DNA from: an uncultured Roseateles sp.
Lineage (GTDB): Bacteria > Pseudomonadota > Gammaproteobacteria > Burkholderiales > Burkholderiaceae
Length of the DNA: 64,000 bases
NCBI GenBank assembly: GCA_946886855.1
Contig: CAMPJJ010000009.1
Location: 1-64,000, forward strand
Direction: 5' to 3'
The translations under genes were made by a program, and so were the position numbers. Shown here piece by piece: positions 1-64,000 of the stretch. The notes under the pieces are model-generated. The model did not search any database, was not told the origin of the DNA, and saw nothing but the letters and a program-made list of their open reading frames with translations. The first letter of the stretch is position 1. Each line of letters starts with the position of its first letter.

Positions 1-72
1 CAGGTCTGGGACCCCCCGGCGGATGAAGGAATGGCGGCCGCCGCCTCAGCCGCCCGGGAGTCCGACCGATGA
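1..72 (+). CDS. C-terminal fragment of an unidentified upstream gene
   Basis: The frame is open from the first base and ends in a TGA that overlaps the ATG of the next gene (ATGA), the arrangement seen at many junctions in this window. Only 23 residues are visible, rich in Ala, Asp and Arg, with no recognisable motif. The overlap suggests translational coupling to the ABC transporter genes. It could also be chance open frame in GC-rich DNA. Confidence 0.4.
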   Translation, partial: QVWDPPADEGMAAAASAARESDR

Positions 73-878
73 TCCGCCTGCATGCGCTTCGCAAGACCTT
101 CGAGACGCGCGGTGGCGGCTCGCTGACCTCGTTGTTCGGAAAGAAGGGCAAGGCCCGCACGGTCGTCGCCGTCGAGCAACTGAACCTCGACGCGCCCAAC
201 GGCCGCATCACCGGGCTGCTCGGCCCCAACGGCGCGGGCAAGACCACCTCGCTGCGGATGCTCGCGGGCCTGTTCCCGCCCGACCAGGGCAGCATCGAGG
301 TCGACGGCCTCGACGTGCTGAAACAGCCGCGTGCGGCGCTGGCCCGGATGGGCATCCTCGGTGACGCGCACGGCCTGTACCCGCGGCTCACGGCGCGCGA
401 GAACATCGTCTACTTCGCGCGCCTGCAGGACATGCCGATGGATCAGGCGCAGGCTCGTGCCGAATCGCTGGCAGAACTGCTGGACCTGCGCGCCATCCTC
501 GACCGCCGCGCCGAGGGCTTCAGCCAAGGTGAGCGGATGAAGACCGCGCTGGCCCGTGCGCTGGTCCACGACCCGGCCAACATCGTGCTGGACGAGCCCA
601 CCAACGGGTTGGACGTCGTCGCCACGCGCGCATTGCGCGAGGTGCTGCGCCATCTGCGCTCGCCCGAAGGCGGCGGCAAGTGCATCGTCTTTTCGAGCCA
701 CATCATGCAGGAGGTGGAACAGCTCTGCGACCAGGTCGTCGTGATGTCCCACGGGCGTTCGGTCGCCACGGGCACGGTCGACGGGCTGCTCGCGCAGACC
801 GGTCGCCAGCGCTTCGAGGATGCCTTCGTCGACCTCGCCTTCCCTGAAGCCGCGCCCACGCACATGGAGTCCGCATGA
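69..878 (+). CDS. natA: NatA-type ABC transporter ATP-binding protein
   Basis: This is a 269-residue cytoplasmic ATPase that would energise export with the permease encoded next. The Walker A motif (GPNGAGKTTS) lies near residues 52-61. A variant signature (SQGERMKTALARAL) comes next, then Walker B with D-loop (IVLDEPTNGLD) and the H-loop His in SSHIMQEV. The order and spacing match the NatA/CcmA group of exporters. The gene overlaps its neighbours at both ends by ATGA, so it is part of one operon. NatA/NatB is known as a sodium-efflux pair in Bacillus; the substrate here is not shown by the sequence. Confidence 0.88.
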   Translation: MIRLHALRKTFETRGGGSLTSLFGKKGKARTVVAVEQLNLDAPNGRITGLLGPNGAGKTTSLRMLAGLFPPDQGSIEVDGLDVLKQPRAALARMGILGDAHGLYPRLTARENIVYFARLQDMPMDQAQARAESLAELLDLRAILDRRAEGFSQGERMKTALARALVHDPANIVLDEPTNGLDVVATRALREVLRHLRSPEGGGKCIVFSSHIMQEVEQLCDQVVVMSHGRSVATGTVDGLLAQTGRQRFEDAFVDLAFPEAAPTHMESA

Positions 879-2053
879 ACGGTCCGTTCTTCAAAGCCTT
901 CCGCACGGTCTTCGCCAAGGAGATCCTCGACGCGCTGCGCGACCGCCGCACCTTGCTGCGCCTGCTCATCCCGTCCGTGCTGATGGGGCCGCTGATGTTG
1001 ACCTTGATGTCAGGCCTGGCGGCGTCGCTGCAGGAGCGCGCGGAGCAGCGCGAGGTGATCGTCGCGGGCATCGAACACGCGCCGACGCTGCGCAATTACA
1101 TCGAGCGCCAGACCTACACGATCAAATCGGCGCCCGCCGATTACGAGGCGCGCCTGCGCGACTCGAAGCTGACCGATCCGGTGCTGGTCGTTCCGGCGGA
1201 CTTCGAGACACTGCTGGCCGGGGGCGAACCGGCAACGGTGGAGATCGTCAGCGACAGCGTCAACCAGCGCGCCGAAGCCGGCGTGGGGGCGCTCAGCCGG
1301 TTGCTCCAGGGTTTCAGCAGCGAACGCGCGACGCTGACGCTGGCGATGCGCGGCATCGGCGCGCAGCAGCTGCGTCCGATCGCCGTCCAGGAGCGCGACC
1401 TTGCCAGCATGCAGGCACGTTCGACGCGGCTCACGCAGATGCTGCCGATGTTCATCATGATGGCGGTGCTCTACGGCGCGCTGACCGCGGCGCTCGACAG
1501 CACCGCCGGCGAGCGCGAGCGTGGCTCGCTCGAGCCGCTGCTGGTCAACCCGGCGCCGCATTCGGCCATCGTCGCGGGCAAGTGGGCCGCCGTGCTGATG
1601 GCCGGCCTGATGGTCGCGGTGCTGTCCAACCTCAGCTTCCTGCCGGGTCAATGGCTGATGCGCAGCGACGCGCTCGCGGCGATGTTCCAGTTCGGATGGG
1701 GCGAGGCGCTGCGCTTCCTGCTGCTGCAGATTCCGCTCGGCGCAGGGCTGTCCGCGGTGCTGATGGCGCTGGCGATCCGCACCAAGACCTTCAAGGAGGC
1801 GCAGGCCAGCACGACGCTGGTCATCACCGCCATCGCCTTGACGCCGATGGTGGCGATCGTCAATCCGGGCGGCGAGGCGTCCTGGCACCTCTGGGTGCCG
1901 GGGCTGGGTCAGAACCAGCTCATGATGCAGGTGCTCAAGGGAGAACCGCTGACCTTCGCGAAGGTGATGCCGACGGTGATCGTCGGCGCGGCGCTCACGA
2001 TCGCCGGGCTGACGCTGGTGGCCCGCTCCATGCGCGCGGCAGTGGCGCGATGA
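875..2053 (+). CDS. natB: NatB-type ABC-2 exporter permease
   Basis: This is a 392-residue inner-membrane permease, partner of the upstream ATPase. An N-terminal membrane segment (about residues 28-50) is followed by a large extracytoplasmic domain to about residue 185. Five or six hydrophobic segments fill the C-terminal half. The cytoplasmic loop after the second segment carries the ERERGSLEPLL motif typical of ABC-2/NatB permeases. Its ATG overlaps the stop of the ATPase gene. The family is clear; the transported substrate is unknown. Confidence 0.85.
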   Translation: MNGPFFKAFRTVFAKEILDALRDRRTLLRLLIPSVLMGPLMLTLMSGLAASLQERAEQREVIVAGIEHAPTLRNYIERQTYTIKSAPADYEARLRDSKLTDPVLVVPADFETLLAGGEPATVEIVSDSVNQRAEAGVGALSRLLQGFSSERATLTLAMRGIGAQQLRPIAVQERDLASMQARSTRLTQMLPMFIMMAVLYGALTAALDSTAGERERGSLEPLLVNPAPHSAIVAGKWAAVLMAGLMVAVLSNLSFLPGQWLMRSDALAAMFQFGWGEALRFLLLQIPLGAGLSAVLMALAIRTKTFKEAQASTTLVITAIALTPMVAIVNPGGEASWHLWVPGLGQNQLMMQVLKGEPLTFAKVMPTVIVGAALTIAGLTLVARSMRAAVAR

Positions 2054-2073
2054 GCAGCCGGCACCGGACTCAC

Positions 2074-2364
2074 TCAGTGGCGCGTGGCGAGCGCCAGTTG
2101 CACCTGCTCCTGCCACGGCAGCATGTGCACGATGCCGTTGAGCTGGATCGCCGATTCGATCGGCGCGAGCACTTCGCCTTCGCAGTTCAGGAACTGCATG
2201 TTGGTCACGAGCGCCATCGGATCCACCATCGAGACGACCCCGTAGGGCATGCGGACCCAGTCCCAGGCCACGCCGGCCGCACCGAATTCGGATTCGCCGC
2301 TCCACAGGGTTTGCCCCATGGCCGGGTGATCCTCGTCTCCCGTCACCAACACGCGCGTGCTCAA
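2074..2364 (-). CDS. conserved hypothetical protein, about 96 aa, next to luxR
   Basis: I do not recognise this protein. The coding frame has non-random composition (GQTLWSGESEFG, then a hydrophobic middle and VHMLPWQEQVQLALA at the end), unlike a shadow frame. The frame extends up to 2445, but a TTG start at 2364, giving MSTRVLVTGDEDHP, looks more natural; the start is not certain. There is no signal peptide or membrane segment. It faces away from the luxR-type gene and shares the 2365-2678 region with it, so it could be co-regulated. It lies tail-to-tail with the NatB gene. Confidence 0.6.
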   Translation of the reverse strand: MSTRVLVTGDEDHPAMGQTLWSGESEFGAAGVAWDWVRMPYGVVSMVDPMALVTNMQFLNCEGEVLAPIESAIQLNGIVHMLPWQEQVQLALATRH

Positions 2365-2678
2365 ATGCGCGAACTGTAAGCGGGGCAAACGCTGGACATC
2401 ACACAATATTCGTGGCCACGCGTACACAATCCAAGCTGGTGTCATTGTCAGAATTGTTTGGTTTGGCTATTGCGGATCGGCGGTTGCTGCTTCTCCCCTT
2501 GACCAGAAGTGTGGTCACGAAGCGGTCGACTCGCCAGCTGTAAACCCTGTCAGGGGCGTGAATGCGTCACGTGACCTATGCGGCCCATGCGGGTGCGTGG
2601 CGCAGCACAGACAGGCGAGCAGGTCCGCCACAGCGACCGAAGAAGGCCCACTAGGCCGGCCACGGGCCGGAGCGATCA
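2365..2678. other. divergent intergenic region upstream of the luxR-type gene
   Basis: This stretch of 314 bases has no convincing gene. It is less GC-rich than its surroundings around 2400-2480 (for example AATTGTTTGGTTTGG) and so probably holds promoters for the divergent neighbours. The motif shared with the peptide promoter lies at 2532-2555. The ribosome-binding site GGAG at 2669-2672 sits six bases before the ATG of the luxR-type gene. Confidence 0.6.
2532..2555 (+). promoter_or_regulatory. LuxR-regulator candidate site upstream of its own gene
   Basis: This block matches the block at 3405-3429 in front of the peptide gene at about 21 of 24 positions with one single-base gap: CGCCAGCT, then GTAAAC, CTGT and AG. 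It contains one lux-box half-site (CCCTGTCAG) but no good second half. It lies about 125 bases before the luxR-type ATG. The likeness suggests the same regulator binds both places, which is inference. Confidence 0.55.
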
Positions 2679-3392
2679 ATGCTGCAAGGCGGTTATCAAT
2701 CAGTCCTGGAAGCGCGCTCACGCGAAGAGTTCCGCAGTGAGGTGATCCGCTTCGCCCAAAAGCTGGACTTCCAGACGGTTTCGGCCATCACGGTCGTGGA
2801 CCACACGCTGGCCGAAACCGAGTTCATCACCATCGACAACTGTCCCGACGGCTACGCGGAGGTGATGCACGCGCCCGAGTTCGGTCGACGCGATCCCGTC
2901 ATGCAGCATTGCAAGCGCAACAGCATGCCGATCGTGTGGGACCGCCAGACCTACGCCCGCCACGGCGCGAGCGACATCTGGGAATCGCAGGCCCAATTCG
3001 GCTACAGCACCGGCATCTGCCTGGCGCTGCACCTGCCGGAGGGTCGGCACTTCGTGCTCGGCGTCGATCGCGATCAACCGCTGCCCAGCGATTCGGCTCA
3101 ACTGACGCGCATGGTCGCCGACCTGCAGCTGTTCGCCGTGCACGCAGTGGACACCGCCCTTCGCGTGCTGCTGCCCGAAGAGAAGGTCACTGAATCGCCG
3201 CGTCTGACGCCGCGCGAGCTCGAGTGCCTGCACTGGACGATGGAAGGAAAGACCGCCTGGGAAGTCGGCGCGATCCTCAGCATCACCGAGCGCACGGCCG
3301 TGCTGCACATCAACAACGCGATGCACAAGCTGGCCTGTTCCAACAAGCACCAAGCGGTGCTCAAGGCCTTGCGGCTCGGCCTGATTCGCTGA
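2679..3392 (+). CDS. LuxR-family regulator with autoinducer-binding domain (LuxR solo)
   Basis: This 237-residue transcription regulator has an N-terminal autoinducer-binding domain (about residues 15-165) and a C-terminal LuxR helix-turn-helix (about 175-237). The HTH includes LTPRELECL and the invariant Glu180 and Gly190. Aligned to TraR, the conserved Asp70-Pro71 and Trp85 are present (D72, P73, W87). The ligand-contacting Trp57 and Tyr61 are replaced by Tyr59 and Met63. No luxI homologue is in the window, so it is a solo, possibly with altered ligand preference. GGAG at 2669-2672 supports the ATG. It stands directly before a lux box and the peptide-export genes, which it probably controls, and a related motif lies upstream of itself. 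Confidence 0.9.
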   Translation: MLQGGYQSVLEARSREEFRSEVIRFAQKLDFQTVSAITVVDHTLAETEFITIDNCPDGYAEVMHAPEFGRRDPVMQHCKRNSMPIVWDRQTYARHGASDIWESQAQFGYSTGICLALHLPEGRHFVLGVDRDQPLPSDSAQLTRMVADLQLFAVHAVDTALRVLLPEEKVTESPRLTPRELECLHWTMEGKTAWEVGAILSITERTAVLHINNAMHKLACSNKHQAVLKALRLGLIR

Positions 3393-3418
3393 TGCTGCCC
3401 TCGGCGCCAGCTTGTAAA

Positions 3419-3438
3419 CACTGTAAGAGCTGACAGTT
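3419..3438 (+). promoter_or_regulatory. lux box in front of the peptide gene
   Basis: CACTGTAAGAGCTGACAGTT is an imperfect palindrome with arms ACTGT and ACAGT. It matches the Burkholderia cep box, as I remember it (CCCTGTAAGAGTTACCAGTT), at 16 of 20 positions. It begins 27 bases after the luxR-type stop codon. A possible -10 element, TTCAAT at 3460-3465, would put the transcription start near 3472 and the box near -43. That is the class II geometry of LuxR-activated promoters. The start site is inferred. Confidence 0.8.
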
Positions 3439-3517
3439 ATGCGGGCATCTGCACGCTGCTTCAATTCGTTCCGTGCTCACGACTTTTCTGGGCACGTCAC
3501 CGAATCTGGAGCCTCTC

Positions 3518-3703
3518 ATGCAAGCCCAATCGCAAAACGTCGTCGTCAACACGCAAGTCGAAGAAGGTCTGGTCGAGTTGGACCTGCAATCCCTCGTGCA
3601 TGTCGGCGGCGGCGCACCCAAGGGCACCTGGCTGGTGGGTCAGACGGTCGTCGTGGAACTGTCCACCGCGGACATCGAACCCGCACCGAAGGGCACCTGG
3701 TAA
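3518..3703 (+). CDS. double-glycine leader peptide precursor with two APKGTW motifs
   Basis: This is a 61-residue precursor. The ATG at 3518 is chosen because GGAG (3508-3511) lies six bases upstream; an in-frame ATG at 3473 has no such site. The leader fits the double-glycine pattern read by C39 peptidases: hydrophobic Leu21, Leu26 and Val29 at -12, -7 and -4, and glycines 30-32 just before the predicted cut after Gly32. The predicted product is 29 residues that both begin (33-38) and end (56-61) with APKGTW, joined by a Val/Glu-rich hydrophobic linker. It has no Cys, so no disulfide or lanthionine is possible. The adaptor and C39 exporter genes follow at once. It could be a bacteriocin, a signal peptide, or the precursor of a modified peptide; no modifying enzyme is adjacent. 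Not a family I recognise. Confidence 0.82.
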   Translation: MQAQSQNVVVNTQVEEGLVELDLQSLVHVGGGAPKGTWLVGQTVVVELSTADIEPAPKGTW

Positions 3704-3753
3704 GCCCTTCGTGCACTGCGATCCGTCAGGTTCGCAACAAGGCGTAGCAAATC

Positions 3754-5001
3754 GTGGTGGCGCTGTTCCGCGCCGAGGCGCAGGCCTCGCAACAGCAGGC
3801 CTGGCTGGGTTCGGTGCAATTGCATCGGCCGACCACCTTGAAATGGCTGAGCCTCTTGGCGCTGGGAGGCGTGATCGCCGTCGGGGCCTTCCTGTTCAGC
3901 ACTGAGTACACCCGCAAGGCCCGCGTCAACGGCTTGCTGGTGCCCGAACGGGGCGTGATGCGGCTGAGCGTGCCGCAGACTGCCACCGTGATGGCACGAC
4001 CCGTCCAGGACGGGCAGCAGGTGCGCGAAGGCGATGTGCTCTTCGTGCTGTCGCTCGACAGCGCGAACCCGACCGGCGATGGCCTGTCGCGGACCTTGAA
4101 GGATCGCGAGTTGTCGTTGGGCGCCGCCCAGGCGCAGCAGAGAGAACTCGCACGGAGTCAGGCGACGTCGCTGAAGGCGCGGATCGCCACGCTCACATCG
4201 ACATTGCAGCAGGCTGATGCCGAGTTGCAGCTGCATGCCCAGCGCGAAGCGCTGGCGCAGCAGAGCCTGGGACGGCTCGAGTCGCTGGCGAAAGACCAGT
4301 TCGTCTCGAGCGCCCAGGTCCAGACCAAGCGGGAGGAGTTGCTTGGCTTGCAGGCCCAACGGCAGGCGCTGGCGCGAGAGCGCGAGAACCTGCAGCGGGA
4401 GGCGTTGGGCTTGCAAGCTGAGCTTCAGTCGATCCCCTTGAAGGCGGAGGTCCAGCAAGGGGAACTCGCGCGCGACATCGCCGCGCTGCAGGCGCAAGGC
4501 GTCGAGAACGAGGCACGTCGGCGGCTCGTCCTGCGCGCGCCCAGCGACGGACAGATGAGCACCGTGCTCGCCGAACCCGGCCAGGTCGTCCAGGCCGGTA
4601 CGCAACTCGCCGCCCTGCTCCCTGCGCGCACGTCGCTGCAGGCCCATCTCTACGCGCCGTCCAGCGCGGTCGGTTTCCTGCGCCCGCACCAGGCCGTGCT
4701 GCTGCGCTATCAGGCCTTCCCGTACCAGAAGTTCGGCCAACAGCAAGGCGAGGTGCTGCAGGTGTCGCGCACGCCGTTGCAAGCCGCGGAGCTCGCGCAG
4801 CTCGGCCTGCCCGCCGCGATGGCGCAAGGGGAACCGATGTACCGCATCACCGTCCAGTTGCAGCGCCAATCGGTCGAGGCCTACGGCCAGGACCAGACGC
4901 TCAGCCCCGGTATGCTGCTCGAAGCCGACGTGCTGCTCGAACGGCGCCGTCTGATCGAATGGATTTTCGAACCGCTGCTGAGCCTCGCCCGCCGTGTCTG
5001 A
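3754..5001 (+). CDS. HlyD/CvaA-type membrane fusion protein for peptide export
   Basis: This 415-residue periplasmic adaptor would link the C39 ABC exporter to an outer-membrane TolC-like channel. After the FRAEA-QQQAWLG N-terminus, common to bacteriocin HlyD proteins, comes one membrane segment at about residues 29-50. Two lipoyl half-motifs follow, flanking a long Gln/Ala/Leu/Glu-rich coiled coil at about 110-250, and a beta-barrel C-terminal half. A GTG start at 3754 (with a second GTG next to it) is used because there is no better ATG. It begins 50 bases after the precursor stop, and its end overlaps the exporter gene by eight bases. No tolC is in the window. Confidence 0.9.
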   Translation: MVALFRAEAQASQQQAWLGSVQLHRPTTLKWLSLLALGGVIAVGAFLFSTEYTRKARVNGLLVPERGVMRLSVPQTATVMARPVQDGQQVREGDVLFVLSLDSANPTGDGLSRTLKDRELSLGAAQAQQRELARSQATSLKARIATLTSTLQQADAELQLHAQREALAQQSLGRLESLAKDQFVSSAQVQTKREELLGLQAQRQALARERENLQREALGLQAELQSIPLKAEVQQGELARDIAALQAQGVENEARRRLVLRAPSDGQMSTVLAEPGQVVQAGTQLAALLPARTSLQAHLYAPSSAVGFLRPHQAVLLRYQAFPYQKFGQQQGEVLQVSRTPLQAAELAQLGLPAAMAQGEPMYRITVQLQRQSVEAYGQDQTLSPGMLLEADVLLERRRLIEWIFEPLLSLARRV

Positions 5002-7162
5002 TGCCCCCTCTTCCGGCGCGCCCGTCACAGGCGCCACGTCCGATGGCATCCTGTCGCGGCTGAATCTCGGCTGGCGTCGACGCCGACCGGTCATCCTGCA
5101 GACCGAGGCCGCTGAATGCGGCCTTGCCTGCCTGGCCATGGTCGCCGCGGCGCACGGACAGCGCTGGACGCTGGGCGAATTGCGCGACCGCTTTGCGGTC
5201 TCCCTCAAGGGACTGACCATGGCGGACCTGGTGCGCATGGGCGCGCAGCTCGGTCTCACCGCCCGCGCGCTGCGCGCCGAACCGCACACGCTTCACAAGC
5301 TGCAGACGCCTTGCATCCTGCACTGGGATTTCAACCACTTCGTCGTGCTGGAACGCGTCGACGGAGACAGGGTCCTGGTCCTCGACCCCGCCCACGGCGA
5401 GCGCAAGTTGACGCTGGCCGAGGTGTCCAAGCATTTCACCGGTGTGGCGCTCGAATTGCGCCCGGGCATGGACTTCGCGCGCAAGGCGCCGGCGCCCGCG
5501 CCGAAGTGGCGCCAGTTGCTCGGCCACGTGACCGGCCTCAAGCGCTCGATCGCGCAAGTCCTGGCCCTCGCGCTGGGCTTGGAACTGCTCGGCCTGCTGG
5601 CGCCCTTCCTGTTGCAATGGACCGTCGATGGCGTCATCGTCAGCGCAGACCGCGACCTGCTCGTGACACTGGGCATCGGCTTCGCCCTGCTGGTGCTGCT
5701 GCAAGTGAGCGTCGGACTGCTGCGCTCGTGGGCGGTGATGATCCTGTCGGCGTCGTTGAATCTGCAGTGGCTCTCCAACGTCTTCTCGCATCTGTTGAGG
5801 CTGCCGCTGGCCTGGTTCGAGAAACGCCATCTCGGCGACATCTGGTCGCGCTTCTCCAGCGTGCAGGAGATCCAGAAGACGCTCACCGGCAGCTTCATCG
5901 AGGCGATCCTCGACGGCGTGATGGTGCTGCTGACGCTGGCGATGATGGTGCTTTACAGCGGCCGGCTGACGGCCGTCGCGCTGGCTGCGGTGGCCGGCTA
6001 CGCGCTGCTGCGCTGGGCCTGTTTCCGGCCGTTGCGCGACGCGCAGGAAGAAGCGCTGACCCACGAGGCACGCCAGAACACCCACTTCCTCGAATCGCTG
6101 CGCGGCGCGCAGGCGATCAAGCTCTTCAACGCGCAGGCGGACCGCGGCGCGCGATTCGCCAACCTGGTCGTCGAGCAGATGAACGCGTCGCTGACCGGCC
6201 GCAAGCTCGAACTCGGCATGACCCAAGGCAACAAGCTGCTGTTCGGCCTGGAGCGCGTGGTCATCGTCGCGATGGGCGCGATGCTGGTGCTGGACAAGGA
6301 GCTGTCGGTGGGGATGCTGTTCGCGTTCCTCGCCTACAAGGACCAGTTCAGCCAACGCATCGCGGGGCTGATCGACAAGGTGGTCGCGCTGAAGATGCTG
6401 CGCCTGCAGGGCGAGCGCCTGGCCGACATCGTGCTGACGGCACCGGAAGCCGAGTTCGAGGCACCCGGCCGCGCCGTGCCGCTCGACGCGGCACTGGAAC
6501 TCGACGGCCTACGCTTCCGTTATGCCGACGGGGAACCCGAGGTCATCGCCGGGTGCTCGCTGCGGATCGAACCGGGCGAGTCGGTCGCCATCGTGGGCCC
6601 CTCGGGCTGCGGCAAGACGACGTTGATGAAGCTGATGCTGGGCATCCATGCGCCGCAGCACGGCGAGATCCGCATCGGCGGCGTGGCCTTGCCGCAGTTG
6701 GGTGCGAATGCCTGGCGCGAGCGCATCGGCACGGTGATGCAGGACGACCAGCTCTTCGCGGGCAGCATCGCCGACAACATCAGCTTCTTCGACCTCGACG
6801 TCGATCCGGACTGGGTGCGCGAATGCGCGCGGCTCGCCTGCGTGCTCGAGGACATCGAGGCCATGCCGATGCGCTTGCAGACGCTCATCGGCGACATGGG
6901 GTCCAGTCTCTCCGGCGGGCAGCGCCAACGCATCCTGCTGGCGCGAGCGCTGTACAAACGGCCGCGCTTCCTGTTCCTGGACGAGGCGACCAGCGCGCTC
7001 GACGTGGAGCGCGAGCGGCTCGTCAACGCGAGCCTGCGCCAGCTGTCGTTGACGCGGATCGTCATTGCGCACCGCCCCGAGACGATCGCTGCGGCGCAGC
7101 GCGTCGTCAGCCTTCAGGGCGGGCGCGTGGTGCAGGACCTTCGATCCGTCCAGCACCGCTGA
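4994..7162 (+). CDS. C39 peptidase-containing ABC exporter (PCAT) for the APKGTW peptide
   Basis: This 722-residue protein should cut the leader behind the double glycine and export the peptide. The N-terminal C39 peptidase domain (about 32-160) has the full active site: Gln36, Cys42 in AECGLACLAM, His115 in NHFVVL and Asp131 in LDP. The membrane domain spans about 170-450. The nucleotide-binding domain has Walker A (GPSGCGKTT), signature [15 protein letters not shown], Walker B FLFLDEATSALD and the H-loop in IAHRPET. It overlaps the adaptor gene by eight bases. The architecture is that of CvaB/LagD-type bacteriocin exporters. All catalytic residues are present, so proteolysis and transport should both work. 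Confidence 0.93.
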   Translation: MSDAPSSGAPVTGATSDGILSRLNLGWRRRRPVILQTEAAECGLACLAMVAAAHGQRWTLGELRDRFAVSLKGLTMADLVRMGAQLGLTARALRAEPHTLHKLQTPCILHWDFNHFVVLERVDGDRVLVLDPAHGERKLTLAEVSKHFTGVALELRPGMDFARKAPAPAPKWRQLLGHVTGLKRSIAQVLALALGLELLGLLAPFLLQWTVDGVIVSADRDLLVTLGIGFALLVLLQVSVGLLRSWAVMILSASLNLQWLSNVFSHLLRLPLAWFEKRHLGDIWSRFSSVQEIQKTLTGSFIEAILDGVMVLLTLAMMVLYSGRLTAVALAAVAGYALLRWACFRPLRDAQEEALTHEARQNTHFLESLRGAQAIKLFNAQADRGARFANLVVEQMNASLTGRKLELGMTQGNKLLFGLERVVIVAMGAMLVLDKELSVGMLFAFLAYKDQFSQRIAGLIDKVVALKMLRLQGERLADIVLTAPEAEFEAPGRAVPLDAALELDGLRFRYADGEPEVIAGCSLRIEPGESVAIVGPSGCGKTTLMKLMLGIHAPQHGEIRIGGVALPQLGANAWRERIGTVMQDDQLFAGSIADNISFFDLDVDPDWVRECARLACVLEDIEAMPMRLQTLIGDMGSSLSGGQRQRILLARALYKRPRFLFLDEATSALDVERERLVNASLRQLSLTRIVIAHRPETIAAAQRVVSLQGGRVVQDLRSVQHR

Positions 7163-7181
7163 CGCCTCAGGCGCGCGCCGC

Positions 7182-8183
7182 TCAATCGGGCTTGATCTTG
7201 GCGCGGGCCACGACCTGCTTCCAGCGCTGCTGCTCCTGCGCGATGAATGCGGTGAACTGCGCGGGCGTGTTGCCGACCGCCTCCGCCGCGTCGTGGCTGA
7301 GGCGCTCACGGGCCGACGCCGAACGGATCGCCTTCACCGATTCGACCGCCAGCTTGTCGGCGTTGGCCTGTGCCAGGTTGGCCGGCGCACACAGGCCGTA
7401 CCACTGCGTCATCTCGAAGCCGGGATATCCCTGTTCCGCCACCGTCGGGACCTCGGGCAGTTGAGGCAGCCGCTCCTTGGAGCCCGTCGCGATGCAACGC
7501 AGCTTGCCCGCCTTGATGAACTGCATGATGGCCGGCGCGCCGACCGAGGCGGCCTCGAGCCGCCCCGCCAGCAGGTCCGTCAACTGCGGGCCGGTGCCGC
7601 GGTACGGCACGTGCAGGATGAAGAGGTCGGCGACCATCTTCAGGTACTCCATCGCCAGGTGCCCCGCGCTGCCGTTGCCCGCCGAACCATAGCTGAACTT
7701 GCCGGGGTTCTTTCGGACGAGCGCCACCCACTCCTTGAGGTTGCGCGCCGGTACGTCGGGATGGACGACATAGAGGCTGGGCACCTTCGCCAGCAGCGTG
7801 ATGGGCTTGAAGTCGCGATTCGGGTCGTAGGGCAGCTTGTCGTAGATGTACGGGTTCACGGCCAAGGTCCCGATATGACCGAGGATCAGCGTGTGCTGGT
7901 CTTCCGCGCGGGCGACCTCGCCCATCGCGATGTTGCCGCCACCGCCGGGCTTGTTGTCGACGTACACGGATTGCCCCAGCGTCTTGCTGAGTTCGGCTGC
8001 CGTGGCGCGGGCGACGATCTCGCTGCTGCCGCCCGGCGCGAAAGGCACGACGAAGCGCACGTTGCGCGACGGCCAGGTCGCTTGCGCCAACGCTGGAAGT
8101 GGCGTGCCGAAGGCGGCGCCCGCGGCACCGAGCGCGGCGGACTGAAGGAGGAAGCGGCGACGGTCCTCGTCGGTGGGGGTCAT
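7182..8183 (-). CDS. Bug/TctC-family periplasmic solute-binding protein
   Basis: This 333-residue extracytoplasmic binding protein has a Tat signal (RRRFLLQ at about 8-14, hydrophobic stretch, ALAQA cleavage region). The mature part starts with WPSRNVRFVVPFAPGGSSE, the Bug-family signature, followed by VDNKPGGGGNIA. Bug proteins bind small carboxylates for tripartite tricarboxylate transporters, but many, like this one, have no transporter genes beside them. It lies tail-to-tail with the peptide exporter, 19 bases apart. The ligand cannot be told from sequence. Confidence 0.92.
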   Translation of the reverse strand: MTPTDEDRRRFLLQSAALGAAGAAFGTPLPALAQATWPSRNVRFVVPFAPGGSSEIVARATAAELSKTLGQSVYVDNKPGGGGNIAMGEVARAEDQHTLILGHIGTLAVNPYIYDKLPYDPNRDFKPITLLAKVPSLYVVHPDVPARNLKEWVALVRKNPGKFSYGSAGNGSAGHLAMEYLKMVADLFILHVPYRGTGPQLTDLLAGRLEAASVGAPAIMQFIKAGKLRCIATGSKERLPQLPEVPTVAEQGYPGFEMTQWYGLCAPANLAQANADKLAVESVKAIRSASARERLSHDAAEAVGNTPAQFTAFIAQEQQRWKQVVARAKIKPD

Positions 8184-8256
8184 GCGGAGTCTCCGATGTG
8201 ATCTTCTGGAAACTCCGACTCTACGTGGGCCGCGCTTTCAATGCGCTGTCGCAGCG

Positions 8257-8559
8257 TCAGTTCGAGAGCGACCCGGCGGCGCCGCCGGAGCCGTCCGGCG
8301 GGGGCGCCGGCATCGTCTGCTCCTCCATCCACCCGAGCCAGCGCATCGCCTGCTCGCGAGACTCGCCGCACATGTCTTCGCTCGGCGCCAGGGAGCCGCA
8401 CACCGAGGGCCGCTCCGGATGTCCGAAGATCTTGCAGCGCAGCGCCTCGTCGAGCTGGATGCAGCGCACCCCGGCCGGCTTGCCGTCGGGCATGCCGGGG
8501 ATCGGGCTGCTGATCGACGGGGCGATGCAGCAGGCGGCGCAGGAGGGGCGGCAATTCAT
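8257..8559 (-). CDS. YkgJ-family cysteine-cluster protein
   Basis: This 100-residue protein has the Cys pattern of the YkgJ (CxxCxxxCC) group. It opens with [14 protein letters not shown], and further Cys residues come at RCIQLD, RCKIFG, SVCGSL and DMCGES, probably for zinc or an iron-sulfur cluster. The frame opens further upstream, but the ATG at 8559, right before NCRPSC, is the usual family start. The C-terminal tail is Gly/Pro-rich. Its biochemical role is not established. It lies 73 bases downstream of the start of the Bug gene, on the same strand. Confidence 0.82.
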
Positions 8560-8633
8560 GGGAGAGCGATTGTCGCCGCCCGTCCACGAGCGTCGCCAAC
8601 AAGGTCCGTGCGGCATGCCCCTGAGGCAGTGAC

Positions 8634-8642
8634 TTATCCACA
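8634..8642 (+). promoter_or_regulatory. perfect DnaA box upstream of mnmG
   Basis: TTATCCACA matches the DnaA-box consensus exactly. It lies in the 212-base gap between the YkgJ-type gene and mnmG. A single box may regulate mnmG, or it may be chance. It is listed because it sits in the chromosome-maintenance block. Confidence 0.45.
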
Positions 8643-8771
8643 GCCCCGCGTAAAATCATGCCCTTCCCTCATCTGAACGCCAGCCGGCTGCCCGTCGCCT
8701 GATTTCGCGCGCTGCGCGCGTCGCGATGGCCTCGATCCCCTTCGATCGCCGATTCCGCTGGACGCCTTGCC

Positions 8772-10736
8772 ATGCTTTATCCCAAAGAGTTCGACGTGAT
8801 CGTGGTCGGTGGCGGCCATGCCGGCACCGAGGCCGCGCTGGCTGCCGCCCGCATGGGCGTCAGCACGCTGCTGCTGACCCACAACATCGAGACGCTCGGC
8901 CAGATGAGCTGCAACCCGTCGATCGGCGGGATTGGCAAGGGGCATCTGGTCAAGGAGGTCGACGCCCTGGGCGGCGCGATGGCCGCGGCGACTGACGAGG
9001 CTGGCATCCAGTTCCGCATCCTCAACGGCTCCAAGGGACCGGCGGTCCGCGCCACCCGCGCGCAGGCCGACCGCATCCTCTACAAGGCCGCCATCCGCCA
9101 CCGGCTGGAGAACCAGCCCCATCTGATGCTGTTCCAGCAGGCGGTGGACGACCTGATGGTGGAAGGCGATCGCGTCGTCGGCGCCGTGACCCAGTCGGGC
9201 CTGCGCTTCCGCGCACGGGCCGTCGTGCTGACGGCGGGCACCTTCCTCGACGGCAAGATCCACATCGGCCTCGAGAACTACGCCGCCGGGCGTGCCGGCG
9301 ACCCGCCGGCGGTGTCGCTGTCGGGGCGGCTCAAGGAACTCAAGCTGCCGCAAGGCCGCCTGAAGACCGGCACTCCGCCGCGCCTGGACGGTCGCACCAT
9401 CGACTTTTCCCAGTGCGCCGAGCAGCCCGGCGATCTGGACCCGGTGCCGGTCTTCAGCTTCATGGGCAACGCCGCGCAGCATCCGCGGCAGCTGCCCTGC
9501 TGGATCACCCACACCAACGAGCGCACGCACGAGATCATCCGCTCCGGTTTCGACCGCAGCCCGATGTTCACCGGCGTCATCGAAGGCGTCGGTCCGCGCT
9601 ATTGCCCGTCCATCGAAGACAAGGTCAACCGCTTCGCCGACAAGAACTCACACCAGATCTTCCTGGAGCCTGAGGGTTTGACGACGCATGAGTTCTATCC
9701 GAACGGGATCTCGACCTCCCTGCCCTTCGACGTCCAGCTGGCAGCCGTCCAGTCGATCCCCGGCCTGGAGAACGCGCACATCCTGCGCCCGGGCTATGCC
9801 ATCGAGTACGACTACTTCGACCCTCGCGAACTGAAGTCCAGCTTCGAGACGCGCGCCATCAGCGGTCTGTTCTTCGCCGGTCAGATCAACGGGACGACCG
9901 GGTATGAGGAGGCCGCTGCCCAGGGCCTGTTCGCAGGATTGAATGCCGCGCTCCAAGTCCAGGGCAAGGACGCCTGGCTGCCCAGCCGCGATCAGGCCTA
10001 CCTGGGCGTGTTGGTGGACGACCTGATCACCAAGGGCGTCACCGAGCCCTATCGCATGTTCACGAGCCGCGCCGAGTTCCGCTTGCAGCTCCGCGAGGAC
10101 AACGCCGACATGCGCTTGACCGAGGCGGGCCGCCAACTGGGCTTGGTGGACGACGCGCGTTGGGACGCCTTCAACCGTAAGCGGGATGCTGTTTCACGTG
10201 AAACAGAGAAGCTGAAGTCTACTTGGGTCAATCCGAACCTCCTTCCGGCGGCTGATGCCGAGCGGCTCGTGGGCAAGGCGCTCGAACGTGAGTACAACCT
10301 GATCGACCTGCTGCGTCGACCTGGCGTCACGTTCGACACGATCTCCGAGGTGGCGTCCATTGCCCGACCGGCCGCAGGGGTCACGCGCGCTGCCCTCACC
10401 GCATCGCTGGGGAGCGACCTCGCGGCCGCCGTGATCGAGCAGTTGGAAGTCGGCGTCAAGTACGCCGGCTACATCAGCAAGCAGCAGGAAGACGTGGCGC
10501 GTGCATCGAATTACGAGCATCTGAAACTGCCCGACGATCTCGACTACGGCCTGGTCACCGCGCTGTCCTTCGAAGCTCGCCAGAAGTTGGGAAAACACCG
10601 CCCGGAGACGCTGGGTCAAGCGTCACGGATCTCCGGCATCACGCCGGCGTCGATCTCGCTGCTGTTGATCCACCTGCGCAAGGGCCGCTTCAAGGGCTTC
10701 ACCGATCACGCGACGATCGACTCGACCGCCGCCTGA
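8772..10736 (+). CDS. mnmG: MnmG (GidA), tRNA uridine-34 modification enzyme subunit
   Basis: This 654-residue FAD protein works with MnmE to put carboxymethylaminomethyl groups on U34 of certain tRNAs. The dinucleotide-binding motif [19 protein letters not shown] (about residues 11-29), the [15 protein letters not shown] block, the DGRTIDFSQ region and the C-terminal [13 protein letters not shown] region all fit MnmG at normal length. A perfect parS site lies inside it at 10190-10205. It is followed 33 bases later by rsmG, the classic order near the replication origin. Confidence 0.97.
10190..10205. promoter_or_regulatory. parS: parS centromere site inside mnmG
   Basis: TGTTTCACGTGAAACA is the perfect 16-base palindromic parS consensus bound by chromosomal ParB. 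It is embedded in mnmG coding sequence, where it encodes VSRET. parA and parB lie 1.3 and 5 kb away, so this is very likely a working nucleation site for ParB. Confidence 0.93.
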
Positions 10737-10769
10737 TCCGTCCCTCTGCCGTCCTCTTCCGTCCCATCG

Positions 10770-11438
10770 ATGACCGACCTCGACCTCCGCTCCCGCCTCG
10801 CCAACGCCGCCGACACGCTTGGGCTCGGCCTCACCGATGAGCAACTCGACCGGCTGATCGCCTATCTCGGACTGCTGTCGAAATGGAACAAGGTCTACAA
10901 CCTGACGGCCGTCCGCGATCCTGAGGCGATGCTGACGCAGCATCTGGTGGACAGCCTCAGCGTGATCCCGCCCCTGCGTCGTCATGCCGCCGGCCAAGCG
11001 CTGCGGTTGATGGACGTGGGCAGCGGCGGCGGCCTGCCCGGCGTGGTCATCGCCATCTGCGATCCGACGATCGCCGTCACCTGCGTCGATACCGTCGGCA
11101 AGAAAGCCTTCTTCATCGCGCAGGTCGCCGCCGAGATCGGGCTGCCCAACCTGCACGCAGAACATTCGCGTGTGGAACAGCTGAAGACGGCGCCCTTCGA
11201 TGTCATCACGTCCAGAGCTTTCGCCTCATTGTCGGACTTCACCGAGTGGACCCGCATGCACCTGAAGCCAGGCGCGGTGTGGGCGGCGATGAAGGGGCAG
11301 CACCCGACCGACGAGATCGCGGAGCTCGCCAAACGCGCACCGGATCTGTCCGTGTTCCACGTGGAACAGCTGGACGTCCCGGGGCTGGATGCTCAACGGT
11401 GTCTGCTCTGGATCCGTCCAACCGCCGCCATCGGTTAA
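10770..11438 (+). CDS. rsmG: RsmG, 16S rRNA G527 methyltransferase
   Basis: This 222-residue SAM-dependent enzyme makes m7G527 in 16S rRNA. The RsmG hallmarks are visible: KWNKVYNLTAVRDPE (about 45-58), HLVDSLSV, and the SAM-binding MDVGSGGGLPGVVIAI motif (about 79-94). SRAFASLSDF follows. The length is normal. It contains a parS site near its 3' end and sits between mnmG and parA. Confidence 0.97.
   Translation: MTDLDLRSRLANAADTLGLGLTDEQLDRLIAYLGLLSKWNKVYNLTAVRDPEAMLTQHLVDSLSVIPPLRRHAAGQALRLMDVGSGGGLPGVVIAICDPTIAVTCVDTVGKKAFFIAQVAAEIGLPNLHAEHSRVEQLKTAPFDVITSRAFASLSDFTEWTRMHLKPGAVWAAMKGQHPTDEIAELAKRAPDLSVFHVEQLDVPGLDAQRCLLWIRPTAAIG
11353..11368. promoter_or_regulatory. parS: second parS site, inside rsmG
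   Basis: TGTTCCACGTGGAACA is a perfect 16-base palindrome that fits the parS consensus TGTTYCACGTGRAACA. It lies inside the rsmG coding region, 1.16 kb from the first parS and 110 bases before parA. Confidence 0.9.
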
Positions 11439-11477
11439 GCTCCGCCCCTCCGAGAGCCCCCTGCTGACCGACGATTC

Positions 11478-12251
11478 ATGGCCAAGATCTTTTGCGTTGC
11501 GAACCAAAAAGGTGGCGTCGGCAAGACGACCACCACCGTGAATCTGGCTGCAGGGCTGGCCAAGGTGGGACAACGGGTGCTGGTGGTCGATCTGGACCCT
11601 CAAGGCAATGCCACGATGGGCTCGGGCATCGACAAGCGGGCCCTGTCGCTGACGGTCTATGACGTGCTGCTGGAGTCGGCCACCCTCGCCGAAGCGCGTC
11701 AGCGCAGCGAAAAAGCCGGCTACGACGTGCTGGGCGCCAACCGTGAACTGGCCGGCGCCGAAGTCGAACTGGTCGAACTGGACCGGCGCGAGCAGCGCCT
11801 GAAGACGGCATTGGCGGCCTCGGCCCAGGACTACGATTTCATCCTGATCGACTGCCCGCCGTCGCTGTCGATGCTGACGCTGAACGGTTTGTGTTCGGCC
11901 CACGGCGTCGTCGTCCCGATGCAGTGCGAGTACTTCGCGCTGGAAGGTCTGACCGACCTGGTCAACACCATCAAGCAGATCCACGCCAACCTGAATCCGG
12001 ACCTCCAGATCATCGGCCTGCTGCGGGTCATGTTTGATCCGCGCATCACGCTGCAGCAGCAGGTGAGCGAGCAGCTGAAGGCGCATTTCGGCGAGAAGGT
12101 CTTCGACACCGTCATCCCCCGCAATGTCCGTCTGGCCGAGGCGCCCAGCTACGGCCTGCCGGGCGTCGTCTTCGACGGCAGCTCCAAGGGGGCGCAAGCC
12201 TTCGTCGATTTCGCCAAGGAAATGGTGAAGCGCGTCGGCGCCATGCGTTGA
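11478..12251 (+). CDS. parA: ParA chromosome-partitioning ATPase
   Basis: This 257-residue Walker-type ATPase segregates chromosome origins with ParB bound at parS. The deviant Walker A KGGVGKTTTTVNLA (about 11-24) includes the signature lysine. Switch I VDLDPQGNATMGSG and Walker B-like LIDCPPSLSMLT follow. The length and sequence fit chromosomal ParA/Soj. Unusually, parB is not the next gene: about 2.9 kb of other genes, some on the opposite strand, lie between. Confidence 0.97.
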   Translation: MAKIFCVANQKGGVGKTTTTVNLAAGLAKVGQRVLVVDLDPQGNATMGSGIDKRALSLTVYDVLLESATLAEARQRSEKAGYDVLGANRELAGAEVELVELDRREQRLKTALAASAQDYDFILIDCPPSLSMLTLNGLCSAHGVVVPMQCEYFALEGLTDLVNTIKQIHANLNPDLQIIGLLRVMFDPRITLQQQVSEQLKAHFGEKVFDTVIPRNVRLAEAPSYGLPGVVFDGSSKGAQAFVDFAKEMVKRVGAMR

Positions 12252-12266
12252 ACGACGTGCTGAGCG

Positions 12267-13052
12267 ATGTCCCCCGAGCTGGACGCCCTCGCATGCCGCG
12301 CCGAACTGGCCGGCCTGAACGCGGCGTCCGCGCCACGTGAAGCCCAGGTCGAGGGCTGGCTGCTGCGCCTGTCGCCGGGCAAGGCCAAGCGTTCACGGTG
12401 CGTGAACGCGCTGGCGGGCGGCGCCCTCCCCCTCGATGAGGTGCTCCGCCGCTGCCGCCTCAGCTTCGATCGAGCCGGGCTGCCGCTGATCCTCCGCCTC
12501 ACGCCCTTCAGCAAGCCGACCGACCTCGACGACGAGCTCGCCGCGAGGGGTTGGACACGCTTCGATCCAGCCGACGTGATGGTCCTGCCGGCGCTGGACA
12601 ACTTCAACGATCCGGGCGGACTGACGCCCCTCCGTCCTGCGGAATATGCGGCACTGATCGGCACACTGCGCGGCTCGAGCGCAGAAGAGATCGACGGCCA
12701 TGCGCAGCGTCTCGAGCAGGCCAGCGTGCCGCATCAGGCTTTCAAGATGGCACAAGGTGATGCGCTGCTCGCTTGCGGGCAGATCGCCATCGACCCCGGA
12801 CCGGGAGGGACACCGGCCGGTGGCATGGCGGGGCTCTTCGACATCTTCACGCCGGACGGGCAGCGCGGTCGCGGGCATGGGTTCCGGCTCTGTGCGGCCC
12901 TGCTGGCCGAGGCGCGCCGCCAGGGTGCCCTCAGCGCGTATCTGCAGGTCGGGGCTGACAATGCCTCCGCGCAACGGCTCTACGCCCGTCTGGGCTTCCT
13001 GCAGGCCTATCGCTACCACTACCGGAGCGATGACCCGCGCGCGTGGGCGTAA
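12267..13052 (+). CDS. GNAT-family N-acetyltransferase (261 aa)
   Basis: This 261-residue protein has a poorly conserved N-terminal half and a C-terminal GNAT fold. In the fold, LFDIFTPDGQRGRGHGFRL (about 190-209) forms the acetyl-CoA motif A. ASAQRLYARLGFLQAYRYHYR is the motif B region that ends GNAT domains. It starts 15 bases after parA on the same strand, so it may be co-transcribed. The substrate is unknown. Confidence 0.85.
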   Translation: MSPELDALACRAELAGLNAASAPREAQVEGWLLRLSPGKAKRSRCVNALAGGALPLDEVLRRCRLSFDRAGLPLILRLTPFSKPTDLDDELAARGWTRFDPADVMVLPALDNFNDPGGLTPLRPAEYAALIGTLRGSSAEEIDGHAQRLEQASVPHQAFKMAQGDALLACGQIAIDPGPGGTPAGGMAGLFDIFTPDGQRGRGHGFRLCAALLAEARRQGALSAYLQVGADNASAQRLYARLGFLQAYRYHYRSDDPRAWA

Positions 13053-13055
13053 GGG

Positions 13056-13505
13056 CTAGTCCCGCGCCTGCCAGACCTTCAACAGCGTGTGGCGGGTGAA
13101 GCCCGGCACGAAGTCGTGCACATGGCTGATGCAGGCATAACCGAGGTGCTCATACATCTCCGCGGTCTCGTCGAGCAGCGTCTCGATGAGCGCGTCGACG
13201 CAACCCCGCTTCAACGCCATCGCTTCCAGTTGTCGAAGGCAGTCGCCGCCGATGCCTTGCCCGCGATGATCCGCGTCCACCCACAGGTAGCCGACATACA
13301 GACGCTGAAACTCGGTCCGCCCGAAGGCGCCGGCAATCAACGCATCGCCGTCGTACAAGGCCACGGCGATGTCTTCCGCGTCGCTGCCCTGCGCCTGTTG
13401 GCGACCGTAGGCGATGACGCCTTCGCGGATGGCGTCGAGGTCGTGCCGCGGAACGGCGCCATCCCGACGCCATTCACGGCCACCGACCGCCGTCGACGAC
13501 GCCAT
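13056..13505 (-). CDS. GNAT-family N-acetyltransferase (149 aa)
   Basis: This is a single-domain acetyltransferase. It has the LYVGYLWVDADHRGQGIGGDCLRQLEAMA motif A region (about 68-95) with the Q/RGxG-type acetyl-CoA loop HRGQGIG. A C-terminal YEHLGYACISHVHDF follows. Its ATG shares a base with the stop of argC (TGATG), so the two are translated from one message. The substrate is unknown; it lies convergent to the other GNAT gene. Confidence 0.85.
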   Translation of the reverse strand: MASSTAVGGREWRRDGAVPRHDLDAIREGVIAYGRQQAQGSDAEDIAVALYDGDALIAGAFGRTEFQRLYVGYLWVDADHRGQGIGGDCLRQLEAMALKRGCVDALIETLLDETAEMYEHLGYACISHVHDFVPGFTRHTLLKVWQARD

Positions 13506-14470
13506 CAGATGCCGTTGACGTCAGGACCGGTCAGGCCCAGCGACTCTTCCACGCCCAGGTGCACGTTCATGCTCTGGACCGCGGCACCGCTGGCACCCTT
13601 GCCCAGGTTGTCCAGACGGGCCATCACGAGGATCTGCTGCTCGCTGCCGAACACGAACAGATCCACGTTGTTCGTGTCGTTGCAAGCCTGCACGTCGAAG
13701 AAACCGACGGCCAGCGTGTCCGCATCGCGCAGCGGTTTCACGTGGATGAAGCGCTCACCCTCGTAGTGCGCTGCCAGCGCATCCCGGACCTGCTGCGGCG
13801 TGGTGCCGGCGCGCAGCTGGCTCAGATGCAGCGGCACTGTGACCGCCAGACCCTTGTAGAAGCTGGAGACGATGGGCATGAACACCGGCGCGGTCGTCAG
13901 ACCGGTGTGCGCCATCATTTCCGGCAGATGCTTGTGGGCCAGTCCCAGCGCGTAAGGACGCGGCGCGATCAGCTTGGGATTCCCGCCCGCCTCGTACTCC
14001 GCGATCATCGACTTGCCGCCGCCCGAGTAGCCGGTGATCGACGTCGCCGTGACCAGCGCATCCGCCGGCAGCAGGCCGGCATCGACCAGCGGACGCACCG
14101 CCAGGATGAAGGCGCTGGCATGGCAGCCCGGGTTGGCGATGCGCTTCGATTCACGGATCGCGGCGCGCTGGCCCCTGGCCAGTTCCGGCAGGCCGAAGGC
14201 CCAGCCCGGCGCCGTGCGGTGCGCGGTGCTGGCGTCGATCAGGCAGGTCCGGGGATTCGTGATCATGGCGGCCGCCTCGCGCGAGGCGGCATCCGGCAGG
14301 CACAGGAAGGCGACGTCGGCGGCATTCAGCAGGCGGGCGCGCTCGGCGGCATCCTTGCGCTTGTCGGCGTCGATGCGCAGCACCTCGATGTCGGCGCGCT
14401 GGGCCAGATATTCATTGATGCGCAGGCCGGTCGTGCCTTCCTGCCCGTCGACATACACCGCGTACTTCAT
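13505..14470 (-). CDS. argC: N-acetyl-gamma-glutamyl-phosphate reductase, short type 2
   Basis: This 321-residue NADPH-dependent enzyme carries out the third step of arginine synthesis. The start at 14470 gives [22 protein letters not shown], the family N-terminus; the frame stays open upstream but without family residues. GCHASAFIL includes the catalytic Cys and [13 protein letters not shown] follows. This is the compact ArgC form (TIGR01851-like) rather than the longer common form. It heads a two-gene unit with the small acetyltransferase. Confidence 0.93.
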
Positions 14471-14538
14471 CGCCGCTCCTGCAAAATCCGCTGCCTCCGG
14501 GACCCTCCCGAAGAAAGCGCGAAGCATAAGGCCAACCG

Positions 14539-15129
14539 ATGTCGACACACGCCATTCCGCCGAATGACCCGGACCTCTCCCCGATCACGCGACCCGTCTA
14601 CCTGCTGCCGGGGTGGATGAACTCCGATCCCGACCATTGGCAGAGCGGATGGCAACGGCTCCACGGCGACACGCGCGTCGAGCAGAACGACTGGGAATGG
14701 CCGCGCCGCGGCGATTGGATGGCCCGCCTCGACGAAGTCCTGCAGCAGGACGGCCGCCTGGATGATCAACCGGCGCTGCTGGTGGCACACAGCCTCGGCT
14801 GTCAGCTGGTGGCCGCCTGGGCGGAACACTCCTCCCACACGCGTCGGGTCGCAGGCGCCCTGCTGGTCGCCCCCCCGGACACCGAGCGGGAGGAAATGCC
14901 GCCTCAACTGCACAACTGGCGGCCGATCCGGCGCCCTCGGCTGCCCTTCCCCGCCATCGTCGTCGCGTCGAACGACGATCCCTTCTGCGCCCCCGAACGC
15001 GCCGCCGGCATGGCGGCGGACTGGGGCGCGGAATTCGTCCTGGCGGGGCCGCTGGGGCACATCAATGCCCAGTCCGGCCTCGGCGTCTGGCCGGAGGGCC
15101 GCGCGATGCTGAAGCGCCTCGCGGGCTGA
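14539..15129 (+). CDS. RBBP9/YdeN-type alpha/beta hydrolase (copy 1)
   Basis: This 196-residue serine hydrolase starts with [19 protein letters not shown]. It carries the nucleophile elbow [11 protein letters not shown] (Ser in HSLG) near residue 80, an Asp in ASNDDPF, and the His in [13 protein letters not shown], which complete a triad. It resembles the YdeN/RBBP9 family of small hydrolases of unclear substrate. A paralogue is encoded at 33110-33730. It lies divergent to argC and 62 bases before parB. Confidence 0.88.
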
Positions 15130-15191
15130 TTCCGACGCCACCCCCCATCGGGCCGACGGCCCTGCCATGGAATCGCGGAGAATCGCGCCCC

Positions 15192-16100
15192 ATGGCGACA
15201 AAGAAACCCAAGGGCCTGGGCATGGGCCTGGAGGCCCTGCTCGGCCCCAAAGTGAGCGACGCACCGGCGGTGCGCGAAGGCGAACCCGGCGTGCTGCCGC
15301 TGGCGCAGATGCAGGCCGGCAAGTACCAGCCGCGCACCCGCATGGATGAGGGCTCGCTCTACGAGCTGGCCGAGAGCATCAAGGCGCAAGGGATCATGCA
15401 GCCGATCCTGGTGCGTCCGATCGCTCCCAACGGCGCGGTCCGGTACGAGATCATCGCCGGCGAACGGCGTTTCCGCGCCGCGAAGCTGGCTGGCCTGGCC
15501 GAGGTGCCGGTGCTGGTCAAGCCGGTGCCGGACGAGGCCGCCGCCGCGATGGCGCTGATCGAGAACATCCAGCGCGAGGACCTCAATGCGCTGGAAGAAG
15601 CGCAGGGCCTGAAGCGGCTGGTCGACGAATTCGGGCTGACCCACGACCAGGCCGCGCAGGCGGTGGGCCGCTCGCGCAGCGCGGCGTCCAACCTGCTGCG
15701 CCTGCTGAATCTGGCCGAACCGGTCCAGGACATGCTGATGGCCGGCGACATCGACATGGGCCACGCACGCGCGCTGCTGGCCTTGGACGGTGCCCACCAG
15801 ATCACCAGCGCGACCGAGATCGCGGCGAAGAAGCTGAGCGTGCGCGAAGCCGAGAAGCTCGTCCAGCGACAGCAAGGTGGCGGCCGCCAGGCGCCGCTGC
15901 TGCGCGTGAAGGCGAACAAGAGCCGCGACGTGCTCAGACTCGAGGAACAACTGTCGGACCTGCTGACGGCGCAGGTCGAGATCCGCGTCAAGAAGAAGAC
16001 CAAGCGCGGCGAACAGGGCGAGGTCGCGATCAGCTTCGGCTCGCTCGACGAACTGAACGGCTTGCTGCAAAAACTCCGCCCGGCAGGCGCGGACGAGTGA
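15192..16100 (+). CDS. parB: ParB chromosome-partitioning protein
   Basis: This 302-residue CTP-dependent DNA clamp loads at parS. After a basic N-terminus (KKPKGLGMGLEALLG) come the CTPase motifs YQPRTRMDEGSLYELAESI and GERRFRAAKLAG, ENIQREDLNALEEA, and the helix-turn-helix GLTHDQAAQAVGRSRSAASN that reads parS. A C-terminal dimer domain ends it. Its targets, two parS sites, lie 4-5 kb upstream in rsmG and mnmG. It is separated from parA by four genes. Confidence 0.97.
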   Translation: MATKKPKGLGMGLEALLGPKVSDAPAVREGEPGVLPLAQMQAGKYQPRTRMDEGSLYELAESIKAQGIMQPILVRPIAPNGAVRYEIIAGERRFRAAKLAGLAEVPVLVKPVPDEAAAAMALIENIQREDLNALEEAQGLKRLVDEFGLTHDQAAQAVGRSRSAASNLLRLLNLAEPVQDMLMAGDIDMGHARALLALDGAHQITSATEIAAKKLSVREAEKLVQRQQGGGRQAPLLRVKANKSRDVLRLEEQLSDLLTAQVEIRVKKKTKRGEQGEVAISFGSLDELNGLLQKLRPAGADE

Positions 16101-16520
16101 ACCCCGCGAGCCTCCCGCCGGGGCTCGCCCAACAGCCAATCCGCAAGAATGGCACGCGGGATGCGTGCTGTCTTCTTCGTACTTCCCACAGGTGCCCCAC
16201 GTCGGGGGATCGTCAACTTTCACGCTTCACAGGCGTTGGACATGGGAGTACAACGGGGTCATGTCTTGCTATCGCGCATCGCTTCCGATGGGCGTAGCAT
16301 GACCCGTAAAAGCCGCACCCCCCTCGCGGTCGTCGCGCGTGCCCTCACACACGCGGCGCTCTTTGGACCAGCATGGGCTGGCCGTTTGCTGACAGCTTGC
16401 TGAGCTCGGAAAGCTCTGATGACGCCTTGAGTCATGGACGTCGCCAGAACTTCCTGGACGATGCGAGGTCCGTTGTCGCACGGACGCGCGTCGCCTCCCA
16501 ATGAACCACTGGAGGTCAGC
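16101..16520. other. intergenic region between parB and prkA
   Basis: In these 420 bases I see no convincing gene. An 84-codon open frame at 16149-16403 has no good ribosome-binding site and no family resemblance. A GC-rich inverted repeat (GCGAGCC with GGCTCGC) just after parB, about 16106-16128, could end transcription but has no T-run. The rest probably holds the prkA promoter. GGAGG at 16511-16515 serves the prkA ATG. Confidence 0.5.
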
Positions 16521-18443
16521 ATGGATGTGATCAGTCATTTCGCGGCACGTTATGAGCGCAGCAAGGTCGAGGAACTCACCCTGGAGGAGTACCTCGACGA
16601 GTGCAAGCGCAATCCCCTCGCCTATGCCACCGCCGCCGAACGCATGCTCAAGGCGATCGGCGAACCGCAGATGCTGGACACGCGCAACGACTCGCGCCTG
16701 TCGCGGATCTTCCAGAACAAGGTCATCAAGATCTATCCCGCCTTCGCCGAGTTCTACGGCATGGAGGATGCGATCGAGCAGGTCGTCAGCTACTTCCGCC
16801 ACGCGGCGCAGGGGCTGGAGGAGAAGAAGCAGATCCTGTATCTGCTGGGCCCGGTCGGCGGCGGCAAGAGCTCGATCGCCGAGCGCCTCAAGCAGCTGAT
16901 GGAGCACGTGCCGTTCTACGCGCTGAAGGACAGCCCGGTGAACGAGAGCCCGCTCGGGCTGTTCGACCTCGTCGAAGACGGCCCGCTGCTGGAACGCGAG
17001 TACGGCATCCCGCGCCGTTACCTCAACCGCATCCTGAGCCCGTGGGCGGTGAAGCGGCTCGACGAGTTCGGTGGCGACATCCGCAAGTTCAAGGTCGTCA
17101 AGCGGCTGCCGAGCGTGCTCAAGCAGATCGGTGTCGCCAAGACGGAACCGGGCGACGAGAACAACCAGGACATCAGCTCGCTGGTCGGCAAGGTGGACAT
17201 CCGCAAGCTCGAGACCTACGCGCAGGACGATCCCGACGCCTACAGCTATTCCGGCGGCCTGTGCCTGGCCAACCAGGGCCTGCTGGAGTTCGTCGAGATG
17301 TTCAAGGCGCCGATCAAGGTGCTGCACCCGCTGCTGACCGCGACGCAGGAAGGCAACTTCAAGGGCACCGAAGGGTTCGGCGCGATCCCGTTCGACGGCA
17401 TCGTGCTGGCGCACAGCAACGAGAGCGAGTGGAAGACCTTCCGCAACAACAAGAACAACGAGGCCTTCCTCGACCGCATCTACATCGTCAAGGTGCCCTA
17501 CTGCCTGCGCGTCAGCGAGGAAGTGAAGATCTACGAGAAGCTGATCCGCGGCTCCTCGCTGGCCGAGGCCAAGTGCGCGCCCGGGACGCTGAAGATGATG
17601 GCGCAGTTCGCCGTGCTGACCCGGCTGAAGGACCCGGAGAACTCCAGCGCCTTCAGCAAGATGCAGATCTATGACGGCGACAACCTGAAGGACACCGACC
17701 CGAAGGCCAAGTCGCTCCAGGAGTACCGGGACTACGCCGGCGTCGACGAGGGCATGGCCGGCATCTCGACGCGTTTCGCCTACAAGATCCTGTCGAAGGT
17801 CTTCAACTTCGATTCGACCGAGGTGGCCGCCAATCCCGTCCACCTGATGTACGTGCTCGAGCAGCAGATCGAGCGCGAGCAGTTCCCGCAGGAAGCCGAA
17901 CAGAAGTTCGTCGGCTTCATCAAGGAAGTGCTGGCGCCGCGCTATGCGGAGTTCATCGGCAAGGAGATCCAGACCGCCTACCTCGAGAGCTACAGCGAGT
18001 ACGGCCAGAACATCTTCGACCGCTACGTGACCTATGCGGACTACTGGATCCAGGACCAGGAATACCGCGACACCGACACCGGCGAGGTCTTCGACCGCTC
18101 GTCGCTGAACGCGGAACTCGAGAAGATCGAGAAGCCCGCGGGCATCAGCAATCCGAAGGATTTCCGCAACGAGATCGTCAACTTCGTGCTGCGCGCGCGC
18201 GCCAACAACGCGGGCAAGAACCCGCTGTGGACCAGCTACGAGAAGCTGCGCACGGTGATCGAGAAGAAGATGTTCTCCAACACCGAGGAGCTGCTGCCGG
18301 TGATCAGCTTCAACGCCAAGGCCAGCGCCGACGAGGCGAAGAAGCATGAGAACTTCGTCCAGCGCATGGTCGACAAGGGCTACACGCCGAAGCAGGTCCG
18401 GCTGCTCTGCGAGTGGTACCTGCGCGTGAGGAAGTCGAGCTGA
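16521..18443 (+). CDS. prkA: PrkA-type serine protein kinase (YeaG)
   Basis: This 640-residue protein has an AAA-like PrkA domain with the P-loop LLGPVGGGKSS (about 109-119) and a C-terminal PrkA kinase domain. The ATG at 16521 is preferred because GGAGG lies just upstream and the protein then begins MDVISHFAARYERSK. PrkA/YeaG works in stress and starvation adaptation in enterobacteria, in an operon with YeaH. The same order, followed by a SpoVR gene, is seen here. Confidence 0.95.
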   Translation: MDVISHFAARYERSKVEELTLEEYLDECKRNPLAYATAAERMLKAIGEPQMLDTRNDSRLSRIFQNKVIKIYPAFAEFYGMEDAIEQVVSYFRHAAQGLEEKKQILYLLGPVGGGKSSIAERLKQLMEHVPFYALKDSPVNESPLGLFDLVEDGPLLEREYGIPRRYLNRILSPWAVKRLDEFGGDIRKFKVVKRLPSVLKQIGVAKTEPGDENNQDISSLVGKVDIRKLETYAQDDPDAYSYSGGLCLANQGLLEFVEMFKAPIKVLHPLLTATQEGNFKGTEGFGAIPFDGIVLAHSNESEWKTFRNNKNNEAFLDRIYIVKVPYCLRVSEEVKIYEKLIRGSSLAEAKCAPGTLKMMAQFAVLTRLKDPENSSAFSKMQIYDGDNLKDTDPKAKSLQEYRDYAGVDEGMAGISTRFAYKILSKVFNFDSTEVAANPVHLMYVLEQQIEREQFPQEAEQKFVGFIKEVLAPRYAEFIGKEIQTAYLESYSEYGQNIFDRYVTYADYWIQDQEYRDTDTGEVFDRSSLNAELEKIEKPAGISNPKDFRNEIVNFVLRARANNAGKNPLWTSYEKLRTVIEKKMFSNTEELLPVISFNAKASADEAKKHENFVQRMVDKGYTPKQVRLLCEWYLRVRKSS

Positions 18444-18474
18444 GTCGAACGAACGCCACCGGAAAGGTCCCTCA

Positions 18475-19764
18475 ATGACCGGGCTTCAACAGATCATCGA
18501 CAGGCGGCTGTCGGGCAAGAACAAGTCGATCGGGAATCGGGAGCGCTTCCTGCGCCGCTACAAGGACCAGATCCGTGAGGCGGTGCGGCGCGCGGTGGAC
18601 AAGCGCGGCATCCGCGACATGGAACGCGGCGAGGACGTGCAGATCCCCAAGCGCGACCTGAGCGAGCCCGTCTTCAGCCACGGCGAGGGCGGCACCCGCG
18701 AAGTCGTGCGGCCGGGCAATACCGAGCACATCAAGGGCGACCGCGTCGGCAAGCCCAAGGGCGGCCAGGGCGGCGGCGGCGGGTCGCAGGCGAGCGACTC
18801 CGGCGAGGGCGAGGACGATTTCGTCTTCCACCTCAGCAAGGAGGAGTTCATGCAGGTCTTCTTCGAGGACCTGGCGCTGCCCAACCTCGCGCGCACCACG
18901 CTGGCCGAAACGCCTGAGTACAAGACGGTCCGCGCCGGCTACGTCACCGACGGCACGCCGACCAACCTGCATGTCGTGCGCTCGATGCGCGGCGCGCTCG
19001 GACGCCGCATCGCGCTGGGCATGGACAAGCGACGGGAACTCCACGAACTCGAGGCCCGGCTGCTCACGCTGCAGCAGGAAGAGGATGCGCGCCGCCCCGA
19101 GATCCAGGCGCTGGTCGCCGAGACCGAGGCGCGCATCGTGCTGCTGCGCCAGCGCCTGTCCAACATCCCCTTCCTGGATCCGATCGACCTGCGCTTCCGC
19201 AACCGCGTCAAGGTGCCGCAGCCGACGACGCGGGCGGTGATGTTCTGCCTGATGGACGTGTCGGGGTCGATGGACGAGAGCCGCAAGGACCTGGCCAAGC
19301 GCTTCTTCATCCTGCTCTACCTGTTCCTGACGCGGCACTACGAGAAGATCGAGGTCGTCTTCATCCGCCACCACACCCAGGCGCAGGAGGTCGACGAGCA
19401 GAACTTCTTCCATGCCACGGAGACGGGCGGCACCGTGGTGTCGTCGGCGCTGGTGATGATGGAAGAGATCATCCGCGCGCGGTATCCCGCCGGCGACTGG
19501 AACATCTACGGCGCGCAGGCCAGCGACGGCGACAACTGGCACCACGACAGCGGCCGCTGCCGCGAGCTGCTGGCCGACAAGATCCTCCCGCTGTGCCGCT
19601 ACTACGCCTACGTCCAGGTGGCGGAAGCGGAACAGAACCTCTGGGAGGAGTACGCGAAGCTGCAGGACGAGGTGCAGCACTTCGCGATGCGCAAGGCGGT
19701 CGAGGTGGCGCAGATCTATCCGGTCTTCCGCGACCTGTTCAAGAAGGAAGGGGCGACCGCGTGA
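18475..19764 (+). CDS. yeaH: YeaH/YhbH-family protein (DUF444)
   Basis: This 429-residue protein starts with IIDRRLSGKNKSIGNRERFL, typical of the YeaH/DUF444 group. A Gly-rich linker at about 98-107 and a von Willebrand-type region follow, with MFCLMDVSGSMDES (MIDAS-like DxSxS) at about 254-267. It is the constant partner of PrkA; the molecular role is not settled. It lies 31 bases after prkA and overlaps an alternative GTG start of the SpoVR gene. Confidence 0.95.
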   Translation: MTGLQQIIDRRLSGKNKSIGNRERFLRRYKDQIREAVRRAVDKRGIRDMERGEDVQIPKRDLSEPVFSHGEGGTREVVRPGNTEHIKGDRVGKPKGGQGGGGGSQASDSGEGEDDFVFHLSKEEFMQVFFEDLALPNLARTTLAETPEYKTVRAGYVTDGTPTNLHVVRSMRGALGRRIALGMDKRRELHELEARLLTLQQEEDARRPEIQALVAETEARIVLLRQRLSNIPFLDPIDLRFRNRVKVPQPTTRAVMFCLMDVSGSMDESRKDLAKRFFILLYLFLTRHYEKIEVVFIRHHTQAQEVDEQNFFHATETGGTVVSSALVMMEEIIRARYPAGDWNIYGAQASDGDNWHHDSGRCRELLADKILPLCRYYAYVQVAEAEQNLWEEYAKLQDEVQHFAMRKAVEVAQIYPVFRDLFKKEGATA

Positions 19765-19787
19765 GTGCGGCGCCGGAGGACATCACC

Positions 19788-21386
19788 ATGAGCAGTCTCG
19801 AGAACCGCCGCAATGTCGGCATGGGTGTCGGCGCGAACGAGTACGGCGGCCGCCGGGTGCGGGCGCCCCTGACGCAGATGCGGCCGCTGGAGAGGCGGCC
19901 CGAGCATCCGCTGCCCTCACCCAGCGACTGGACCTTCGAGCTGGTCGAGCAGTATCACGACGTCATCCGCCAGACCGCCGAGCGCTACGGCCTCGACACC
20001 TACCCCAACCAGCTCGAGGTCATCACGGCCGAGCAGATGATGGACGCCTACGCGTCGGTCGGCATGCCGGTGAACTACCGGCACTGGAGCTACGGCAAGG
20101 AGTTCATCGCCACCGAGCGCAACTACAAGCGCGGCCAGATGGGCCTGGCCTATGAGATCGTCATCAACTCCGATCCGTGCATCGCCTACCTGATGGAGGA
20201 GAACACGATGGCGATGCAGGCGCTGGTGATCGCGCACGCCTGCTACGGTCACAACAGCTTCTTCAAGAACAACTACCTGTTCCGGATGTGGACCGACGCG
20301 TCGTCGATCATCGACTACCTGGTCTACGCCAAGAACTACGTCGCCGACTGCGAGCAGCGTTACGGCCTCGACGCGGTCGAGTCGACGCTCGACTCGTGCC
20401 ATGCGCTGATGAATCACGGCGTGGACCGGTACCGCCGTCCGGCGAAACTCTCGCTGGCGCAGGAGCAGGCGCTGCGCAAGGACCGCGAGTCCTATGCCCA
20501 GCTGCAGGTCAACGACATGTGGCGCACGCTGCCGCGGCGCCTGGAGGACGAGGCCAAGGAGGAGGAGAAGCGCCGCTTCCCCAGCGAGCCGCAGGAGAAC
20601 CTGCTGTACTTCATCGAGAAGAACGCCCCGCTGCTGGAGCCGTGGCAGCGGGAGATCGTGCGCATCGTCCGCAAGGTCGCGCAGTACTTCTATCCCCAGC
20701 GGCAGACGCAGGTCATGAACGAAGGCTGGGCGACGTTCTGGCATCACAAGCTGCTCAACACCATGTACGACGACGGCTACCTGTCGGACGGGATGATGAT
20801 CGAGTGGCTGAAGTCGCACACCAACGTGGTGGCGCAACCGGCGATGGCGCAGCTCAATCCGTATGCGCTGGGCTTCGCGATGTACACCGACATCAAGCGC
20901 ATCTGCGAGCACCCGACCGCCGAGGACCGCGAATGGTTCCCCGCGATCGCCGGGAGCGACTGGCTGCCGACGCTGGACCATGCGATGCGCAACTTCAAGG
21001 ACGAGAGCTTCATCGCGCAGTACCTGAGCCCGAAGATCATGCGGGACTTCCGGCTGTTCTCCATCCTCGACGACGAGCACCAGGCGGAGTACGAGATCTC
21101 CGCGATCCACGACGAGCAGGGTTACCAGTACGTGCGACAGGCCTTGTCGCGGCAGTACGACCTGTCCACGCGCGAGCCCAACATCCAGGTCTGGAACGTC
21201 AACCTGCGGGGTGACCGGTCATTGACGCTGCGCCATCAGCAGCACCAGGACCGCCCGTTGCACGACGGCGCGCAGGAGGTGCTGAAGCACGTCGCCCGCC
21301 TGTGGGGATTCGGCGTCCATCTGGAAAGCGTGAACGCGCGGGGCGACGTGTCACGTCGTTGGAGCGTGCCGGCGCCGCCGCACTGA
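19788..21386 (+). CDS. SpoVR-family protein (YcgB)
   Basis: This 532-residue cytoplasmic protein of the SpoVR/YcgB family is known as a spore-cortex factor in Bacillus and is conserved with unknown function in proteobacteria. Family blocks seen are SDWTFELVEQYHDVI, FPTYPNQ-like DTYPNQLEVI, ACYGHNSFFKNNYLF and NEGWATFWHHKLLN. The ATG at 19788 has GGAGGA seven bases upstream. A GTG at 19761 overlapping the yeaH stop is the alternative. It closes the prkA-yeaH-spoVR operon. Confidence 0.93.
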   Translation: MSSLENRRNVGMGVGANEYGGRRVRAPLTQMRPLERRPEHPLPSPSDWTFELVEQYHDVIRQTAERYGLDTYPNQLEVITAEQMMDAYASVGMPVNYRHWSYGKEFIATERNYKRGQMGLAYEIVINSDPCIAYLMEENTMAMQALVIAHACYGHNSFFKNNYLFRMWTDASSIIDYLVYAKNYVADCEQRYGLDAVESTLDSCHALMNHGVDRYRRPAKLSLAQEQALRKDRESYAQLQVNDMWRTLPRRLEDEAKEEEKRRFPSEPQENLLYFIEKNAPLLEPWQREIVRIVRKVAQYFYPQRQTQVMNEGWATFWHHKLLNTMYDDGYLSDGMMIEWLKSHTNVVAQPAMAQLNPYALGFAMYTDIKRICEHPTAEDREWFPAIAGSDWLPTLDHAMRNFKDESFIAQYLSPKIMRDFRLFSILDDEHQAEYEISAIHDEQGYQYVRQALSRQYDLSTREPNIQVWNVNLRGDRSLTLRHQQHQDRPLHDGAQEVLKHVARLWGFGVHLESVNARGDVSRRWSVPAPPH

Positions 21387-21399
21387 TTCTCCGGATCCT

Positions 21400-22869
21400 T
21401 CAGACAAAGATCTTCCCGGGATTCATGATGTTGTTCGGATCGAGCGCTCGCTTGAGCGCCCGCATCTGGTCGATCGCGCCTTCCCCCGCTTCCTGCAGCA
21501 GGAAGCCCTGCTTATGCAGGCCGATGCCGTGTTCGCCGGTGCAGGTGCCTTCGAGCGCGATGGCCCGCGCCACCATCTGTGCGCTCAGACGCTCGGCGGT
21601 TTCGCGCTCCGCGGGAATGGTCGGGTCGATCAGATAACCCATGTGGAAATTGCCGTCGCCCACGTGGCCGACGATGAAGTACGGCAGTCCGCTGGCCTCC
21701 ACGTCGTCGACCGAGACGTTGATCGACTCCGCCAGGCGCGAGATCGGCACGCAGGTGTCCGTCGTCACCGCGCGGCACCCGGGTTTGGTCTGCAGCGCCG
21801 AGAGGTAGGCGTGATGGCGCGCGGTCCAGAGCCGCGTGCGCTCCTCCGGCGTCGTCGCCCACTCGAAACCGGTGCCGCCATGGTCGGCCGCGATCTCCTC
21901 GACCGTGGCGGCCTGCTCCGCCACACCGGCGTCGGAGCCATGGAACTCCATCAGCAGCATCGGCGCTTCGCGCAGCGTCAGCTTGTCGTGGCGATTGACC
22001 GCCCGCACGGCATGCGCGTCGAGCAACTCGCAACGCGCGATCGGCACGCCCATCTGGATGATCGCGATCGTCGTGCGGACGGCCGCGTCAATCGATTCGA
22101 AGGAGCACACCGCCGCCGACACCGCCTCCGGCAGCGGGTACAGCCGCAAGGTGATCTCGCAGATTGCTCCCAGCGTGCCCTCGCTGCCCACGTACAGGCG
22201 CGTGAGGTCGTACCCCGCGCTGCTCTTGCGAGCCCGGGAGCCGGTGCGGATCAAGCGCCCATCCGGCGTCGCGACGGTCAGTCCGAGCACGTTCTCCTTC
22301 ATCGTTCCGTAGCGGACGGCGTTCGTGCCGCTCGCGCGCGTCGCCGACATGCCGCCGATCGACGCGTCCGCCCCCGGATCGATGGGGAAGAACAGGCCCT
22401 GATGCCGGATCTCGGCGTTCAGCTGATGGCGCGTCACGCCTGCCTGGACGGTCACCGTCAGGTCTTCGGCGTTGATGCTCAGGATGCGCTTCATCCGCGA
22501 CAGGTCCAGGCTCACCCCACCCTGCACCGCCAGCAGATGACCTTCGAGAGAGGTGCCCGCGCCGTACGGGATCACCGGCACGCGGTGCGCATCGGCCAGC
22601 GCGAGCACGGCCGCCACCTCCTCGTTGCTCTCGGCGAAGACGACGGCCTCCGGCGGCGGCACGTCGAACGGCGATTCATCCCGACCGTGCTGCTCACGCA
22701 ACGCCGTCGCCGTGCTGCAGCGCTCGCCGAACCTGGCCTTCAAGGCCTCCAGCATGGCTGCCGGCATCGGCCGAGGCGCATAGGCCGGCTGATGCCTCGG
22801 CTGATGCGCCGGCTGAGGAGCCAGCGGGCGTGACGTCGTGGGATCACCGAGCTCTCGGGGCGCATTCAT
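21400..22869 (-). CDS. FAD-linked D-lactate-type dehydrogenase
   Basis: This 489-residue oxidase is of the GlcD/D-lactate dehydrogenase (cytochrome) group, likely oxidising D-lactate or another 2-hydroxy acid at the membrane. An unusual His/Pro/Gln-rich N-terminal 35 residues precedes the FAD-binding PCMH domain (VIPYGAGTSLEGH, GADASIGGM, GSEGTLG). The C-terminal domain has GHVGDGNFHMG and the hallmark GTCTGEHGIG, and the protein ends MNPGKIFV. It is convergent with the SpoVR gene. The exact substrate is not fixed by the sequence. Confidence 0.9.
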   Translation of the reverse strand: MNAPRELGDPTTSRPLAPQPAHQPRHQPAYAPRPMPAAMLEALKARFGERCSTATALREQHGRDESPFDVPPPEAVVFAESNEEVAAVLALADAHRVPVIPYGAGTSLEGHLLAVQGGVSLDLSRMKRILSINAEDLTVTVQAGVTRHQLNAEIRHQGLFFPIDPGADASIGGMSATRASGTNAVRYGTMKENVLGLTVATPDGRLIRTGSRARKSSAGYDLTRLYVGSEGTLGAICEITLRLYPLPEAVSAAVCSFESIDAAVRTTIAIIQMGVPIARCELLDAHAVRAVNRHDKLTLREAPMLLMEFHGSDAGVAEQAATVEEIAADHGGTGFEWATTPEERTRLWTARHHAYLSALQTKPGCRAVTTDTCVPISRLAESINVSVDDVEASGLPYFIVGHVGDGNFHMGYLIDPTIPAERETAERLSAQMVARAIALEGTCTGEHGIGLHKQGFLLQEAGEGAIDQMRALKRALDPNNIMNPGKIFV

Positions 22870-23046
22870 CGCTGTCTCCTGGTTCCACGCGGTCCGATGC
22901 GGACGAGTGTCCCGGCCGGTGTTGTCCGGTCGATTCTAGGAAGGACGGCCGCTGCAACCGCTGGCCTCGTCACGCTTGCACCGCGACCCGCACAGTGACA
23001 GCATGGAGGCACCGCGCGGCTGACCGCGCGACATGAGGAGTCCGCC

Positions 23047-23355
23047 ATGTCCCATCTGTGGTTATGGACGATCTGGGCCCTGCTGCTGGCGCTGCTGGTG
23101 CTCGCCACCCTGCGCATGGATTGGCTGAAGGTCTGGTGGATGGATCAGCTCCGGCACCTTCCCGACGACGTCGCCGCCCGCGACATCGACCCGGGCGTCC
23201 CCGCCGGGCACTCCGAAGCGGGCACACGTCCGCAGGCGCACCACGTCCCGAGACCCGTCGGCATCCCGCGCCCCACGGTCCACGACATCCACGGCCATTC
23301 GACCGGGATGAGTCACCACCGCCCGGTGTTCCACCGCAGCGGCAGCCGGAACTGA
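23047..23355 (+). CDS. small single-span membrane protein, unknown function
   Basis: This is a 102-residue protein I do not recognise. One hydrophobic segment (about residues 3-23, LWLWTIWALLLALLVLATL) is followed by a polar tail rich in His, Pro, Gly and Arg. A strong GAGGAG ribosome-binding site precedes the ATG. The His-rich tail (HHVPRP, HDIHGHSTGMSHHRP) could bind metal, which is speculation. It lies between two divergently read metabolic genes. Confidence 0.6.
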   Translation: MSHLWLWTIWALLLALLVLATLRMDWLKVWWMDQLRHLPDDVAARDIDPGVPAGHSEAGTRPQAHHVPRPVGIPRPTVHDIHGHSTGMSHHRPVFHRSGSRN

Positions 23356-23431
23356 CGGTCCCCGCCCGAGGGGCGGTCGAGTTGCGGCAAGATGCCGGGT
23401 TTGCACTTCCGCAGCCCGCGCGGCACCCGTC

Positions 23432-24076
23432 ATGGCCAATCGACTCTCCCAGATCGCGACCCGCACCGGCGACGACGGCACCACCGGCCTCGGGGACGGC
23501 ACCCGCGTCCCCAAGGATCATCTGCGCGTGCAGGCGATGGGCGATGTGGACGAATTGAATTCCCAGATCGGCGTGTTGCTGGCCGAACCGCTGCCCGACG
23601 ATGTGCGGGAATTGCTGGTCACGATCCAGCATGAGCTGTTCAACCTGGGCGGCGAACTCTGCATGCCCGGCTACAGCCTGCTGAAAGAGGCGGCCGTGCT
23701 GCACCTCGACCAGGCGCTGGCCGACCAGAACGCCGCCCTGCCCCGCCTGGCCGAGTTCATCCTTCCCGCCGGCACCCGAAGCGCCGCGATCGCCCATGTC
23801 TGCCGCACGATCGCCCGGCGCGCCGAACGCGCCGTCGTCACCCTGGCCGCGACAGAAACGATCAACACGGCGCCGCGCCACTACCTGAACCGCTTGTCGG
23901 ATCTGCTGTTCGTGCTGGCGCGGGTGCTCAACCGGGCCAACCTCGACGGCAAGGGCGGCGACGACGTCTACTGGAAAAGCGAGCGCCTGGCCCGGTACGC
24001 CGCCGAGGACGCCGCGGACAAGGCTGCCGAGAAGGCCTCCGAACACGCCCAGGAAGGCCCCGGAAGCGCCTCCTGA
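23432..24076 (+). CDS. PduO-type cob(I)alamin adenosyltransferase
   Basis: This 214-residue enzyme transfers the adenosyl group of ATP to cob(I)alamin to form coenzyme B12. Family motifs are present: TRTGDDGTTGLGDGTRVPKD (about 11-30) for ATP, GDVDELNSQIG, and the C-terminal RHYLNRLSDLLFVLAR. An Ala/Glu/Lys-rich tail of about 25 residues extends past the usual fold. It lies convergent to the WYL regulator gene. No other cobalamin genes are nearby. Confidence 0.93.
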   Translation: MANRLSQIATRTGDDGTTGLGDGTRVPKDHLRVQAMGDVDELNSQIGVLLAEPLPDDVRELLVTIQHELFNLGGELCMPGYSLLKEAAVLHLDQALADQNAALPRLAEFILPAGTRSAAIAHVCRTIARRAERAVVTLAATETINTAPRHYLNRLSDLLFVLARVLNRANLDGKGGDDVYWKSERLARYAAEDAADKAAEKASEHAQEGPGSAS

Positions 24077-24094
24077 ACGCCTGGAACGCTCCGC

Positions 24095-25075
24095 TCAGGC
24101 CACGGCAGCCGCCGCGGTCCTGAGGCGCTTCACATAGGCCTCGCGCAGCGCGGCCGGTTCCAGGACCTCGACCTGCCCGGCATGTCGCAACAGGTCCATC
24201 AGCAGCTCGGTCGCATCGACGAAGGGCAGCTCCAGCCGCCAGCGACCGTCCGGCAGCCATTCGCTGCGCTGGGCCGGATGCCATTCCTCGCTGGACACCC
24301 AGGCGGCGATCTGCTCGCTGAAGATCACCGTCGCCCATTGCGGATCGCCGCCGGCGAAGATCCCGTAGCCCTGGTCGAGTTCCCCTTCGAGTTCCTTCAA
24401 CGGCAGGCTGCGGGCGGCCTGGTCCTCCAGCACCGCTGCATCCTCCATCGCATCGAGCGCGAAGCGTCTGAGCCCGTCGCTCGCGTGGCACCAGGCATCG
24501 AGGTACCAGGTGTTGCGGTAGTGCACCAGACGCTGCGGGGACACTTCCCGCTCGCTGACCGATCCGCCGGCGGGTCCGCGCTTGCGGTAACGCAGCTTCA
24601 GCCGCCTGCGCTTCACCACGGCGCTCCCGACCGTCTCGAAATGCTCCGAAGGCACCCGCCGGCGGGCCGTCGAGATCAGCTTGATGCGACGAGTCATTTC
24701 CTGCGCCTCGACCTCGTCGCCGCCGAGCATGCCGGTCAGCTTGTCCAGCATCGGCTGCAAGTGGCGGCTGAGCAGACCGTTCTCGTCGAGGCCGGCCATC
24801 ATCTGATGCATGGTCAGCAGCGCATGCAGCTCTTTCTCGCTGAACCACACGCCAGGCAGCTCATGCCGTTGGCCGCGCCACTGCTGACCGAAGCGGTAGC
24901 CGTTCTCGGCCGCGTCGTATTCGATCGGGGCGTCCATCCGCTCGCGCAGGTACTGCAGATCACGCTTGAGCGTCGCCGGCGAGACCTCCAGCAGCTCCCG
25001 CATCTCCGCGAAGCTCACGCAGCCGCGGCTGCGGATCAGCATCTCGATCTTGTAGAAGCGTTCGGTGCGGTCCAT
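24095..25075 (-). CDS. WYL-domain transcriptional regulator (YafY type)
   Basis: This 326-residue protein has an N-terminal winged helix (MDRTERFYKIEMLIRSRG; VSFAEMRELLEVSPATLKRDLQYLRE) and a WYL ligand-sensing domain. The WYL domain includes VHYRNTWYLDAWCHASDGLRRFALDAM (about 175-200), then a C-terminal WCX region. The ATG at 25075 gives the standard family N-terminus. It is divergent from the HNH-like gene, 159 bases apart, and may control it or itself. Confidence 0.9.
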   Translation of the reverse strand: MDRTERFYKIEMLIRSRGCVSFAEMRELLEVSPATLKRDLQYLRERMDAPIEYDAAENGYRFGQQWRGQRHELPGVWFSEKELHALLTMHQMMAGLDENGLLSRHLQPMLDKLTGMLGGDEVEAQEMTRRIKLISTARRRVPSEHFETVGSAVVKRRRLKLRYRKRGPAGGSVSEREVSPQRLVHYRNTWYLDAWCHASDGLRRFALDAMEDAAVLEDQAARSLPLKELEGELDQGYGIFAGGDPQWATVIFSEQIAAWVSSEEWHPAQRSEWLPDGRWRLELPFVDATELLMDLLRHAGQVEVLEPAALREAYVKRLRTAAAAVA

Positions 25076-25234
25076 GCGGGGGCCTTCCTGACAGATCTGG
25101 GCGGTCGAGGCCCACATTTTCGCGATTGATGAATCGATGGCTCATTCTATGAGCCACCTGCCTTGAATACTGGATCCAAGCCTGAAGCCCAACCGCGCCG
25201 GGCCCCGGTATCCAAGTCCTCAAGGAGAAACGCC

Positions 25235-26323
25235 ATGGTCGCCACGATCCGCCGCACTGCCAACGACATCGCCATCCAGCAACTGCCCCTGCCGATGACC
25301 GTGGTGGAGGCCCTGGACGACACCAAGGACGACGCCGGCGCCTCCAGCCATGAGCGGGTCGGTTTCGAACTGGGCTGGGACTATGCCCACCACGGCCTGA
25401 CGCCGCCGGTCGAGCAGCTGTTCCGCCAATCGCCGCTGCAGCAAGGCTGGCAGCTGGGCCGGTCGACCTTCGGCGCCCGAACGCTCAAGTCGCATCGTCA
25501 TACCCAGCTGTGGCTGTCGCTGCGACTGCATGCGTGGCAGCGCGGCCGCAGCTTCGAGACGCTGCTGGTCACGCCCAACTACCTGCAGCAGCTGGACACG
25601 ACCCACTGCCCGGTCAGCCGCCTGTCGTTCAACGACGAACCGGATCACCCGCAGCGGCGTTCGATCGACCGGGTCCGTGACGACGCCGGTTATGCGGCGG
25701 GCAACCTGGCCCTGATGAGCCACGCGGCCAACGTCGCGAAACTGGATCGCGGATGGCAGCAATGCTGGGCGATGGCGCAGAGCCTGCGCCAAGGACCGAT
25801 GACGATGGCCGGCGGCATGAATGCCGCCGCCTGGGAGCGCATGGCGATCCTGACGAGCTTCGTGACGCCGATGTCGCACGACCTGGCCGCGCAACTGCCG
25901 ATGCTCGTGCTGCCGCCCAACCGGCTGCGGATGTTCAACCCCGTGCAAGCCTTGCAGGCCCTGGTGACGAGGCAACTCGCCACGCCGGGATGGAGTCAGC
26001 GCCTGACGCGGCTGGAAGCCCTGATGGCCGCGCAACAGCGCGCCGATTTCTCTAAGTTCGTCCTGGCGCTGGTCCCGCGCGTGTTGCGCTCCCAGTCGCT
26101 CACCGATCCGATGGAGATCCGCTGGGCGCTGGAGGATGCCTGGCGCGATCCCCTGCTGCAGAAGCGCTGGACGCGATTCGCGCAACAACTGACCCCGGAG
26201 CAGGCGGAGCAACTGGTCCAACGGGCCGCCAGCAAGCGCCTGAGCACCGTGCACGTCCAGAGCCATGTCGCACCGACGGACGGCTGGGCGCTGGAACGTC
26301 AGGGCTTCCGCTCCGCCGCCTGA
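25235..26323 (+). CDS. hypothetical protein with a degenerate HNH-like segment
   Basis: I do not recognise this 362-residue protein as a named family. At about residues 122-169 it has THCPVSRLSF followed by RRSIDRVRDDAGYAAGN and a later AN-AK. This is like the C..., (S)xDRIDNxxGYxxGNxxxxSxxxN..K pattern of some HNH-nuclease proteins, but the full set of metal-binding His/Cys is not obvious. The C-terminal half is Gln/Leu/Arg-rich and helical. AAGGAG precedes the ATG at 25235; the frame extends to 25163. It is divergent from the WYL regulator. Confidence 0.65.
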   Translation: MVATIRRTANDIAIQQLPLPMTVVEALDDTKDDAGASSHERVGFELGWDYAHHGLTPPVEQLFRQSPLQQGWQLGRSTFGARTLKSHRHTQLWLSLRLHAWQRGRSFETLLVTPNYLQQLDTTHCPVSRLSFNDEPDHPQRRSIDRVRDDAGYAAGNLALMSHAANVAKLDRGWQQCWAMAQSLRQGPMTMAGGMNAAAWERMAILTSFVTPMSHDLAAQLPMLVLPPNRLRMFNPVQALQALVTRQLATPGWSQRLTRLEALMAAQQRADFSKFVLALVPRVLRSQSLTDPMEIRWALEDAWRDPLLQKRWTRFAQQLTPEQAEQLVQRAASKRLSTVHVQSHVAPTDGWALERQGFRSAA

Positions 26324-26338
26324 GCGTCGACGCGAGCG

Positions 26339-26557
26339 TCAGCCCGGGAGGCCCACGTGCAGCTTTTCAAGCCCGCCGTTCTGGTCCTGGAGCGCGACGT
26401 GATAGCCCTGACCCTTGAACCAGTCGGCCCATTTCATGGCCTGGGATTTCTCAGGCAGCCAGGGACCGGTGCGATCGAGGTGAACACGGTTGCCGCGGCG
26501 TTCGTAGAACACCACGCGCCACATGTTGGAAGGGATGCGGTCGTGAAAGCTGGACAT
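26339..26557 (-). CDS. small conserved-looking protein, 72 aa
   Basis: This short soluble protein is rich in aromatic residues (MWRVVFYERRGNRVHLDRTGPW, WADWFKGQGYHVALQDQ) with a composition typical of real genes. It resembles small proteins of unknown function, and I cannot name a family. It lies 15 bases after the HNH-like gene end, in convergent orientation, and 18 bases downstream of the PIN toxin gene on the same strand. Confidence 0.55.
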   Translation of the reverse strand: MSSFHDRIPSNMWRVVFYERRGNRVHLDRTGPWLPEKSQAMKWADWFKGQGYHVALQDQNGGLEKLHVGLPG

Positions 26558-26575
26558 AAGCGACCGCGGAATCTA

Positions 26576-27055
26576 TCAAAGCAGGATGTCCCGCTGAGAG
26601 GGGGGCAACACCTGGAACCATGCCGACATCGCACGGACCGTGCAGAGTTGCCGGGCGGACTGGCTGCGACTGTTCGCAGACCATGCCGACAGCACCGGGT
26701 CGTCGCACATCAGCAATGACGCACCCCCCTGAAGCGCGAGCTCGACGAGCGATTGCGCGTGCGCCGACAGCCCCGCGATCCGCGGTCCGCGCGCCGGTTT
26801 CACGACCTCGGCGTAAGGCAGAAAGTCCGCGAACAGTTCCTGCTGCTCCGCCTGGGAAATGGCGAACTTCGGATACGCCAAGGCACGCACCAGCGTGGCC
26901 GCGAGCTCCGGGCTCACGAGCGGCCTCAACACGCCCTGCTGCCAGGCACGACGCAGACCGAGCGCCTCGCCGCCCGACATCAGCAAGGCGCGCAGGATCA
27001 ATGACGGATCGATGACGGCAAGTTCGGCCGCCGCCTTCTTCGATCGACGGGTCAT
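26576..27055 (-). CDS. PIN-domain toxin of an AbrB/PIN toxin-antitoxin pair
   Basis: This 159-residue protein is of the COG1569-like PIN group, a predicted ribonuclease. It begins with a charged RRSKK segment. VIDPSLILRALLM supplies the first acidic residue, and SLLMCDDPVLSAW near the C-terminus supplies the second acidic pair of the active site. Its ATG overlaps the antitoxin stop by four bases (ATGA), the usual toxin-antitoxin coupling. Confidence 0.78.
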   Translation of the reverse strand: MTRRSKKAAAELAVIDPSLILRALLMSGGEALGLRRAWQQGVLRPLVSPELAATLVRALAYPKFAISQAEQQELFADFLPYAEVVKPARGPRIAGLSAHAQSLVELALQGGASLLMCDDPVLSAWSANSRSQSARQLCTVRAMSAWFQVLPPSQRDILL

Positions 27056-27354
27056 GCCGCTTTGCGCGGGGTCTTGGGAGCGAGCTTCCTGGCCGCCGCG
27101 CCGGACTTCTTCACCGGCTTGGCGGCGGGCTTCGCCGCTTTCGAGGCGAAGGCCATCGCCTGGGCGATGACACCGTCATCCACCTCGAGTTCCGCCAGCT
27201 TGGCCCGGACCGCATCGCCGCGCTGGATGCGCACCGGCGTCAACACCACCTGCCCGGCCTGCAGCAGCACTTCGAAGTACTGCACAGGACCGAGCTTGTC
27301 GGTGACGCTCTTCGGCAAGGTCAGCTGGTTCTTGGACGTCAGCTTCGCCAGCAC
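27052..27354 (-). CDS. AbrB/SpoVT-type antitoxin with a histone H1-like tail
   Basis: This is a 100-residue antitoxin. The GTG at 27354 gives MLAKLTSKNQLTLPKSV, a classic AbrB swapped-hairpin DNA-binding domain of about 45 residues, followed by LAELEVDDGVIAQAMAFA. The last 32 or so residues are almost only Ala, Lys, Pro and Arg (KAAKPAAKPVKKSG, then KLAPKTPRKAA), like the tail of bacterial histone H1-like proteins. This is unusual for an antitoxin. The start lies four bases after the upstream acetyltransferase stop; the frame extends further upstream but only as shadow. Confidence 0.8.
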   Translation of the reverse strand: MLAKLTSKNQLTLPKSVTDKLGPVQYFEVLLQAGQVVLTPVRIQRGDAVRAKLAELEVDDGVIAQAMAFASKAAKPAAKPVKKSGAAARKLAPKTPRKAA

Positions 27355-27358
27355 GTGA

Positions 27359-27877
27359 TCAGACCAGCGAGCGCTGCAGCCGGAGCTGTTCCAGCGCACG
27401 GCCCTCGACGTCGACCGCCTTGACGCTGTCGTTCTCGGCCTTGAAGCCGGCGATCTCGAAGAAGCGCATCGCGCGCTCGTTGTTCTTGTAGGTCCACAGC
27501 GTGACGCGGGTGCAGCCTTCTTCCTGGAGACCTTCCTGCGCCGCTTCGACCAGCGCCTGGCCGACGCCCTTGTCCCAATGCGCGGGCATGGCGTACATGG
27601 CCCAGATCTCACCGGTGGTGGAGGGCGTGCCCTTGTCGCGCGAGCGGTCGAAGCCGACGAAACCCATGACCTCGTTGTCCAGGTGAGCGACCAGCACCTG
27701 CGGCTCGCACATGTTGATGGCCTCGCGCCAGTAAGCCTGGCGCTGAGCGACGGACAACCCGTTCAGGGCGCTGTCAGGCCAGAACTCCTTGTACGCGTCC
27801 TGAGCGGAACTCACCTGGATCTGGGCGATGGCCTTGGCATCACGCAGTGTGGCCGGGCGAATCTGAATACTCGACAT
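27359..27877 (-). CDS. GNAT-family N-acetyltransferase (172 aa)
   Basis: This acetyltransferase starts at an ATG (MSSIQIRPATLRDAKAIAQIQ), the typical GNAT opening. The acetyl-CoA motif region is IWAMYAMPAHWDKGVGQALVEAAQ (about 93-116), and NNERAMRFFEIAGFKAEN closes the fold. It precedes the AbrB/PIN genes by four bases on the same strand, so the three may be one operon. GNAT enzymes are toxins in some loci, but this one lacks the small-toxin length and I call it a general acetyltransferase. Confidence 0.88.
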   Translation of the reverse strand: MSSIQIRPATLRDAKAIAQIQVSSAQDAYKEFWPDSALNGLSVAQRQAYWREAINMCEPQVLVAHLDNEVMGFVGFDRSRDKGTPSTTGEIWAMYAMPAHWDKGVGQALVEAAQEGLQEEGCTRVTLWTYKNNERAMRFFEIAGFKAENDSVKAVDVEGRALEQLRLQRSLV

Positions 27878-28043
27878 ACTTGGAGAACAAACGCATTTCG
27901 GGGAAAGGGCGGGATTGTCCCAGTCAATGCGCCCGAACGGGCACCTTGACAGCAAATGTTTTGATGATCTTGATCCGCACAGGCCGGATCGGCGCGGTCC
28001 GTGCCGTCAAGCTAACGACATGCGAACTTCAGACCCGCGACAT

Positions 28044-28706
28044 TCAGACCAGCGAGACCTGCAGATGGCGGCGGGCATCGCGCGCATAACCGGTCGCGGC
28101 CTTGTGCCAGTGGGGCCGCGCCACGGCCTGCAATCGCAGCAGCAGCTCGTGTTCGACACTCAGTTCACCGAGAAATTCAGCGAGTTCAACACCGATGTCG
28201 CGCTGCATCCGCTGCACCAGTTGCGCGGTGGTCAACGCATCCGCCAGGGCGCGGTGGGCACGTCCGTTGTCCGGCAGACGGTGATGACGCGCGAGCGTCC
28301 CTAGCTTGCAGTTCGGTGATTCCGGATAGAGACGGCGAGCCAGTTTCACGGTACAGGCGAACTCGGGGGCGATGCGAGGCGCGGCATCCGCGCGATCGAG
28401 CTCGTGCAGCCAGAAGCCGCGATCGAAGCTCGAGTTGTGCGCGACGAAACCGCAACCTTCGGTGAAGGCCGCCACGTCGCGCATCACCTTGGCGGCGTCG
28501 GGCGCGTCCTCGACCATCTCGTTGCTGATGCCGGTCAGCCGCTCGATCATCGGCGGGATCCAGGCGCCGGTGTTCATGAGGCTCTGATACTCGCCCACGA
28601 TCTCACCGTCGCGCAGCAGCACGGCGGCGATCTCGGTGGCACGGCCCCCGCCCTGCGGGGAGTTGCCCGTGGTCTCGAAGTCGATGACGGCGATGGTGCG
28701 TTTCAT
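28044..28706 (-). CDS. DnaQ-like DEDDh 3'-5' exonuclease
   Basis: This is a 220-residue nuclease. The exonuclease motifs are VIDFETTGNSPQ (motif I, D and E), VAHNSSFDRGFW (motif II, D), and HRALADALTTAQL (motif III, H and D). This is the DEDDh set of the DNA polymerase III epsilon/exonuclease family, in a stand-alone form. Its ATG overlaps the stop of the MazG-like gene upstream (ATGA), coupling a proofreading-type nuclease with a nucleotide-pool cleaner. Confidence 0.93.
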   Translation of the reverse strand: MKRTIAVIDFETTGNSPQGGGRATEIAAVLLRDGEIVGEYQSLMNTGAWIPPMIERLTGISNEMVEDAPDAAKVMRDVAAFTEGCGFVAHNSSFDRGFWLHELDRADAAPRIAPEFACTVKLARRLYPESPNCKLGTLARHHRLPDNGRAHRALADALTTAQLVQRMQRDIGVELAEFLGELSVEHELLLRLQAVARPHWHKAATGYARDARRHLQVSLV

Positions 28707-29017
28707 GCGGTCGGGGCGGGGTACTTCCGGGCGTTCATCGTGAGCTTGCGTTCGACCGCCGCCGCCAGGTCCACGCCGGCACGGTCGGCGATCTGCAGCA
28801 GGTACATCAACACGTCGGCGATTTCCTCGCCCAGGTGTTGATGGTCCTCGGCCGACAGCTGCCGCGACTCCTCGGCGGTCTTCCACTGGAAGATCTCGAC
28901 GAGCTCGGCCGATTCCACGACCAGCGCCATCGCCAGGTTCTTCGGCGTGAGGTACGGGTCCCAGTCGCGGGCTGCGGCGAAGTCGCGCAGCCGTCGTTGC
29001 AGGTCGGCAATGTCCAT
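28703..29017 (-). CDS. MazG-like nucleotide pyrophosphohydrolase
   Basis: This 104-residue single-domain protein of the MazG-like (RS21-C6/dCTPase type) superfamily is predicted to hydrolyse nucleoside triphosphates to monophosphates. It has the metal-binding ESAELVEIFQW (ExxE) and EEIADVLMYLLQIAD (ExxD) motifs on its helices. MDIADLQRRLRDFAAARDWDPYLTPKNLAMAL is a typical opening. It overlaps the exonuclease gene, and the origin-like region A lies upstream. Confidence 0.92.
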   Translation of the reverse strand: MDIADLQRRLRDFAAARDWDPYLTPKNLAMALVVESAELVEIFQWKTAEESRQLSAEDHQHLGEEIADVLMYLLQIADRAGVDLAAAVERKLTMNARKYPAPTA

Positions 29018-29411
29018 GGGTTGGCAGTGTGCAAGTCCGGCGTCGCCGGCTCAAGCGCCGTGTGCGCTGCAGGCGCCACACGGCAACGTCGCAGAGAAAT
29101 TTCTCGCCTCTGTTTTCAACATCAAGGTTTTAAATATCTCTTTAGTCGTCTTAGTAGAGGGACGTCCTTTCTGTGGACAAGTCGCAAATCCCCTTCAGAA
29201 ACAAGGACTTGAGGCGATTGAAACCTTGTGCGTGGAGGGCCTGGTTCGCGTTGCACGGATCGTCAACAACAAGACCCGACCCCCACCGGCCTGTGGAGAA
29301 GTGGCCACTTGCCAGAAAGTTTTCCACAGCGTTGTTGGCTATACAGCCACGCCCGATCTGCGCTAGCGCCTGTGGAAACGGGGATAACTCCCCCGTCCCA
29401 GGCTGGCTGCC
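29018..29411. other. origin-like intergenic region A
   Basis: These 394 non-coding bases lie between the MazG-like gene and queE. They hold the AT-rich/DnaA-box module described separately, plus a cluster of DnaA-box-like nonamers: TGTGGACAA (29172), TGTGGAGAA (29292), TTTTCCACA (29320-29328, fits TTWTNCACA) and TGTGGAAAC (29371). A perfect TGTGGATAA follows just inside queE at 29584. The region also presumably holds promoters for the leftward genes. Confidence 0.6.
29125..29211 (+). other. origin-like module A (AT tract, triplets, GC block, DnaA box)
   Basis: In order: AT-rich TTTTAAATATCTC around 29128-29140; triplets TAG TCG TCT TAG TAG at 29143-29157; a GC-richer block; a DnaA-box-like TGTGGACAA at 29172-29180; and AACAAGGACTTG at 29200-29211. 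This order matches the basal origin-unwinding layout (DnaA-trio next to a DnaA box) known from other bacterial origins. A second copy with the same element order and near-identical spacing lies at 31221-31309. Confidence 0.55.
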
Positions 29412-30059
29412 TCAATCGATGCCGACCACCTTGTGCATCTGGATCGACAGCTTCCACTGCGGATGCGCCATGCAATACGCGATGGCCGCCCGGGTGTTCT
29501 GCTTCTGCAGGATCGAGTCCATGGGCTGGAGGAAGAAGTGGTCGAAGGCCAGGTCTGAGAAGCGTTCGGGCAAGGCCAAAGGCTGTGGATAAACCAGCTT
29601 CAACTCGTTGCCCTTCATCAGCACGACTTCCGCGTCGGCCTTGGGACTGACGCAGATCCAATCCAGCCCTTCGGGTGCGGGCTGGGTGCCGTTGGTCTCG
29701 ACAGCGATCTCGAAACCGTGCGCCTTCAGCGCGGTGATCAGCGGACCGTCGAGCTGCAGCAGCGGTTCCCCGCCAGTGCAGACGACGTAGGGCGTGCCGG
29801 TCTTGCGACCGTGCTCATCCTTGGGCCATTGGGCGGCTATCGCCTCCGCAAGCGCATCCGCCGAAGAGAACTTGCCGCCGCCCTGCCCGTCCGTGCCGAC
29901 GAAGTCGGTGTCGCAGAAGCTGCAGACGGCCTTCTCGCGGTCCTGCTCGCGGCCGGTCCACAGGTTGCAGCCGGCGAAGCGGCAAAACACGGCCGCGCGG
30001 CCGGCCTGCGCGCCCTCGCCTTGCAACGTGTAGAACATTTCCTTGACGGCGTAGGTCAT
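29412..30059 (-). CDS. queE: QueE, 7-carboxy-7-deazaguanine synthase
   Basis: This 215-residue radical SAM enzyme makes CDG in the queuosine/7-deazaguanine pathway. The N-terminus KEMFYTLQGEGAQAGRAAVF is typical. The cluster motif is the long-spaced CNLWTGREQ then CSFCDTDF form (Cys31, then a CxxC pair), known for a subset of QueE. TGGEPLLQ for SAM follows. Its ATG overlaps the queD stop (ATGA). A perfect DnaA box (TGTGGATAA, 29584-29592) is embedded near its 3' part. Confidence 0.95.
   Translation of the reverse strand: MTYAVKEMFYTLQGEGAQAGRAAVFCRFAGCNLWTGREQDREKAVCSFCDTDFVGTDGQGGGKFSSADALAEAIAAQWPKDEHGRKTGTPYVVCTGGEPLLQLDGPLITALKAHGFEIAVETNGTQPAPEGLDWICVSPKADAEVVLMKGNELKLVYPQPLALPERFSDLAFDHFFLQPMDSILQKQNTRAAIAYCMAHPQWKLSIQMHKVVGID
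29584..29592 (-). promoter_or_regulatory. perfect DnaA box inside queE
   Basis: TGTGGATAA on the plus strand (TTATCCACA on the minus) matches the consensus exactly. It lies within queE, 170 bases from the DnaA-box-like cluster of region A. Alone it means little; with the neighbouring cluster it supports an origin-like locus. Confidence 0.5.
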
Positions 30060-31186
30060 ACCGGAATCAGCTCCTCGAACGGGCCGTGGCTGACGATGAC
30101 GCCGCTGCCGCGGGTCTCGTAGAGGTCGACGCGCTCCAGCGGCGGCAGCTGCGCCTTGGCCTGCTGCAGTACCCAGGCGGCCAGGCTGGCCGTGTCCGAG
30201 TCCGGCAGGCCGGCGAGTTCATGCAGCGGATGGTGGTCCAGGGCCTTGTAGATCGGATCGAACAGCAGCTTCACGTCGCTGAAGTCCATGGCCCAGCCGA
30301 AGACCTGGTCCAGCGCCGCGCTCAGGTGCAGGCGCAGCGTGAAGGTGTGGCCATGGATGCCGGCCAGCGGATGTTGCGACGGCGCGCGCTTGAGCTTCAC
30401 CGCGCTGTCGAGGGTGAACTCCTTCCAGATCCGGTAGCGCTCGCCGTCGAAGTTGGCCCCGCTGGAGCCGGTCTCGTAGACCGTGACCCAGCTCAGTTCA
30501 GGCAGCTGCGGCTTCAGCCGCGCCCACAACCAGGACGAGATCAGCTCACTGGTCGGATTGGACAGGCCGTCGATCTCGTTCAGGCACTGGTAGTTCAGCT
30601 GCGCGTGGAGCGGCGCCCACAGTTCATCGAGGTGGTCGTAGTCGATGCTCAGGTCGCGTTCGCCGAGGTCCTGGTTGGCGTGAAGGATCAACTCGAAGCC
30701 GTGACCGTGCATGCGGCCGCACTTGTGGCCCATCGGGACGTTGGGCAACTGATGGGCGGCCTGGAAACGATATCGGCGCCAGACATGCGCGTGGCCGTTG
30801 GCGTCCAGGTCGACGCCGGAGTTCGACGTGCTGTGGATGCCCACCTGCGTGATGCCGGGCACCTTGAATTCGGTCTCGAGGCGATGCCGGATCCAGCGGG
30901 CGATGTTCTCGTCGGTGGGTTGCGTGATGTGCTGGTTCAGCAGCGCATGGTCCAGCGGCGCGATGCAGCGTTCGAGGCCATCGCGCAGCGCGCTGACTTC
31001 GCCTCCTGGGAAGGGGGCCCAGCCGGCGGGCAGTTCGGCCCGCACGGTGGCCAGATAGCTGTGGCCGTGAAGACCGCGGGCGCGGTGTCCTGGCGGGAGC
31101 GCGTCGATCTGACACGCTGATTCGAACCCCGCGGAGGCGGTGAAAAGCGAAGCGGGGGACGCTGGAGAAGCAGGTAAAGCAGACAT
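30056..31186 (-). CDS. queD: QueD-like protein with three tandem PTPS/T-fold domains
   Basis: The protein has 376 residues, three times the usual 6-carboxytetrahydropterin synthase length. Three repeats are visible. Domain 1 (about 13-130) has GHRARGLHGHSY. Domain 2 (about 135-255) has GHKCGRMHGHGF and VYETGSSG. Domain 3 (about 258-376) has HPLAGIHGHTF and LYETRGSG. Only domain 2 keeps the catalytic Cys of the GHxC motif; the zinc-binding HGH survives in all three, and domain 1 has lost the Glu motif. Domain 2 is therefore the likely catalytic unit, with the others structural. It is coupled to queE in a deazaguanine operon. The queD symbol is by similarity. Confidence 0.9.
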   Translation of the reverse strand: MSALPASPASPASLFTASAGFESACQIDALPPGHRARGLHGHSYLATVRAELPAGWAPFPGGEVSALRDGLERCIAPLDHALLNQHITQPTDENIARWIRHRLETEFKVPGITQVGIHSTSNSGVDLDANGHAHVWRRYRFQAAHQLPNVPMGHKCGRMHGHGFELILHANQDLGERDLSIDYDHLDELWAPLHAQLNYQCLNEIDGLSNPTSELISSWLWARLKPQLPELSWVTVYETGSSGANFDGERYRIWKEFTLDSAVKLKRAPSQHPLAGIHGHTFTLRLHLSAALDQVFGWAMDFSDVKLLFDPIYKALDHHPLHELAGLPDSDTASLAAWVLQQAKAQLPPLERVDLYETRGSGVIVSHGPFEELIPV

Positions 31187-31220
31187 TCCGAGAGTGTGAC
31201 ATGCCCGCTTTTCTTATCTT

Positions 31221-31309
31221 CTTGTATTGAATATCTCCTTGGTCGTATTAATAGGTGTTCGGGGGGTCGTGTGGACAACGCCCGAATTGCCTGTCGGAAC
31301 AAGGACTTG
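31221..31309 (+). other. origin-like module B, copy of module A
   Basis: AT-rich ending ATATCTC (31231-31237); triplets TCG TAT TAA TAG (31243-31254); a GC-rich block with six G; TGTGGACAA at 31270-31278; then AACAAGGACTTG at 31298-31309. Spacing from ATATCTC to the box is 39 here and 38 in module A, and from the box to AACAAGGACTTG it is 28 in both. Both modules point the same way, 2.1 kb apart, around queE-queD. Confidence 0.55.
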
Positions 31310-31471
31310 CGAGCAGGGCAACGGTGTGGGCCGAACCCGGGGAACGGCGGGATGAAAAGACAACAAGTTCCTGACGCGGTGCGCGGCTGTGGACAACCTG
31401 CGAGTTGTTCATCACTCATCCCCAGGGTTGCGCACAACCCCGTCATCAAGACCAATCGTCCTGGCAGGACG

Positions 31472-31498
31472 AAAAAAGCCCCGCGATGGCGGGGCTTT
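31472..31498 (-). terminator. Rho-independent terminator of the S1/P1 nuclease gene
   Basis: A perfect ten-base stem (AAAGCCCCGC with GCGGGGCTTT) and four-base loop is followed on the minus strand by a run of T (six A on the plus strand at 31472-31477, three of them in the stem). It begins 29 bases past the nuclease stop codon. Confidence 0.9.
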
Positions 31499-31526
31499 GG
31501 ACGATGCTGAAAACGGGTTAAAAAGG

Positions 31527-32585
31527 TCACTTCTTGTCCGTCTTCCCCGCCTTGTCCGGCCAGATGCTCTCCAGCATCTGCGCCAAGTGGGCGCCGCCCT
31601 TGATGACGTTCAGGCGCGTCTGCTCGAGGCTGCGCGCGTCGTAGTCCGCCGGCGGCGTGGCCAGCCAGCGCGGACCGCGCAGGCTCTGCTGGCGGGCGCC
31701 GAACTTCATGCCGTCGAACGCGTCACGAGCGCCCAGCAGCGATTCGCTGGCCCACAGCACGGGCCAATCGTCCGGATGGCCCGTTGCGGGTGCCACGTCC
31801 TTGGCCAGCGCGGGCATCGCCGCCAGTTGTTCGGCGCTGAGCCGACCCGGCAGTCCGTCCCAGTAGCTGTGCAGGTTGCCGCCCGGCGTGCCGTCCGGCT
31901 TCGGCAGCGTGATGGCGTTCGCGCCCACCGTGTGCGTCTGGGCGTCGGCCCCTTGCGTGTCCGGGTCGTAGGGCTTGCCGTCCGCATCCAGGTACAGCGA
32001 TCCCATGTGCAGCGGCTGGTGCATGTCGCCGATCGCATGCACGACCAGCGCCAGTGCGTCGCGCTCGTTGAAGTCCATCGGCGGCGTCTGCTTGCCGGTC
32101 TTCAACACGAGGATCGCCGCCTTCAGCGCCGGCACCAGGTCGTGGTCGCTGGTGCCGATCGCGCCCGGCACATAGCGGCCGCGCTGGATCGCGACGTTGG
32201 CGTAGTGGTACTGCTTGTTGCAGGACTCTTCGCCCGGCTTGGGCGCGCACTGCTCGAAGTTGCGCTTCACGTAGTCGCGCATCCGGGCTTCTTCTTCGGC
32301 GTTGTTCTCGAAGACCGCGCACTCGGCAAAGCGGCCGGTCGCGGCGTACTTGAAGTCGTTGCCGGTATCGATCCCCTTCACGCAGTCGTCCCACACCGCG
32401 ATGTCGCGCAGCGACACCGGACCGAGGATCCGTTTCACTTCGGCTTCGGCGCGATGGCCCTTGATCAACTGGGCGGCGATCTCGCCGACCGTGTTGTGGC
32501 CGACGGCGCCGAATCCGAAGGCCTGACCGCAGCAGGCGGCCACCAGCGACAACGCGACCATGCCGCGCGCAAACGATTTAGTCAT
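31527..32585 (-). CDS. secreted S1/P1-type nuclease
   Basis: This 352-residue exported zinc nuclease cleaves single-stranded nucleic acids at 3' O-P bonds and removes 3' phosphates. The ATG at 32585 starts a signal peptide (MTKSFARGMVALSLVAACCGQAFG). The mature protein has VGHNTVGEIAAQLI, IAVWDDCVKG, YHYANVAIQ, VHAIGDMHQPLHMG and LHSYWDG, which supply the zinc ligands of the S1/P1 family. A strong terminator follows. Confidence 0.92.
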   Translation of the reverse strand: MTKSFARGMVALSLVAACCGQAFGFGAVGHNTVGEIAAQLIKGHRAEAEVKRILGPVSLRDIAVWDDCVKGIDTGNDFKYAATGRFAECAVFENNAEEEARMRDYVKRNFEQCAPKPGEESCNKQYHYANVAIQRGRYVPGAIGTSDHDLVPALKAAILVLKTGKQTPPMDFNERDALALVVHAIGDMHQPLHMGSLYLDADGKPYDPDTQGADAQTHTVGANAITLPKPDGTPGGNLHSYWDGLPGRLSAEQLAAMPALAKDVAPATGHPDDWPVLWASESLLGARDAFDGMKFGARQQSLRGPRWLATPPADYDARSLEQTRLNVIKGGAHLAQMLESIWPDKAGKTDKK

Positions 32586-32859
32586 GACAGGGCATCCATG
32601 TCGAACGATGCGCCGGCGGGGCCGGCAGGGGAGCCGCGATTGTGCATGGGGCCCCATGACAGCCATCAACGGAGATTCCCCTGTGATGGCCGCCGATGGG
32701 CGCATCGCGCAGCGGTGGCATCCGGCTTTACCTCCGCTTTACGGCCCCCCTGCCTTGCCCAGCCTTATTCGGTCCCCGCATGTTGATCCATCAAGCGCTT
32801 CGTTCGGCAAATGAGCGGTGCTGCCTAAGCTGGTCCCCATCTTCTTTGGAGCCCCTCAC

Positions 32860-33078
32860 ATGACCATCACCGCCATCAACGTCCGCAACCAGTTCCGCGG
32901 CACCATCAAGGAAATCGTCGAGGGACCGGTCGTCTCGGAAGTCGACGTGCAGACGGCGGCTGGCCTGATCGTCACGTCGGTCATCACGACGCGCTCGGTG
33001 AAGGAACTCAACCTGACCGTCGGCAAGGAAGTCGTCGCCCTGGTGAAGTCCACCGAGGTGTCGATCGCGACCTTGTGA
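32860..33078 (+). CDS. single-domain molybdate-binding (Mop/TOBE) protein
   Basis: This 72-residue protein starts MTITAINVRNQFRGTIKEIVEGPVVSEVDV and contains the TSVITTRSVKELNLTVGKEV core of molbindins. These assemble into rings that store or buffer molybdate. A GGAG lies upstream, and the ATG at 32860 is chosen because the fold begins there. No mod transport genes are adjacent. In betaproteobacteria such small Mop proteins often stand alone. Confidence 0.92.
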   Translation: MTITAINVRNQFRGTIKEIVEGPVVSEVDVQTAAGLIVTSVITTRSVKELNLTVGKEVVALVKSTEVSIATL

Positions 33079-33109
33079 GCCTCCGGCCCGAGACCAGCAG
33101 GAGATCGCC

Positions 33110-33730
33110 ATGGCGCTCTACCCTCTCCGCGCGACACAGCACAACGGCAGCGCCGAACCGCGCCTGTTGATCATCCCCGGATTGCACGACAGCGGGCCGG
33201 CGCATTGGCAGAGCTGGCTCGAGCAACAGTATCGCGACGCGCACCGCGTGAAGCAGCGCGACTTCAGCCATCCGGATCTGGAGCGTTGGTCGGAGCGCAT
33301 CCATGCGCGGATCGACAACGCCGGTCCCGGAGAATGGATCGTGGTGGCGCACAGCTTCGGCTGCCTGGCGTTGGCCCATCACCTGCATCGTCATCCGGAC
33401 TCGCCGGTGCGTGAGGCCCTGCTGGTGGCGCCGGCCGAGCCGGACAAGTTCGGTCTCGCGGAGAGTCTGCCGCATCAGCGCCTGGGCCGCCCGACGGCGC
33501 TGATCGCCAGCCAGAACGACCCGTGGATGAGCGCCTCGAGCGCGCTGCGCTGGGCCACGCGCTGGGGCAGCAGCTACAGCAACATCGGCCGGGTCGGACA
33601 CATCAACACGGAGTCCGGATTCGGACCGTTCCCGCTGGCCAAGCGGTGGGTGGAAGCGGCCCGGGCGCGCGCCGCGCGCGAACGCCGGCCCGAGCGCGCG
33701 GGCATCCTGGAGTGGTCCTTCTCGGTCTGA
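33110..33730 (+). CDS. RBBP9/YdeN-type alpha/beta hydrolase (copy 2)
   Basis: This 206-residue serine hydrolase has LLIIPGLHDSGPAHWQSWLE at the start, the nucleophile elbow VAHSFGCLALA (Ser in HSFG), ASQNDPWMS, and the His in GRVGHINTESGFGPFP. It is clearly related to the product of 14539-15129, with the same motif order. AGGAG precedes the ATG, 31 bases after the Mop gene. The substrate is unknown. Confidence 0.9.
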   Translation: MALYPLRATQHNGSAEPRLLIIPGLHDSGPAHWQSWLEQQYRDAHRVKQRDFSHPDLERWSERIHARIDNAGPGEWIVVAHSFGCLALAHHLHRHPDSPVREALLVAPAEPDKFGLAESLPHQRLGRPTALIASQNDPWMSASSALRWATRWGSSYSNIGRVGHINTESGFGPFPLAKRWVEAARARAARERRPERAGILEWSFSV

Positions 33731-33897
33731 TGCCGGCATGTCTGATGCCGACATGAACGGCCCTTGATTCGCGGAGGCTGGGCGACAGCCCGCAGGACCA
33801 CCTCCGTGGAATCCCTGTCAGGCGCGCGGGTCTCGCGCCGGACACGTTGCAGAGCTATCGTGAATCTCCCATTCGCCAAGGAATCCCGGAGACACCG

Positions 33898-34344
33898 ATG
33901 CCCTTCACCATCCGCCTGCACCGCGTCTTGAAAGCCCCGCCCGAACGCATCTACCGCGCGTTCACCGACGCGGCGGCAATGTGCAAATGGCTGCCGCCGC
34001 ATGGTTTCACCGGCACCATGCACCACATGGATCCCAAGGTCGGCGGCACCTGGCGCATGTCCTTCTCCAACCTCTCGGCCGGCGGGTCGCACAGCTTCGG
34101 CGGGGAATACCTCGAGCTCGAACCGGGGAAGAAGCTCCGCTACACCAGCCGCTTCGACGACCCCAACCTGCCCGGCGAAATGACCACCACCATCGAGCTG
34201 TCAGCAGTTTTCTGCGGGACGGACATGCAGGTCACGCAGGACGGCATCCCCGATGTCATCCCCTCCCAAGCCTGCTATCTCGGGTGGCAGGAATCCCTGA
34301 CCCTCCTGGCGCAGCTGGTTGAACCCGACATTCCGAACGGCTGA
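33898..34344 (+). CDS. SRPBCC/AHSA1-domain protein
   Basis: This is a 148-residue single-domain protein: MPFTIRLHRVLKAPPERIYRAFTDAAAMCKWLPP at the start, then GGTWRMSFSN, GGEYLELEPGKKLRY and a C-terminal GWQESLTLLAQLVE helix. This is the START-like ligand-binding fold named for the Hsp90 activator Aha1 C-terminus. The ATG at 33898 gives the family N-terminus. Its ligand and role are not known. Confidence 0.92.
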   Translation: MPFTIRLHRVLKAPPERIYRAFTDAAAMCKWLPPHGFTGTMHHMDPKVGGTWRMSFSNLSAGGSHSFGGEYLELEPGKKLRYTSRFDDPNLPGEMTTTIELSAVFCGTDMQVTQDGIPDVIPSQACYLGWQESLTLLAQLVEPDIPNG

Positions 34345-34653
34345 TTTCGGCGTCGGAAACTGGCAGGGGTTGTCAGGCTCTCAGCGTTTTTTGAACGGGG
34401 GTTTTTGGTTCTTGAGGCTGCGCTACCCCGTTCTGCCAAGCGCGGGCTCTCCACGGGGCATGGGGCACCCCTCCAGGGACCCCAAGCCCCATTCCGGCCC
34501 CACTCGCATCGGCTGACTTCGCGTTTCTGGCGCGGTCACGGATGGCGGGAATCACAGATGTCGGCTTTTCCGATTCCTTCGAATCGCGGAAGTAAGGAAA
34601 CAAGGAAGGGCGACGCCTTGTGAGGTTCAGGCCCATTGCCTAGCATCGCGCCC
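34345..34653. other. intergenic region upstream of the DsbD-like gene
   Basis: In these 309 bases I find no gene. G- and T-runs around 34391-34410 and a run of short C-rich stretches are present, but no clear hairpin with a T-tail. The promoter of the following gene is probably in the less GC-rich part near 34570-34620. Confidence 0.5.
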
Positions 34654-36876
34654 ATGCGCTTTCTTCCAATGAAACTGCTGCGATCCTCGGCTGCATCAAC
34701 AGTGACCGCGTTGCTGATCGCTGCGACGGTTGCTTCGTCGGCGGACGCCGCGCCGCCCACGGACCGGTCATCCACCGACGAGGTCCAGGTCCGGCTCATC
34801 AGCGCATCCTCACAGGTCGCGCCAGGGCAGACCCTGCTGCTCGCGTTGGAACAGCGCATCGCGCCGCACTGGCACACCTATTGGAAGAACCCCGGCGATT
34901 CGGGCCAACCGACCAGCATCGAATGGACACTGCCCCGAGGCGCAGTCGCCGGCGACATCCTGTGGCCCGCGCCCAAACGCTTCGACGTCGGCCCCATCAC
35001 CAACTACGGCTACGAGGACCAGGTCCTGCTGCTGACCGAGGTCCGCCTGCCGCAAGACCTGGCCCCCGGCTCGACCGCCACCGTGAACGCCGATGCGACC
35101 TGGCTCGTCTGTCGCGAGGAATGCATCCCGCAACAGGCGACGCTGTCCCTGTCGCTCCCCGTCGGTACCGCTGCAAAAGACTCGTCCGACGCGTCGGCCT
35201 TGTCCGCGGCGCGCGCCGCACTGCCCGGCAAGGCATCGTTCCCGGCTGCCGCGCGGATCGAAGGCAGGGACCTCCTTGTCACATGGCCCGCTTCGGCCGC
35301 ACCCGCGATCAAGCAGGCCCTGTTCATGCCGAAGGACTGGGGCCGCATCCAGCATGCGGCAAAGCCGCATCTCGATCGCGTCGGGGACGACTGGCGGCTG
35401 CGTGTGCCGGTCGGCGAGGAACCGGCCACTGCGGGCAAGACGATGAACGGTTTGCTGCTGCTCGACGGCAAGGCGTGGGAAGTCGACCTGCCGGTGACCG
35501 GTGTCGCAACGGCGCCAGCGCCGACGCCGACCGCCACACCGACGGCGACACCGACGGCGACGCGCGTCCCATCGGGATCGGCGGGGTCAACGCCGCCCGC
35601 CGCGCGGGTGTCTTCAGGCCGTGGTGAGACCGACCTCAGTCTCTGGACCGCGATGGGCCTCGCGCTGGTCGGCGGCCTGATCCTGAATCTCATGCCCTGC
35701 GTATTCCCGGTGCTGGCGATCAAGGCCCTCGGTTTCCTGCATGGCGATGCGGGCGAGCATCGTCGGCAGGGACTCGCCTACACCGCCGGTGTGCTCGCCG
35801 CATTCGCCGCACTCGGCGCGGTGCTGCTGGCGCTGCGGGGCGCGGGCGGCAGCGTGGGCTGGGGATTCCAGTTCCACTCGCCGTTGTTCGTGCTGCTGCT
35901 GGCCTGGCTGATGTTCGTGTTGGGACTGTCCCTCGCGGGTCCGCTGCAGATCGGCGCTGGCTTTGCAGGCGTCGGACAAGGGCTGGCGAGCAGACCCGGT
36001 CTCGCCGGCAGTTTCTTCACCGGTGTGCTCGCGACCGTGGTCGCGACACCGTGCACCGCGCCGTTCATGGGCGCGGCGATGGCCTACGCGTTGGCGCAGC
36101 CGGCGCTCGAATTGATGGCCGTCTTCCTGTCGCTGGGCCTGGGCCTGGCGTTGCCCTACCTCGCGCTGGCGTGGTGGCCGGCGCTCCAGAGACGCCTGCC
36201 GCGACCGGGCGTCTGGATGGACGTGCTCAAGCAGGCGCTGGCGTTCCCGATGTTCGCGGCTGCGATCTGGCTGGTGTGGGTGATCGCCCAGCAGGCCGGA
36301 CCGATGGGCGTGCTGGCGGCGCTTGCGGGAATGGGACTGCTGGCGCTTGCTGCCTGGATCCGATCGGTCAGCCGGAACGCCGCGCCGCGCTGGCGGTGGA
36401 CTGGCGCCGGTGCGGTGATCGCTTCGCTGGCTGCGGCCGTCGCGTTGCTGCCGGCGGTGTCGGCCCTCGGGGGCGAAGCGTTGCCAAGCGCAGCGATATC
36501 GGGAGCTTCCTCCCAAGGCGCTGCCGCCGATCACGAGCCCTACTCCCCCGAACGTCTGGCCGAGTTGCGCGCGCAGGGCAAGCCGGTGTTCGTGAACCTG
36601 ACCGCGTCGTGGTGCATCACCTGTCTCGTGAACGAGCGGGTGGCGCTCTCGACCGAAGAGGTGCGCGGTGCCTTCGAGCAGCAGGGCGTGACCTACCTCA
36701 AGGGCGACTGGACCCGCCAGGATCCGCGCATCACCGAACTGCTGAAACAGCACGACCGCAGCGGCGTGCCGCTGTACCTGTTCTATCCCGCCGGCACGGG
36801 CAGCGACGCGCAGGTGCTGCCGCAGCTGCTGACGCCCGGCATCGTCACCACGGCCCTGCGGGCCGGCACGAGCTGA
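34654..36876 (+). CDS. DsbD/ScsB-like thiol:disulfide interchange protein
   Basis: This 740-residue inner-membrane protein passes electrons from cytoplasmic thioredoxin to the periplasm. A signal segment is followed by a DsbD-alpha-like domain with LVCREECIPQQ (about 150-160). A Pro/Thr/Ala spacer of repeated PTAT units (about 291-308) comes next, then an eight-span membrane domain containing LMPCVFPVLAIK and VVATPCTAPFMG, the two redox Cys. The C-terminal thioredoxin domain has ASWCITCLVNE. The ATG at 34654 is preferred over one at 34669. The spacer is unusual. A redoxin gene follows 57 bases on. Confidence 0.93.
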   Translation: MRFLPMKLLRSSAASTVTALLIAATVASSADAAPPTDRSSTDEVQVRLISASSQVAPGQTLLLALEQRIAPHWHTYWKNPGDSGQPTSIEWTLPRGAVAGDILWPAPKRFDVGPITNYGYEDQVLLLTEVRLPQDLAPGSTATVNADATWLVCREECIPQQATLSLSLPVGTAAKDSSDASALSAARAALPGKASFPAAARIEGRDLLVTWPASAAPAIKQALFMPKDWGRIQHAAKPHLDRVGDDWRLRVPVGEEPATAGKTMNGLLLLDGKAWEVDLPVTGVATAPAPTPTATPTATPTATRVPSGSAGSTPPAARVSSGRGETDLSLWTAMGLALVGGLILNLMPCVFPVLAIKALGFLHGDAGEHRRQGLAYTAGVLAAFAALGAVLLALRGAGGSVGWGFQFHSPLFVLLLAWLMFVLGLSLAGPLQIGAGFAGVGQGLASRPGLAGSFFTGVLATVVATPCTAPFMGAAMAYALAQPALELMAVFLSLGLGLALPYLALAWWPALQRRLPRPGVWMDVLKQALAFPMFAAAIWLVWVIAQQAGPMGVLAALAGMGLLALAAWIRSVSRNAAPRWRWTGAGAVIASLAAAVALLPAVSALGGEALPSAAISGASSQGAAADHEPYSPERLAELRAQGKPVFVNLTASWCITCLVNERVALSTEEVRGAFEQQGVTYLKGDWTRQDPRITELLKQHDRSGVPLYLFYPAGTGSDAQVLPQLLTPGIVTTALRAGTS

Positions 36877-36933
36877 GCGTCCGCGCTCAGTGCGTTTTCA
36901 TTCCACAGCCGTTTTCATCCTGGAGACCCCGTC

Positions 36934-37596
36934 ATGACCCGCTCGATGATTTCCACGACCTCGTCGTTCCGCGGCGCGCTGTCGCGCCGCGCCGTGCTGG
37001 CCGGCGCCGCCGTCGCGGCGACGCTGGCGATGACCGGCCTGGCGCACGCGCAGGCGCAGATCGATCAACCCGCGCCGGCCTTCAGCGCGACCACGGCCGA
37101 CGGCAGGACGGTCACGCTGGACAGCTACAAGGGCAAGACCGTGGTGCTGGAATGGACCAACCACGACTGCCCCTACGTGAAGAAGCATTACGGCAGCGGC
37201 AACATCCCGACGCTGCAGAAGGAGGCCACCGCGCAAGGCGTCGTGTGGCTGCAGGTGATCTCGTCCGCGCCAGGCCAGCAGGGCCATGTCGACGGCGCGA
37301 CGGCGACGAAGCTGAACAAGGACCGGGGCGCGGCGCCGACGCAGGTGCTGCTCGATCCGGGCGGCCAACTGGGCAAGGCCTACGGCGCACAGACCTCGCC
37401 GCACCTGTTCATCGTCAATCCGCAGGGCGTGCTGGTCTACAAGGGCGGCATCGACAGCATCGCGACCGCCAAGGCCGATGACATCGCCAAGGCCGATCCG
37501 TATGTGAAGACGGCATTGGGCGAGCTGGCCGCCGGCAAGAAGATCACCCATGCGAGCACCAGGCCCTACGGCTGCTCGATCAAGTACGGCAGCTGA
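36934..37596 (+). CDS. exported redoxin/thioredoxin-fold protein
   Basis: This 220-residue protein has an Arg-Arg signal peptide (LSRRAVLAGAAVAATLAM, then AHAQA). The AhpC/TSA-like fold has WTNHDCPYVKKHY (about 70-82) as the Cys site, with only one Cys in place of the usual CxxC, and SPHLFIVNPQGVLVYKGGID with the cis-Pro region. A second Cys lies near the C-terminus (YGCSIKYGS). It is probably a partner of the DsbD-like protein, from proximity and shared compartment. Confidence 0.88.
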   Translation: MTRSMISTTSSFRGALSRRAVLAGAAVAATLAMTGLAHAQAQIDQPAPAFSATTADGRTVTLDSYKGKTVVLEWTNHDCPYVKKHYGSGNIPTLQKEATAQGVVWLQVISSAPGQQGHVDGATATKLNKDRGAAPTQVLLDPGGQLGKAYGAQTSPHLFIVNPQGVLVYKGGIDSIATAKADDIAKADPYVKTALGELAAGKKITHASTRPYGCSIKYGS

Positions 37597-37599
37597 GGC

Positions 37600-37618
37600 C
37601 GCCCCCATGACGGGGGCG
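37600..37618 (+). terminator. possible terminator hairpin after the redoxin gene
   Basis: CGCCCCC and GGGGGCG form a seven-base GC stem with a short loop just past the redoxin stop codon. No T-run follows, so it could be a weak or factor-dependent terminator. Confidence 0.35.
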
Positions 37619-37676
37619 TGACCCGGGTCTGTCTCAACCAGCCGTTACAGTCCGCAGACAACGGAGAGCGGATGGG

Positions 37677-40600
37677 ATGACGGACAGACGAGCGTGGGAG
37701 GCAACCGATCCAGGCGCCTGGTTGGCGGAGCAGGTGCTCCACCAGGGGCGCCGGAGCGAGGTTGTCCGGGTCCGCGACGGCCAGGGCGGCACGGCGCTGC
37801 TCAAACGCCTGCGGGATGCTCGCGCGGATCCCGCCGCGGTGGCCCGGCTGCGCCGCGAATTCGAACTCGCGCAGCGCCTCGATCCCGCCTTCGTGCTGCG
37901 CCCGACCGCACTGATCGAGCATGAGCGCCGACCGGCGCTGCTGCTGCCCGATCTGGGCGCCGAGACCCTGAGGGACCGGTTGCGGCGCGGCACGCTGCAC
38001 AACGATGCGCTGATCCGCATCGCCCTCGACCTGGTCGACGCGCTGCAGCACCTGCACGGCCACGGGCTCATCCATCGCAATCTCGGTCCGGGCCAGATCC
38101 TGCTGTTGTCCGGTGCCGGGATCGAACCGCGCAAGGTGCTGATCGCGGACCTGGGACTCGCCGCGGAGATCGAACGCGAACGGCCGCTGGTCCAGCGCGC
38201 CGAGCTGATCGAGGCCTCGCTGGCGACGCTTGCGCCAGAGCTGACCGGCCGCATGAGCCGCGACGTCGACTACCGGGCCGATTTCTACAGCCTCGGCGCC
38301 ACCCTGCTGGAAGCGCTGACGGGCGCACCGCCGTTCAACATCGACGATCCCGCGCGCGCCGTGCATGCGCACCTGGCGCTGGCGGCACCGCTGGCCACGA
38401 CGCGCAACCACCAGGTCTTCGCGCCGCTGGCGCAGGTGGTGGCGCATTGCCTGCACAAGGAACCCGAGGGTCGCTACCAGGGTCACCAGGCGTTGCGACA
38501 CGATCTGCAGCTCTGCGAGGCGGCGTTGGAGCAGGGCCGCGGGCTGCCGGGCTTCGAGCCGGGTCAGGGCGATGCCGCCGTGCGTTTCCAGCCGAGCGGC
38601 CGGCTCTACGGACGCGAGTCGGCGCAGGCGCAACTCGGTCAGGCCTTCGAGGACGCCGCGTCCGGCCCTGCCGTCGGCGCCGGGCTGGTGGCGGTGGCGG
38701 GGTTCTCCGGCATCGGCAAGACCGCGCTGGTGCTGGCGGCGCAGCGCAGCCTGCTGGCGCAAAGAGGGCATTTCGCCGCGGCCAAGTTCAACCAGTATGG
38801 ACAGGACCGGGCGTACGGCCCGCTGCTGCATCTGCTGCTCCAGCGCGCCGCGCAGGTGGTGGCGCTGCCGGCGCCGCAGCAGGCGGTGTGGTGCGAGCGC
38901 TTGCGCGAGCGCCTCGGCGCGAATGCGGCATTGCTCGCGCAGGCCCTGCCGGAGATGAAGCCGCTGCTGGCCGTGGACGCCCCGCTGATGCCGGTCGGTC
39001 CGGCCGAAGCGGAGAACCGCTTCCTGCGCGCCGTCAGCCAGGGGTTCGCGGCGCTGGCGCGCGAGGGCGAGCCGCAGACGCTGTTCCTCGACGACTGGCA
39101 GTGGGCCGACCGCGCCTCGCGCCGCCTGCTGCGCGAGTGCCTGCACGACGCGACGCTGCGCCACACGCTGTTCGTCATCGCCTACCGCGACAACGAGATT
39201 CCGCCCGGTCATCCGATCGCGCAGGAACTCGCGGAACTGCGCCAGCAGCTCGGCGGACGGTTCATGCCCTTGCGCGTCGGTCCTCTCGGACTGGACGACA
39301 CGCGGCAGCTGCTGGCCGACAGTCTGCATCGCGACCCGTCCGAGGAGGACGCGGGACTCGACGAGCTCGCCCGCCTCTGCCAGACGCGCACGGCGGGCAA
39401 TCCGTTCTTCCTTCGCCGACTTCTGGAAGACCTCGTCCGGCGCGGCCTGATCCACTACGACCCCGCCGCGCAACGGTGGGACCACGCGCTGGAGCGCATC
39501 GCCGCCACGCGCACGGCGGACAACGTCGTCGCGCTGATGTTGCAGCAGCTCGAGCGCCTGCCCGACACGACGCGACAGGCGCTGAGCGTGGCGGCGCTGC
39601 TGGGCGCGGGTTTCGGCCTGGACAGCCTGGCCACCGCGCTGGACGTGCCGGCCGATCTGCTCGCCATCGACCTGCTGCCGGCGCTGCAGGCGCAGCTGCT
39701 GGTGCCGGCAAGCGCGCTGTACCGCTACGCGCCGCAGCTGCAGGGTCAGGCCAGCGCGTCGGTCCGTTATGCCTTCGCGCACGACCGGGTGCAGGAGGCC
39801 GCCCTGCAGCGCATCGCCGCCGACCAGCGTCCCGCGCTGCAATTGCGCATCGGTCGCCTGTTGCGCGACGGCCACCTCGCCGCGCATCCCGATGTGCCGC
39901 TGCCCTACACCGTGCTGCATCACCTGAACGCCTCGCGCCTGCTGCTGCACGAGGCGCACCACGATGCCGAGCGCCAGGCGCTGGCCGGCTTCAACGCCCA
40001 GGCGTCCCGGCTGGCGATGGACGCCGCCGCGTTCGAACCCGCGGCCGACTACGCCGAACTCGCGCTTGAACTGGCGCCCTGCTCGCCGCAGCGCGCCGCC
40101 TGGCTGCATCACGCGGCGCGCATGGCCTACCTGGCCGGTCGGCCGTCCCGCATGGATGCGCTGCTGGAATCGGCGATCGCCGATGCCGCCGACAGCGCGC
40201 AGCGGGCGCGGTTGCTGGAAGTCCGCATGGAGGCCTTCTACGCGCAAGGCCGGCTCGCGGACACCGTCGATCTCGGGCTGGAGCTGTTCCTGCTGCTTGG
40301 CGCCGAGCTGCCGCGCGCCGGCGGTCCCGACGCGATGGCGCAGGTCATGCAGCTGCTGGCCGACCTGCAGCAGGAGATCGCCGGGATCGGCCTGGACACG
40401 CTGGCCGCGCGCGGACCGATGCGCGACGAGCAGCGGCTGCTGCTGATCTCGATCGCGGCCAAGATGACCGCCGCGGCCTACATCGTGCGGCCGGCGCTGC
40501 TGCCGCTGCTGACGCTGTTCCAGGTCCGCCTGATGGTGGACCACGGCCATGTGCCGCAGGCGCTGTCGGCGTACTCGGTGCTGGGGCTGATGTGCGCGGA

Positions 40601-43097
40601 GTTCCTCGGCGACTACCGCTTCGCCCACGACCTGGGCCGCATGTCCACGCAGCTGGTCGAGCGGCACGGCTGGATGCAGGTCTTCGCGCATGCGGGCTTC
40701 TCGTTCCACGCCTTCCTCAGCCACTGGGTGCAGGGGCTGCGCGTGAGCATGGACGGCCTGATGCAGACCCACCGCAACGGGCTGGAGTTCGGCAACCTGC
40801 GGCATGCGGGCCTCGGCCTCTACGTGCATGACGTGCATGCGCTGCTGTCCGGGAGGCCGCTGCCCGCGCTGGAAGAGCAGCTGGTCACGCACGGCCAGCG
40901 CCTGCGCGCGATGCGCCAGCCGGTGGCCGCGGACTATGAGGAGGCGCTGCTCGGCCTGGTGCGCGCGTTGCGGCAACCGCGACTGCCGGACGAGGGCTTC
41001 GACGGACTGGAGGCCTTGGCGCGCACCTACGGCGAGCGCCAGGACCAGACCGGCCTGATGTTCCTGCACGGCTGGCAGGCGGTGCTGCATTTCATCGCCG
41101 ACCGGCCGGCGCCCGCGCTGCGCCTGGCGCTCGAAGCGCGTTCCCTGTTCGCTGCGGGACGCGGCATGCACGCGCAGTCGCTGCTGCTGTTCATCGCGGC
41201 CTGGGCGGCGCAGCGCGTCGCGTTGGCGGGCGGCGCGCGCGATCAGGCCCTCGAGGACGACGCGCTGCTGCGCCTGCGGCGCTGGCGCGATGCCGGCCCC
41301 GGCCACCTTCACGACCGCGTCGCGCTGCTGCAGGCGCAGCAGGCGATGCTGGCGGGCGCGCCGGAGCAGGAGGTCGACCGGCTGCTGGCCGAGGCGCTGG
41401 ACGCGGCGGCCGGACCGCAGGGAACGCCGCTCGATCTGGCGGCGGTGCTGCGAGCGCAGGCGGACGCCTGGCGCGATCGCGACCCGGCGCGGGCCGCCCA
41501 GGCGCGGCTGCGCCTGCAGCGGACCTGGAAGGACTGGGGCGTCACCGCGCTGGCGGGCGAGGCGCTGTCCTTGCCGATCGAGGACGGGCACACCGCGATC
41601 GCGGCCTCCGCCGACACCGGCGAGATCCGTGCCGACGCGGCCGACCTCAGCACGCTGACGAAGGCTGTGCAGGCGATCAGCAGCCAGCCCGACCTGCCGC
41701 GTCTGTTGCGGCGTCTGCTGGAAGTGGTCGCGGAGAACGCCGGCGCGCAGCGCGCCGCGATCGTGCTGGCCAGCGGCACGGCCGGTCCCTCGCGCTGGGT
41801 GCTGCAGGCGGAAGCGACGCTGGGCGAGCCGCCCCGGCTGCATCTGCGCGAGCAGCTCCCGCTCGAGCGCGCGGGTCAGCAGCTGCCGCTGTCGCTGATG
41901 AGCCGCGTGCTGCGCGACGGCCAGCGCGAATTGATCGTCGACGCCCGCGGCCTGGCCACGATGGAGGACTACTTCCAGCGCCACGCCTCGCCGCCGCGTT
42001 CGGTGCTGGCGCTGCCGCTGCTCAAGCAGGGACAGACGGTGGGCGCGCTCTACCTGGAGAACGCCGCCGCGGCCGGCGTGTTCACCGAAGCGCGCGTGAG
42101 CTTCCTGGAGCTGCTGTGCGCCAACGTCGTCAATGCCGTGGACAACGCGCGGCTGGTGACCGAGCTGCAGGAACTCAATGCCAACCTGGAGCGCCGCGTG
42201 GCGCAGCGCACGCGCGAGCTCGCCGACAGCGAGGAGCGCCTGCGCGCCGTGCTCGATCACGCGCCCATCCCGATGGTCGTGACACGCGAGCACGACGCGC
42301 TGATCGTGTATGCCAACGGCCCCTCGGCGGCGATCGTGGGACGCCCGCTGGACGACCTCGTCGGCAAGCCGGCGATCAGCTTCTACCGCGAGCCCGGCGA
42401 GCGGGACCGCATCCAGGTGAAGTTCAGGGAACACGGCCGGCTGCAAGGCGAGGAGATCTGCCTGCTGGCCGCCGACGGCAGCGAGCTGTGGATGCTGCTG
42501 TCGATGGTGCCGGTGGTCTACGACGGCGCGGCCTCGGTGCTGAGCACGCTGGTGGACTTCACCGACCGCAAGCGGCTGGAGATCGAGCTGCAGCGGCTGG
42601 CGACGACCGATGCGTTGACCGGCGCGGCCAACCGGCGCTGCTTCCTGGAGCATGCCGATGCGGAACTGGCGCGCAGCCGGCGCTACGGGCTGGAGATGTC
42701 GCTGGTGATGATGGACGTCGACCACTTCAAGCGCATCAACGACACGCTGGGCCATGCGCGCGGCGATGCTGCGCTGTGCCACCTGGTGCAGCTGTGCGCG
42801 CAGATCGTGCGCAAGCAGGACCTGCTGGGCCGGCTCGGCGGCGAGGAGTTCGCGCTGCTGCTGCCGCAGACCTCGCTGGAGGACGCGACCCACCTGGTGG
42901 AGCGCCTGCGCCACCACATCGAGATCAGCGGGATGGCGCTGCAGCCGGGCTCGGCGCCGACCTCGCTCACGGCGAGCTTCGGCGTCACGGCGCTGCGGCC
43001 GGAGGACCTGCGGGTCGAGGAACTGCTCGGCCGCGCCGACCAGGCGCTGTATCGCGCCAAGGACGGCGGACGCAACCGCGTGGAGCGGCAGTCCTGA
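37677..43097 (+). CDS. giant sensor: pseudokinase, AAA ATPase, GAF, PAS and GGDEF
   Basis: This 1806-residue signalling protein has the kinase-like domain at about 20-270, where the catalytic loop reads HRNL (133-136) with Asn in place of the catalytic Asp. DLGLA replaces DFG, so it is probably inactive as a kinase. An AAA/ATPase domain follows with GFSGIGKTALV (Lys348), then a long helical repeat region to about 1300. A GAF domain lies at about 1326-1490, a PAS at about 1515-1640, and a GGDEF at about 1645-1806. GGEEF is at 1721-1725, with an intact RKQD inhibitory site at 1712-1715, so the protein should make cyclic di-GMP under product inhibition. Start at the ATG 37677. Nothing adjacent looks like a partner. 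Confidence 0.92.
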   Translation: MTDRRAWEATDPGAWLAEQVLHQGRRSEVVRVRDGQGGTALLKRLRDARADPAAVARLRREFELAQRLDPAFVLRPTALIEHERRPALLLPDLGAETLRDRLRRGTLHNDALIRIALDLVDALQHLHGHGLIHRNLGPGQILLLSGAGIEPRKVLIADLGLAAEIERERPLVQRAELIEASLATLAPELTGRMSRDVDYRADFYSLGATLLEALTGAPPFNIDDPARAVHAHLALAAPLATTRNHQVFAPLAQVVAHCLHKEPEGRYQGHQALRHDLQLCEAALEQGRGLPGFEPGQGDAAVRFQPSGRLYGRESAQAQLGQAFEDAASGPAVGAGLVAVAGFSGIGKTALVLAAQRSLLAQRGHFAAAKFNQYGQDRAYGPLLHLLLQRAAQVVALPAPQQAVWCERLRERLGANAALLAQALPEMKPLLAVDAPLMPVGPAEAENRFLRAVSQGFAALAREGEPQTLFLDDWQWADRASRRLLRECLHDATLRHTLFVIAYRDNEIPPGHPIAQELAELRQQLGGRFMPLRVGPLGLDDTRQLLADSLHRDPSEEDAGLDELARLCQTRTAGNPFFLRRLLEDLVRRGLIHYDPAAQRWDHALERIAATRTADNVVALMLQQLERLPDTTRQALSVAALLGAGFGLDSLATALDVPADLLAIDLLPALQAQLLVPASALYRYAPQLQGQASASVRYAFAHDRVQEAALQRIAADQRPALQLRIGRLLRDGHLAAHPDVPLPYTVLHHLNASRLLLHEAHHDAERQALAGFNAQASRLAMDAAAFEPAADYAELALELAPCSPQRAAWLHHAARMAYLAGRPSRMDALLESAIADAADSAQRARLLEVRMEAFYAQGRLADTVDLGLELFLLLGAELPRAGGPDAMAQVMQLLADLQQEIAGIGLDTLAARGPMRDEQRLLLISIAAKMTAAAYIVRPALLPLLTLFQVRLMVDHGHVPQALSAYSVLGLMCAEFLGDYRFAHDLGRMSTQLVERHGWMQVFAHAGFSFHAFLSHWVQGLRVSMDGLMQTHRNGLEFGNLRHAGLGLYVHDVHALLSGRPLPALEEQLVTHGQRLRAMRQPVAADYEEALLGLVRALRQPRLPDEGFDGLEALARTYGERQDQTGLMFLHGWQAVLHFIADRPAPALRLALEARSLFAAGRGMHAQSLLLFIAAWAAQRVALAGGARDQALEDDALLRLRRWRDAGPGHLHDRVALLQAQQAMLAGAPEQEVDRLLAEALDAAAGPQGTPLDLAAVLRAQADAWRDRDPARAAQARLRLQRTWKDWGVTALAGEALSLPIEDGHTAIAASADTGEIRADAADLSTLTKAVQAISSQPDLPRLLRRLLEVVAENAGAQRAAIVLASGTAGPSRWVLQAEATLGEPPRLHLREQLPLERAGQQLPLSLMSRVLRDGQRELIVDARGLATMEDYFQRHASPPRSVLALPLLKQGQTVGALYLENAAAAGVFTEARVSFLELLCANVVNAVDNARLVTELQELNANLERRVAQRTRELADSEERLRAVLDHAPIPMVVTREHDALIVYANGPSAAIVGRPLDDLVGKPAISFYREPGERDRIQVKFREHGRLQGEEICLLAADGSELWMLLSMVPVVYDGAASVLSTLVDFTDRKRLEIELQRLATTDALTGAANRRCFLEHADAELARSRRYGLEMSLVMMDVDHFKRINDTLGHARGDAALCHLVQLCAQIVRKQDLLGRLGGEEFALLLPQTSLEDATHLVERLRHHIEISGMALQPGSAPTSLTASFGVTALRPEDLRVEELLGRADQALYRAKDGGRNRVERQS

Positions 43098-43130
43098 GCG
43101 TCGCGAGCGCCGCGCGCCGTGGCGCCGGCG

Positions 43131-43154
43131 GGTCGGCAGGTCGGCAGGTCGGCG
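43131..43154 (+). repeat. short tandem repeat, three copies of GGTCGGCA/G
   Basis: The eight-base unit GGTCGGCA occurs twice and is followed by a third copy ending in G, directly after the giant sensor gene. It is probably a slippage product with no visible function. Confidence 0.7.
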
Positions 43155-43201
43155 ATCGCCAGCAATGGTCGGCGATGGCCGATGACACCCGCGGGTGAGG
43201 A

Positions 43202-44158
43202 TCAGGGGTCGATGCGAGACGGCTTGCTGCGCTCGCGATAGAAGCCATCGAAACGCGCCGCGTAGTGGGCCTTCGTTTCCGGCGTGAGCCAGCGCATCAG
43301 TCCCTGCCGCAGGTTGGCCGCGCCTTCCGGCCGGCCGTAGGCCTTGTCGATGCCGCGGATCGCGGCGAGCCCCCACGGGGTGCGTGAGCAGGCGATGCCG
43401 GCCATCACCAGCTCGCTCGCGCCCTGGACCGGCACGCTCACGAGGTCGTCCGGATTCCCGGCCATGACGAGCGCCATGTCCATCTCCACCGAATAGTCGG
43501 CGCGCCCCAGGCTGAGCATCTGCAGCACGCGCGCGCCGAAGTCCTTGGGCGAGTAGAGCGAGACGGTGCTGTCGACCGGCCGGGCCGCGAGCATCTCGTC
43601 GAGCACCGGACCGTAGCTGCGGCCGTCGATCAGCGCGCCGCGCAGCGTGTGATCGGCGAGCAGCCGCGACAGCTGCACCTCGCCGGCGGCGTTGCGCGGG
43701 AGGCGCTTGAGCCTGTCGCGTCGCACGATCAGCCCGGGCGGCGGGGTGAGCTGGGTGTTGATGAAGTAGGCCGACTTCTCGCGATCGGGCGTGCGGACCA
43801 TGTTGGCGCGGCAGACCTCCTCGCCGTTCTCGATCATCTGCCAGCTGCGCTTGGCGTTGGCGAAGACGATCTCATGCCGGACGCCCGGCCACTGCTTCTC
43901 GAGGTAGGCCGTCACGCGCCCGGTCACGCCGCTGGCGTCGGCGCCGGTCATCTGGGGCGCGTGGTCGGAGGCCAGCCAGGTGATCTTCGTGACGGTGGGA
44001 GCGGGAGGGACGGCGGGGACGGCGGTGGCCGAGGGGGCAGGCGTTGCGCCGGACGCCTGGGCATGTGCGTGGGGCGTCGCCGTCAGAAGGACGGCCAACG
44101 GCAGGAGGGCGGCAAGGCGCGAACGGAGCGGAGCGAGGAACTTCACGACCGACAGCAT
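43202..44158 (-). CDS. TIGR02285-type periplasmic protein (copy 1)
   Basis: This 318-residue exported protein starts at the ATG 44158, which opens a signal peptide (LAALLPLAVLLTATPHAHA). The fold resembles periplasmic binding proteins. WPGVRHEIVFANAKRSWQMIENGEEVCRANMVRTPDREKSAYF and a central GRADYSVEMDMALV are shared with the paralogue at 49510-50442. It ends with a region like ARFDGFYRER. The family has no settled function. Placement at the edge of a sulfur-uptake region suggests, but does not show, a role there. Confidence 0.82.
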   Translation of the reverse strand: MLSVVKFLAPLRSRLAALLPLAVLLTATPHAHAQASGATPAPSATAVPAVPPAPTVTKITWLASDHAPQMTGADASGVTGRVTAYLEKQWPGVRHEIVFANAKRSWQMIENGEEVCRANMVRTPDREKSAYFINTQLTPPPGLIVRRDRLKRLPRNAAGEVQLSRLLADHTLRGALIDGRSYGPVLDEMLAARPVDSTVSLYSPKDFGARVLQMLSLGRADYSVEMDMALVMAGNPDDLVSVPVQGASELVMAGIACSRTPWGLAAIRGIDKAYGRPEGAANLRQGLMRWLTPETKAHYAARFDGFYRERSKPSRIDP

Positions 44159-44225
44159 ACGGGGATCGCTGCGGGCGACGGTCGCGCGGCGGCCATGACG
44201 TGCGTCGTGGACCGGCGGGGAGACG

Positions 44226-44260
44226 AAAAAAAGGCCCCGCCGGCTGATGGCCGGCGGGGC
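44226..44260 (-). terminator. terminator of the stand-alone sulfate-binding protein gene
   Basis: A perfect eleven-base stem GCCCCGCCGGC/GCCGGCGGGGC with a five-base loop is followed on the minus strand by a run of seven T (A at 44226-44232 on the plus strand). It lies 150 bases past the sbp stop, in the 253-base gap before the TIGR02285-type gene. Confidence 0.88.
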
Positions 44261-44411
44261 TGCTCGCACAGAGCGAACGGTCTGGTTGCCTGGAGGGCCG
44301 CTTGCGCGGCGTCCGAGACCGACCGAGGAGACAAACGTTGCGTGCCGGAAGCCGGAGCCTCGAGGCGGAATGGCGTGACGTGGAGGGCGGCAGACGCCGT
44401 CCCGCCGGGAC

Positions 44412-45437
44412 TCAGCGCACCGCGCTGATCTGGTCGAAGACGCCGCCGTCGTCGAAGTGGGTCTTCTGCGCGTTGCGCCAGCCGCCGAAGACCTCGTCGA
44501 TGGTCACCAGCTTCACCGGCGCGAAGGTCTTGGCGTACTTCGCGGCGATCTTGGGGTCCCGCGGGCGGTAGTAGTTCTTGGCCGCAATCTCCTGGCCTTC
44601 CGGCGAGTACAGGTACTCCAGATAGGCCTGCGCCACCTTGCGCGTGCCCTTCTTGTCGACGGTCTTGTCGACCACCGACACCGGCGGCTCGGCCAGGATG
44701 GACAGGCTGGGCGTGACGATCTGGAACTTGTCCGGACCCAGCTCCTTCACCGCCAGGTAGGCCTCGTTCTCCCAGGCGATCAGCACGTCGCCGATGCCGC
44801 GTTCGACGAAGGTCGTCGTCGAACCGCGTGCGCCGGAGTCCAGCACCTTGGTGTTGGCGTAGATGCGCTTGACGAAGGCCTTGGCCGACTCGGCATTGCC
44901 GCCCGGCTGCTTGAGCGAATACGCCCAGGCCGCCAGGTAGTTCCAGCGCGCGCCGCCCGAGGTCTTCGGGTTCGGCGTGATCACGTCGATGCCGCTGCGG
45001 GCCAGGTCCGGCCAGTCGTTGATGTGCTTGGGGTTGCCCTTGCGCACCAGGAACACGATGGTCGAGGTGTAGGGCGACGCGTTGCTCGGCAGACGCTTCT
45101 GCCAGTCGGCCGGCAGCAGCTTGCCGTGGTCGTGCAGGGCGTCGATGTCATAGGCCAGCGCGAGCGTCACGACGTCCGCGTCCAGGCCGTCGATCACCGA
45201 GCGCGCCTGCTTGCCCGAGCCGCCGTGCGAGTTCTTCACCGTGACCGTCTCGCCCGTCTTGGCCTTCCAGTACTTCGCGAACGCGGCGTTGTAGTCCTGG
45301 TAGAGCTCACGGGTCGGGTCGTAGGACACGTTGAGCAGCGTGACCGAGCCCTGGGCATGGGCCGCGGGCATCAGCGCGGCACCGCTCAGCAGGGCAGCGG
45401 TGGCGAGCAGCGAGACAGTGCGACGAAGTGAGTTCAC
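44412..45437 (-). CDS. sulfate-binding protein, stand-alone copy
   Basis: This 341-residue periplasmic binding protein has a signal peptide ([21 protein letters not shown]), then [53 protein letters not shown] and TGAGS-type anion-binding loops, as in Sbp/CysP. It resembles the Sbp encoded with cysTWA at 54308 but has no permease beside it. It follows the TonB receptor gene on the same strand, 94 bases apart, with an inverted repeat in the gap. It would feed the CysTWA transporter; this is inference. Confidence 0.92.
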
Positions 45438-45511
45438 GGGATTCTTCTCATCACGGGGGGTGGAGGGGAGCGCTCAATGTAGGCAAGCGAACATTCAAAG
45501 GGAACGAAGAA

Positions 45512-45533
45512 GATCTGCTTTGCTTTGCAGATC
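45512..45533 (-). terminator. inverted repeat between TonB receptor and sulfate-binding gene
   Basis: GATCTGC (45512-45518) and GCAGATC (45527-45533) are perfect arms around an eight-base loop, overlapping the receptor's stop codon. On the minus strand the stem is followed by TTCTTCG, a poor T-tail. It may be an attenuating terminator, or an operator, because a TTGCTTTG element lies in the loop. Confidence 0.4.
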
Positions 45534-48303
45534 AGACGCCGAAGCGGTGCTCGAGTTCGATCCAGCCCTGGCGGCCGTGCGGCGAGTAGTAGCCGACCGG
45601 GTAGTACGGCCAGGTGGCGCTGGGATCGCGGCGGATCTTGTCGAACAGGTTGTTGACGATCAGGCTCACGCTGGTCCGCTTGCCGATCTGCCACGCGGTG
45701 CTCGCGTTGAAGTTCCAGTAGGGGCCCAGCGTGCCCTCCTGGTCTTCACGCGTGATGCGTCCGTTGCGCTGCGCCGAGAGCGCATGCGTCCAGTCGCCGG
45801 TCTGCCAGACCACGCTGGCATTGAGCCGGCTCGGCCAGTCGGTGAAGTCCGGGGTGCCCACGACGTTGCGGTTCTCGTCGCCGGCGAACTGCTGGTACTT
45901 GAAGCTCTTCACCCGCGTGTATTTCGCGTCGACCGTCCACTTGCCCCAGGCGGCCGTCCTCCACGAATAGCGCGTGCCGACGTCGACGCCCCAGGTCGAT
46001 TCGTTCGCCGCGTTGATCGGGTTGACGCGGACCTCCGCGACCTCGCCCGGACGGACCAGGGCGTCGGCCGGGTTGCGGCGCACGCGGGCGATCGCGTCCA
46101 CGCAGGTCGGCGACTGGATGTCCTTGACCCCGGTGCGGCAGTCCGATTCGTCGCGCAGCACGCCGTCGGCGCTGAGGTCGGTGACCAGGTCGCGGATCGC
46201 GATCTTCCACAGGTCCAGCGACACGTCGAAGGACGAGGCCGGCTGCCACACCGCGCCCACGCCCCAGGAGCGGCCGCGCTCCGACTTCAGGTCCGACGAG
46301 CCGGTGCGCACGAAGTTGAAGCCCGGCGAGACGTCCGCGAAGTCGCAGGTCGACAGCGGCTGGCCGGTCTGCTGGCAGCGGTAGTAGTCCGTCGACGACG
46401 AGTAGTAGCCCTTCGTCTGCTGCGCGAAGATGTAATTCATGTCCGGCGCGCGGAAGCTGGTGGCGTGCTGCGCGCGCAGCAGCAGCGTGGACAGCGGCCG
46501 GAACTCCAGGCCCGCGTTGTAGGTCGTGCTGCCGTCGCTGCGACCGGCGAACTCGTAGCGGTCGTGCCGCGCGGCCAGCGTCGCGGTGAGCTGCCTCGTG
46601 ATCGGCGCGTTGAGCTCGCCACCCAGCGCCAGCCGCTCGCGTGTCCCGCGCACGGTCGCCGAGGCGCTCGTGTTGTAGAACACGCCCTGCCCCAGCCGCG
46701 GATCGGCTTCATTGCGGAAGCCTTGCGTGCCGGCTTCGGCCACGACGGCCGCCCGCACCGGTCCGCCCGGCAACTGGAACCACTCGCCGCTGGCGGACGC
46801 GCTCAACTGCTGGTTCCAGCTGGCGTTGCGCGTCCAGCTGCGGTCGGTGACGCTGTCGATCTCCTGCGGCGTCAGCGGCCGGAACAGGCGCGCCGGATCC
46901 GCCGAATAGATCCGCGTGCCGTCCGCCTCGGTGCCGAGCGTCTGTCCGAGCAGCAACTGCTCGATGCCTGCGGTCAGGCGCGGCGTGGTCGTGCGGTTCA
47001 GGTAGTAGGCGCTGTTGGCCGCGAGCTCGAAGGTCCAGGTGCCGGTGAGCTCGCCGCGCGCGCCGACGGCGACGTTGTGCGTCGAGTCCTGCCACTTGCG
47101 GTTGAAGTTGTCGACGCCACCCAGCTCCTCAGGCGCGAAGCGCCGCGTCCAGATCTCCAGCTGGCCAGTCGCGGCGTTGCGGAAGTAACCCTTGTTGGCG
47201 ATGTCCGAAGTCCACGTCGGGCCGCGCGTGTTGTTCTCGGTCCTCGCCCAGCCGAACTGGCCCTCGGCGAACAGCTCGAGGCCGTGATCGAGCGCGAGCG
47301 TCAGCGAGCCCGCCGCCTGCGCGCTGCGGTTGCCGGTCTGGGTCGTCCAGTAGGTCGTCGACGCACGGCCGCTGCCGCAGTAGGTGCCGTTCTTCGCCGT
47401 GTAGGGCGAGACCGAGCCCTCGAACAGCGAGCCCGCGCCCGTGCAGCCGTCGGTCGGCGCGAGGTAGGCCCCGCCGCTGGCGTTGCGCCGGCCGATGACG
47501 ACCGACGGTGCGGCGCCCTTCAAGGTCGTGTCGGCCATGAAGTCGCGCTGGCGGCTCCAGATCGGCTGGCGTCCGCTGAGCTCGACCCCCCACACGCCCT
47601 GCAGCGCGCCGGCATCGAGGCCGCCCGTGATCTGCGCGCGGGCGTTCTCGCCGCCGCCGCGCTGCGTGCCGCCGGCGTGCAGGTTCACGGTGACGCCCTC
47701 GACATGCTTCTTCAGCACGATGTTGACGACGCCCGCGATCGCGTCGGAGCCGTAGATCGACGACGCGCCGCCGCTGAGCACCTCGATGCGGTCGATCAGC
47801 GCCGAGGGGATGTTGGCGATGTTGACGAAGTTGACCGAACCTTCATAGGCGGTCGGGTAGTCGGCCACCCGCCGGCCGTTGACCAGCACCAGCGTGTGGT
47901 TGGGGCCGAGGCCGCGCAGGCTGATCGCGTTGGCCGCCGGCGTGAAGGTGTTGCCGAAGTCCTCGCCCTGGGTGAAGCCGGTGTTCTCGGTCAGGCTGCT
48001 CAGCGCGTCGGAGACATTCTTGTAGCCGAGGCGGTCGAGGTCCTCCGACTTGATCACCGTGATCGGACTCGGCCCTTCGCTGTTGACGCGGGAGATGCGC
48101 GAGCCGGTGACGACCACCGACGGCAGCGGTGCGTCCTTGGCCGCCGTCGCGTCCTGCGGCGCCGCGGCGGAGGGCGCGGGCGTGACGGACGGTGGGGCCT
48201 GTTGCGCGAAGGCGGCGGTGACGGGGAAGGCGGCGGCCAGGGCCGCGACCAGTGTGGCGGCCGGTCCGGTGTGGCGGGCCGCGTGCTCGACGAACTGCTT
48301 CAA
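45532..48303 (-). CDS. TonB-dependent outer-membrane receptor
   Basis: This 923-residue receptor has a signal peptide (LVAALAAAFPVTAAFAQ), then a Pro/Ala-rich stretch and VVVTGSRI at about 65, the TonB-box region. The plug domain includes ITVIKSEDLDRLGYKNVSDAL, NAISLRGLGPNHTLVLVNGRRVADYP and IDRIEVLSGGASSIYGSDAIAGVVNI. A long beta-barrel ends in WIELEHRFGV. It is an active-transport porin of the CirA/oar-like type. It sits between a CysB-type regulator and a sulfate-binding protein, so an organosulfur or sulfate-ester ligand is plausible but unproven. Confidence 0.94.
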   Translation of the reverse strand: MKQFVEHAARHTGPAATLVAALAAAFPVTAAFAQQAPPSVTPAPSAAAPQDATAAKDAPLPSVVVTGSRISRVNSEGPSPITVIKSEDLDRLGYKNVSDALSSLTENTGFTQGEDFGNTFTPAANAISLRGLGPNHTLVLVNGRRVADYPTAYEGSVNFVNIANIPSALIDRIEVLSGGASSIYGSDAIAGVVNIVLKKHVEGVTVNLHAGGTQRGGGENARAQITGGLDAGALQGVWGVELSGRQPIWSRQRDFMADTTLKGAAPSVVIGRRNASGGAYLAPTDGCTGAGSLFEGSVSPYTAKNGTYCGSGRASTTYWTTQTGNRSAQAAGSLTLALDHGLELFAEGQFGWARTENNTRGPTWTSDIANKGYFRNAATGQLEIWTRRFAPEELGGVDNFNRKWQDSTHNVAVGARGELTGTWTFELAANSAYYLNRTTTPRLTAGIEQLLLGQTLGTEADGTRIYSADPARLFRPLTPQEIDSVTDRSWTRNASWNQQLSASASGEWFQLPGGPVRAAVVAEAGTQGFRNEADPRLGQGVFYNTSASATVRGTRERLALGGELNAPITRQLTATLAARHDRYEFAGRSDGSTTYNAGLEFRPLSTLLLRAQHATSFRAPDMNYIFAQQTKGYYSSSTDYYRCQQTGQPLSTCDFADVSPGFNFVRTGSSDLKSERGRSWGVGAVWQPASSFDVSLDLWKIAIRDLVTDLSADGVLRDESDCRTGVKDIQSPTCVDAIARVRRNPADALVRPGEVAEVRVNPINAANESTWGVDVGTRYSWRTAAWGKWTVDAKYTRVKSFKYQQFAGDENRNVVGTPDFTDWPSRLNASVVWQTGDWTHALSAQRNGRITREDQEGTLGPYWNFNASTAWQIGKRTSVSLIVNNLFDKIRRDPSATWPYYPVGYYSPHGRQGWIELEHRFGV

Positions 48304-48455
48304 GAGACTTCCTTGTGGGAGTGAACCGGTGAGCCCGTCACTCTAGGAAGCGTCCTCGCCGCGATGAACCAATGCTTTCTGCGTTGCTTAGCTGTGCACC
48401 CGGTCTATGCACATGAGGAATTTCTTTCGGCACCCCTCGCGGGGAGGGGGCCCGC

Positions 48456-49403
48456 TCAATCCGAGCCGTTCGGCGCGATGCGCGCCTGCTCCACCAGCTC
48501 GCGCGACAGCGGCGGCGCGAAGGTCTCAATGAAGGCGTAGACGTAATCGCGCAGGTAGGCGTCGCGGCGCACCGCGAGCCGCGTCAGGTTGTCCGCGAAC
48601 AGGTGTCTTGCATCGATCGATCGCAGGTGCCGATCGCGTTCCTCGTCGTAGGCGATCGCGGCGACGATGCCGACGCCCAGTCCCAGCTCCACGTAGGTCT
48701 TGATCACGTCCGCGTCCATCGCGACCAGCACGACGTTGAGGTCCAGCCCCGCCGCCGCGAAGGCGTCATCGATGTGCGAGCGGCCGGTGTAGCCGGTTTC
48801 ATACGTGATGACCGGGAACTCGGCCAGGCGCTCCAGCGTCAGCGGTGTGCCGGCGTTGGCCTCCGCCTCCAGCGGATGGCCGGGGGGCACCAGCACCGTG
48901 TGGGTCCAGCGGTAGCAGGGCAGCGTCAGCAGCTGCGGATGCAGCGCGAGCGCCTCGGTGGCGATGCCGATGTCCGCCTCGCCGTCGATCAGCAGGCGTG
49001 CCACCTGTTGGGGAGACCCCTGCGTGAATTGCAGGCTGACCTCGGGATGCGATTCGCGGAAGTCGCGCACCGCCGGCGGCAGCGCATACCGCGCCTGGCT
49101 GTGGGTCGCGGCGATGCGCAGGTGGCCGCTGTCGGCGCGGGCGAAGTCCTCGCCGGCGCGGCGCAGGTTCTCGGCCTCGCGCAGCAGGCGCTCGACGATG
49201 GGCATCACGTTGCGGCCCGGCTCGGTGAGCCCGGTGAGCCGCTTGCCCGCCCGGATGAAAATATCGATGCCGAGCTCGTCCTCCAGCTCCCGGATCTGGC
49301 GGCTCACGCCGGGCTGCGACGTGTGCAGCGCCTGCGCGACCTCGGTCAGGTTGAAGTTGCGACGCTGGGCCTCGCGGACGGATCGGAGTTGTTGGAAGTT
49401 CAT
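48456..49403 (-). CDS. CysB-family LysR regulator (Cbl/SsuR-like)
   Basis: This is a 315-residue regulator with MNFQQLRSVREAQRRNFNLTEVAQALHTSQPGVSRQIRELEDELGIDIF as helix-turn-helix. ITYETGYTGRSHIDDAF and the C-terminal Cys-family features of CysB/Cbl proteins follow. The ATG at 49403 gives the true N-terminus. It is clearly a paralogue of the cysB product at 50452-51375. It is divergent from a TIGR02285-type gene, with two TTGCTTAT arms between them, and precedes the TonB receptor gene. Confidence 0.93.
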   Translation of the reverse strand: MNFQQLRSVREAQRRNFNLTEVAQALHTSQPGVSRQIRELEDELGIDIFIRAGKRLTGLTEPGRNVMPIVERLLREAENLRRAGEDFARADSGHLRIAATHSQARYALPPAVRDFRESHPEVSLQFTQGSPQQVARLLIDGEADIGIATEALALHPQLLTLPCYRWTHTVLVPPGHPLEAEANAGTPLTLERLAEFPVITYETGYTGRSHIDDAFAAAGLDLNVVLVAMDADVIKTYVELGLGVGIVAAIAYDEERDRHLRSIDARHLFADNLTRLAVRRDAYLRDYVYAFIETFAPPLSRELVEQARIAPNGSD

Positions 49404-49415
49404 CAGGAAAGCCGC

Positions 49416-49423
49416 TTGCTTAT
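49416..49423 (+). promoter_or_regulatory. TTGCTTAT element, left arm of a long inverted repeat
   Basis: TTGCTTAT here and its exact complement ATAAGCAA at 49474-49481 form an inverted pair centred 58 bases apart, in the gap between the divergent regulator and TIGR02285-type genes. The same octamer occurs before the sbp-cysTWA operon. It is a candidate CysB-family site. Confidence 0.45.
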
Positions 49424-49473
49424 GCGGATTGATTATTCGAATCCGCGACCCCGGTGTCCTCCAACAAATATCG

Positions 49474-49481
49474 ATAAGCAA
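49474..49481 (-). promoter_or_regulatory. ATAAGCAA element, right arm of the inverted repeat
   Basis: This is the exact complement of the octamer at 49416-49423. It lies 29 bases before the ATG of the TIGR02285-type gene, where a regulator would affect the promoter. Confidence 0.45.
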
Positions 49482-49509
49482 TCCCGCGCCGGATGCATGT
49501 GCATAGAAG

Positions 49510-50442
49510 ATGAATCGCCAATCCCTGCTGCCCTCGTTCCTCGCGTGCTTCGCCCTGGGCGCCCTGTGCATGCCCGCCAAGACCTGGGCGCTCGACAGGA
49601 TCATCTGGCTGATGCCCGAGCTCGACACGGTGGCGCCGCCCTCGCCCGGCGCGGCTTCGGTGCCCGTGCGGCGCGGCCTGGCGCAGCCGCTGTCGGACTA
49701 TCTGACCGCAAATTGGGGGACGCCCGCGAAGCACGAGGTGCTGATCGCCAACGTCAAGCGCAGCTGGCGGATGATCGAGGACGGCGAGCCCGCCTGCCAC
49801 CTCGGCGTGCTGCGGACGCCGGAGCGCGAGGCCGTCGCCTACTTCTTCGATACCCACCTGATCCCGCCGCATCAGCTGATGGTGCGGCGCAGCGCGCTGC
49901 AGAAAGTGCCGCGCCTGCCGGACGGCGATGCCGACCTGGAGAGGATCTGGTCTGAGAAGCAACTGCGCGGCGCGATCGTCGCGGGTCGCAGCTACGGTCG
50001 CGCGCTCGACGCGCTGCTGGCCCGACGGCCGGCCGGCGTGATCGACGAATACACGACCTCGGACTTCGGCGGCAACCTGCTGTCGATGATCGCCGTCGGC
50101 CGCGCCGACTACACGATCGAATTCGATTTCGTGCTCGCCAACCTGCAGGAACTGCGCGCGGCCAGCGCGAGCGCCACCGGCAAGGCGTCGACCGCCGATC
50201 TCGTCACCGTGCCGATCGAGGGTTTCAGCAGTCCGGTGATCTCCGGCATCGCCTGTCCGCGCAACGCCTGGGGCAAACGCACCATCGAGCAGGTGGAGCG
50301 CGTGCTCTCGACGCCGCAGGCGCGGCAGTTCATGCGCGACGAATTCATCTCCCACCTGAGTCCCGAGGCTCAGGCGCGCTACGGCTCGCGGATCGACGCG
50401 TTCTACTTCTACGCGAAGCCGGCGCTCAACCCGCCGAAGTGA
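49510..50442 (+). CDS. TIGR02285-type periplasmic protein (copy 2)
   Basis: This 310-residue exported protein has a signal peptide (LLPSFLACFALGALCMPAKTWA), then IIWLMPELD and NVKRSWRMIEDGEPACHLGVLRTPEREAVAYFF. The central GRADYTIEFDFVLA matches the paralogue at 43202-44158 block by block. The ATG at 49510 directly starts the signal peptide. It is divergent from a CysB-family regulator and convergent with cysB. The fold is like a periplasmic binding protein and the ligand is unknown; expression under sulfur control is inferred from neighbours. Confidence 0.85.
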   Translation: MNRQSLLPSFLACFALGALCMPAKTWALDRIIWLMPELDTVAPPSPGAASVPVRRGLAQPLSDYLTANWGTPAKHEVLIANVKRSWRMIEDGEPACHLGVLRTPEREAVAYFFDTHLIPPHQLMVRRSALQKVPRLPDGDADLERIWSEKQLRGAIVAGRSYGRALDALLARRPAGVIDEYTTSDFGGNLLSMIAVGRADYTIEFDFVLANLQELRAASASATGKASTADLVTVPIEGFSSPVISGIACPRNAWGKRTIEQVERVLSTPQARQFMRDEFISHLSPEAQARYGSRIDAFYFYAKPALNPPK

Positions 50443-50451
50443 CGGAGCCCC

Positions 50452-51375
50452 TCACGCGTCCGGATCCATCGCCTCGCGCACCGCTTCCTCGGTCAGCTCG
50501 GCCACGCATTCCTGCAGGAAGCGGTAGGCGAAGCCGCGCAGGTAGTGGCCGCGCTTGAGCGCGATGCGCGTCGTGTTCGGCGGGAACAGGTGCGCCGCGT
50601 CGATCAGCTGCAGGCCCGCATCACGCGCGGGCTCGAAGGCCATCGCCGCGATGACGCCGACCCCCAGCCCGATCTGCACGTAGGTCTTGATGACGTCCGC
50701 GTCCAGCGCCGACATCACCAGGTCCGGCGCCAGGCCCGCCGCGGCGAAGCTCGCATCGATGCGCGCGCGGCCGGTGTAGCCCTCGTGGTACGTGATCAGC
50801 GGCTGCTCGGCGAGCGCCTCCAGCGTCAACGGCTGGCGGGTCAGCGCATGGCCTTCCGGCACGACGACCGCGTGGCGCCATTCGTAGAACGGGAAGGTGA
50901 CGAAGGCGTCGTCCTTGCCCAGCGCCTCGGTGGCGATGCCGATGTCGGCCTCGCCGGACTGCAGCAGCGAGACGATCTCCGACGGGCTGCCCTGGTGCAG
51001 CACCAGGTGCACGCGCGGATACGCGGCCTTGAAGCGCGCGACCACCTGCGGCAGCGCGTATCGCGCCTGCGTGTGCGTCGTCGCGATCGTCAGCTGCCCC
51101 TGGTCGGCACTGCTGAACTGCTGCGCCAGGCGCTTGATGTTGCGCACGTCCTGCAGCATGCGGTCGACGACGACCGCCAGCTCCTTGCCCGGTTCGGTGA
51201 GCCCGAGCAGGCGTTTGCCGCGGCGCTGGAAGAGCTCGACGCCGAGCTCGTCCTCAAGGTCCTTGATGTGCTTGCTCACCCCCGACTGCGAGGTGAACAG
51301 CGCGGCCGCCACCTCGGTCAGGTTGAAGTTCTGCTGCACCGCCTCGCGGACGATGCGCAATTGTTGAAGGTTCAT
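50452..51375 (-). CDS. cysB: CysB, master regulator of sulfur assimilation
   Basis: This 307-residue LysR regulator starts MNLQQLRIVREAVQQNFNLTEVAAALFTSQSGVSKHIKDLEDELG. It has the CysB-type effector domain with THTQARYALP, GSPSEIVSLL, EADIGIATEAL and ITYHEGYTGRARID. It closes the sbp-cysT-cysW-cysA-cysB run typical of betaproteobacteria. CysB answers to acetylserine and sulfate or thiosulfate and would drive the operon in front of it. Confidence 0.95.
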   Translation of the reverse strand: MNLQQLRIVREAVQQNFNLTEVAAALFTSQSGVSKHIKDLEDELGVELFQRRGKRLLGLTEPGKELAVVVDRMLQDVRNIKRLAQQFSSADQGQLTIATTHTQARYALPQVVARFKAAYPRVHLVLHQGSPSEIVSLLQSGEADIGIATEALGKDDAFVTFPFYEWRHAVVVPEGHALTRQPLTLEALAEQPLITYHEGYTGRARIDASFAAAGLAPDLVMSALDADVIKTYVQIGLGVGVIAAMAFEPARDAGLQLIDAAHLFPPNTTRIALKRGHYLRGFAYRFLQECVAELTEEAVREAMDPDA

Positions 51376-51418
51376 GGGTGCGGGACCGCTCGCTCTTCGG
51401 CTCGTCGATCGATGGCGA

Positions 51419-52492
51419 TCAGGCGGCCTGGTCGATGCCGAAGAGGCTCAGGCGGGAGGCTTGCAGACGCACCTGCTGGCCGGCGGCCAGTTGCAGCGCC
51501 TCCGCCTGCTCGCGGCTGAGTTCCGCTTCCAGATGCTCGCCCTGCGCGCCGCGCAGCTCGACGCGCGCCGCGGCGCCGAAGGCCAGCACGCGTTCGACCG
51601 TCGCCGGCAGACCCGGCGCGTCCTGCGACGGGATGATCACCAGCTCGTGCGGACGCGCGTACGCCTGCACGAGACCGTGCTGAGCGCCTTCGATCGACGC
51701 GGCAGCACCTTGCGCCAGCGTCTGGTCGCCGACCCGCACGATGCCGCTGTCCACGCGGCCTTCGAAGCGGTTGACCGCGCCGAGGAAGCCGTAGACGAAG
51801 GGCGTCGCCGGACGCTGGTAGACCTCGACCGGCGAGCCGACCTGCTCGACCCGGCCGTGATCCATCAGCACGACGCGGTCGGCGACTTCCAGCGCCTCTT
51901 CCTGGTCATGCGTGACGAAGATGCTGGTGATGTGCAGCTCGTCGTGCAGCCGGCGCAGCCAGCGGCGCAGTTCCTTGCGCACCTTCGCGTCGAGCGCGCC
52001 GAAGGGCTCGTCCAGCAGCAGCACGCGCGGCTCGACGGCCAGCGCGCGGGCCAGCGCGATGCGCTGGCGCTGACCGCCGGACAGCTGCGGCGGATAACGG
52101 TCGGCCAGCCAGTCCAGCTGCACCAGCTGCAGCAGCTCATGCACCTTGCGCCTGATCTCCGCTTCCGGCGGACGCTGCTTGCGCGGCTTCACCCGCAGCC
52201 CGAAGGCCACGTTGTCGAAGACCGTCATGTGGCGGAACAGCGCGTAATGCTGGAAGACGAAACCGACCTCGCGCTCGCGCACATGCGTGTCCGACGCGTC
52301 GGCGCCGTCCAGCAGCACCTGGCCGCGATCGGCCGTCTCCAGCCCGGCGATGATGCGCAGCAGCGTGGTCTTGCCGCAGCCCGACGGGCCCAGCAGCGCG
52401 GTCAGCTCGCCGGTGGGGAAGTCCAGGCTGACGTCGCCCAGCGCGGTGAAGCTGCCGAAGGACTTGTGGATGTTGCGGACCTGGATGCTCAT
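51419..52492 (-). CDS. cysA: CysA, sulfate/thiosulfate ABC transporter ATPase
   Basis: This 357-residue ATPase starts at the ATG 52492 ([23 protein letters not shown]). Walker [14 protein letters not shown], signature [15 protein letters not shown], Walker [12 protein letters not shown] and [14 protein letters not shown] are complete. A C-terminal TOBE-type regulatory region follows. Its ATG overlaps the cysW stop (ATGA). Confidence 0.96.
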
Positions 52493-53379
52493 GCTTCTTC
52501 CTTCACGACGCTGCGCGTGGCTTGCCATTCCACGAGCTGCTTGAGCCCGAGGGTGACCAGCGCCAGCAGGGCCAGCAGCGATGCGACCGCGAATGCCGCG
52601 GCGAACTGATATTCGTTGTAGAGGATCTCGACCTGCAGCGGCAGCGTGTTGGTCTGGCCGCGGATGTGGCCCGAGACCACCGACACCGCGCCGAATTCGC
52701 CGAAGGCGCGCGCGTTGCACAGGATCACGCCGTAGAGCAGGCCCCACTTGATGTTGGGCAGCGTCACATGCCAGAAGGTGCGGAAGCCGCTGGCGCCGAG
52801 CACCGTGGCCGCCTCTTCCTCGTCACGGCCCTGCGCCTGCATCAGCGGGATCAGCTCGCGCGCGACGAAGGGGAAGGTCACGAACACGGTGGCCAGCACG
52901 ATGCCGGGCACGGCGAAGATGATCTTGACGTCGTGCGCCTGCAGCCACGGACCGAACCAGCCCTGCGCGCCGAAGATCAGCACGTAGATCAGGCCCGCGA
53001 CCACCGGCGACACCGAGAACGGCAGGTCGATCAGCGTGATCAGCAGCTGCTTGCCGCGGAAGTCGTGCTTGGTGATGGCCCAGGCGGCGCAGACACCGAA
53101 GACGATGTTCAGCGGCACCGAGATCACCGCCGCCAGCAGCGTCAGCTTGATGGCGGAGACGGCGTCGGGCTCGATCAGCGAGGCGAGGTAGGTGTCCCAG
53201 CCCTTGCGCAGCGCCTCGGTGAAGACGGCGGCCAGCGGCAGCAGCAGGAACAGCGCGAAGAAGGCCAGGCCCAGCGTCAGCAGCGTGTAGCGCACCCAGC
53301 GCTTCTCTGCCGTGGCGGGGTTCCCCTGGTAGTGGCCGGCGGCGCGGGCGCGGCCGAGTGATGCGGCGGATCCGGCCAT
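52489..53379 (-). CDS. cysW: CysW, sulfate/thiosulfate ABC permease
   Basis: This 296-residue six-span permease contains the EAA loop ([24 protein letters not shown]) that docks on CysA, and [23 protein letters not shown], the CysW family block. It starts one base after the cysT stop and overlaps cysA. Confidence 0.95.
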
Positions 53380-53380
53380 G

Positions 53381-54262
53381 TCAGCGCTTCCCGTCCAGAC
53401 CGTTGCGACGCAGGCTCCAGGCCTGCAGTCCGTTGATGCCCAGCAGCAGCAGGAACGAGAACACCAGCATCACGACCGCGATCGCGGTGGCGCCGACGTA
53501 GTCGTACTGCTCGAGCTTCGTGATGATCATCAGCGGCGTGATCTCGCTGACCATCGGCATGTTGCCGGCGATGAAGATCACCGAGCCGTATTCGCCGACG
53601 GCGCGCGCGAAGGCCAGCGCGAAGCCGGTCAGCAGCGCCGGTGTCAGCATCGGCAGCACCACCAGGCGGAAGGCCTGCCAGCGATGCGCGCCCAGCGAGG
53701 CGGCGGCTTCCTCGAGCTCCGTGTCCAGGTCCTCGAGCACCGGCTGCACCGTGCGCACGACGAAGGGCAGGCCGATGAAGATCAGCGCGATCAGCACCCC
53801 CAGCGGCGTGAAGGCGACCTTGATGCCCAGCGGTTCCAGCCACCGGCCCATCCAGCCGTTGGGCGCATAGAGCGCCGTCAGCGCGATGCCGGCGACCGCG
53901 GTGGGCAGCGCGAAGGGCAGGTCGATCAGCGCGTCCACCAGCTTCTTGCCCCAGAAGTCGTAGCGCACCAGCGACCAGGCGAGGATGAAACCGAAGATCA
54001 CGTTGATGAACGCGCCCAGCAGCGCCGCGCCGAAGCTCAGGCGGTACGAGGCCAGCACGCGCGGCGACGTGGCCGCGGCCCAGAAGGCCTCGACGCCGTG
54101 GCCGGCGGACTTCAGGAAGACCGCGCACAGCGGGATCAGCACCAGCAGCGAGAGATAGAAGAGCGTGAAGCCCAGCGTCGGCGCGAAGCCGGGCAGCACG
54201 CGGCGTCGCTTGCGGGCCGGCGCGGCGGCGGCCTGCGTCGCGGGGAGCACGGCGGTGTTCAT
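53381..54262 (-). CDS. cysT: CysT (CysU), sulfate/thiosulfate ABC permease
   Basis: This 293-residue permease has [23 protein letters not shown] as its first span. The EAA-type loop is [25 protein letters not shown], and the family block [15 protein letters not shown] is near the C-terminus. It forms a heterodimer with CysW. It follows the sbp gene by 45 bases on the same strand. Confidence 0.95.
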
Positions 54263-54307
54263 CGTCGGGTCGGATCGGGTCGGGAGATCGGGATCGGGCG
54301 CAGAGGA

Positions 54308-55366
54308 TCAGCGGCGCGCGGCCATGATCTGGTCGTAGGTCCCGCCGTCGGCGAAGTGGGTCTTGCCGACCTTGGCCCAGCCGCCCAGCGTCTGGTCGAC
54401 GGTGAACAGCTTGATCGCGGCGTAGCGGTGCGCGTGCTTCTTGAAGATCGCCGGGTCGCGCGGACGGAAGTTGTTCTGCGCGATGATTTCCTGGCCCTCG
54501 GGCGTCCACAGGAAGTCCAGGTAGGCCTTGGCGAGCGCGGCGGAACCGCGCTTGGCGGCGACCTTGTCGACCACCGCGACCGGCGCGTCGGCTTCGATCG
54601 AGAGACTGGGCGCGACCACCTCGAAGTTGCCCTTGCCGAATTCGTTCTCGATGAGTTCGGCTTCCGATTCGAAGGTCAGCAGCACGTCGCCGATGCCGCG
54701 TTGCGTGAACGTGGTCGTCGCGCCGCGGCCGCCGCCGTCCAGCACCGGCACGTTGGCCAGCACCTTGGCGACGAAGTCCTTGGCCTGCGCGTCGGTGCCG
54801 CCCTTGGCGATCACGCTGCCCCACGCGGCCAGGTAGCCGTAGCGGCCATTGCCGGTCACCTTGGGGTTGGGGATGATGACCGACACGCCGGGTCGCGCCA
54901 GGTCGGCCCAGTCCTTGATGCCCTTGGGGTTGCCCTTGCGGACCAGGAACAGCATCGTCGAGCTGTAGGGCGCGGCAGCGTTCGGGAACTTGCTGCGCCA
55001 GTCGGCGCCGGTCAGGCCCTTCTCGGCCAGCGTGTCGACGTCGGTGGCCTGGTTCATCGTGACCACGTCGGCCTCCAGGCCGCCGATCACCGAGCCGATC
55101 TGCTTGGACGAGCCGCCGTGCGACTGGTTCACCGTGATCGTCTGGCCGGTCTTGGCCTTGTACGACGCGACGAACGCCGGATTGATCTGCTTGTAGAGCT
55201 CGCGCGCCACGTCGTAGGAGACGTTCAGCAGCGTCGTCGGCTGGTCGGCAGCGGCCGCGACCATCGAGGTGCCCAGCAACGGCACCGCGGCGGCCAGCAT
55301 CAGCGCCTGACGGCGCGAAGCGGAGAACAAGGAGCGGGTGTTCTGGTGAGCGTTGTTCTGGGTCAT
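54308..55366 (-). CDS. sbp: Sbp, sulfate-binding protein of the cysTWA operon
   Basis: This 352-residue periplasmic protein has a signal peptide with an RRQALMLAAAVPLLG core and AAAADQ near the cut. [22 protein letters not shown] and NQSHGGSSKQIGSVIGGLEADVV match Sbp. It is a paralogue of the stand-alone copy at 44412. It is the first gene of sbp-cysT-cysW-cysA-cysB, with a TTGCTTAT element about 100 bases upstream of its start. Confidence 0.95.
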   Translation of the reverse strand: MTQNNAHQNTRSLFSASRRQALMLAAAVPLLGTSMVAAAADQPTTLLNVSYDVARELYKQINPAFVASYKAKTGQTITVNQSHGGSSKQIGSVIGGLEADVVTMNQATDVDTLAEKGLTGADWRSKFPNAAAPYSSTMLFLVRKGNPKGIKDWADLARPGVSVIIPNPKVTGNGRYGYLAAWGSVIAKGGTDAQAKDFVAKVLANVPVLDGGGRGATTTFTQRGIGDVLLTFESEAELIENEFGKGNFEVVAPSLSIEADAPVAVVDKVAAKRGSAALAKAYLDFLWTPEGQEIIAQNNFRPRDPAIFKKHAHRYAAIKLFTVDQTLGGWAKVGKTHFADGGTYDQIMAARR

Positions 55367-55857
55367 GGCGGACGGGGCAAGCAGGCGGAAGCCGGCGACG
55401 TTGGAGGTCGGGCTGCGAAGCTTGCCAAACAGTCCTTATTCCAGGAACGATTGTTTGGGCATTTGCTTATCTCGCATAACGCATATGCGAAGAGTGCAGA
55501 AGGCGAGCACGGAAGAAAAGCGCCAGGACCGCGATCGGACACCGCCGGAAGCGCCTCCCCCAAGACCCCGAGGGCGGCCCCCGGTCGCGACCTGGGCTCT
55601 CACCATGCCTTCCCGGCGGCCATACTGCCGCCGCCGGCGGGGGCGACATGGGCGCGCCCCGTGGAACGGAGTCTGGGCCGCGATGCGCCGCATCGCCAAT
55701 GCGCAATCGGCGCAAGCTGCTGCGGGACCGTCATATGCCCGGTCGGGCCAGGGCTGGCGCCCCATGTACAGCTCGGATAGTCTGGCGTTTCGAAGGCGTG
55801 GCGCGAGTCTGGCCGCGCAGGGAGAGAACAACAACGCAGGAGCGAGGAGCCGCGACC
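55367..55857. other. divergent intergenic region upstream of sbp and the GAF gene
   Basis: The 491 bases hold no gene I accept. Open frames here lack family likeness and ribosome-binding sites. The part next to sbp (55425-55500) is AT-rich and contains TTGCTTAT (55463-55470) and CGCATATGCG (55480-55489), a palindrome; these fit the cys-operon promoter. The GC-rich rest leads to the GAF gene. Confidence 0.55.
55463..55470 (-). promoter_or_regulatory. TTGCTTAT element before the sbp-cysTWA operon
   Basis: The same octamer as at 49416-49423 lies about 97-104 bases upstream of the sbp ATG in an AT-rich stretch. Its repetition at two cys-type promoters marks it as a candidate CysB-family site, though no binding data are available. 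Confidence 0.45.
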
Positions 55858-56361
55858 ATGATGAATGCCCCGATTCCCGACAACGAGGCCGACCGGCTCC
55901 AGGCGCTGCGCGAGCTGCTGATCCTGGACACCCCGCCCGAGGAGCGCTTCGATCGCATCGTCGCGTTCGCCGCCGAGGAGTTCGGCGTGCCGATCTCGCT
56001 GATCACCCTGATCGACGACGACCGCCAGTGGTTCAAGGCCCGCTTCGGCCTGGCGGTCTGCGAGACCGACCGCAAGAGCAGTTTCTGCGGCCACGCGATC
56101 CACGTCTCCGAGGTGATGGTGGTGGAGGACGCGACGCAGGATCCGCGCTTCGCGGACAACCCGATGGTGCTGGGCCCCCCGAACATCCGCTTCTATGCGG
56201 GCGCGCCGCTGGAGATCCGTCCCGGGGTGCGCGTCGGGACGCTGTGCCTGATCGACCGGCGACGACGGACGCTGGACGAGACCGACCTGGCCATCCTGAC
56301 GAGCCTGCGCGATCTGGCGGTGTCGGAGTTGCTGGGCCAGGCGGTCGAGGAGGGGCGCTGA
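55858..56361 (+). CDS. stand-alone GAF-domain protein
   Basis: This 167-residue single GAF domain starts ALRELLILDTPPEERFDRIVAFAAEEFGVPISLITLIDDDRQWFK. It contains GLAVCETDRKSSFCGHAIHV and GAPLEIRPGVRVGTLCLIDR, the usual features of this common signalling type. The ATG at 55858 follows a GAGGAG. Its stop shares a base with the start of a receiver-domain gene (TGATG), so the two are co-translated. There is no output domain. Confidence 0.88.
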   Translation: MMNAPIPDNEADRLQALRELLILDTPPEERFDRIVAFAAEEFGVPISLITLIDDDRQWFKARFGLAVCETDRKSSFCGHAIHVSEVMVVEDATQDPRFADNPMVLGPPNIRFYAGAPLEIRPGVRVGTLCLIDRRRRTLDETDLAILTSLRDLAVSELLGQAVEEGR

Positions 56362-56768
56362 TGCCGGGTTCTCAGCCTCAGCTCCTGTTGGTCGATCCCC
56401 ACTCGCTGTTCCGCCGCACGGTCGCGATGGTGGCGCGGCAGCTGCAGATCGCGGAAGTGCACGAATCGAGCAGCATCGAGGCGGCCCAGCGGCTGCTGGA
56501 AAGCCAGGCCATGGACGGCCTGCTGCTGGACATCGGCGGAGGGCTGGATGCGCTGGCGCTGCTGCAGAGCGTGCGGGCCGGGGCGCTGCGGTGTGCCGCG
56601 GACATGCCGGTCGCACTGACGGCAGAGGCCTGCGACCTGTCGACGGCACAGCTCTACAAGGCGCTCCAGGTGCGGCGGATCATGCTCAAGCCGTTCAAGG
56701 TGAAGACGGCGCTGGAGGTGATCCAGGATCTGGCGAGGCCGGGGGTGCCTCCCGGCACCCCGCATTAG
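56361..56768 (+). CDS. stand-alone CheY-like receiver
   Basis: This is a 135-residue receiver. LLVDPHSLFRRT gives one acidic site, LLLDIGGG the phosphorylated Asp, VALTAEA the Thr and RRIMLKPFK the Lys, so phosphorylation is plausible. There is no output domain and no histidine kinase nearby. It is translationally coupled to the GAF gene. It could act as a phosphate sink or protein switch, as CheY-like proteins do. Confidence 0.8.
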   Translation: MPGSQPQLLLVDPHSLFRRTVAMVARQLQIAEVHESSSIEAAQRLLESQAMDGLLLDIGGGLDALALLQSVRAGALRCAADMPVALTAEACDLSTAQLYKALQVRRIMLKPFKVKTALEVIQDLARPGVPPGTPH

Positions 56769-56795
56769 CCGTACTGCCACCGTCGCCCCCGTCTT

Positions 56796-56826
56796 GCTCC
56801 CTCTCCCGGAGTGCGGGAGAGGGGCT
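56796..56826. terminator. bidirectional hairpin between receiver and glycosyltransferase genes
   Basis: CCCTCTCCCG (56799-56808) and CGGGAGAGGG (56814-56823) form a perfect ten-base stem with a five-base loop, placed between two convergent genes. The sequence resembles a common dispersed hairpin of proteobacterial intergenic regions. There is no clear T-run. Confidence 0.55.
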
Positions 56827-56850
56827 CAAGGGGCTCTCAAACTCTGGAGG

Positions 56851-57663
56851 TCACTCCACCCAGTGCTGGGCGACCCACGGGGGCGGCAGCACGAAGCTGC
56901 GCAGGTGGCGCCAGCGGTGCTTCACGCCGCCGGCGAAGGCCGCGCGGAAGTGGTCCCACGGCTTCTCATGCGGCGGATCCTGCGTGTTCCAGCGACCGAG
57001 CATCACGTCGGCCGGGTTCGGGCCGCCGGGGAAGGTCACGATGCGGGCGCCCGAAGGCAGGCGCGCCGGCTTGAAATAGCGCAGCGGGAACGGCGGCAGG
57101 CAGTGCAGGCGGAAATGCCGCGTCCACAGGTGCGGCCAGAACTTGATGCCGCCCGGGACCGAGGCGGTGACCCAGTGCTGCTCGAAGCCGTGCTTGTCCG
57201 CGACCCCCTGCGGATTGGCGCGGAAGTTCTCGATGATGTGCGGGTACTTGCCCACCGGGAAGCGGAACACCGAGGTCTGGCCCAGGCGTTGCATCGGCTT
57301 GGCCCAGTTGCGGGCCAGGATCACATCGTCCGGATGGCCGTGCGAGAAATAGCCGTCGATGTTGTCGACCACCACCGAGTCCAGGTCCACGAACAGCACC
57401 GGTCCCGACAGGCCGGTCTTCTCGCCCATGTCGGCGCTCCACATCACGAGCTTGCGCCACTTGCCCATCGACTTCTTCGGCCATTCGCAGCCGAGCTCGG
57501 GCAGGTCGTAGGCATCGACTTCGGGACGCAGGCCTTCGGCGTTGTCGGTCAGGCAGACCAGGCGGAACTCGCCGGTGATGTGCCGCCGCAGCATGCCGTA
57601 CAGGCGGTTGACGTACTCAGGACCGTACGCGGTTCCCCATTTGACGCAGATGACTTGTTTCAC
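56851..57663 (-). CDS. putative glycosyltransferase
   Basis: This is a 270-residue protein. A GTG at 57663 gives MKQVICVKWGTAYGPEYVNRLYGMLRRH, with GAGGAG upstream; in-frame ATGs lie further up without a good site. VLFVDLDSVVVDN holds the DxD metal motif and PADVMLGRWN comes late, as in small GT-A enzymes acting on cell-surface glycans. It is not linked to any polysaccharide locus. The exact reaction cannot be told. Confidence 0.75.
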   Translation of the reverse strand: MKQVICVKWGTAYGPEYVNRLYGMLRRHITGEFRLVCLTDNAEGLRPEVDAYDLPELGCEWPKKSMGKWRKLVMWSADMGEKTGLSGPVLFVDLDSVVVDNIDGYFSHGHPDDVILARNWAKPMQRLGQTSVFRFPVGKYPHIIENFRANPQGVADKHGFEQHWVTASVPGGIKFWPHLWTRHFRLHCLPPFPLRYFKPARLPSGARIVTFPGGPNPADVMLGRWNTQDPPHEKPWDHFRAAFAGGVKHRWRHLRSFVLPPPWVAQHWVE

Positions 57664-57850
57664 GGGGCTCGTGCTCCTCTGGTTGTTATCCCTACTGGCT
57701 TCGGGGAAGTTCATCACTATACGCATGCAGATGTAAACCAATTGCAAACGGGGTATTTCGCGCGACGCGGGCGCCTTATTCGGTTGGCGCGATAGGACAT
57801 GCCGTCAGCTTCGTTCCGGCGAGGCGGGCCGATGCCTAGAGTCGGCGACC

Positions 57851-58798
57851 ATGACAGCCCTCGCCCCGCCCCTGGCCACCGCGATTCCCGCCCAGGCCGC
57901 CGCACCGACGACCTCCACGTCGGCCTTCGACGACGCGCCGTCGCAGCACTTCGAGATCAGCGCCTTCGATGCGCCGCTCGGCGCCGAGGTGGTGGGGCTG
58001 GACCTGACGCGGCCCTTGAACGACGCCGACTTCGCCCGGCTGCACCGCGCGCATCTGGACCACCACGTGCTGGTGTTCCGCGATCAGCGCATCACGCCGG
58101 CCCAGCACATCGCCTTCAGTCGCCGCTGGGGACCATTGCAGATCCACGTGCTGCGCAACTTCCAGCTGCCCGGCCATCCGGAGATCCTGCAAGTCTCCAA
58201 CGTGCGCGACGCGCAGGGTCAGCCGGTCGGCCTGGGCGACGCCGGGCAGTACTGGCATTCGGACCTGTCGTACAAGGAGCGGCCCAGCCTGGGCTCTCTG
58301 CTGCACGCGCAGGAGTTGCCCGAGGAAGGCGGCGACACGCTGTTCGCCAACCAGCACCATGCCTACGACGGGCTGCCGCTGGCGTTGAAGACGGCGATCG
58401 CCGGCAGGCGCGCCGAGCACAGCTACCTCGCGAAGTACGAGGCGCTGCGCGCGCGCAACCCGTGGCGGCCGAAGCTGACGCCCGAGCAGATCGCCGAAGT
58501 GAAGCCCGCGTCCCAGCCGATCGTGCGCACGCATCCGGAGACAGGGCGTCGCGCGCTCTTCGTCAGCGAGCACTTCACGACGCGCATCCTCGACGTGCCC
58601 GAGAACGAGAGCCGCGACCTGCTCGACCAGCTCTTCGAGCACAGCAGCCGCAAGCGCATCGTCTATCGCCATCAGTGGCTGCCGCATGACCTCGTGTTCT
58701 GGGACAACCGCTCGCTGCTGCATCTGGCGACAGGCTGCCCCGATCACCTGCGCCGCCATCTCTACCGCACCACCATCGAAGGCGACATTCCCGCATGA
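57851..58798 (+). CDS. tauD: TauD/TfdA-family 2-oxoglutarate dioxygenase
   Basis: This 315-residue Fe(II)/2-oxoglutarate enzyme is of the taurine-dioxygenase group and releases sulfite from taurine or a related sulfonate. DAPLGAEVVGLDLTRPL opens the domain. QYWHSDLSY gives the HxD iron ligands (His136, Asp138), DNRSLLHLATG the distal His and RRHLYRTTIEG the Arg that binds oxoglutarate. It overlaps the next gene (a sulfonate-type binding protein) by ATGA, which ties it to sulfonate uptake. Its true substrate may be another sulfonate. Confidence 0.92.
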   Translation: MTALAPPLATAIPAQAAAPTTSTSAFDDAPSQHFEISAFDAPLGAEVVGLDLTRPLNDADFARLHRAHLDHHVLVFRDQRITPAQHIAFSRRWGPLQIHVLRNFQLPGHPEILQVSNVRDAQGQPVGLGDAGQYWHSDLSYKERPSLGSLLHAQELPEEGGDTLFANQHHAYDGLPLALKTAIAGRRAEHSYLAKYEALRARNPWRPKLTPEQIAEVKPASQPIVRTHPETGRRALFVSEHFTTRILDVPENESRDLLDQLFEHSSRKRIVYRHQWLPHDLVFWDNRSLLHLATGCPDHLRRHLYRTTIEGDIPA

Positions 58799-59817
58799 AA
58801 CCCCACCGCCCCGCTCTCCTGAAATCCCTGCTCACGGGCGCGCTGGCGGCCGGGCTGTCGCTGTCGGCCCTCTCCGCGCATGCGGAGGGAAAGATCCGCA
58901 TCGCCGAGCAGTTCGGCATCGTCTACCTGCTGCTGAACGTCGCGCAGGACCAGCAGCTGATCGAGAAACACGGCAAGGCCGCGGGCGTCGACATCCGGGT
59001 CGAGCGCGTGCAGCTCTCCGGCGGCCCGGCGATCAACGAGGCGCTGCTGTCCGGCAGCATCGACATCGCCGGCGCGGGCGTCGGCCCGCTGCTGACGCTG
59101 TGGGACAAGACGCAGGGCAGGCAGAACGTGCGCGGCATCGCCTCGCTGGGCAACTTCCCGTACTACCTGACCAGCAGCAACCCGGCCGTCAAGACGATCG
59201 ACGACTTCGGCGACAAGGACCGCATCGCGCTGCCGGCGGTGGGCGTGTCGGTGCAGTCGCGCATCCTGCAACTGGCCTCGGCCAAGCGCTGGGGCGACGC
59301 GCAGTTCAACAGGCTGGACCGGCTGCAGGTCGCGTTGCCGCATCCCGAGGCGACGGCGGCCCTGATCAAGGGCGGCACCGAGATCAACGCGCACTTCGGC
59401 AATCCGCCCTTCCAGGAGCAGGGCCTGGCGGGCAACGCGAACGTCCACATCGTGCTGAACAGCTACGAGGTGCTGGGCGGGCCGGCGTCGGCGACGGTGC
59501 TGTACACGACGGAAAAGTTCCGGCGCGACAACCCGAAGACCTACCAGGCCTTCATCGGCGCGCTGGCCGAGGCGGCGGACTTCATCACGAAGAATCCGGA
59601 GCGTTCGGCGGACATCTACATCAAGAACGAGAACTCCAAGGTGCCCAAGGAGCTGCTGCTGAAGGTGATCAAGAACCCGGAGGTGCAGTTCAAGATCACG
59701 CCGCAGAACACCTTCGCGCTGGCGACCTTCATGCATCGCATCGGCGCGATCAAGAACAAGCCGGCGTCGGCGAAGGACTACTTCTTCGACGACCCGCACA
59801 ACGCGGCCGGCAGCTGA
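58795..59817 (+). CDS. taurine/sulfonate-type ABC periplasmic binding protein
   Basis: This 340-residue protein of the SsuA/TauA/NMT1 family starts with a signal peptide (LLKSLLTGALAAGLSLSALSAHAE). VERVQLSGGPAINEALLSGSIDIAGAGVGPLLTLWDKTQG and STGIHEHF-type contact regions such as KGGTEINAHFGNPPF follow. It binds an alkanesulfonate or similar anion, judging by the tauD partner. It overlaps tauD and is two bases from the ATPase gene. Confidence 0.92.
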   Translation: MKPHRPALLKSLLTGALAAGLSLSALSAHAEGKIRIAEQFGIVYLLLNVAQDQQLIEKHGKAAGVDIRVERVQLSGGPAINEALLSGSIDIAGAGVGPLLTLWDKTQGRQNVRGIASLGNFPYYLTSSNPAVKTIDDFGDKDRIALPAVGVSVQSRILQLASAKRWGDAQFNRLDRLQVALPHPEATAALIKGGTEINAHFGNPPFQEQGLAGNANVHIVLNSYEVLGGPASATVLYTTEKFRRDNPKTYQAFIGALAEAADFITKNPERSADIYIKNENSKVPKELLLKVIKNPEVQFKITPQNTFALATFMHRIGAIKNKPASAKDYFFDDPHNAAGS

Positions 59818-59819
59818 GC

Positions 59820-60752
59820 ATGAGCGCGGTGCTGGAGCAGCTTGACTCGGTGCCCCCCTTCGGGGCGTGCGACGCCTGCGGCGCGGGCGGAGGCGAGGTG
59901 GTCGCGCTCCCGCAGGAGCGGCAGGTGCGCTTGCGGGTCGAGGGCGTCAGCCTCGACTACAAGAGCGATCGCGGCGTGGTCCGCGCGACGCACCGCGTCG
60001 GGTTCGACGTGCTGCCATCGGAACGCTTCGTGCTGCTGGGCGCGTCGGGCTGCGGAAAGTCCTCGCTGCTGAAGGCGGTCGGCGGCTTCGTCACGCCGGC
60101 GGAAGGACGCATCCTCGTCGACGGCCAGCCGGTGGACGGACCGGGGCCGGACCGCATCGCGGTGTTCCAGGAATTCGACCAGTTGCCGCCGTGGAAGACG
60201 GTGCTGGAGAACGTCGCATTCCCGCTGGTCGCGTCGGGCACGGCGCCGCGCAAGCAGGCGCTGGAGCGGGCGCGGGATTGGCTGTCCCGCGTGGGGCTCA
60301 GCGATTTCGCGTCGGCCTATCCGCATCAGCTGTCGGGCGGTATGAAGCAGCGTGTCGCGATCGCGCGTGCATTGGCGATGAAACCGCGCGTGCTGCTGAT
60401 GGACGAGCCTTTTGCGGCGCTCGATGCGCTGACGCGCCGACGGATGCAGGATGAGCTGCTCGCGTTGTGGGAGCAGGAGCGCTTCACGCTGCTCTTCGTG
60501 ACCCATTCGATCGAGGAAGCGCTGATCGTGGGGCATCGCGTGCTGGTGCTGTCGCCGCATCCGGGACGGGTGCGGGCGGAGCTGAATGCGCAAGGCCTGA
60601 CACCGGCGCAGCGCGCCGCGCAGGCGCAGCGCATCGAGCACCTGCTCTTCGGCGATGAGCCGATCGCGGAGTCGACGGCTGCGGCTGCGGCGACTGCTGC
60701 CGCCAAGGCAGCCACCGCGACGACTGCCTCTGCCGCTGTTGCCTTGAACTGA
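59820..60752 (+). CDS. TauB/SsuB-type ABC ATPase
   Basis: This 310-residue ATPase has Walker A GASGCGKSSLLKA, PHQLSGGMKQRVAIARALAM and LLMDEPFAALDALTRRRMQ, with H-loop TLLFVTHSIEEA. An N-terminal extension rich in Cys and Gly (FGACDACGAGGG) is odd and might be an unneeded leader. The C-terminal tail is Ala/Thr-rich (AAAAATAAAKA). The ATG at 59820 is two bases after the binding-protein stop. Confidence 0.93.
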   Translation: MSAVLEQLDSVPPFGACDACGAGGGEVVALPQERQVRLRVEGVSLDYKSDRGVVRATHRVGFDVLPSERFVLLGASGCGKSSLLKAVGGFVTPAEGRILVDGQPVDGPGPDRIAVFQEFDQLPPWKTVLENVAFPLVASGTAPRKQALERARDWLSRVGLSDFASAYPHQLSGGMKQRVAIARALAMKPRVLLMDEPFAALDALTRRRMQDELLALWEQERFTLLFVTHSIEEALIVGHRVLVLSPHPGRVRAELNAQGLTPAQRAAQAQRIEHLLFGDEPIAESTAAAAATAAAKAATATTASAAVALN

Positions 60753-60762
60753 GGATTCACCG

Positions 60763-61653
60763 ATGACCGTCACCGTGCTGCCGACGCAGCGGCCGCTCGA
60801 TCCACCGCTGCGCGCGGAGCGCGAGGAGGTGCTGGCCGACTACGTGCCCGTGCAGGTGGCGGCGATCCCGCTGTGGCGTCGCGCGCTGGATTCGAGCGCC
60901 TGGCGCCAGGCCGCGTTGCTGGCGCTGCTGGCCACGGTCTGGGAGATCGCCGCACGAGCGGCGGACAACGATCTGCTGTTCCCCTCGTTCGTCTCCGCGG
61001 CGCGGGCGCTGTGGGAAGGCTTGTACGGCGGCGAACTGCTGGTGCGGGCGGGGATCTCGTTGAAGCTGCTGCTGCAGGGATACGCGCTGGGTGTGTTGCT
61101 GGCGCTCGGACTGACGGCGCTGGCGACGTCCTCGCGCTGGGGTCGGGACTTGCTCTCAAGCCTGACGGCGATGTTCAACCCGCTGCCGGCGATCGCCTTG
61201 CTGCCGCTGGCGCTGCTGTGGTTCGGACTGGGTTCGGGGAGCCTGATCTTCGTGCTTGTGCACGCGGTGCTGTGGCCGCTGGCCCTGGCGGCATCGGCGG
61301 GTTTCTCGTCCGTGCCGGAGACGCTCCGCATGGCGGGTCGCAACTACGGACTCAAGGGACCGCGCTACGTCGCGCAGATCCTGCTGCCGGCGGCGCTGCC
61401 GTCGATCCTGTCAGGGCTGCGCGTGGGCTGGGCCTTCGCGTGGCGGACCCTGATCGCCGCCGAGCTGTTCTTCGGCGCTTCCTCCGGCCAGGGCGGTCTG
61501 GGCTGGTACATCTTCCAGAACCGCAATGAACTGCAGACCGATCGGGTCTTCGCAGGCCTGGCCTTGGTCATTCTGATCGGCTGGCTCGTCGAACGCCTCG
61601 TCTTCAGCACCATCGAGAAGGCGACGGTCACGCGGTGGGGCATGCAACGATAG
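60763..61653 (+). CDS. TauC/SsuC-type ABC permease
   Basis: This 296-residue six-span permease contains the EAA-type loop, ETLRMAGRNYGLKGPRYVAQILLPAALPSILSGLRVGWAF, typical of the sulfonate/nitrate/taurine permeases. It starts ten bases after the ATPase gene and completes tauD-binding protein-ATPase-permease. Confidence 0.94.
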   Translation: MTVTVLPTQRPLDPPLRAEREEVLADYVPVQVAAIPLWRRALDSSAWRQAALLALLATVWEIAARAADNDLLFPSFVSAARALWEGLYGGELLVRAGISLKLLLQGYALGVLLALGLTALATSSRWGRDLLSSLTAMFNPLPAIALLPLALLWFGLGSGSLIFVLVHAVLWPLALAASAGFSSVPETLRMAGRNYGLKGPRYVAQILLPAALPSILSGLRVGWAFAWRTLIAAELFFGASSGQGGLGWYIFQNRNELQTDRVFAGLALVILIGWLVERLVFSTIEKATVTRWGMQR

Positions 61654-61661
61654 GTCCTTGG

Positions 61662-61934
61662 TCAACGGGCAGAAGAATCCTCGCGATCCTGCCGCCAGCG
61701 GGGATTGTCCGGCAGGTCGGGTGCGATACCGCTCATCTTGCAGAGACAGGCTTGCGCCTGCCGGGCGATGAAGGTGCGCAGGACCACGTTGATGAAGTTC
61801 TTCCTGTCCACAGGCTGATCCGCGACCGCCAATGCGCGTCGGTAGAGAGCTCGATCGATCACGCGGCTCCATTCACGCAAGGCATGCAGCACTGAGTTCG
61901 CGCTGCTGTTCAGTTCTGCTCGCGGGGTCGCCAT
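61662..61934 (-). CDS. VapB-like protein encoded behind vapC (possible second antitoxin)
   Basis: This is a 90-residue protein. Its region SRVIDRALYRRALAVAD...TFIARQA...GIAPDLPDNPRWR lines up with the VapB at 62307-62516, where the matching blocks are SIMVDEALYQRALELSD, TYIALQA and CAPEMEDIPRRR. The full ORF overlaps vapC by about 62 bases; a GTG at 61862, just past the vapC stop, is another possible start. It may be a duplicated or degenerate antitoxin, or an independent one that lost its toxin. Confidence 0.6.
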   Translation of the reverse strand: MATPRAELNSSANSVLHALREWSRVIDRALYRRALAVADQPVDRKNFINVVLRTFIARQAQACLCKMSGIAPDLPDNPRWRQDREDSSAR

Positions 61935-62307
61935 TCATCAACGGGATTCCCAACAGCGTCGCCAGTCGTTCCATCTTCTTGTCACGAGACCAAAGCTTGG
62001 CTTTGGGCGTCCTCATGGTGGCGATCAGGACGGCAATGTCGATCAGCCCGCACCCCTCTCCATAGATCTTGCGATCCTCGACAAACTCAAGAACCTCGTC
62101 GAGGTCAACGGGTTCCATGTGAAAGAGATCGGCGAAGAAGCGCAGCGAGCTTGCACGCGGGTTCGGCGGAGTTCCACAGCGCAGTTCACCGATGAGCAGC
62201 TCATGCGTGAGCACGCGGTTCTCGTTGATGAGCGCAAGCAGCGTCTGATTGCGTTCGCGGAAATGCGCGATCCAGACGGAGGAGTCCACGACGATTCGAG
62301 TGGTCAT
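61873..62307 (-). CDS. vapC: VapC PIN-domain toxin
   Basis: This is a 144-residue ribonuclease. IVVDSSVWIAHFR provides the first Asp and the ATG at 62307 is right before it. GELRCGTP (Glu), GCGLIDIAVLIATMR (Asp) and LWSRDKKMERLA (Asp) complete the PIN acidic set. It overlaps the VapB stop by one base, the usual coupling. VapC toxins cut tRNA or rRNA; the target here is unknown. Confidence 0.9.
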   Translation of the reverse strand: MTTRIVVDSSVWIAHFRERNQTLLALINENRVLTHELLIGELRCGTPPNPRASSLRFFADLFHMEPVDLDEVLEFVEDRKIYGEGCGLIDIAVLIATMRTPKAKLWSRDKKMERLATLLGIPLMNGDPASRTEQQRELSAACLA

Positions 62308-62516
62308 CAGGAGCCCTCCTCGGGGTCCCAACGACGGCGCGGAATGTCTTCCATTTCCGGCGCGCAACCCCCCAGTTCACCCAGACGGTAGCCCGCCTGG
62401 AGTGCAATGTAGGTTTTCATCGCCAAGGTCACGAGCTCGTCCTGACTCATCGGAGCGTCGGAGAGTTCGAGTGCGCGTTGATAGAGGGCCTCGTCAACCA
62501 TGATCGACCTTTGCAT
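62307..62516 (-). CDS. vapB: VapB antitoxin
   Basis: This 69-residue antitoxin is of the DUF2191-type VapB group: MQRSIMVDEALYQRALELSDAPMSQDELVTLAMKTYIALQ, then a toxin-binding acidic C-terminus (EMEDIPRRRWDPEEGS). The ATG at 62516 starts the DNA-binding part; the frame extends to 62540. It directly precedes vapC and would neutralise it and repress the operon. Confidence 0.85.
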   Translation of the reverse strand: MQRSIMVDEALYQRALELSDAPMSQDELVTLAMKTYIALQAGYRLGELGGCAPEMEDIPRRRWDPEEGS

Positions 62517-62613
62517 GACCTCGCTCCGCTGCGCCGCCACCGAAACCGCTTCGATGATCTGACACGCGCACCGGATTGCGAAGTCGCTAGGTTGATCCCA
62601 TCACCCTCTCCCG

Positions 62614-63408
62614 TCACTGACTGGTTCTTGTGCTCCTTGCCAACGCGCTCACTGGATTCCGTAGTCCCCCTCGCATGAATGCGTGGAACCGATCGATCGC
62701 CGAGGGCGCGGTGACAGGTGTTGCGCGCTGTCGGCTGCTTCTCCGCTCCACCGCATGGGCGAGACGCGACAGCCCGAAGCACATCACGAAGTAGCACCCG
62801 GCCAGCGTCCCGTAGACCGCCACCGGCTGTACCAGCACCTGCGCGTTGACCTGGCCGGCGATGAAGGAGAGCTCCGACAGCCCGATGATCGTGCCCAGCG
62901 AGGTCTCCTTGATCGTCGACGCGAACTGGTTGACCAGCGAGGGCAGCATGTGGCGCAGCGCCTGCGGCAGCAGCACCAGGCGCAAGGACTGACCCCGCGA
63001 CAGGCCCAGCGCCTCCGCGGCCAGCCGTTGGCCGGACGGCAGCGACTGCAGCCCGGCGCGTACGATCTCCGCCAGGTAGGCGGCGTCGAAGATCACCAGC
63101 GCCGCCAGCATCGTGTTGAACTGGTCCGTCTTGTGGCCGGTCACCGCCGGCAGGAAGAAGTAGGCCCAGAACACCACCATCAGCAGCGGCGTGCCGCGCA
63201 CGACGTAGACCAGTGCGGTCACCGGCCAGCGCAGCCAGGCGCGCCGGCTTGCCCGCGCGACGCCGAGCAGGACACCCAGCGGCAACGCGAGCAGCAACCC
63301 CAGCGCGGCCAGCACCACGGTCAGCGCCAGTCCGCCGAGCGGTCCGTTCGGGTATTGCCCCACCAGCACGTAGAGCCAGTAGGTGTCGATCATCTCGGCG
63401 ATGCTCAT
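62614..63408 (-). CDS. amino-acid-type ABC permease (HisM/GltK-like)
   Basis: This 264-residue permease of the His/Glu/Gln family has about five membrane spans. RLAAEALGLSRGQSLRLVLLPQALRHMLPSLVNQF is the EAA loop and SLGTIIGLSELSFIAGQVNA follows. It has a basic C-terminal tail of about 45 residues. It follows the related permease at the window edge by 45 bases. Confidence 0.92.
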   Translation of the reverse strand: MSIAEMIDTYWLYVLVGQYPNGPLGGLALTVVLAALGLLLALPLGVLLGVARASRRAWLRWPVTALVYVVRGTPLLMVVFWAYFFLPAVTGHKTDQFNTMLAALVIFDAAYLAEIVRAGLQSLPSGQRLAAEALGLSRGQSLRLVLLPQALRHMLPSLVNQFASTIKETSLGTIIGLSELSFIAGQVNAQVLVQPVAVYGTLAGCYFVMCFGLSRLAHAVERRSSRQRATPVTAPSAIDRFHAFMRGGLRNPVSALARSTRTSQ

Positions 63409-63453
63409 CGCGATGCGCTCCGTCTCATGGCATGACTCGTCACCATGGCCGCT

Positions 63454-64000
63454 TCAGTGCCCAGCCGGCCGCACCGGATACCGGCGCTGATACAGCACGC
63501 CCGCGCCGGTGATCAGCATCGACACGCCCAGGTAGGTCGCCGTCGCCATCGCGAAGGTCTCGAAGCCGCGGAAGGTCGCGGACTCCACGCGCTGCGCCTG
63601 GTACATGAGTTCAGCCGCGCCGACGACCGTCGCGATGCTGGTGTTCTTCCAGAGGTTCAGCGTCTGCGAGATCAGCGGCGGCACCGTCGCGCGCAGCGCC
63701 TGCGGCAGGACGACCCATCGCACGGAGCCGGAGAACTGGAGCCCCATCGCCTTCGCCGCCTCCCATTGCCCCGGCGGCACCGATCTGAGACCGGAGCGCA
63801 CGTCCTCGGCCATGAACGCCGCCGTGTAGACCACCAGCGCGGCGAGTGCAGCGGCGGCCTCGACGTTGCCCGCGTAGAGCCACGCCTTCACCTCGTCGGG
63901 CAGCAGCTCCGGCACCGCGAAGTACCAGAACAGCATGTGCGCCAGCAGCGGCACGTTGCGCACGGCTTCCACATAGGTCCAGGCCAACGCGCGCAGCGGC
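63454..64000 (-). CDS. amino-acid-type ABC permease, N-terminus beyond window
   Basis: The last 182 residues of a polar amino acid permease are visible. VRNVPLLAHMLFWYFAVPEL, the EAA loop WEAAKAMGLQFSGSVRWVVLPQALRATVPPLISQ and SIATVVGAAELMYQAQRV identify it. The frame stays open to base 64000, so the start is outside. It pairs with the permease at 62614-63408 as a GltJ/GltK-type set. Confidence 0.92.
   Translation of the reverse strand, partial: PLRALAWTYVEAVRNVPLLAHMLFWYFAVPELLPDEVKAWLYAGNVEAAAALAALVVYTAAFMAEDVRSGLRSVPPGQWEAAKAMGLQFSGSVRWVVLPQALRATVPPLISQTLNLWKNTSIATVVGAAELMYQAQRVESATFRGFETFAMATATYLGVSMLITGAGVLYQRRYPVRPAGH

Follow-up and report, generated by a model that had tools for sequence, protein, structure and literature searches.

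The cassette at positions 2679 to 7162 of the window (the whole 64-kb stretch of DNA that was analyzed) is probably a quorum-sensing system in which an autoinducing peptide acts through a LuxR-family receptor. Support at the sequence level comes from the conserved gene order, the lux box, the conservation of a hexapeptide, the concordance of its copies within precursors, the loss of two AHL-contact residues, the tracking of peptide type by the LuxR ligand-binding domain (LBD), and the RsaM-type fold of a neighboring protein. Export, cleavage, release and re-import of the hexapeptide are inferred, and so are its binding to LuxR, a role of LuxR as activator rather than repressor, and the action of the RsaM-type protein. 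Four genes lie in order on the plus strand: a LuxR-family regulator of 237 aa (luxR, 2679 to 3392), a 61-aa GG-leader precursor (3518 to 3703, ATG at 3518 and stop codon at 3701 to 3703), a HlyD-type periplasmic adaptor (hlyD, 3754 to 5001), and a C39 peptidase-containing ABC exporter (4994 to 7162) that overlaps hlyD by 8 nt. A perfect lux box, CTGT-N8-ACAG, is found in the precursor promoter (3421 to 3436). The adaptor matched PF13437 and scored below the cut-off of TIGR01843; the exporter matched PF03412, PF00664, and PF00005. The exporter also carries the complete triad C42, H115, and D131 of the C39 domain, which we take to be its catalytic residues, next door to a precursor whose leader (residues 1 to 31) ends in LVHVGG, the combination expected of a C39 exporter of double-glycine peptides. 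The domains and residues thus bear out the cassette as described in an earlier note on this DNA.

The same note took a 29-residue peptide as the product unit; conservation falls instead on the hexapeptide APKGTW (659 Da), which is present twice in the core (G32 to W61), as copy 1 at A33 to W38 (3614 to 3631, plus strand) and as the C-terminal copy 2 at A56 to W61 (3683 to 3700, plus strand). In relatives of the same (A) type, copy 1 was kept and the spacer was variable. The general pattern is x-P-[K/R]-x-x-W, with one to five copies per open reading frame (ORF), carried either on GG-leader precursors or on leaderless ORFs of as few as 9 or 10 codons, so that gene annotation likely misses them. 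The predicted mature product can be as short as APGRRW directly after the GG. The copies were identical in 19 of 22 multicopy precursors (21 motifs, hand-made table), compared to a mean of 0.96 under shuffled pairing, yet they differed between species. Conserved proline, a C-terminal tryptophan beside the stop codon, and the tiny size of the ORFs would also suit a translation-arrest or leader peptide for the downstream genes, with PKxxW-stop as the arrest motif. However, an ORF can hold up to five near-identical copies, motif copies can lie far from the stop codon, and GG leaders occur, all of which makes this hardly credible; at loci without an exporter the next conserved gene found is the housekeeping gene mnmG, at some distance.

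The luxR-precursor-exporter gene order, whose absence from related genomes would have refuted the reading of the earlier note, proved to be widespread. Among 123 luxR stop codons from genomes of the family, 77 were followed by a short motif-ending ORF (10 to 100 aa, ending P-x(2-4)-W-x(0-2), start within 260 nt), compared to a mono-shuffle expectation of 2.95 and a single case on the opposite strand. The positives came from 74 of 89 genomes and 32 of 35 genera. Of the 80 other window ORFs with 200 aa or more (spurious frames included), 3 were followed by a short P-x(2-4)-W ORF; a lone case of luxR plus motif ORF may therefore be due to chance, and it is recurrence at the same place that carries the claim. 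A pooled background from outside the window (930 ORFs, 69 matches) was set aside since it contained the luxR genes of loci L017 to L064. Under the ORF rule, 46 of the 123 stops had no motif, and many of these belonged to extra members of tandem luxR arrays or to a distant branch. In that branch several ORFs end in LP[KR]xGG or PRVGF in place of P-x(2-4)-W; in most loci, palindromic boxes there did not outperform Markov shuffles, and they are not claimed. Variants without tryptophan, LPRVS or LPRVG, were seen at L036, L037, L040, and L064, and L159/L060 had neither lux box nor peptide. An order-wide search of 300 genomes gave three matches at E ≤ 1e-60, two from the same family as the cassette and a third (G521) with no such peptide. 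In most named loci the cassette lies at the same position, with abcF/natB-like genes on one side and mnmG on the other. A phage origin was rejected on this fixed place and on the absence of precursor relatives from viral contigs.

Relatives of both hlyD and the ABC exporter gene lay beside luxR in 36 of 48 named-genome loci, and 66 of the 77 positives included an ORF longer than 40 aa holding GG or GA. In some lineages the peptide is encoded by leaderless ORFs of 9 to 20 codons that have no relative of hlyD or of the C39 ABC gene next to them; for instance, the peptide and a perfect box stay by luxR without an exporter relative or GG leader at L043, L058, L104, L108, L143, L156, and L160, the last with a peptide ORF of 10 codons. 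Loci such as these, which keep luxR, box, and peptide, would fit a hexapeptide that serves LuxR or RsaM as ligand or cofactor within the producing cell, for self-sensing or feedback, with export as disposal or a lineage-specific addition. We regard this as distinctly improbable given the prevalence of exporter relatives and GG/GA-bearing ORFs, and leaderless peptides can themselves be signals, as described for RopB and leaderless communication peptides (LCP) (PMC10518010).

Putative control of the peptide gene by LuxR is well supported by sequence. At one mismatch or fewer, CTGTMANNNNTKACAG matched the 64-kb window only at 3421 to 3436 and, with one mismatch, at 2538 to 2553, compared to an expectation of 0.15; 2 of 100 shuffles reached two matches. 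The second site is a degenerate lux box (CTGTAAACCCTGTCAG) upstream of luxR with 7 of 8 arm positions. The TGACA of the first appears to overlap a −35-like element. Across 65 loci, representing 53 distinct luxR proteins, the precursor-side box had perfect arms in 61 and at least 7 of 8 arm positions in 64 (mono-shuffle, 0.1 perfect and 3.6 to 3.8 at 7 or more). Upstream of luxR, 63 of the 64 loci for which that sequence was available had at least 7 of 8 arm positions, compared to 4.8 expected from mono-shuffles. Beyond the cassette, a lux-box-like site (at least 10/12) precedes the gene for a secreted M4 metalloprotease in all 15 genus genomes that hold the gene, orthologous sites that are not independent of one another. 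Other lux-box-like sites were scattered. Genomes G007 and G008 carry a box near a 341-aa protein of unassigned family; G003 does not.

The regulator itself combines features of AHL receptors with losses at their ligand contacts. It has an LBD (about residues 1 to 165; PF03472, E = 1.5e-23) and a helix-turn-helix domain (HTH; about 174 to 237; PF00196, E = 6e-15), and its predicted model (pLDDT 88.2) matched the folds of QscR, SdiA, RhlR, and LasR best, so that both domains and the receptor fold of the autoinducer-binding LuxR family are present. We assume W-Y-D-P-W-G, in TraR numbering mapped through the alignment, as the six-residue AHL signature; the window protein reads Y59, M63, D72, P73, W87, and G112 at these positions and lacks the full signature. 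In a 38-row alignment, the position of TraR W57 holds Y or F in 36 rows and W in one, and Y61 is kept in 5. The equivalents of D70, P71, and G113 do not vary, and 33 rows keep W85, which leaves room for an AHL or another small ligand.

The LBD also sorts by peptide type, APKGTW (A) or TPKGTW (T), in conflict with the tree built from the neighboring genes. First, in the abcF + natB + orf5 tree the TPKGTW types L025 and L027 are nested inside the APKGTW clade, with AU tests giving p = 2.6e-7 against T as one clade and 0.006 against A as one clade. Second, A and T fall apart in the tree built from the luxR LBD (100/99 and 100/100), where an AU test against the grouping of the flanks gave p = 1.4e-5. 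Third, 42 positions in the LBD and none in the HTH distinguish the types. Fourth, in partial Mantel tests on 29 dereplicated loci, LBD distance correlated with motif distance when orf5 and HTH were controlled for (r = 0.21, p = 0.0115), and HTH distance given orf5 showed no correlation; orf5 distance itself gave r = 0.24 (p = 0.0025) given HTH and r = 0.11 (p = 0.067) given LBD. The A/T switch amounts to only one or two events. Trees of the HTH alone, the precursor alone, and the HTH plus intergenic sequence are compatible with more than one history. Core identity between the window and L025 (70%) is unremarkable: the A-type loci L018 and L020 have 69 to 70%, and identity to L025 is also low upstream of luxR (76%).

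The hybrid of AHL-style sensing and peptide export that the earlier note suggested is a poorer fit than a peptide that is itself the signal. In a rival reading, an AHL-sensing LuxR solo would switch on a secreted peptide, a bacteriocin or other public good, that is an output and not a signal. The PF03472 domain, the mostly kept D, P, W, and G of the signature, and a modeled fold nearest to AHL receptors speak for it, and C39 exporters commonly carry bacteriocins. We nevertheless find it unlikely: most members have lost W57 and Y61, the type of the LBD goes with that of the peptide, and luxR without an adjoining exporter relative keeps hexapeptide-sized products and leaderless ORFs of 9 to 20 codons. 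Of the two products suggested earlier, the signal thus gains and the bacteriocin becomes less likely. As the note had remarked, the window's operon has no evident immunity gene, which is no puzzle if the peptide is a signal; a bacteriocin with its immunity gene was dropped as a candidate, with none in that operon and an RsaM-like neighbor.

That neighbor, listed earlier as an unknown gene at 2074 to 2364, more likely spans 2074 to 2445 on the minus strand, divergent from luxR; the start at 2445 is preferred because the N terminus is conserved in relatives. Its 123-aa product has the RsaM fold and is an RsaM-type protein (PF16245/DUF4902 family). The PF16245 profile matched 30 of 38 family members at E ≤ 1 (best, 9.3e-7) and not the window protein itself. 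W48, W61, W63, and W111 are invariant in a 38-row alignment and may correspond to the conserved tryptophan quartet of RsaM. With an RsaM-type quorum-sensing modulator as divergent neighbor, the peptide gene sits where luxI could sit. This placement suggests that a classic family of chemical-signal receptors has turned to peptide sensing. No luxI was found at the locus or in 12 of 16 genus genomes, the nearest among them; 4 of 16 have one. The idea that luxI-negative genomes track exporter-positive ones looked clean in first counts and was dropped because G007 has both an exporter and a luxI.

In the autoinducing circuit that we favor, the precursor would be cut at GG, and the C39 ABC/HlyD pair would export a peptide carrying one or more hexapeptides. 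The hexapeptide would be freed outside the cell, where copy 1 would demand a second cleavage after the tryptophan by another protease, and would re-enter neighboring cells; no importer for it was found at the locus. Leaderless forms would demand another way out of the cell. Inside, the hexapeptide likely binds the LuxR LBD, and LuxR would then activate the lux box before the precursor operon, giving positive feedback, along with further targets such as the M4 metalloprotease. The RsaM-type protein may damp the loop. More generally, it seems fairly probable that this is a class of Gram-negative quorum sensing, spanning at least 32 genera of one family, in which a ribosomally made x-P-[K/R]-x-x-W pheromone has taken the place of luxI and is sensed directly by a LuxR-family receptor, with GG-exported and leaderless forms and with pherotypes APKGTW and TPKGTW exchanged by LBD recombination.

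Cytosolic peptide-pheromone sensing is known mainly from Gram-positive bacteria, and LuxR receptors are the textbook AHL sensors. If the proposal is true, a LuxR family reading an encoded hexapeptide joins the two. Many LuxR solos and rsaM-luxR pairs would gain a ligand readable straight from DNA, a genetically encoded signal that is easy to synthesize and test. None of the matches listed in the open-licence literature, a scope that leaves aside subscription papers and preprints, pairs a LuxR with an encoded peptide pheromone.

Several known systems share parts of the cassette. ComC/ComAB-type pheromone export likewise uses a GG leader and a C39 ABC exporter, and its sensor is a histidine kinase, whereas the cassette has no kinase. 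RRNPPA receptors are TPR proteins, whereas the candidate receptor here is of the LuxR type and has no TPR domain. Type 6 rsaM-luxR solos among LuxR/LuxI AHL systems (PMC10710839) are alike in the LuxR regulator, lux boxes, and divergent RsaM-type neighbor, but here the locus has no luxI and a ribosomal hexapeptide gene follows luxR; in the text of that review, "peptide" occurs zero times at a word start. PipR of Pseudomonas sp. GM79, an OryR-type LuxR solo, responds to the peptide Ser-His-Ser, for which it requires an ABC-type peptide transporter, but the signal is exogenous, active only at 1 mM or more, and not an encoded peptide (PMC4981722); a LuxR-solo review gives the PipR ligand as an ethanolamine derivative. 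The class C solos PluR and PauR (PMC10134790) sense endogenous non-AHL signals (photopyrones and dialkylresorcinols) with substitutions in the WYDPWG signature and no autoinduction, whereas the signal proposed here is a ribosomal product whose gene has a lux box in front of it. Finally, RopB with its leaderless communication peptides and the RRNPPA systems of Firmicutes (PMC10518010) share a tiny ORF beside a cytosolic receptor-activator, a signal of 5 to 8 residues, leaderless forms, differing peptide codes, and a secreted protease target. Compared to those Gram-positive systems, the present one has a LuxR-family candidate receptor, occurs in Burkholderiales, and mostly uses C39 export.

The cassette proposed in the earlier note, a luxR gene followed by a lux box, a double-glycine precursor, and an exporter, was borne out in the window. 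The luxR gene (2679-3392) is followed by a perfect CTGT-N8-ACAG box (3421-3436), a 61-aa precursor starting at ATG 3518, hlyD, and a C39 ABC gene; the last two genes overlap by 8 nt, and the exporter retains C42, H115, and D131. The window is Roseateles/Mitsuaria-like; the closest precursor (97% identical) is named Roseateles sp., and the closest named loci are from Roseateles, Mitsuaria, and one Rubrivivax MAG. The luxR/precursor arrangement recurs in related genomes, and the finding proved wider and more specific than first described. A search of 120 relatives detected the precursor in 16, a count that omits genome G007, which has its own version (APTKGW twice), and scanning named genomes for luxR identified 48 loci. 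A divergent small gene upstream of luxR, encoding an RsaM-type protein (2074-2445, minus strand, in the window), is present in 47 of these 48, the remaining contig beginning within luxR. Relatives of both hlyD and abc are found in 36 of the 48, and the flanking gene mnmG is visible in 36 of the 48 within the stretch available.

The leader and spacer of the precursor differ between species, and a short x-P-[K/R/other]-x-x-W motif is constant, either after the GG, at the C terminus, or both. Its variants include APKGTW, TPKGTW, GPKGGW, APKSTW, APRSRW, LPKKVW, and APGRRW, among others, and a few lineages (L036, L037, L040, and L064) have LPRVS or LPRVG without the Trp. In a hand-made table, the copies were identical in 19 of 22 multi-copy precursors, comprising 21 different motifs, compared to an average of 0.96 and a maximum of 7 when the pairing was shuffled. 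The highest copy number was five (L150 and L043). For single-copy precursors such as ...VSGGAPGRRW, the predicted mature product is only six residues, the size of a pheromone and not of a class II bacteriocin. Another double-glycine peptide family, with GGPQ[IV]TND cores in four copies (L083, genome G004) or one (L084, genome G016), adjoins another C39-type ABC gene.

The 48 named loci, the window, and 16 loci from the precursor search made up a set of 65 that encode 53 different LuxR proteins. In the interval from luxR to the precursor, 61 of 65 loci have a perfect box (0.1 in shuffles), and 64 of 65 have a box matching 7 or more of the 8 arm positions (3.6 to 3.8 in shuffles). On the upstream side of luxR, 63 of 64 loci have a weaker box (at least 7/8), where 4.8 were expected. 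LuxR very probably controls the peptide operon. Locus L060/L159 retains luxR and the RsaM-type gene and lacks the box, the precursor, and an adjoining exporter.

Across the family, 99 of 399 genomes had a luxR match at E values up to 1e-55, and the fetched stretches contained 123 readable luxR stops from 89 genomes. An ORF of 10 to 100 aa that starts within 260 nt of the luxR stop and ends P-x(2-4)-W-x(0-2) was present at 77 of the 123 (2.95 in mono-shuffles, 1 on the opposite strand); these lie in 74 of the 89 genomes and in 32 of the 35 genera. Among the 77 closer loci (identity of at least 56%, with one additional locus left out as too short), 67 had such an ORF, all 67 with a box of at least 7/8. 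Six of the other 10 carry variants: LPRVG in L138 and L141, and a motif not at the very end in L168, L178, L180, and L184. Of the rest, L133 reads APRTTW with the ATG in another frame, L142 ends early, L100:7537 is an extra luxR within a tandem array, and L159 has no peptide at all. Failures beyond the closer loci include further copies in tandem arrays and a distant luxR branch. An order-wide scan of 300 genomes gave one luxR match from beyond the family, and it is not accompanied by such a peptide.

The tandem arrays (L099 to L103), located at the locus or close by, each comprise three to five luxR paralogues, one of which is followed by the hexapeptide ORF; one guess is that the extra copies are receptors for foreign pherotypes. 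The distant branch (L109-L117 and L188-L203; identity about 42 to 56%) mostly has an orf5-like neighbor where sequence suffices, and many of its loci have ORFs of 9 to 28 codons at the same place. Several of these end LP[KR]xGG or PRVGF, and one nine-codon case ends PRVGW; in L113, L117, L200, and L202, a hydrophobic stretch precedes the terminal LP[KR]xGG. Some distant loci have other palindromes instead of a lux box, singly not significant.

Judged from gene content, the exporter is optional for the luxR/box/hexapeptide unit. The GG leader is retained without an adjoining exporter in L024, L026, L027, L028, L041, and L061, and in the matching Roseateles genomes other ABC genes align over the C39 region. 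Neither an adjoining exporter nor a leader is found in L043 (TPRGG[GS]W five times), L058 (LPKSGW three times), L104, L108 (motif three times), L143, L156, and L160 (a ten-codon ORF, MQVLLPRNAW). All seven of these loci keep a perfect box; luxR, box, and hexapeptide are thus the lasting unit in this branch. L114 is also leaderless and is without a CTGT-N8-ACAG box.

Three lines of evidence point to LuxR itself as the sensor. First, two residues that contact acyl-homoserine lactones are lost in most members. In an alignment of 38 sequences, 36 have Y or F and one has W at the TraR W57 position, and five retain Y61; D70, P71, and G113 do not vary, and 33 sequences keep W85. Second, the ligand-binding domain (LBD) tracks the A (APKGTW) or T (TPKGTW) type of the motif. 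The A-type window and T-type L025 share 86 to 92% nucleotide identity in abcF, natB, orf5, tct, mnmG, hlyD, abc, and the DNA-binding part of luxR (HTH), but identity falls to 72% in the LBD, 76% in the region preceding luxR, and 69% in the leader; their 70% core identity is uninformative because A-type L018 and L020 are also at 69 to 70% there. At third codon positions, the pair is 79% identical in the HTH, compared to 70 to 79% in A-type relatives, and 58% in the LBD, compared to 74 to 82%. Positions separating six A-type from six T-type LuxRs number 42 in the LBD, one in the linker, and 0 in the HTH. In the abcF-natB-orf5 tree, T-type L025 and L027 are nested among A types (AU test, P = 2.6e-7 against T and P = 0.00595 against A as one clade), and in the LBD tree the A and T types form separate groups, fully supported (AU P = 1.4e-5 against the grouping given by the flanking genes). 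Neither the HTH nor the precursor tree decides between these histories, and the A/T change amounts to just one or two events. Third, LBD distance correlates with motif distance once orf5 and HTH are accounted for (partial r = 0.209, P = 0.0115 for 29 dereplicated loci; 0.301, P = 0.0005 for all 50), and HTH distance given orf5 showed no correlation with motif distance (P = 0.87). However, orf5 distance also correlates with the motif (P = 0.0025 given HTH; P = 0.067 given LBD), which is counter-evidence. On these sequence comparisons, the hexapeptide is probably the LuxR ligand.

Each of 16 genus genomes had one occurrence of CTGTMANNNNTKACAG at the luxR-precursor locus and 0 to 2 elsewhere; the reversed control occurred once in 3 and was absent in 13. 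A recurrent second site precedes a gene assigned by Pfam to the M4 thermolysin-like proteases. The best site in this promoter scored at least 10/12 in 15 of 15 genus genomes with the gene, located between -187 and -270 relative to the start of the match (next best, at most 9), although these sites count as one conserved observation because the promoters are orthologous. At these loci (L245-L259), the conserved lux-box-like palindrome is common, where looked at, to the protease and a divergent AidB-like gene. In G007 and G008, boxes are also found close to genes for homologous proteins that match no known Pfam family, and the G003 homologue has no box. A box-like site, CTGTCAGGCATTACAG, occurs in G001 and G013 (L232 and L233); it adjoins an FHA-domain gene in L233, and a similar gene is present in L232.

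The precursor would be trimmed and then exported, and a second cleavage after export would free the hexapeptide. The M4 enzyme as this second protease is only a thought because different residues (L, N, Q, and S) follow copy 1. The cassette has no importer or kinase gene; uptake may occur via porins and a peptide importer encoded elsewhere. Peptide-bound LuxR would then activate the precursor operon and the M4 protease, activation being the presumed direction of control, and the RsaM-type protein would restrain the circuit.

Among the matches listed in searches of the open-licence literature, none described a LuxR with an encoded peptide pheromone. PipR is a LuxR homologue that answers a peptide requiring an ABC transporter, but its response is weak (1 mM or more) and the peptide comes from an outside source (PMC4981722); another account gives the PipR ligand as an ethanolamine derivative. 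The nearest analogue in logic, including the secreted protease target, is RopB with its leaderless peptides (PMC10518010).
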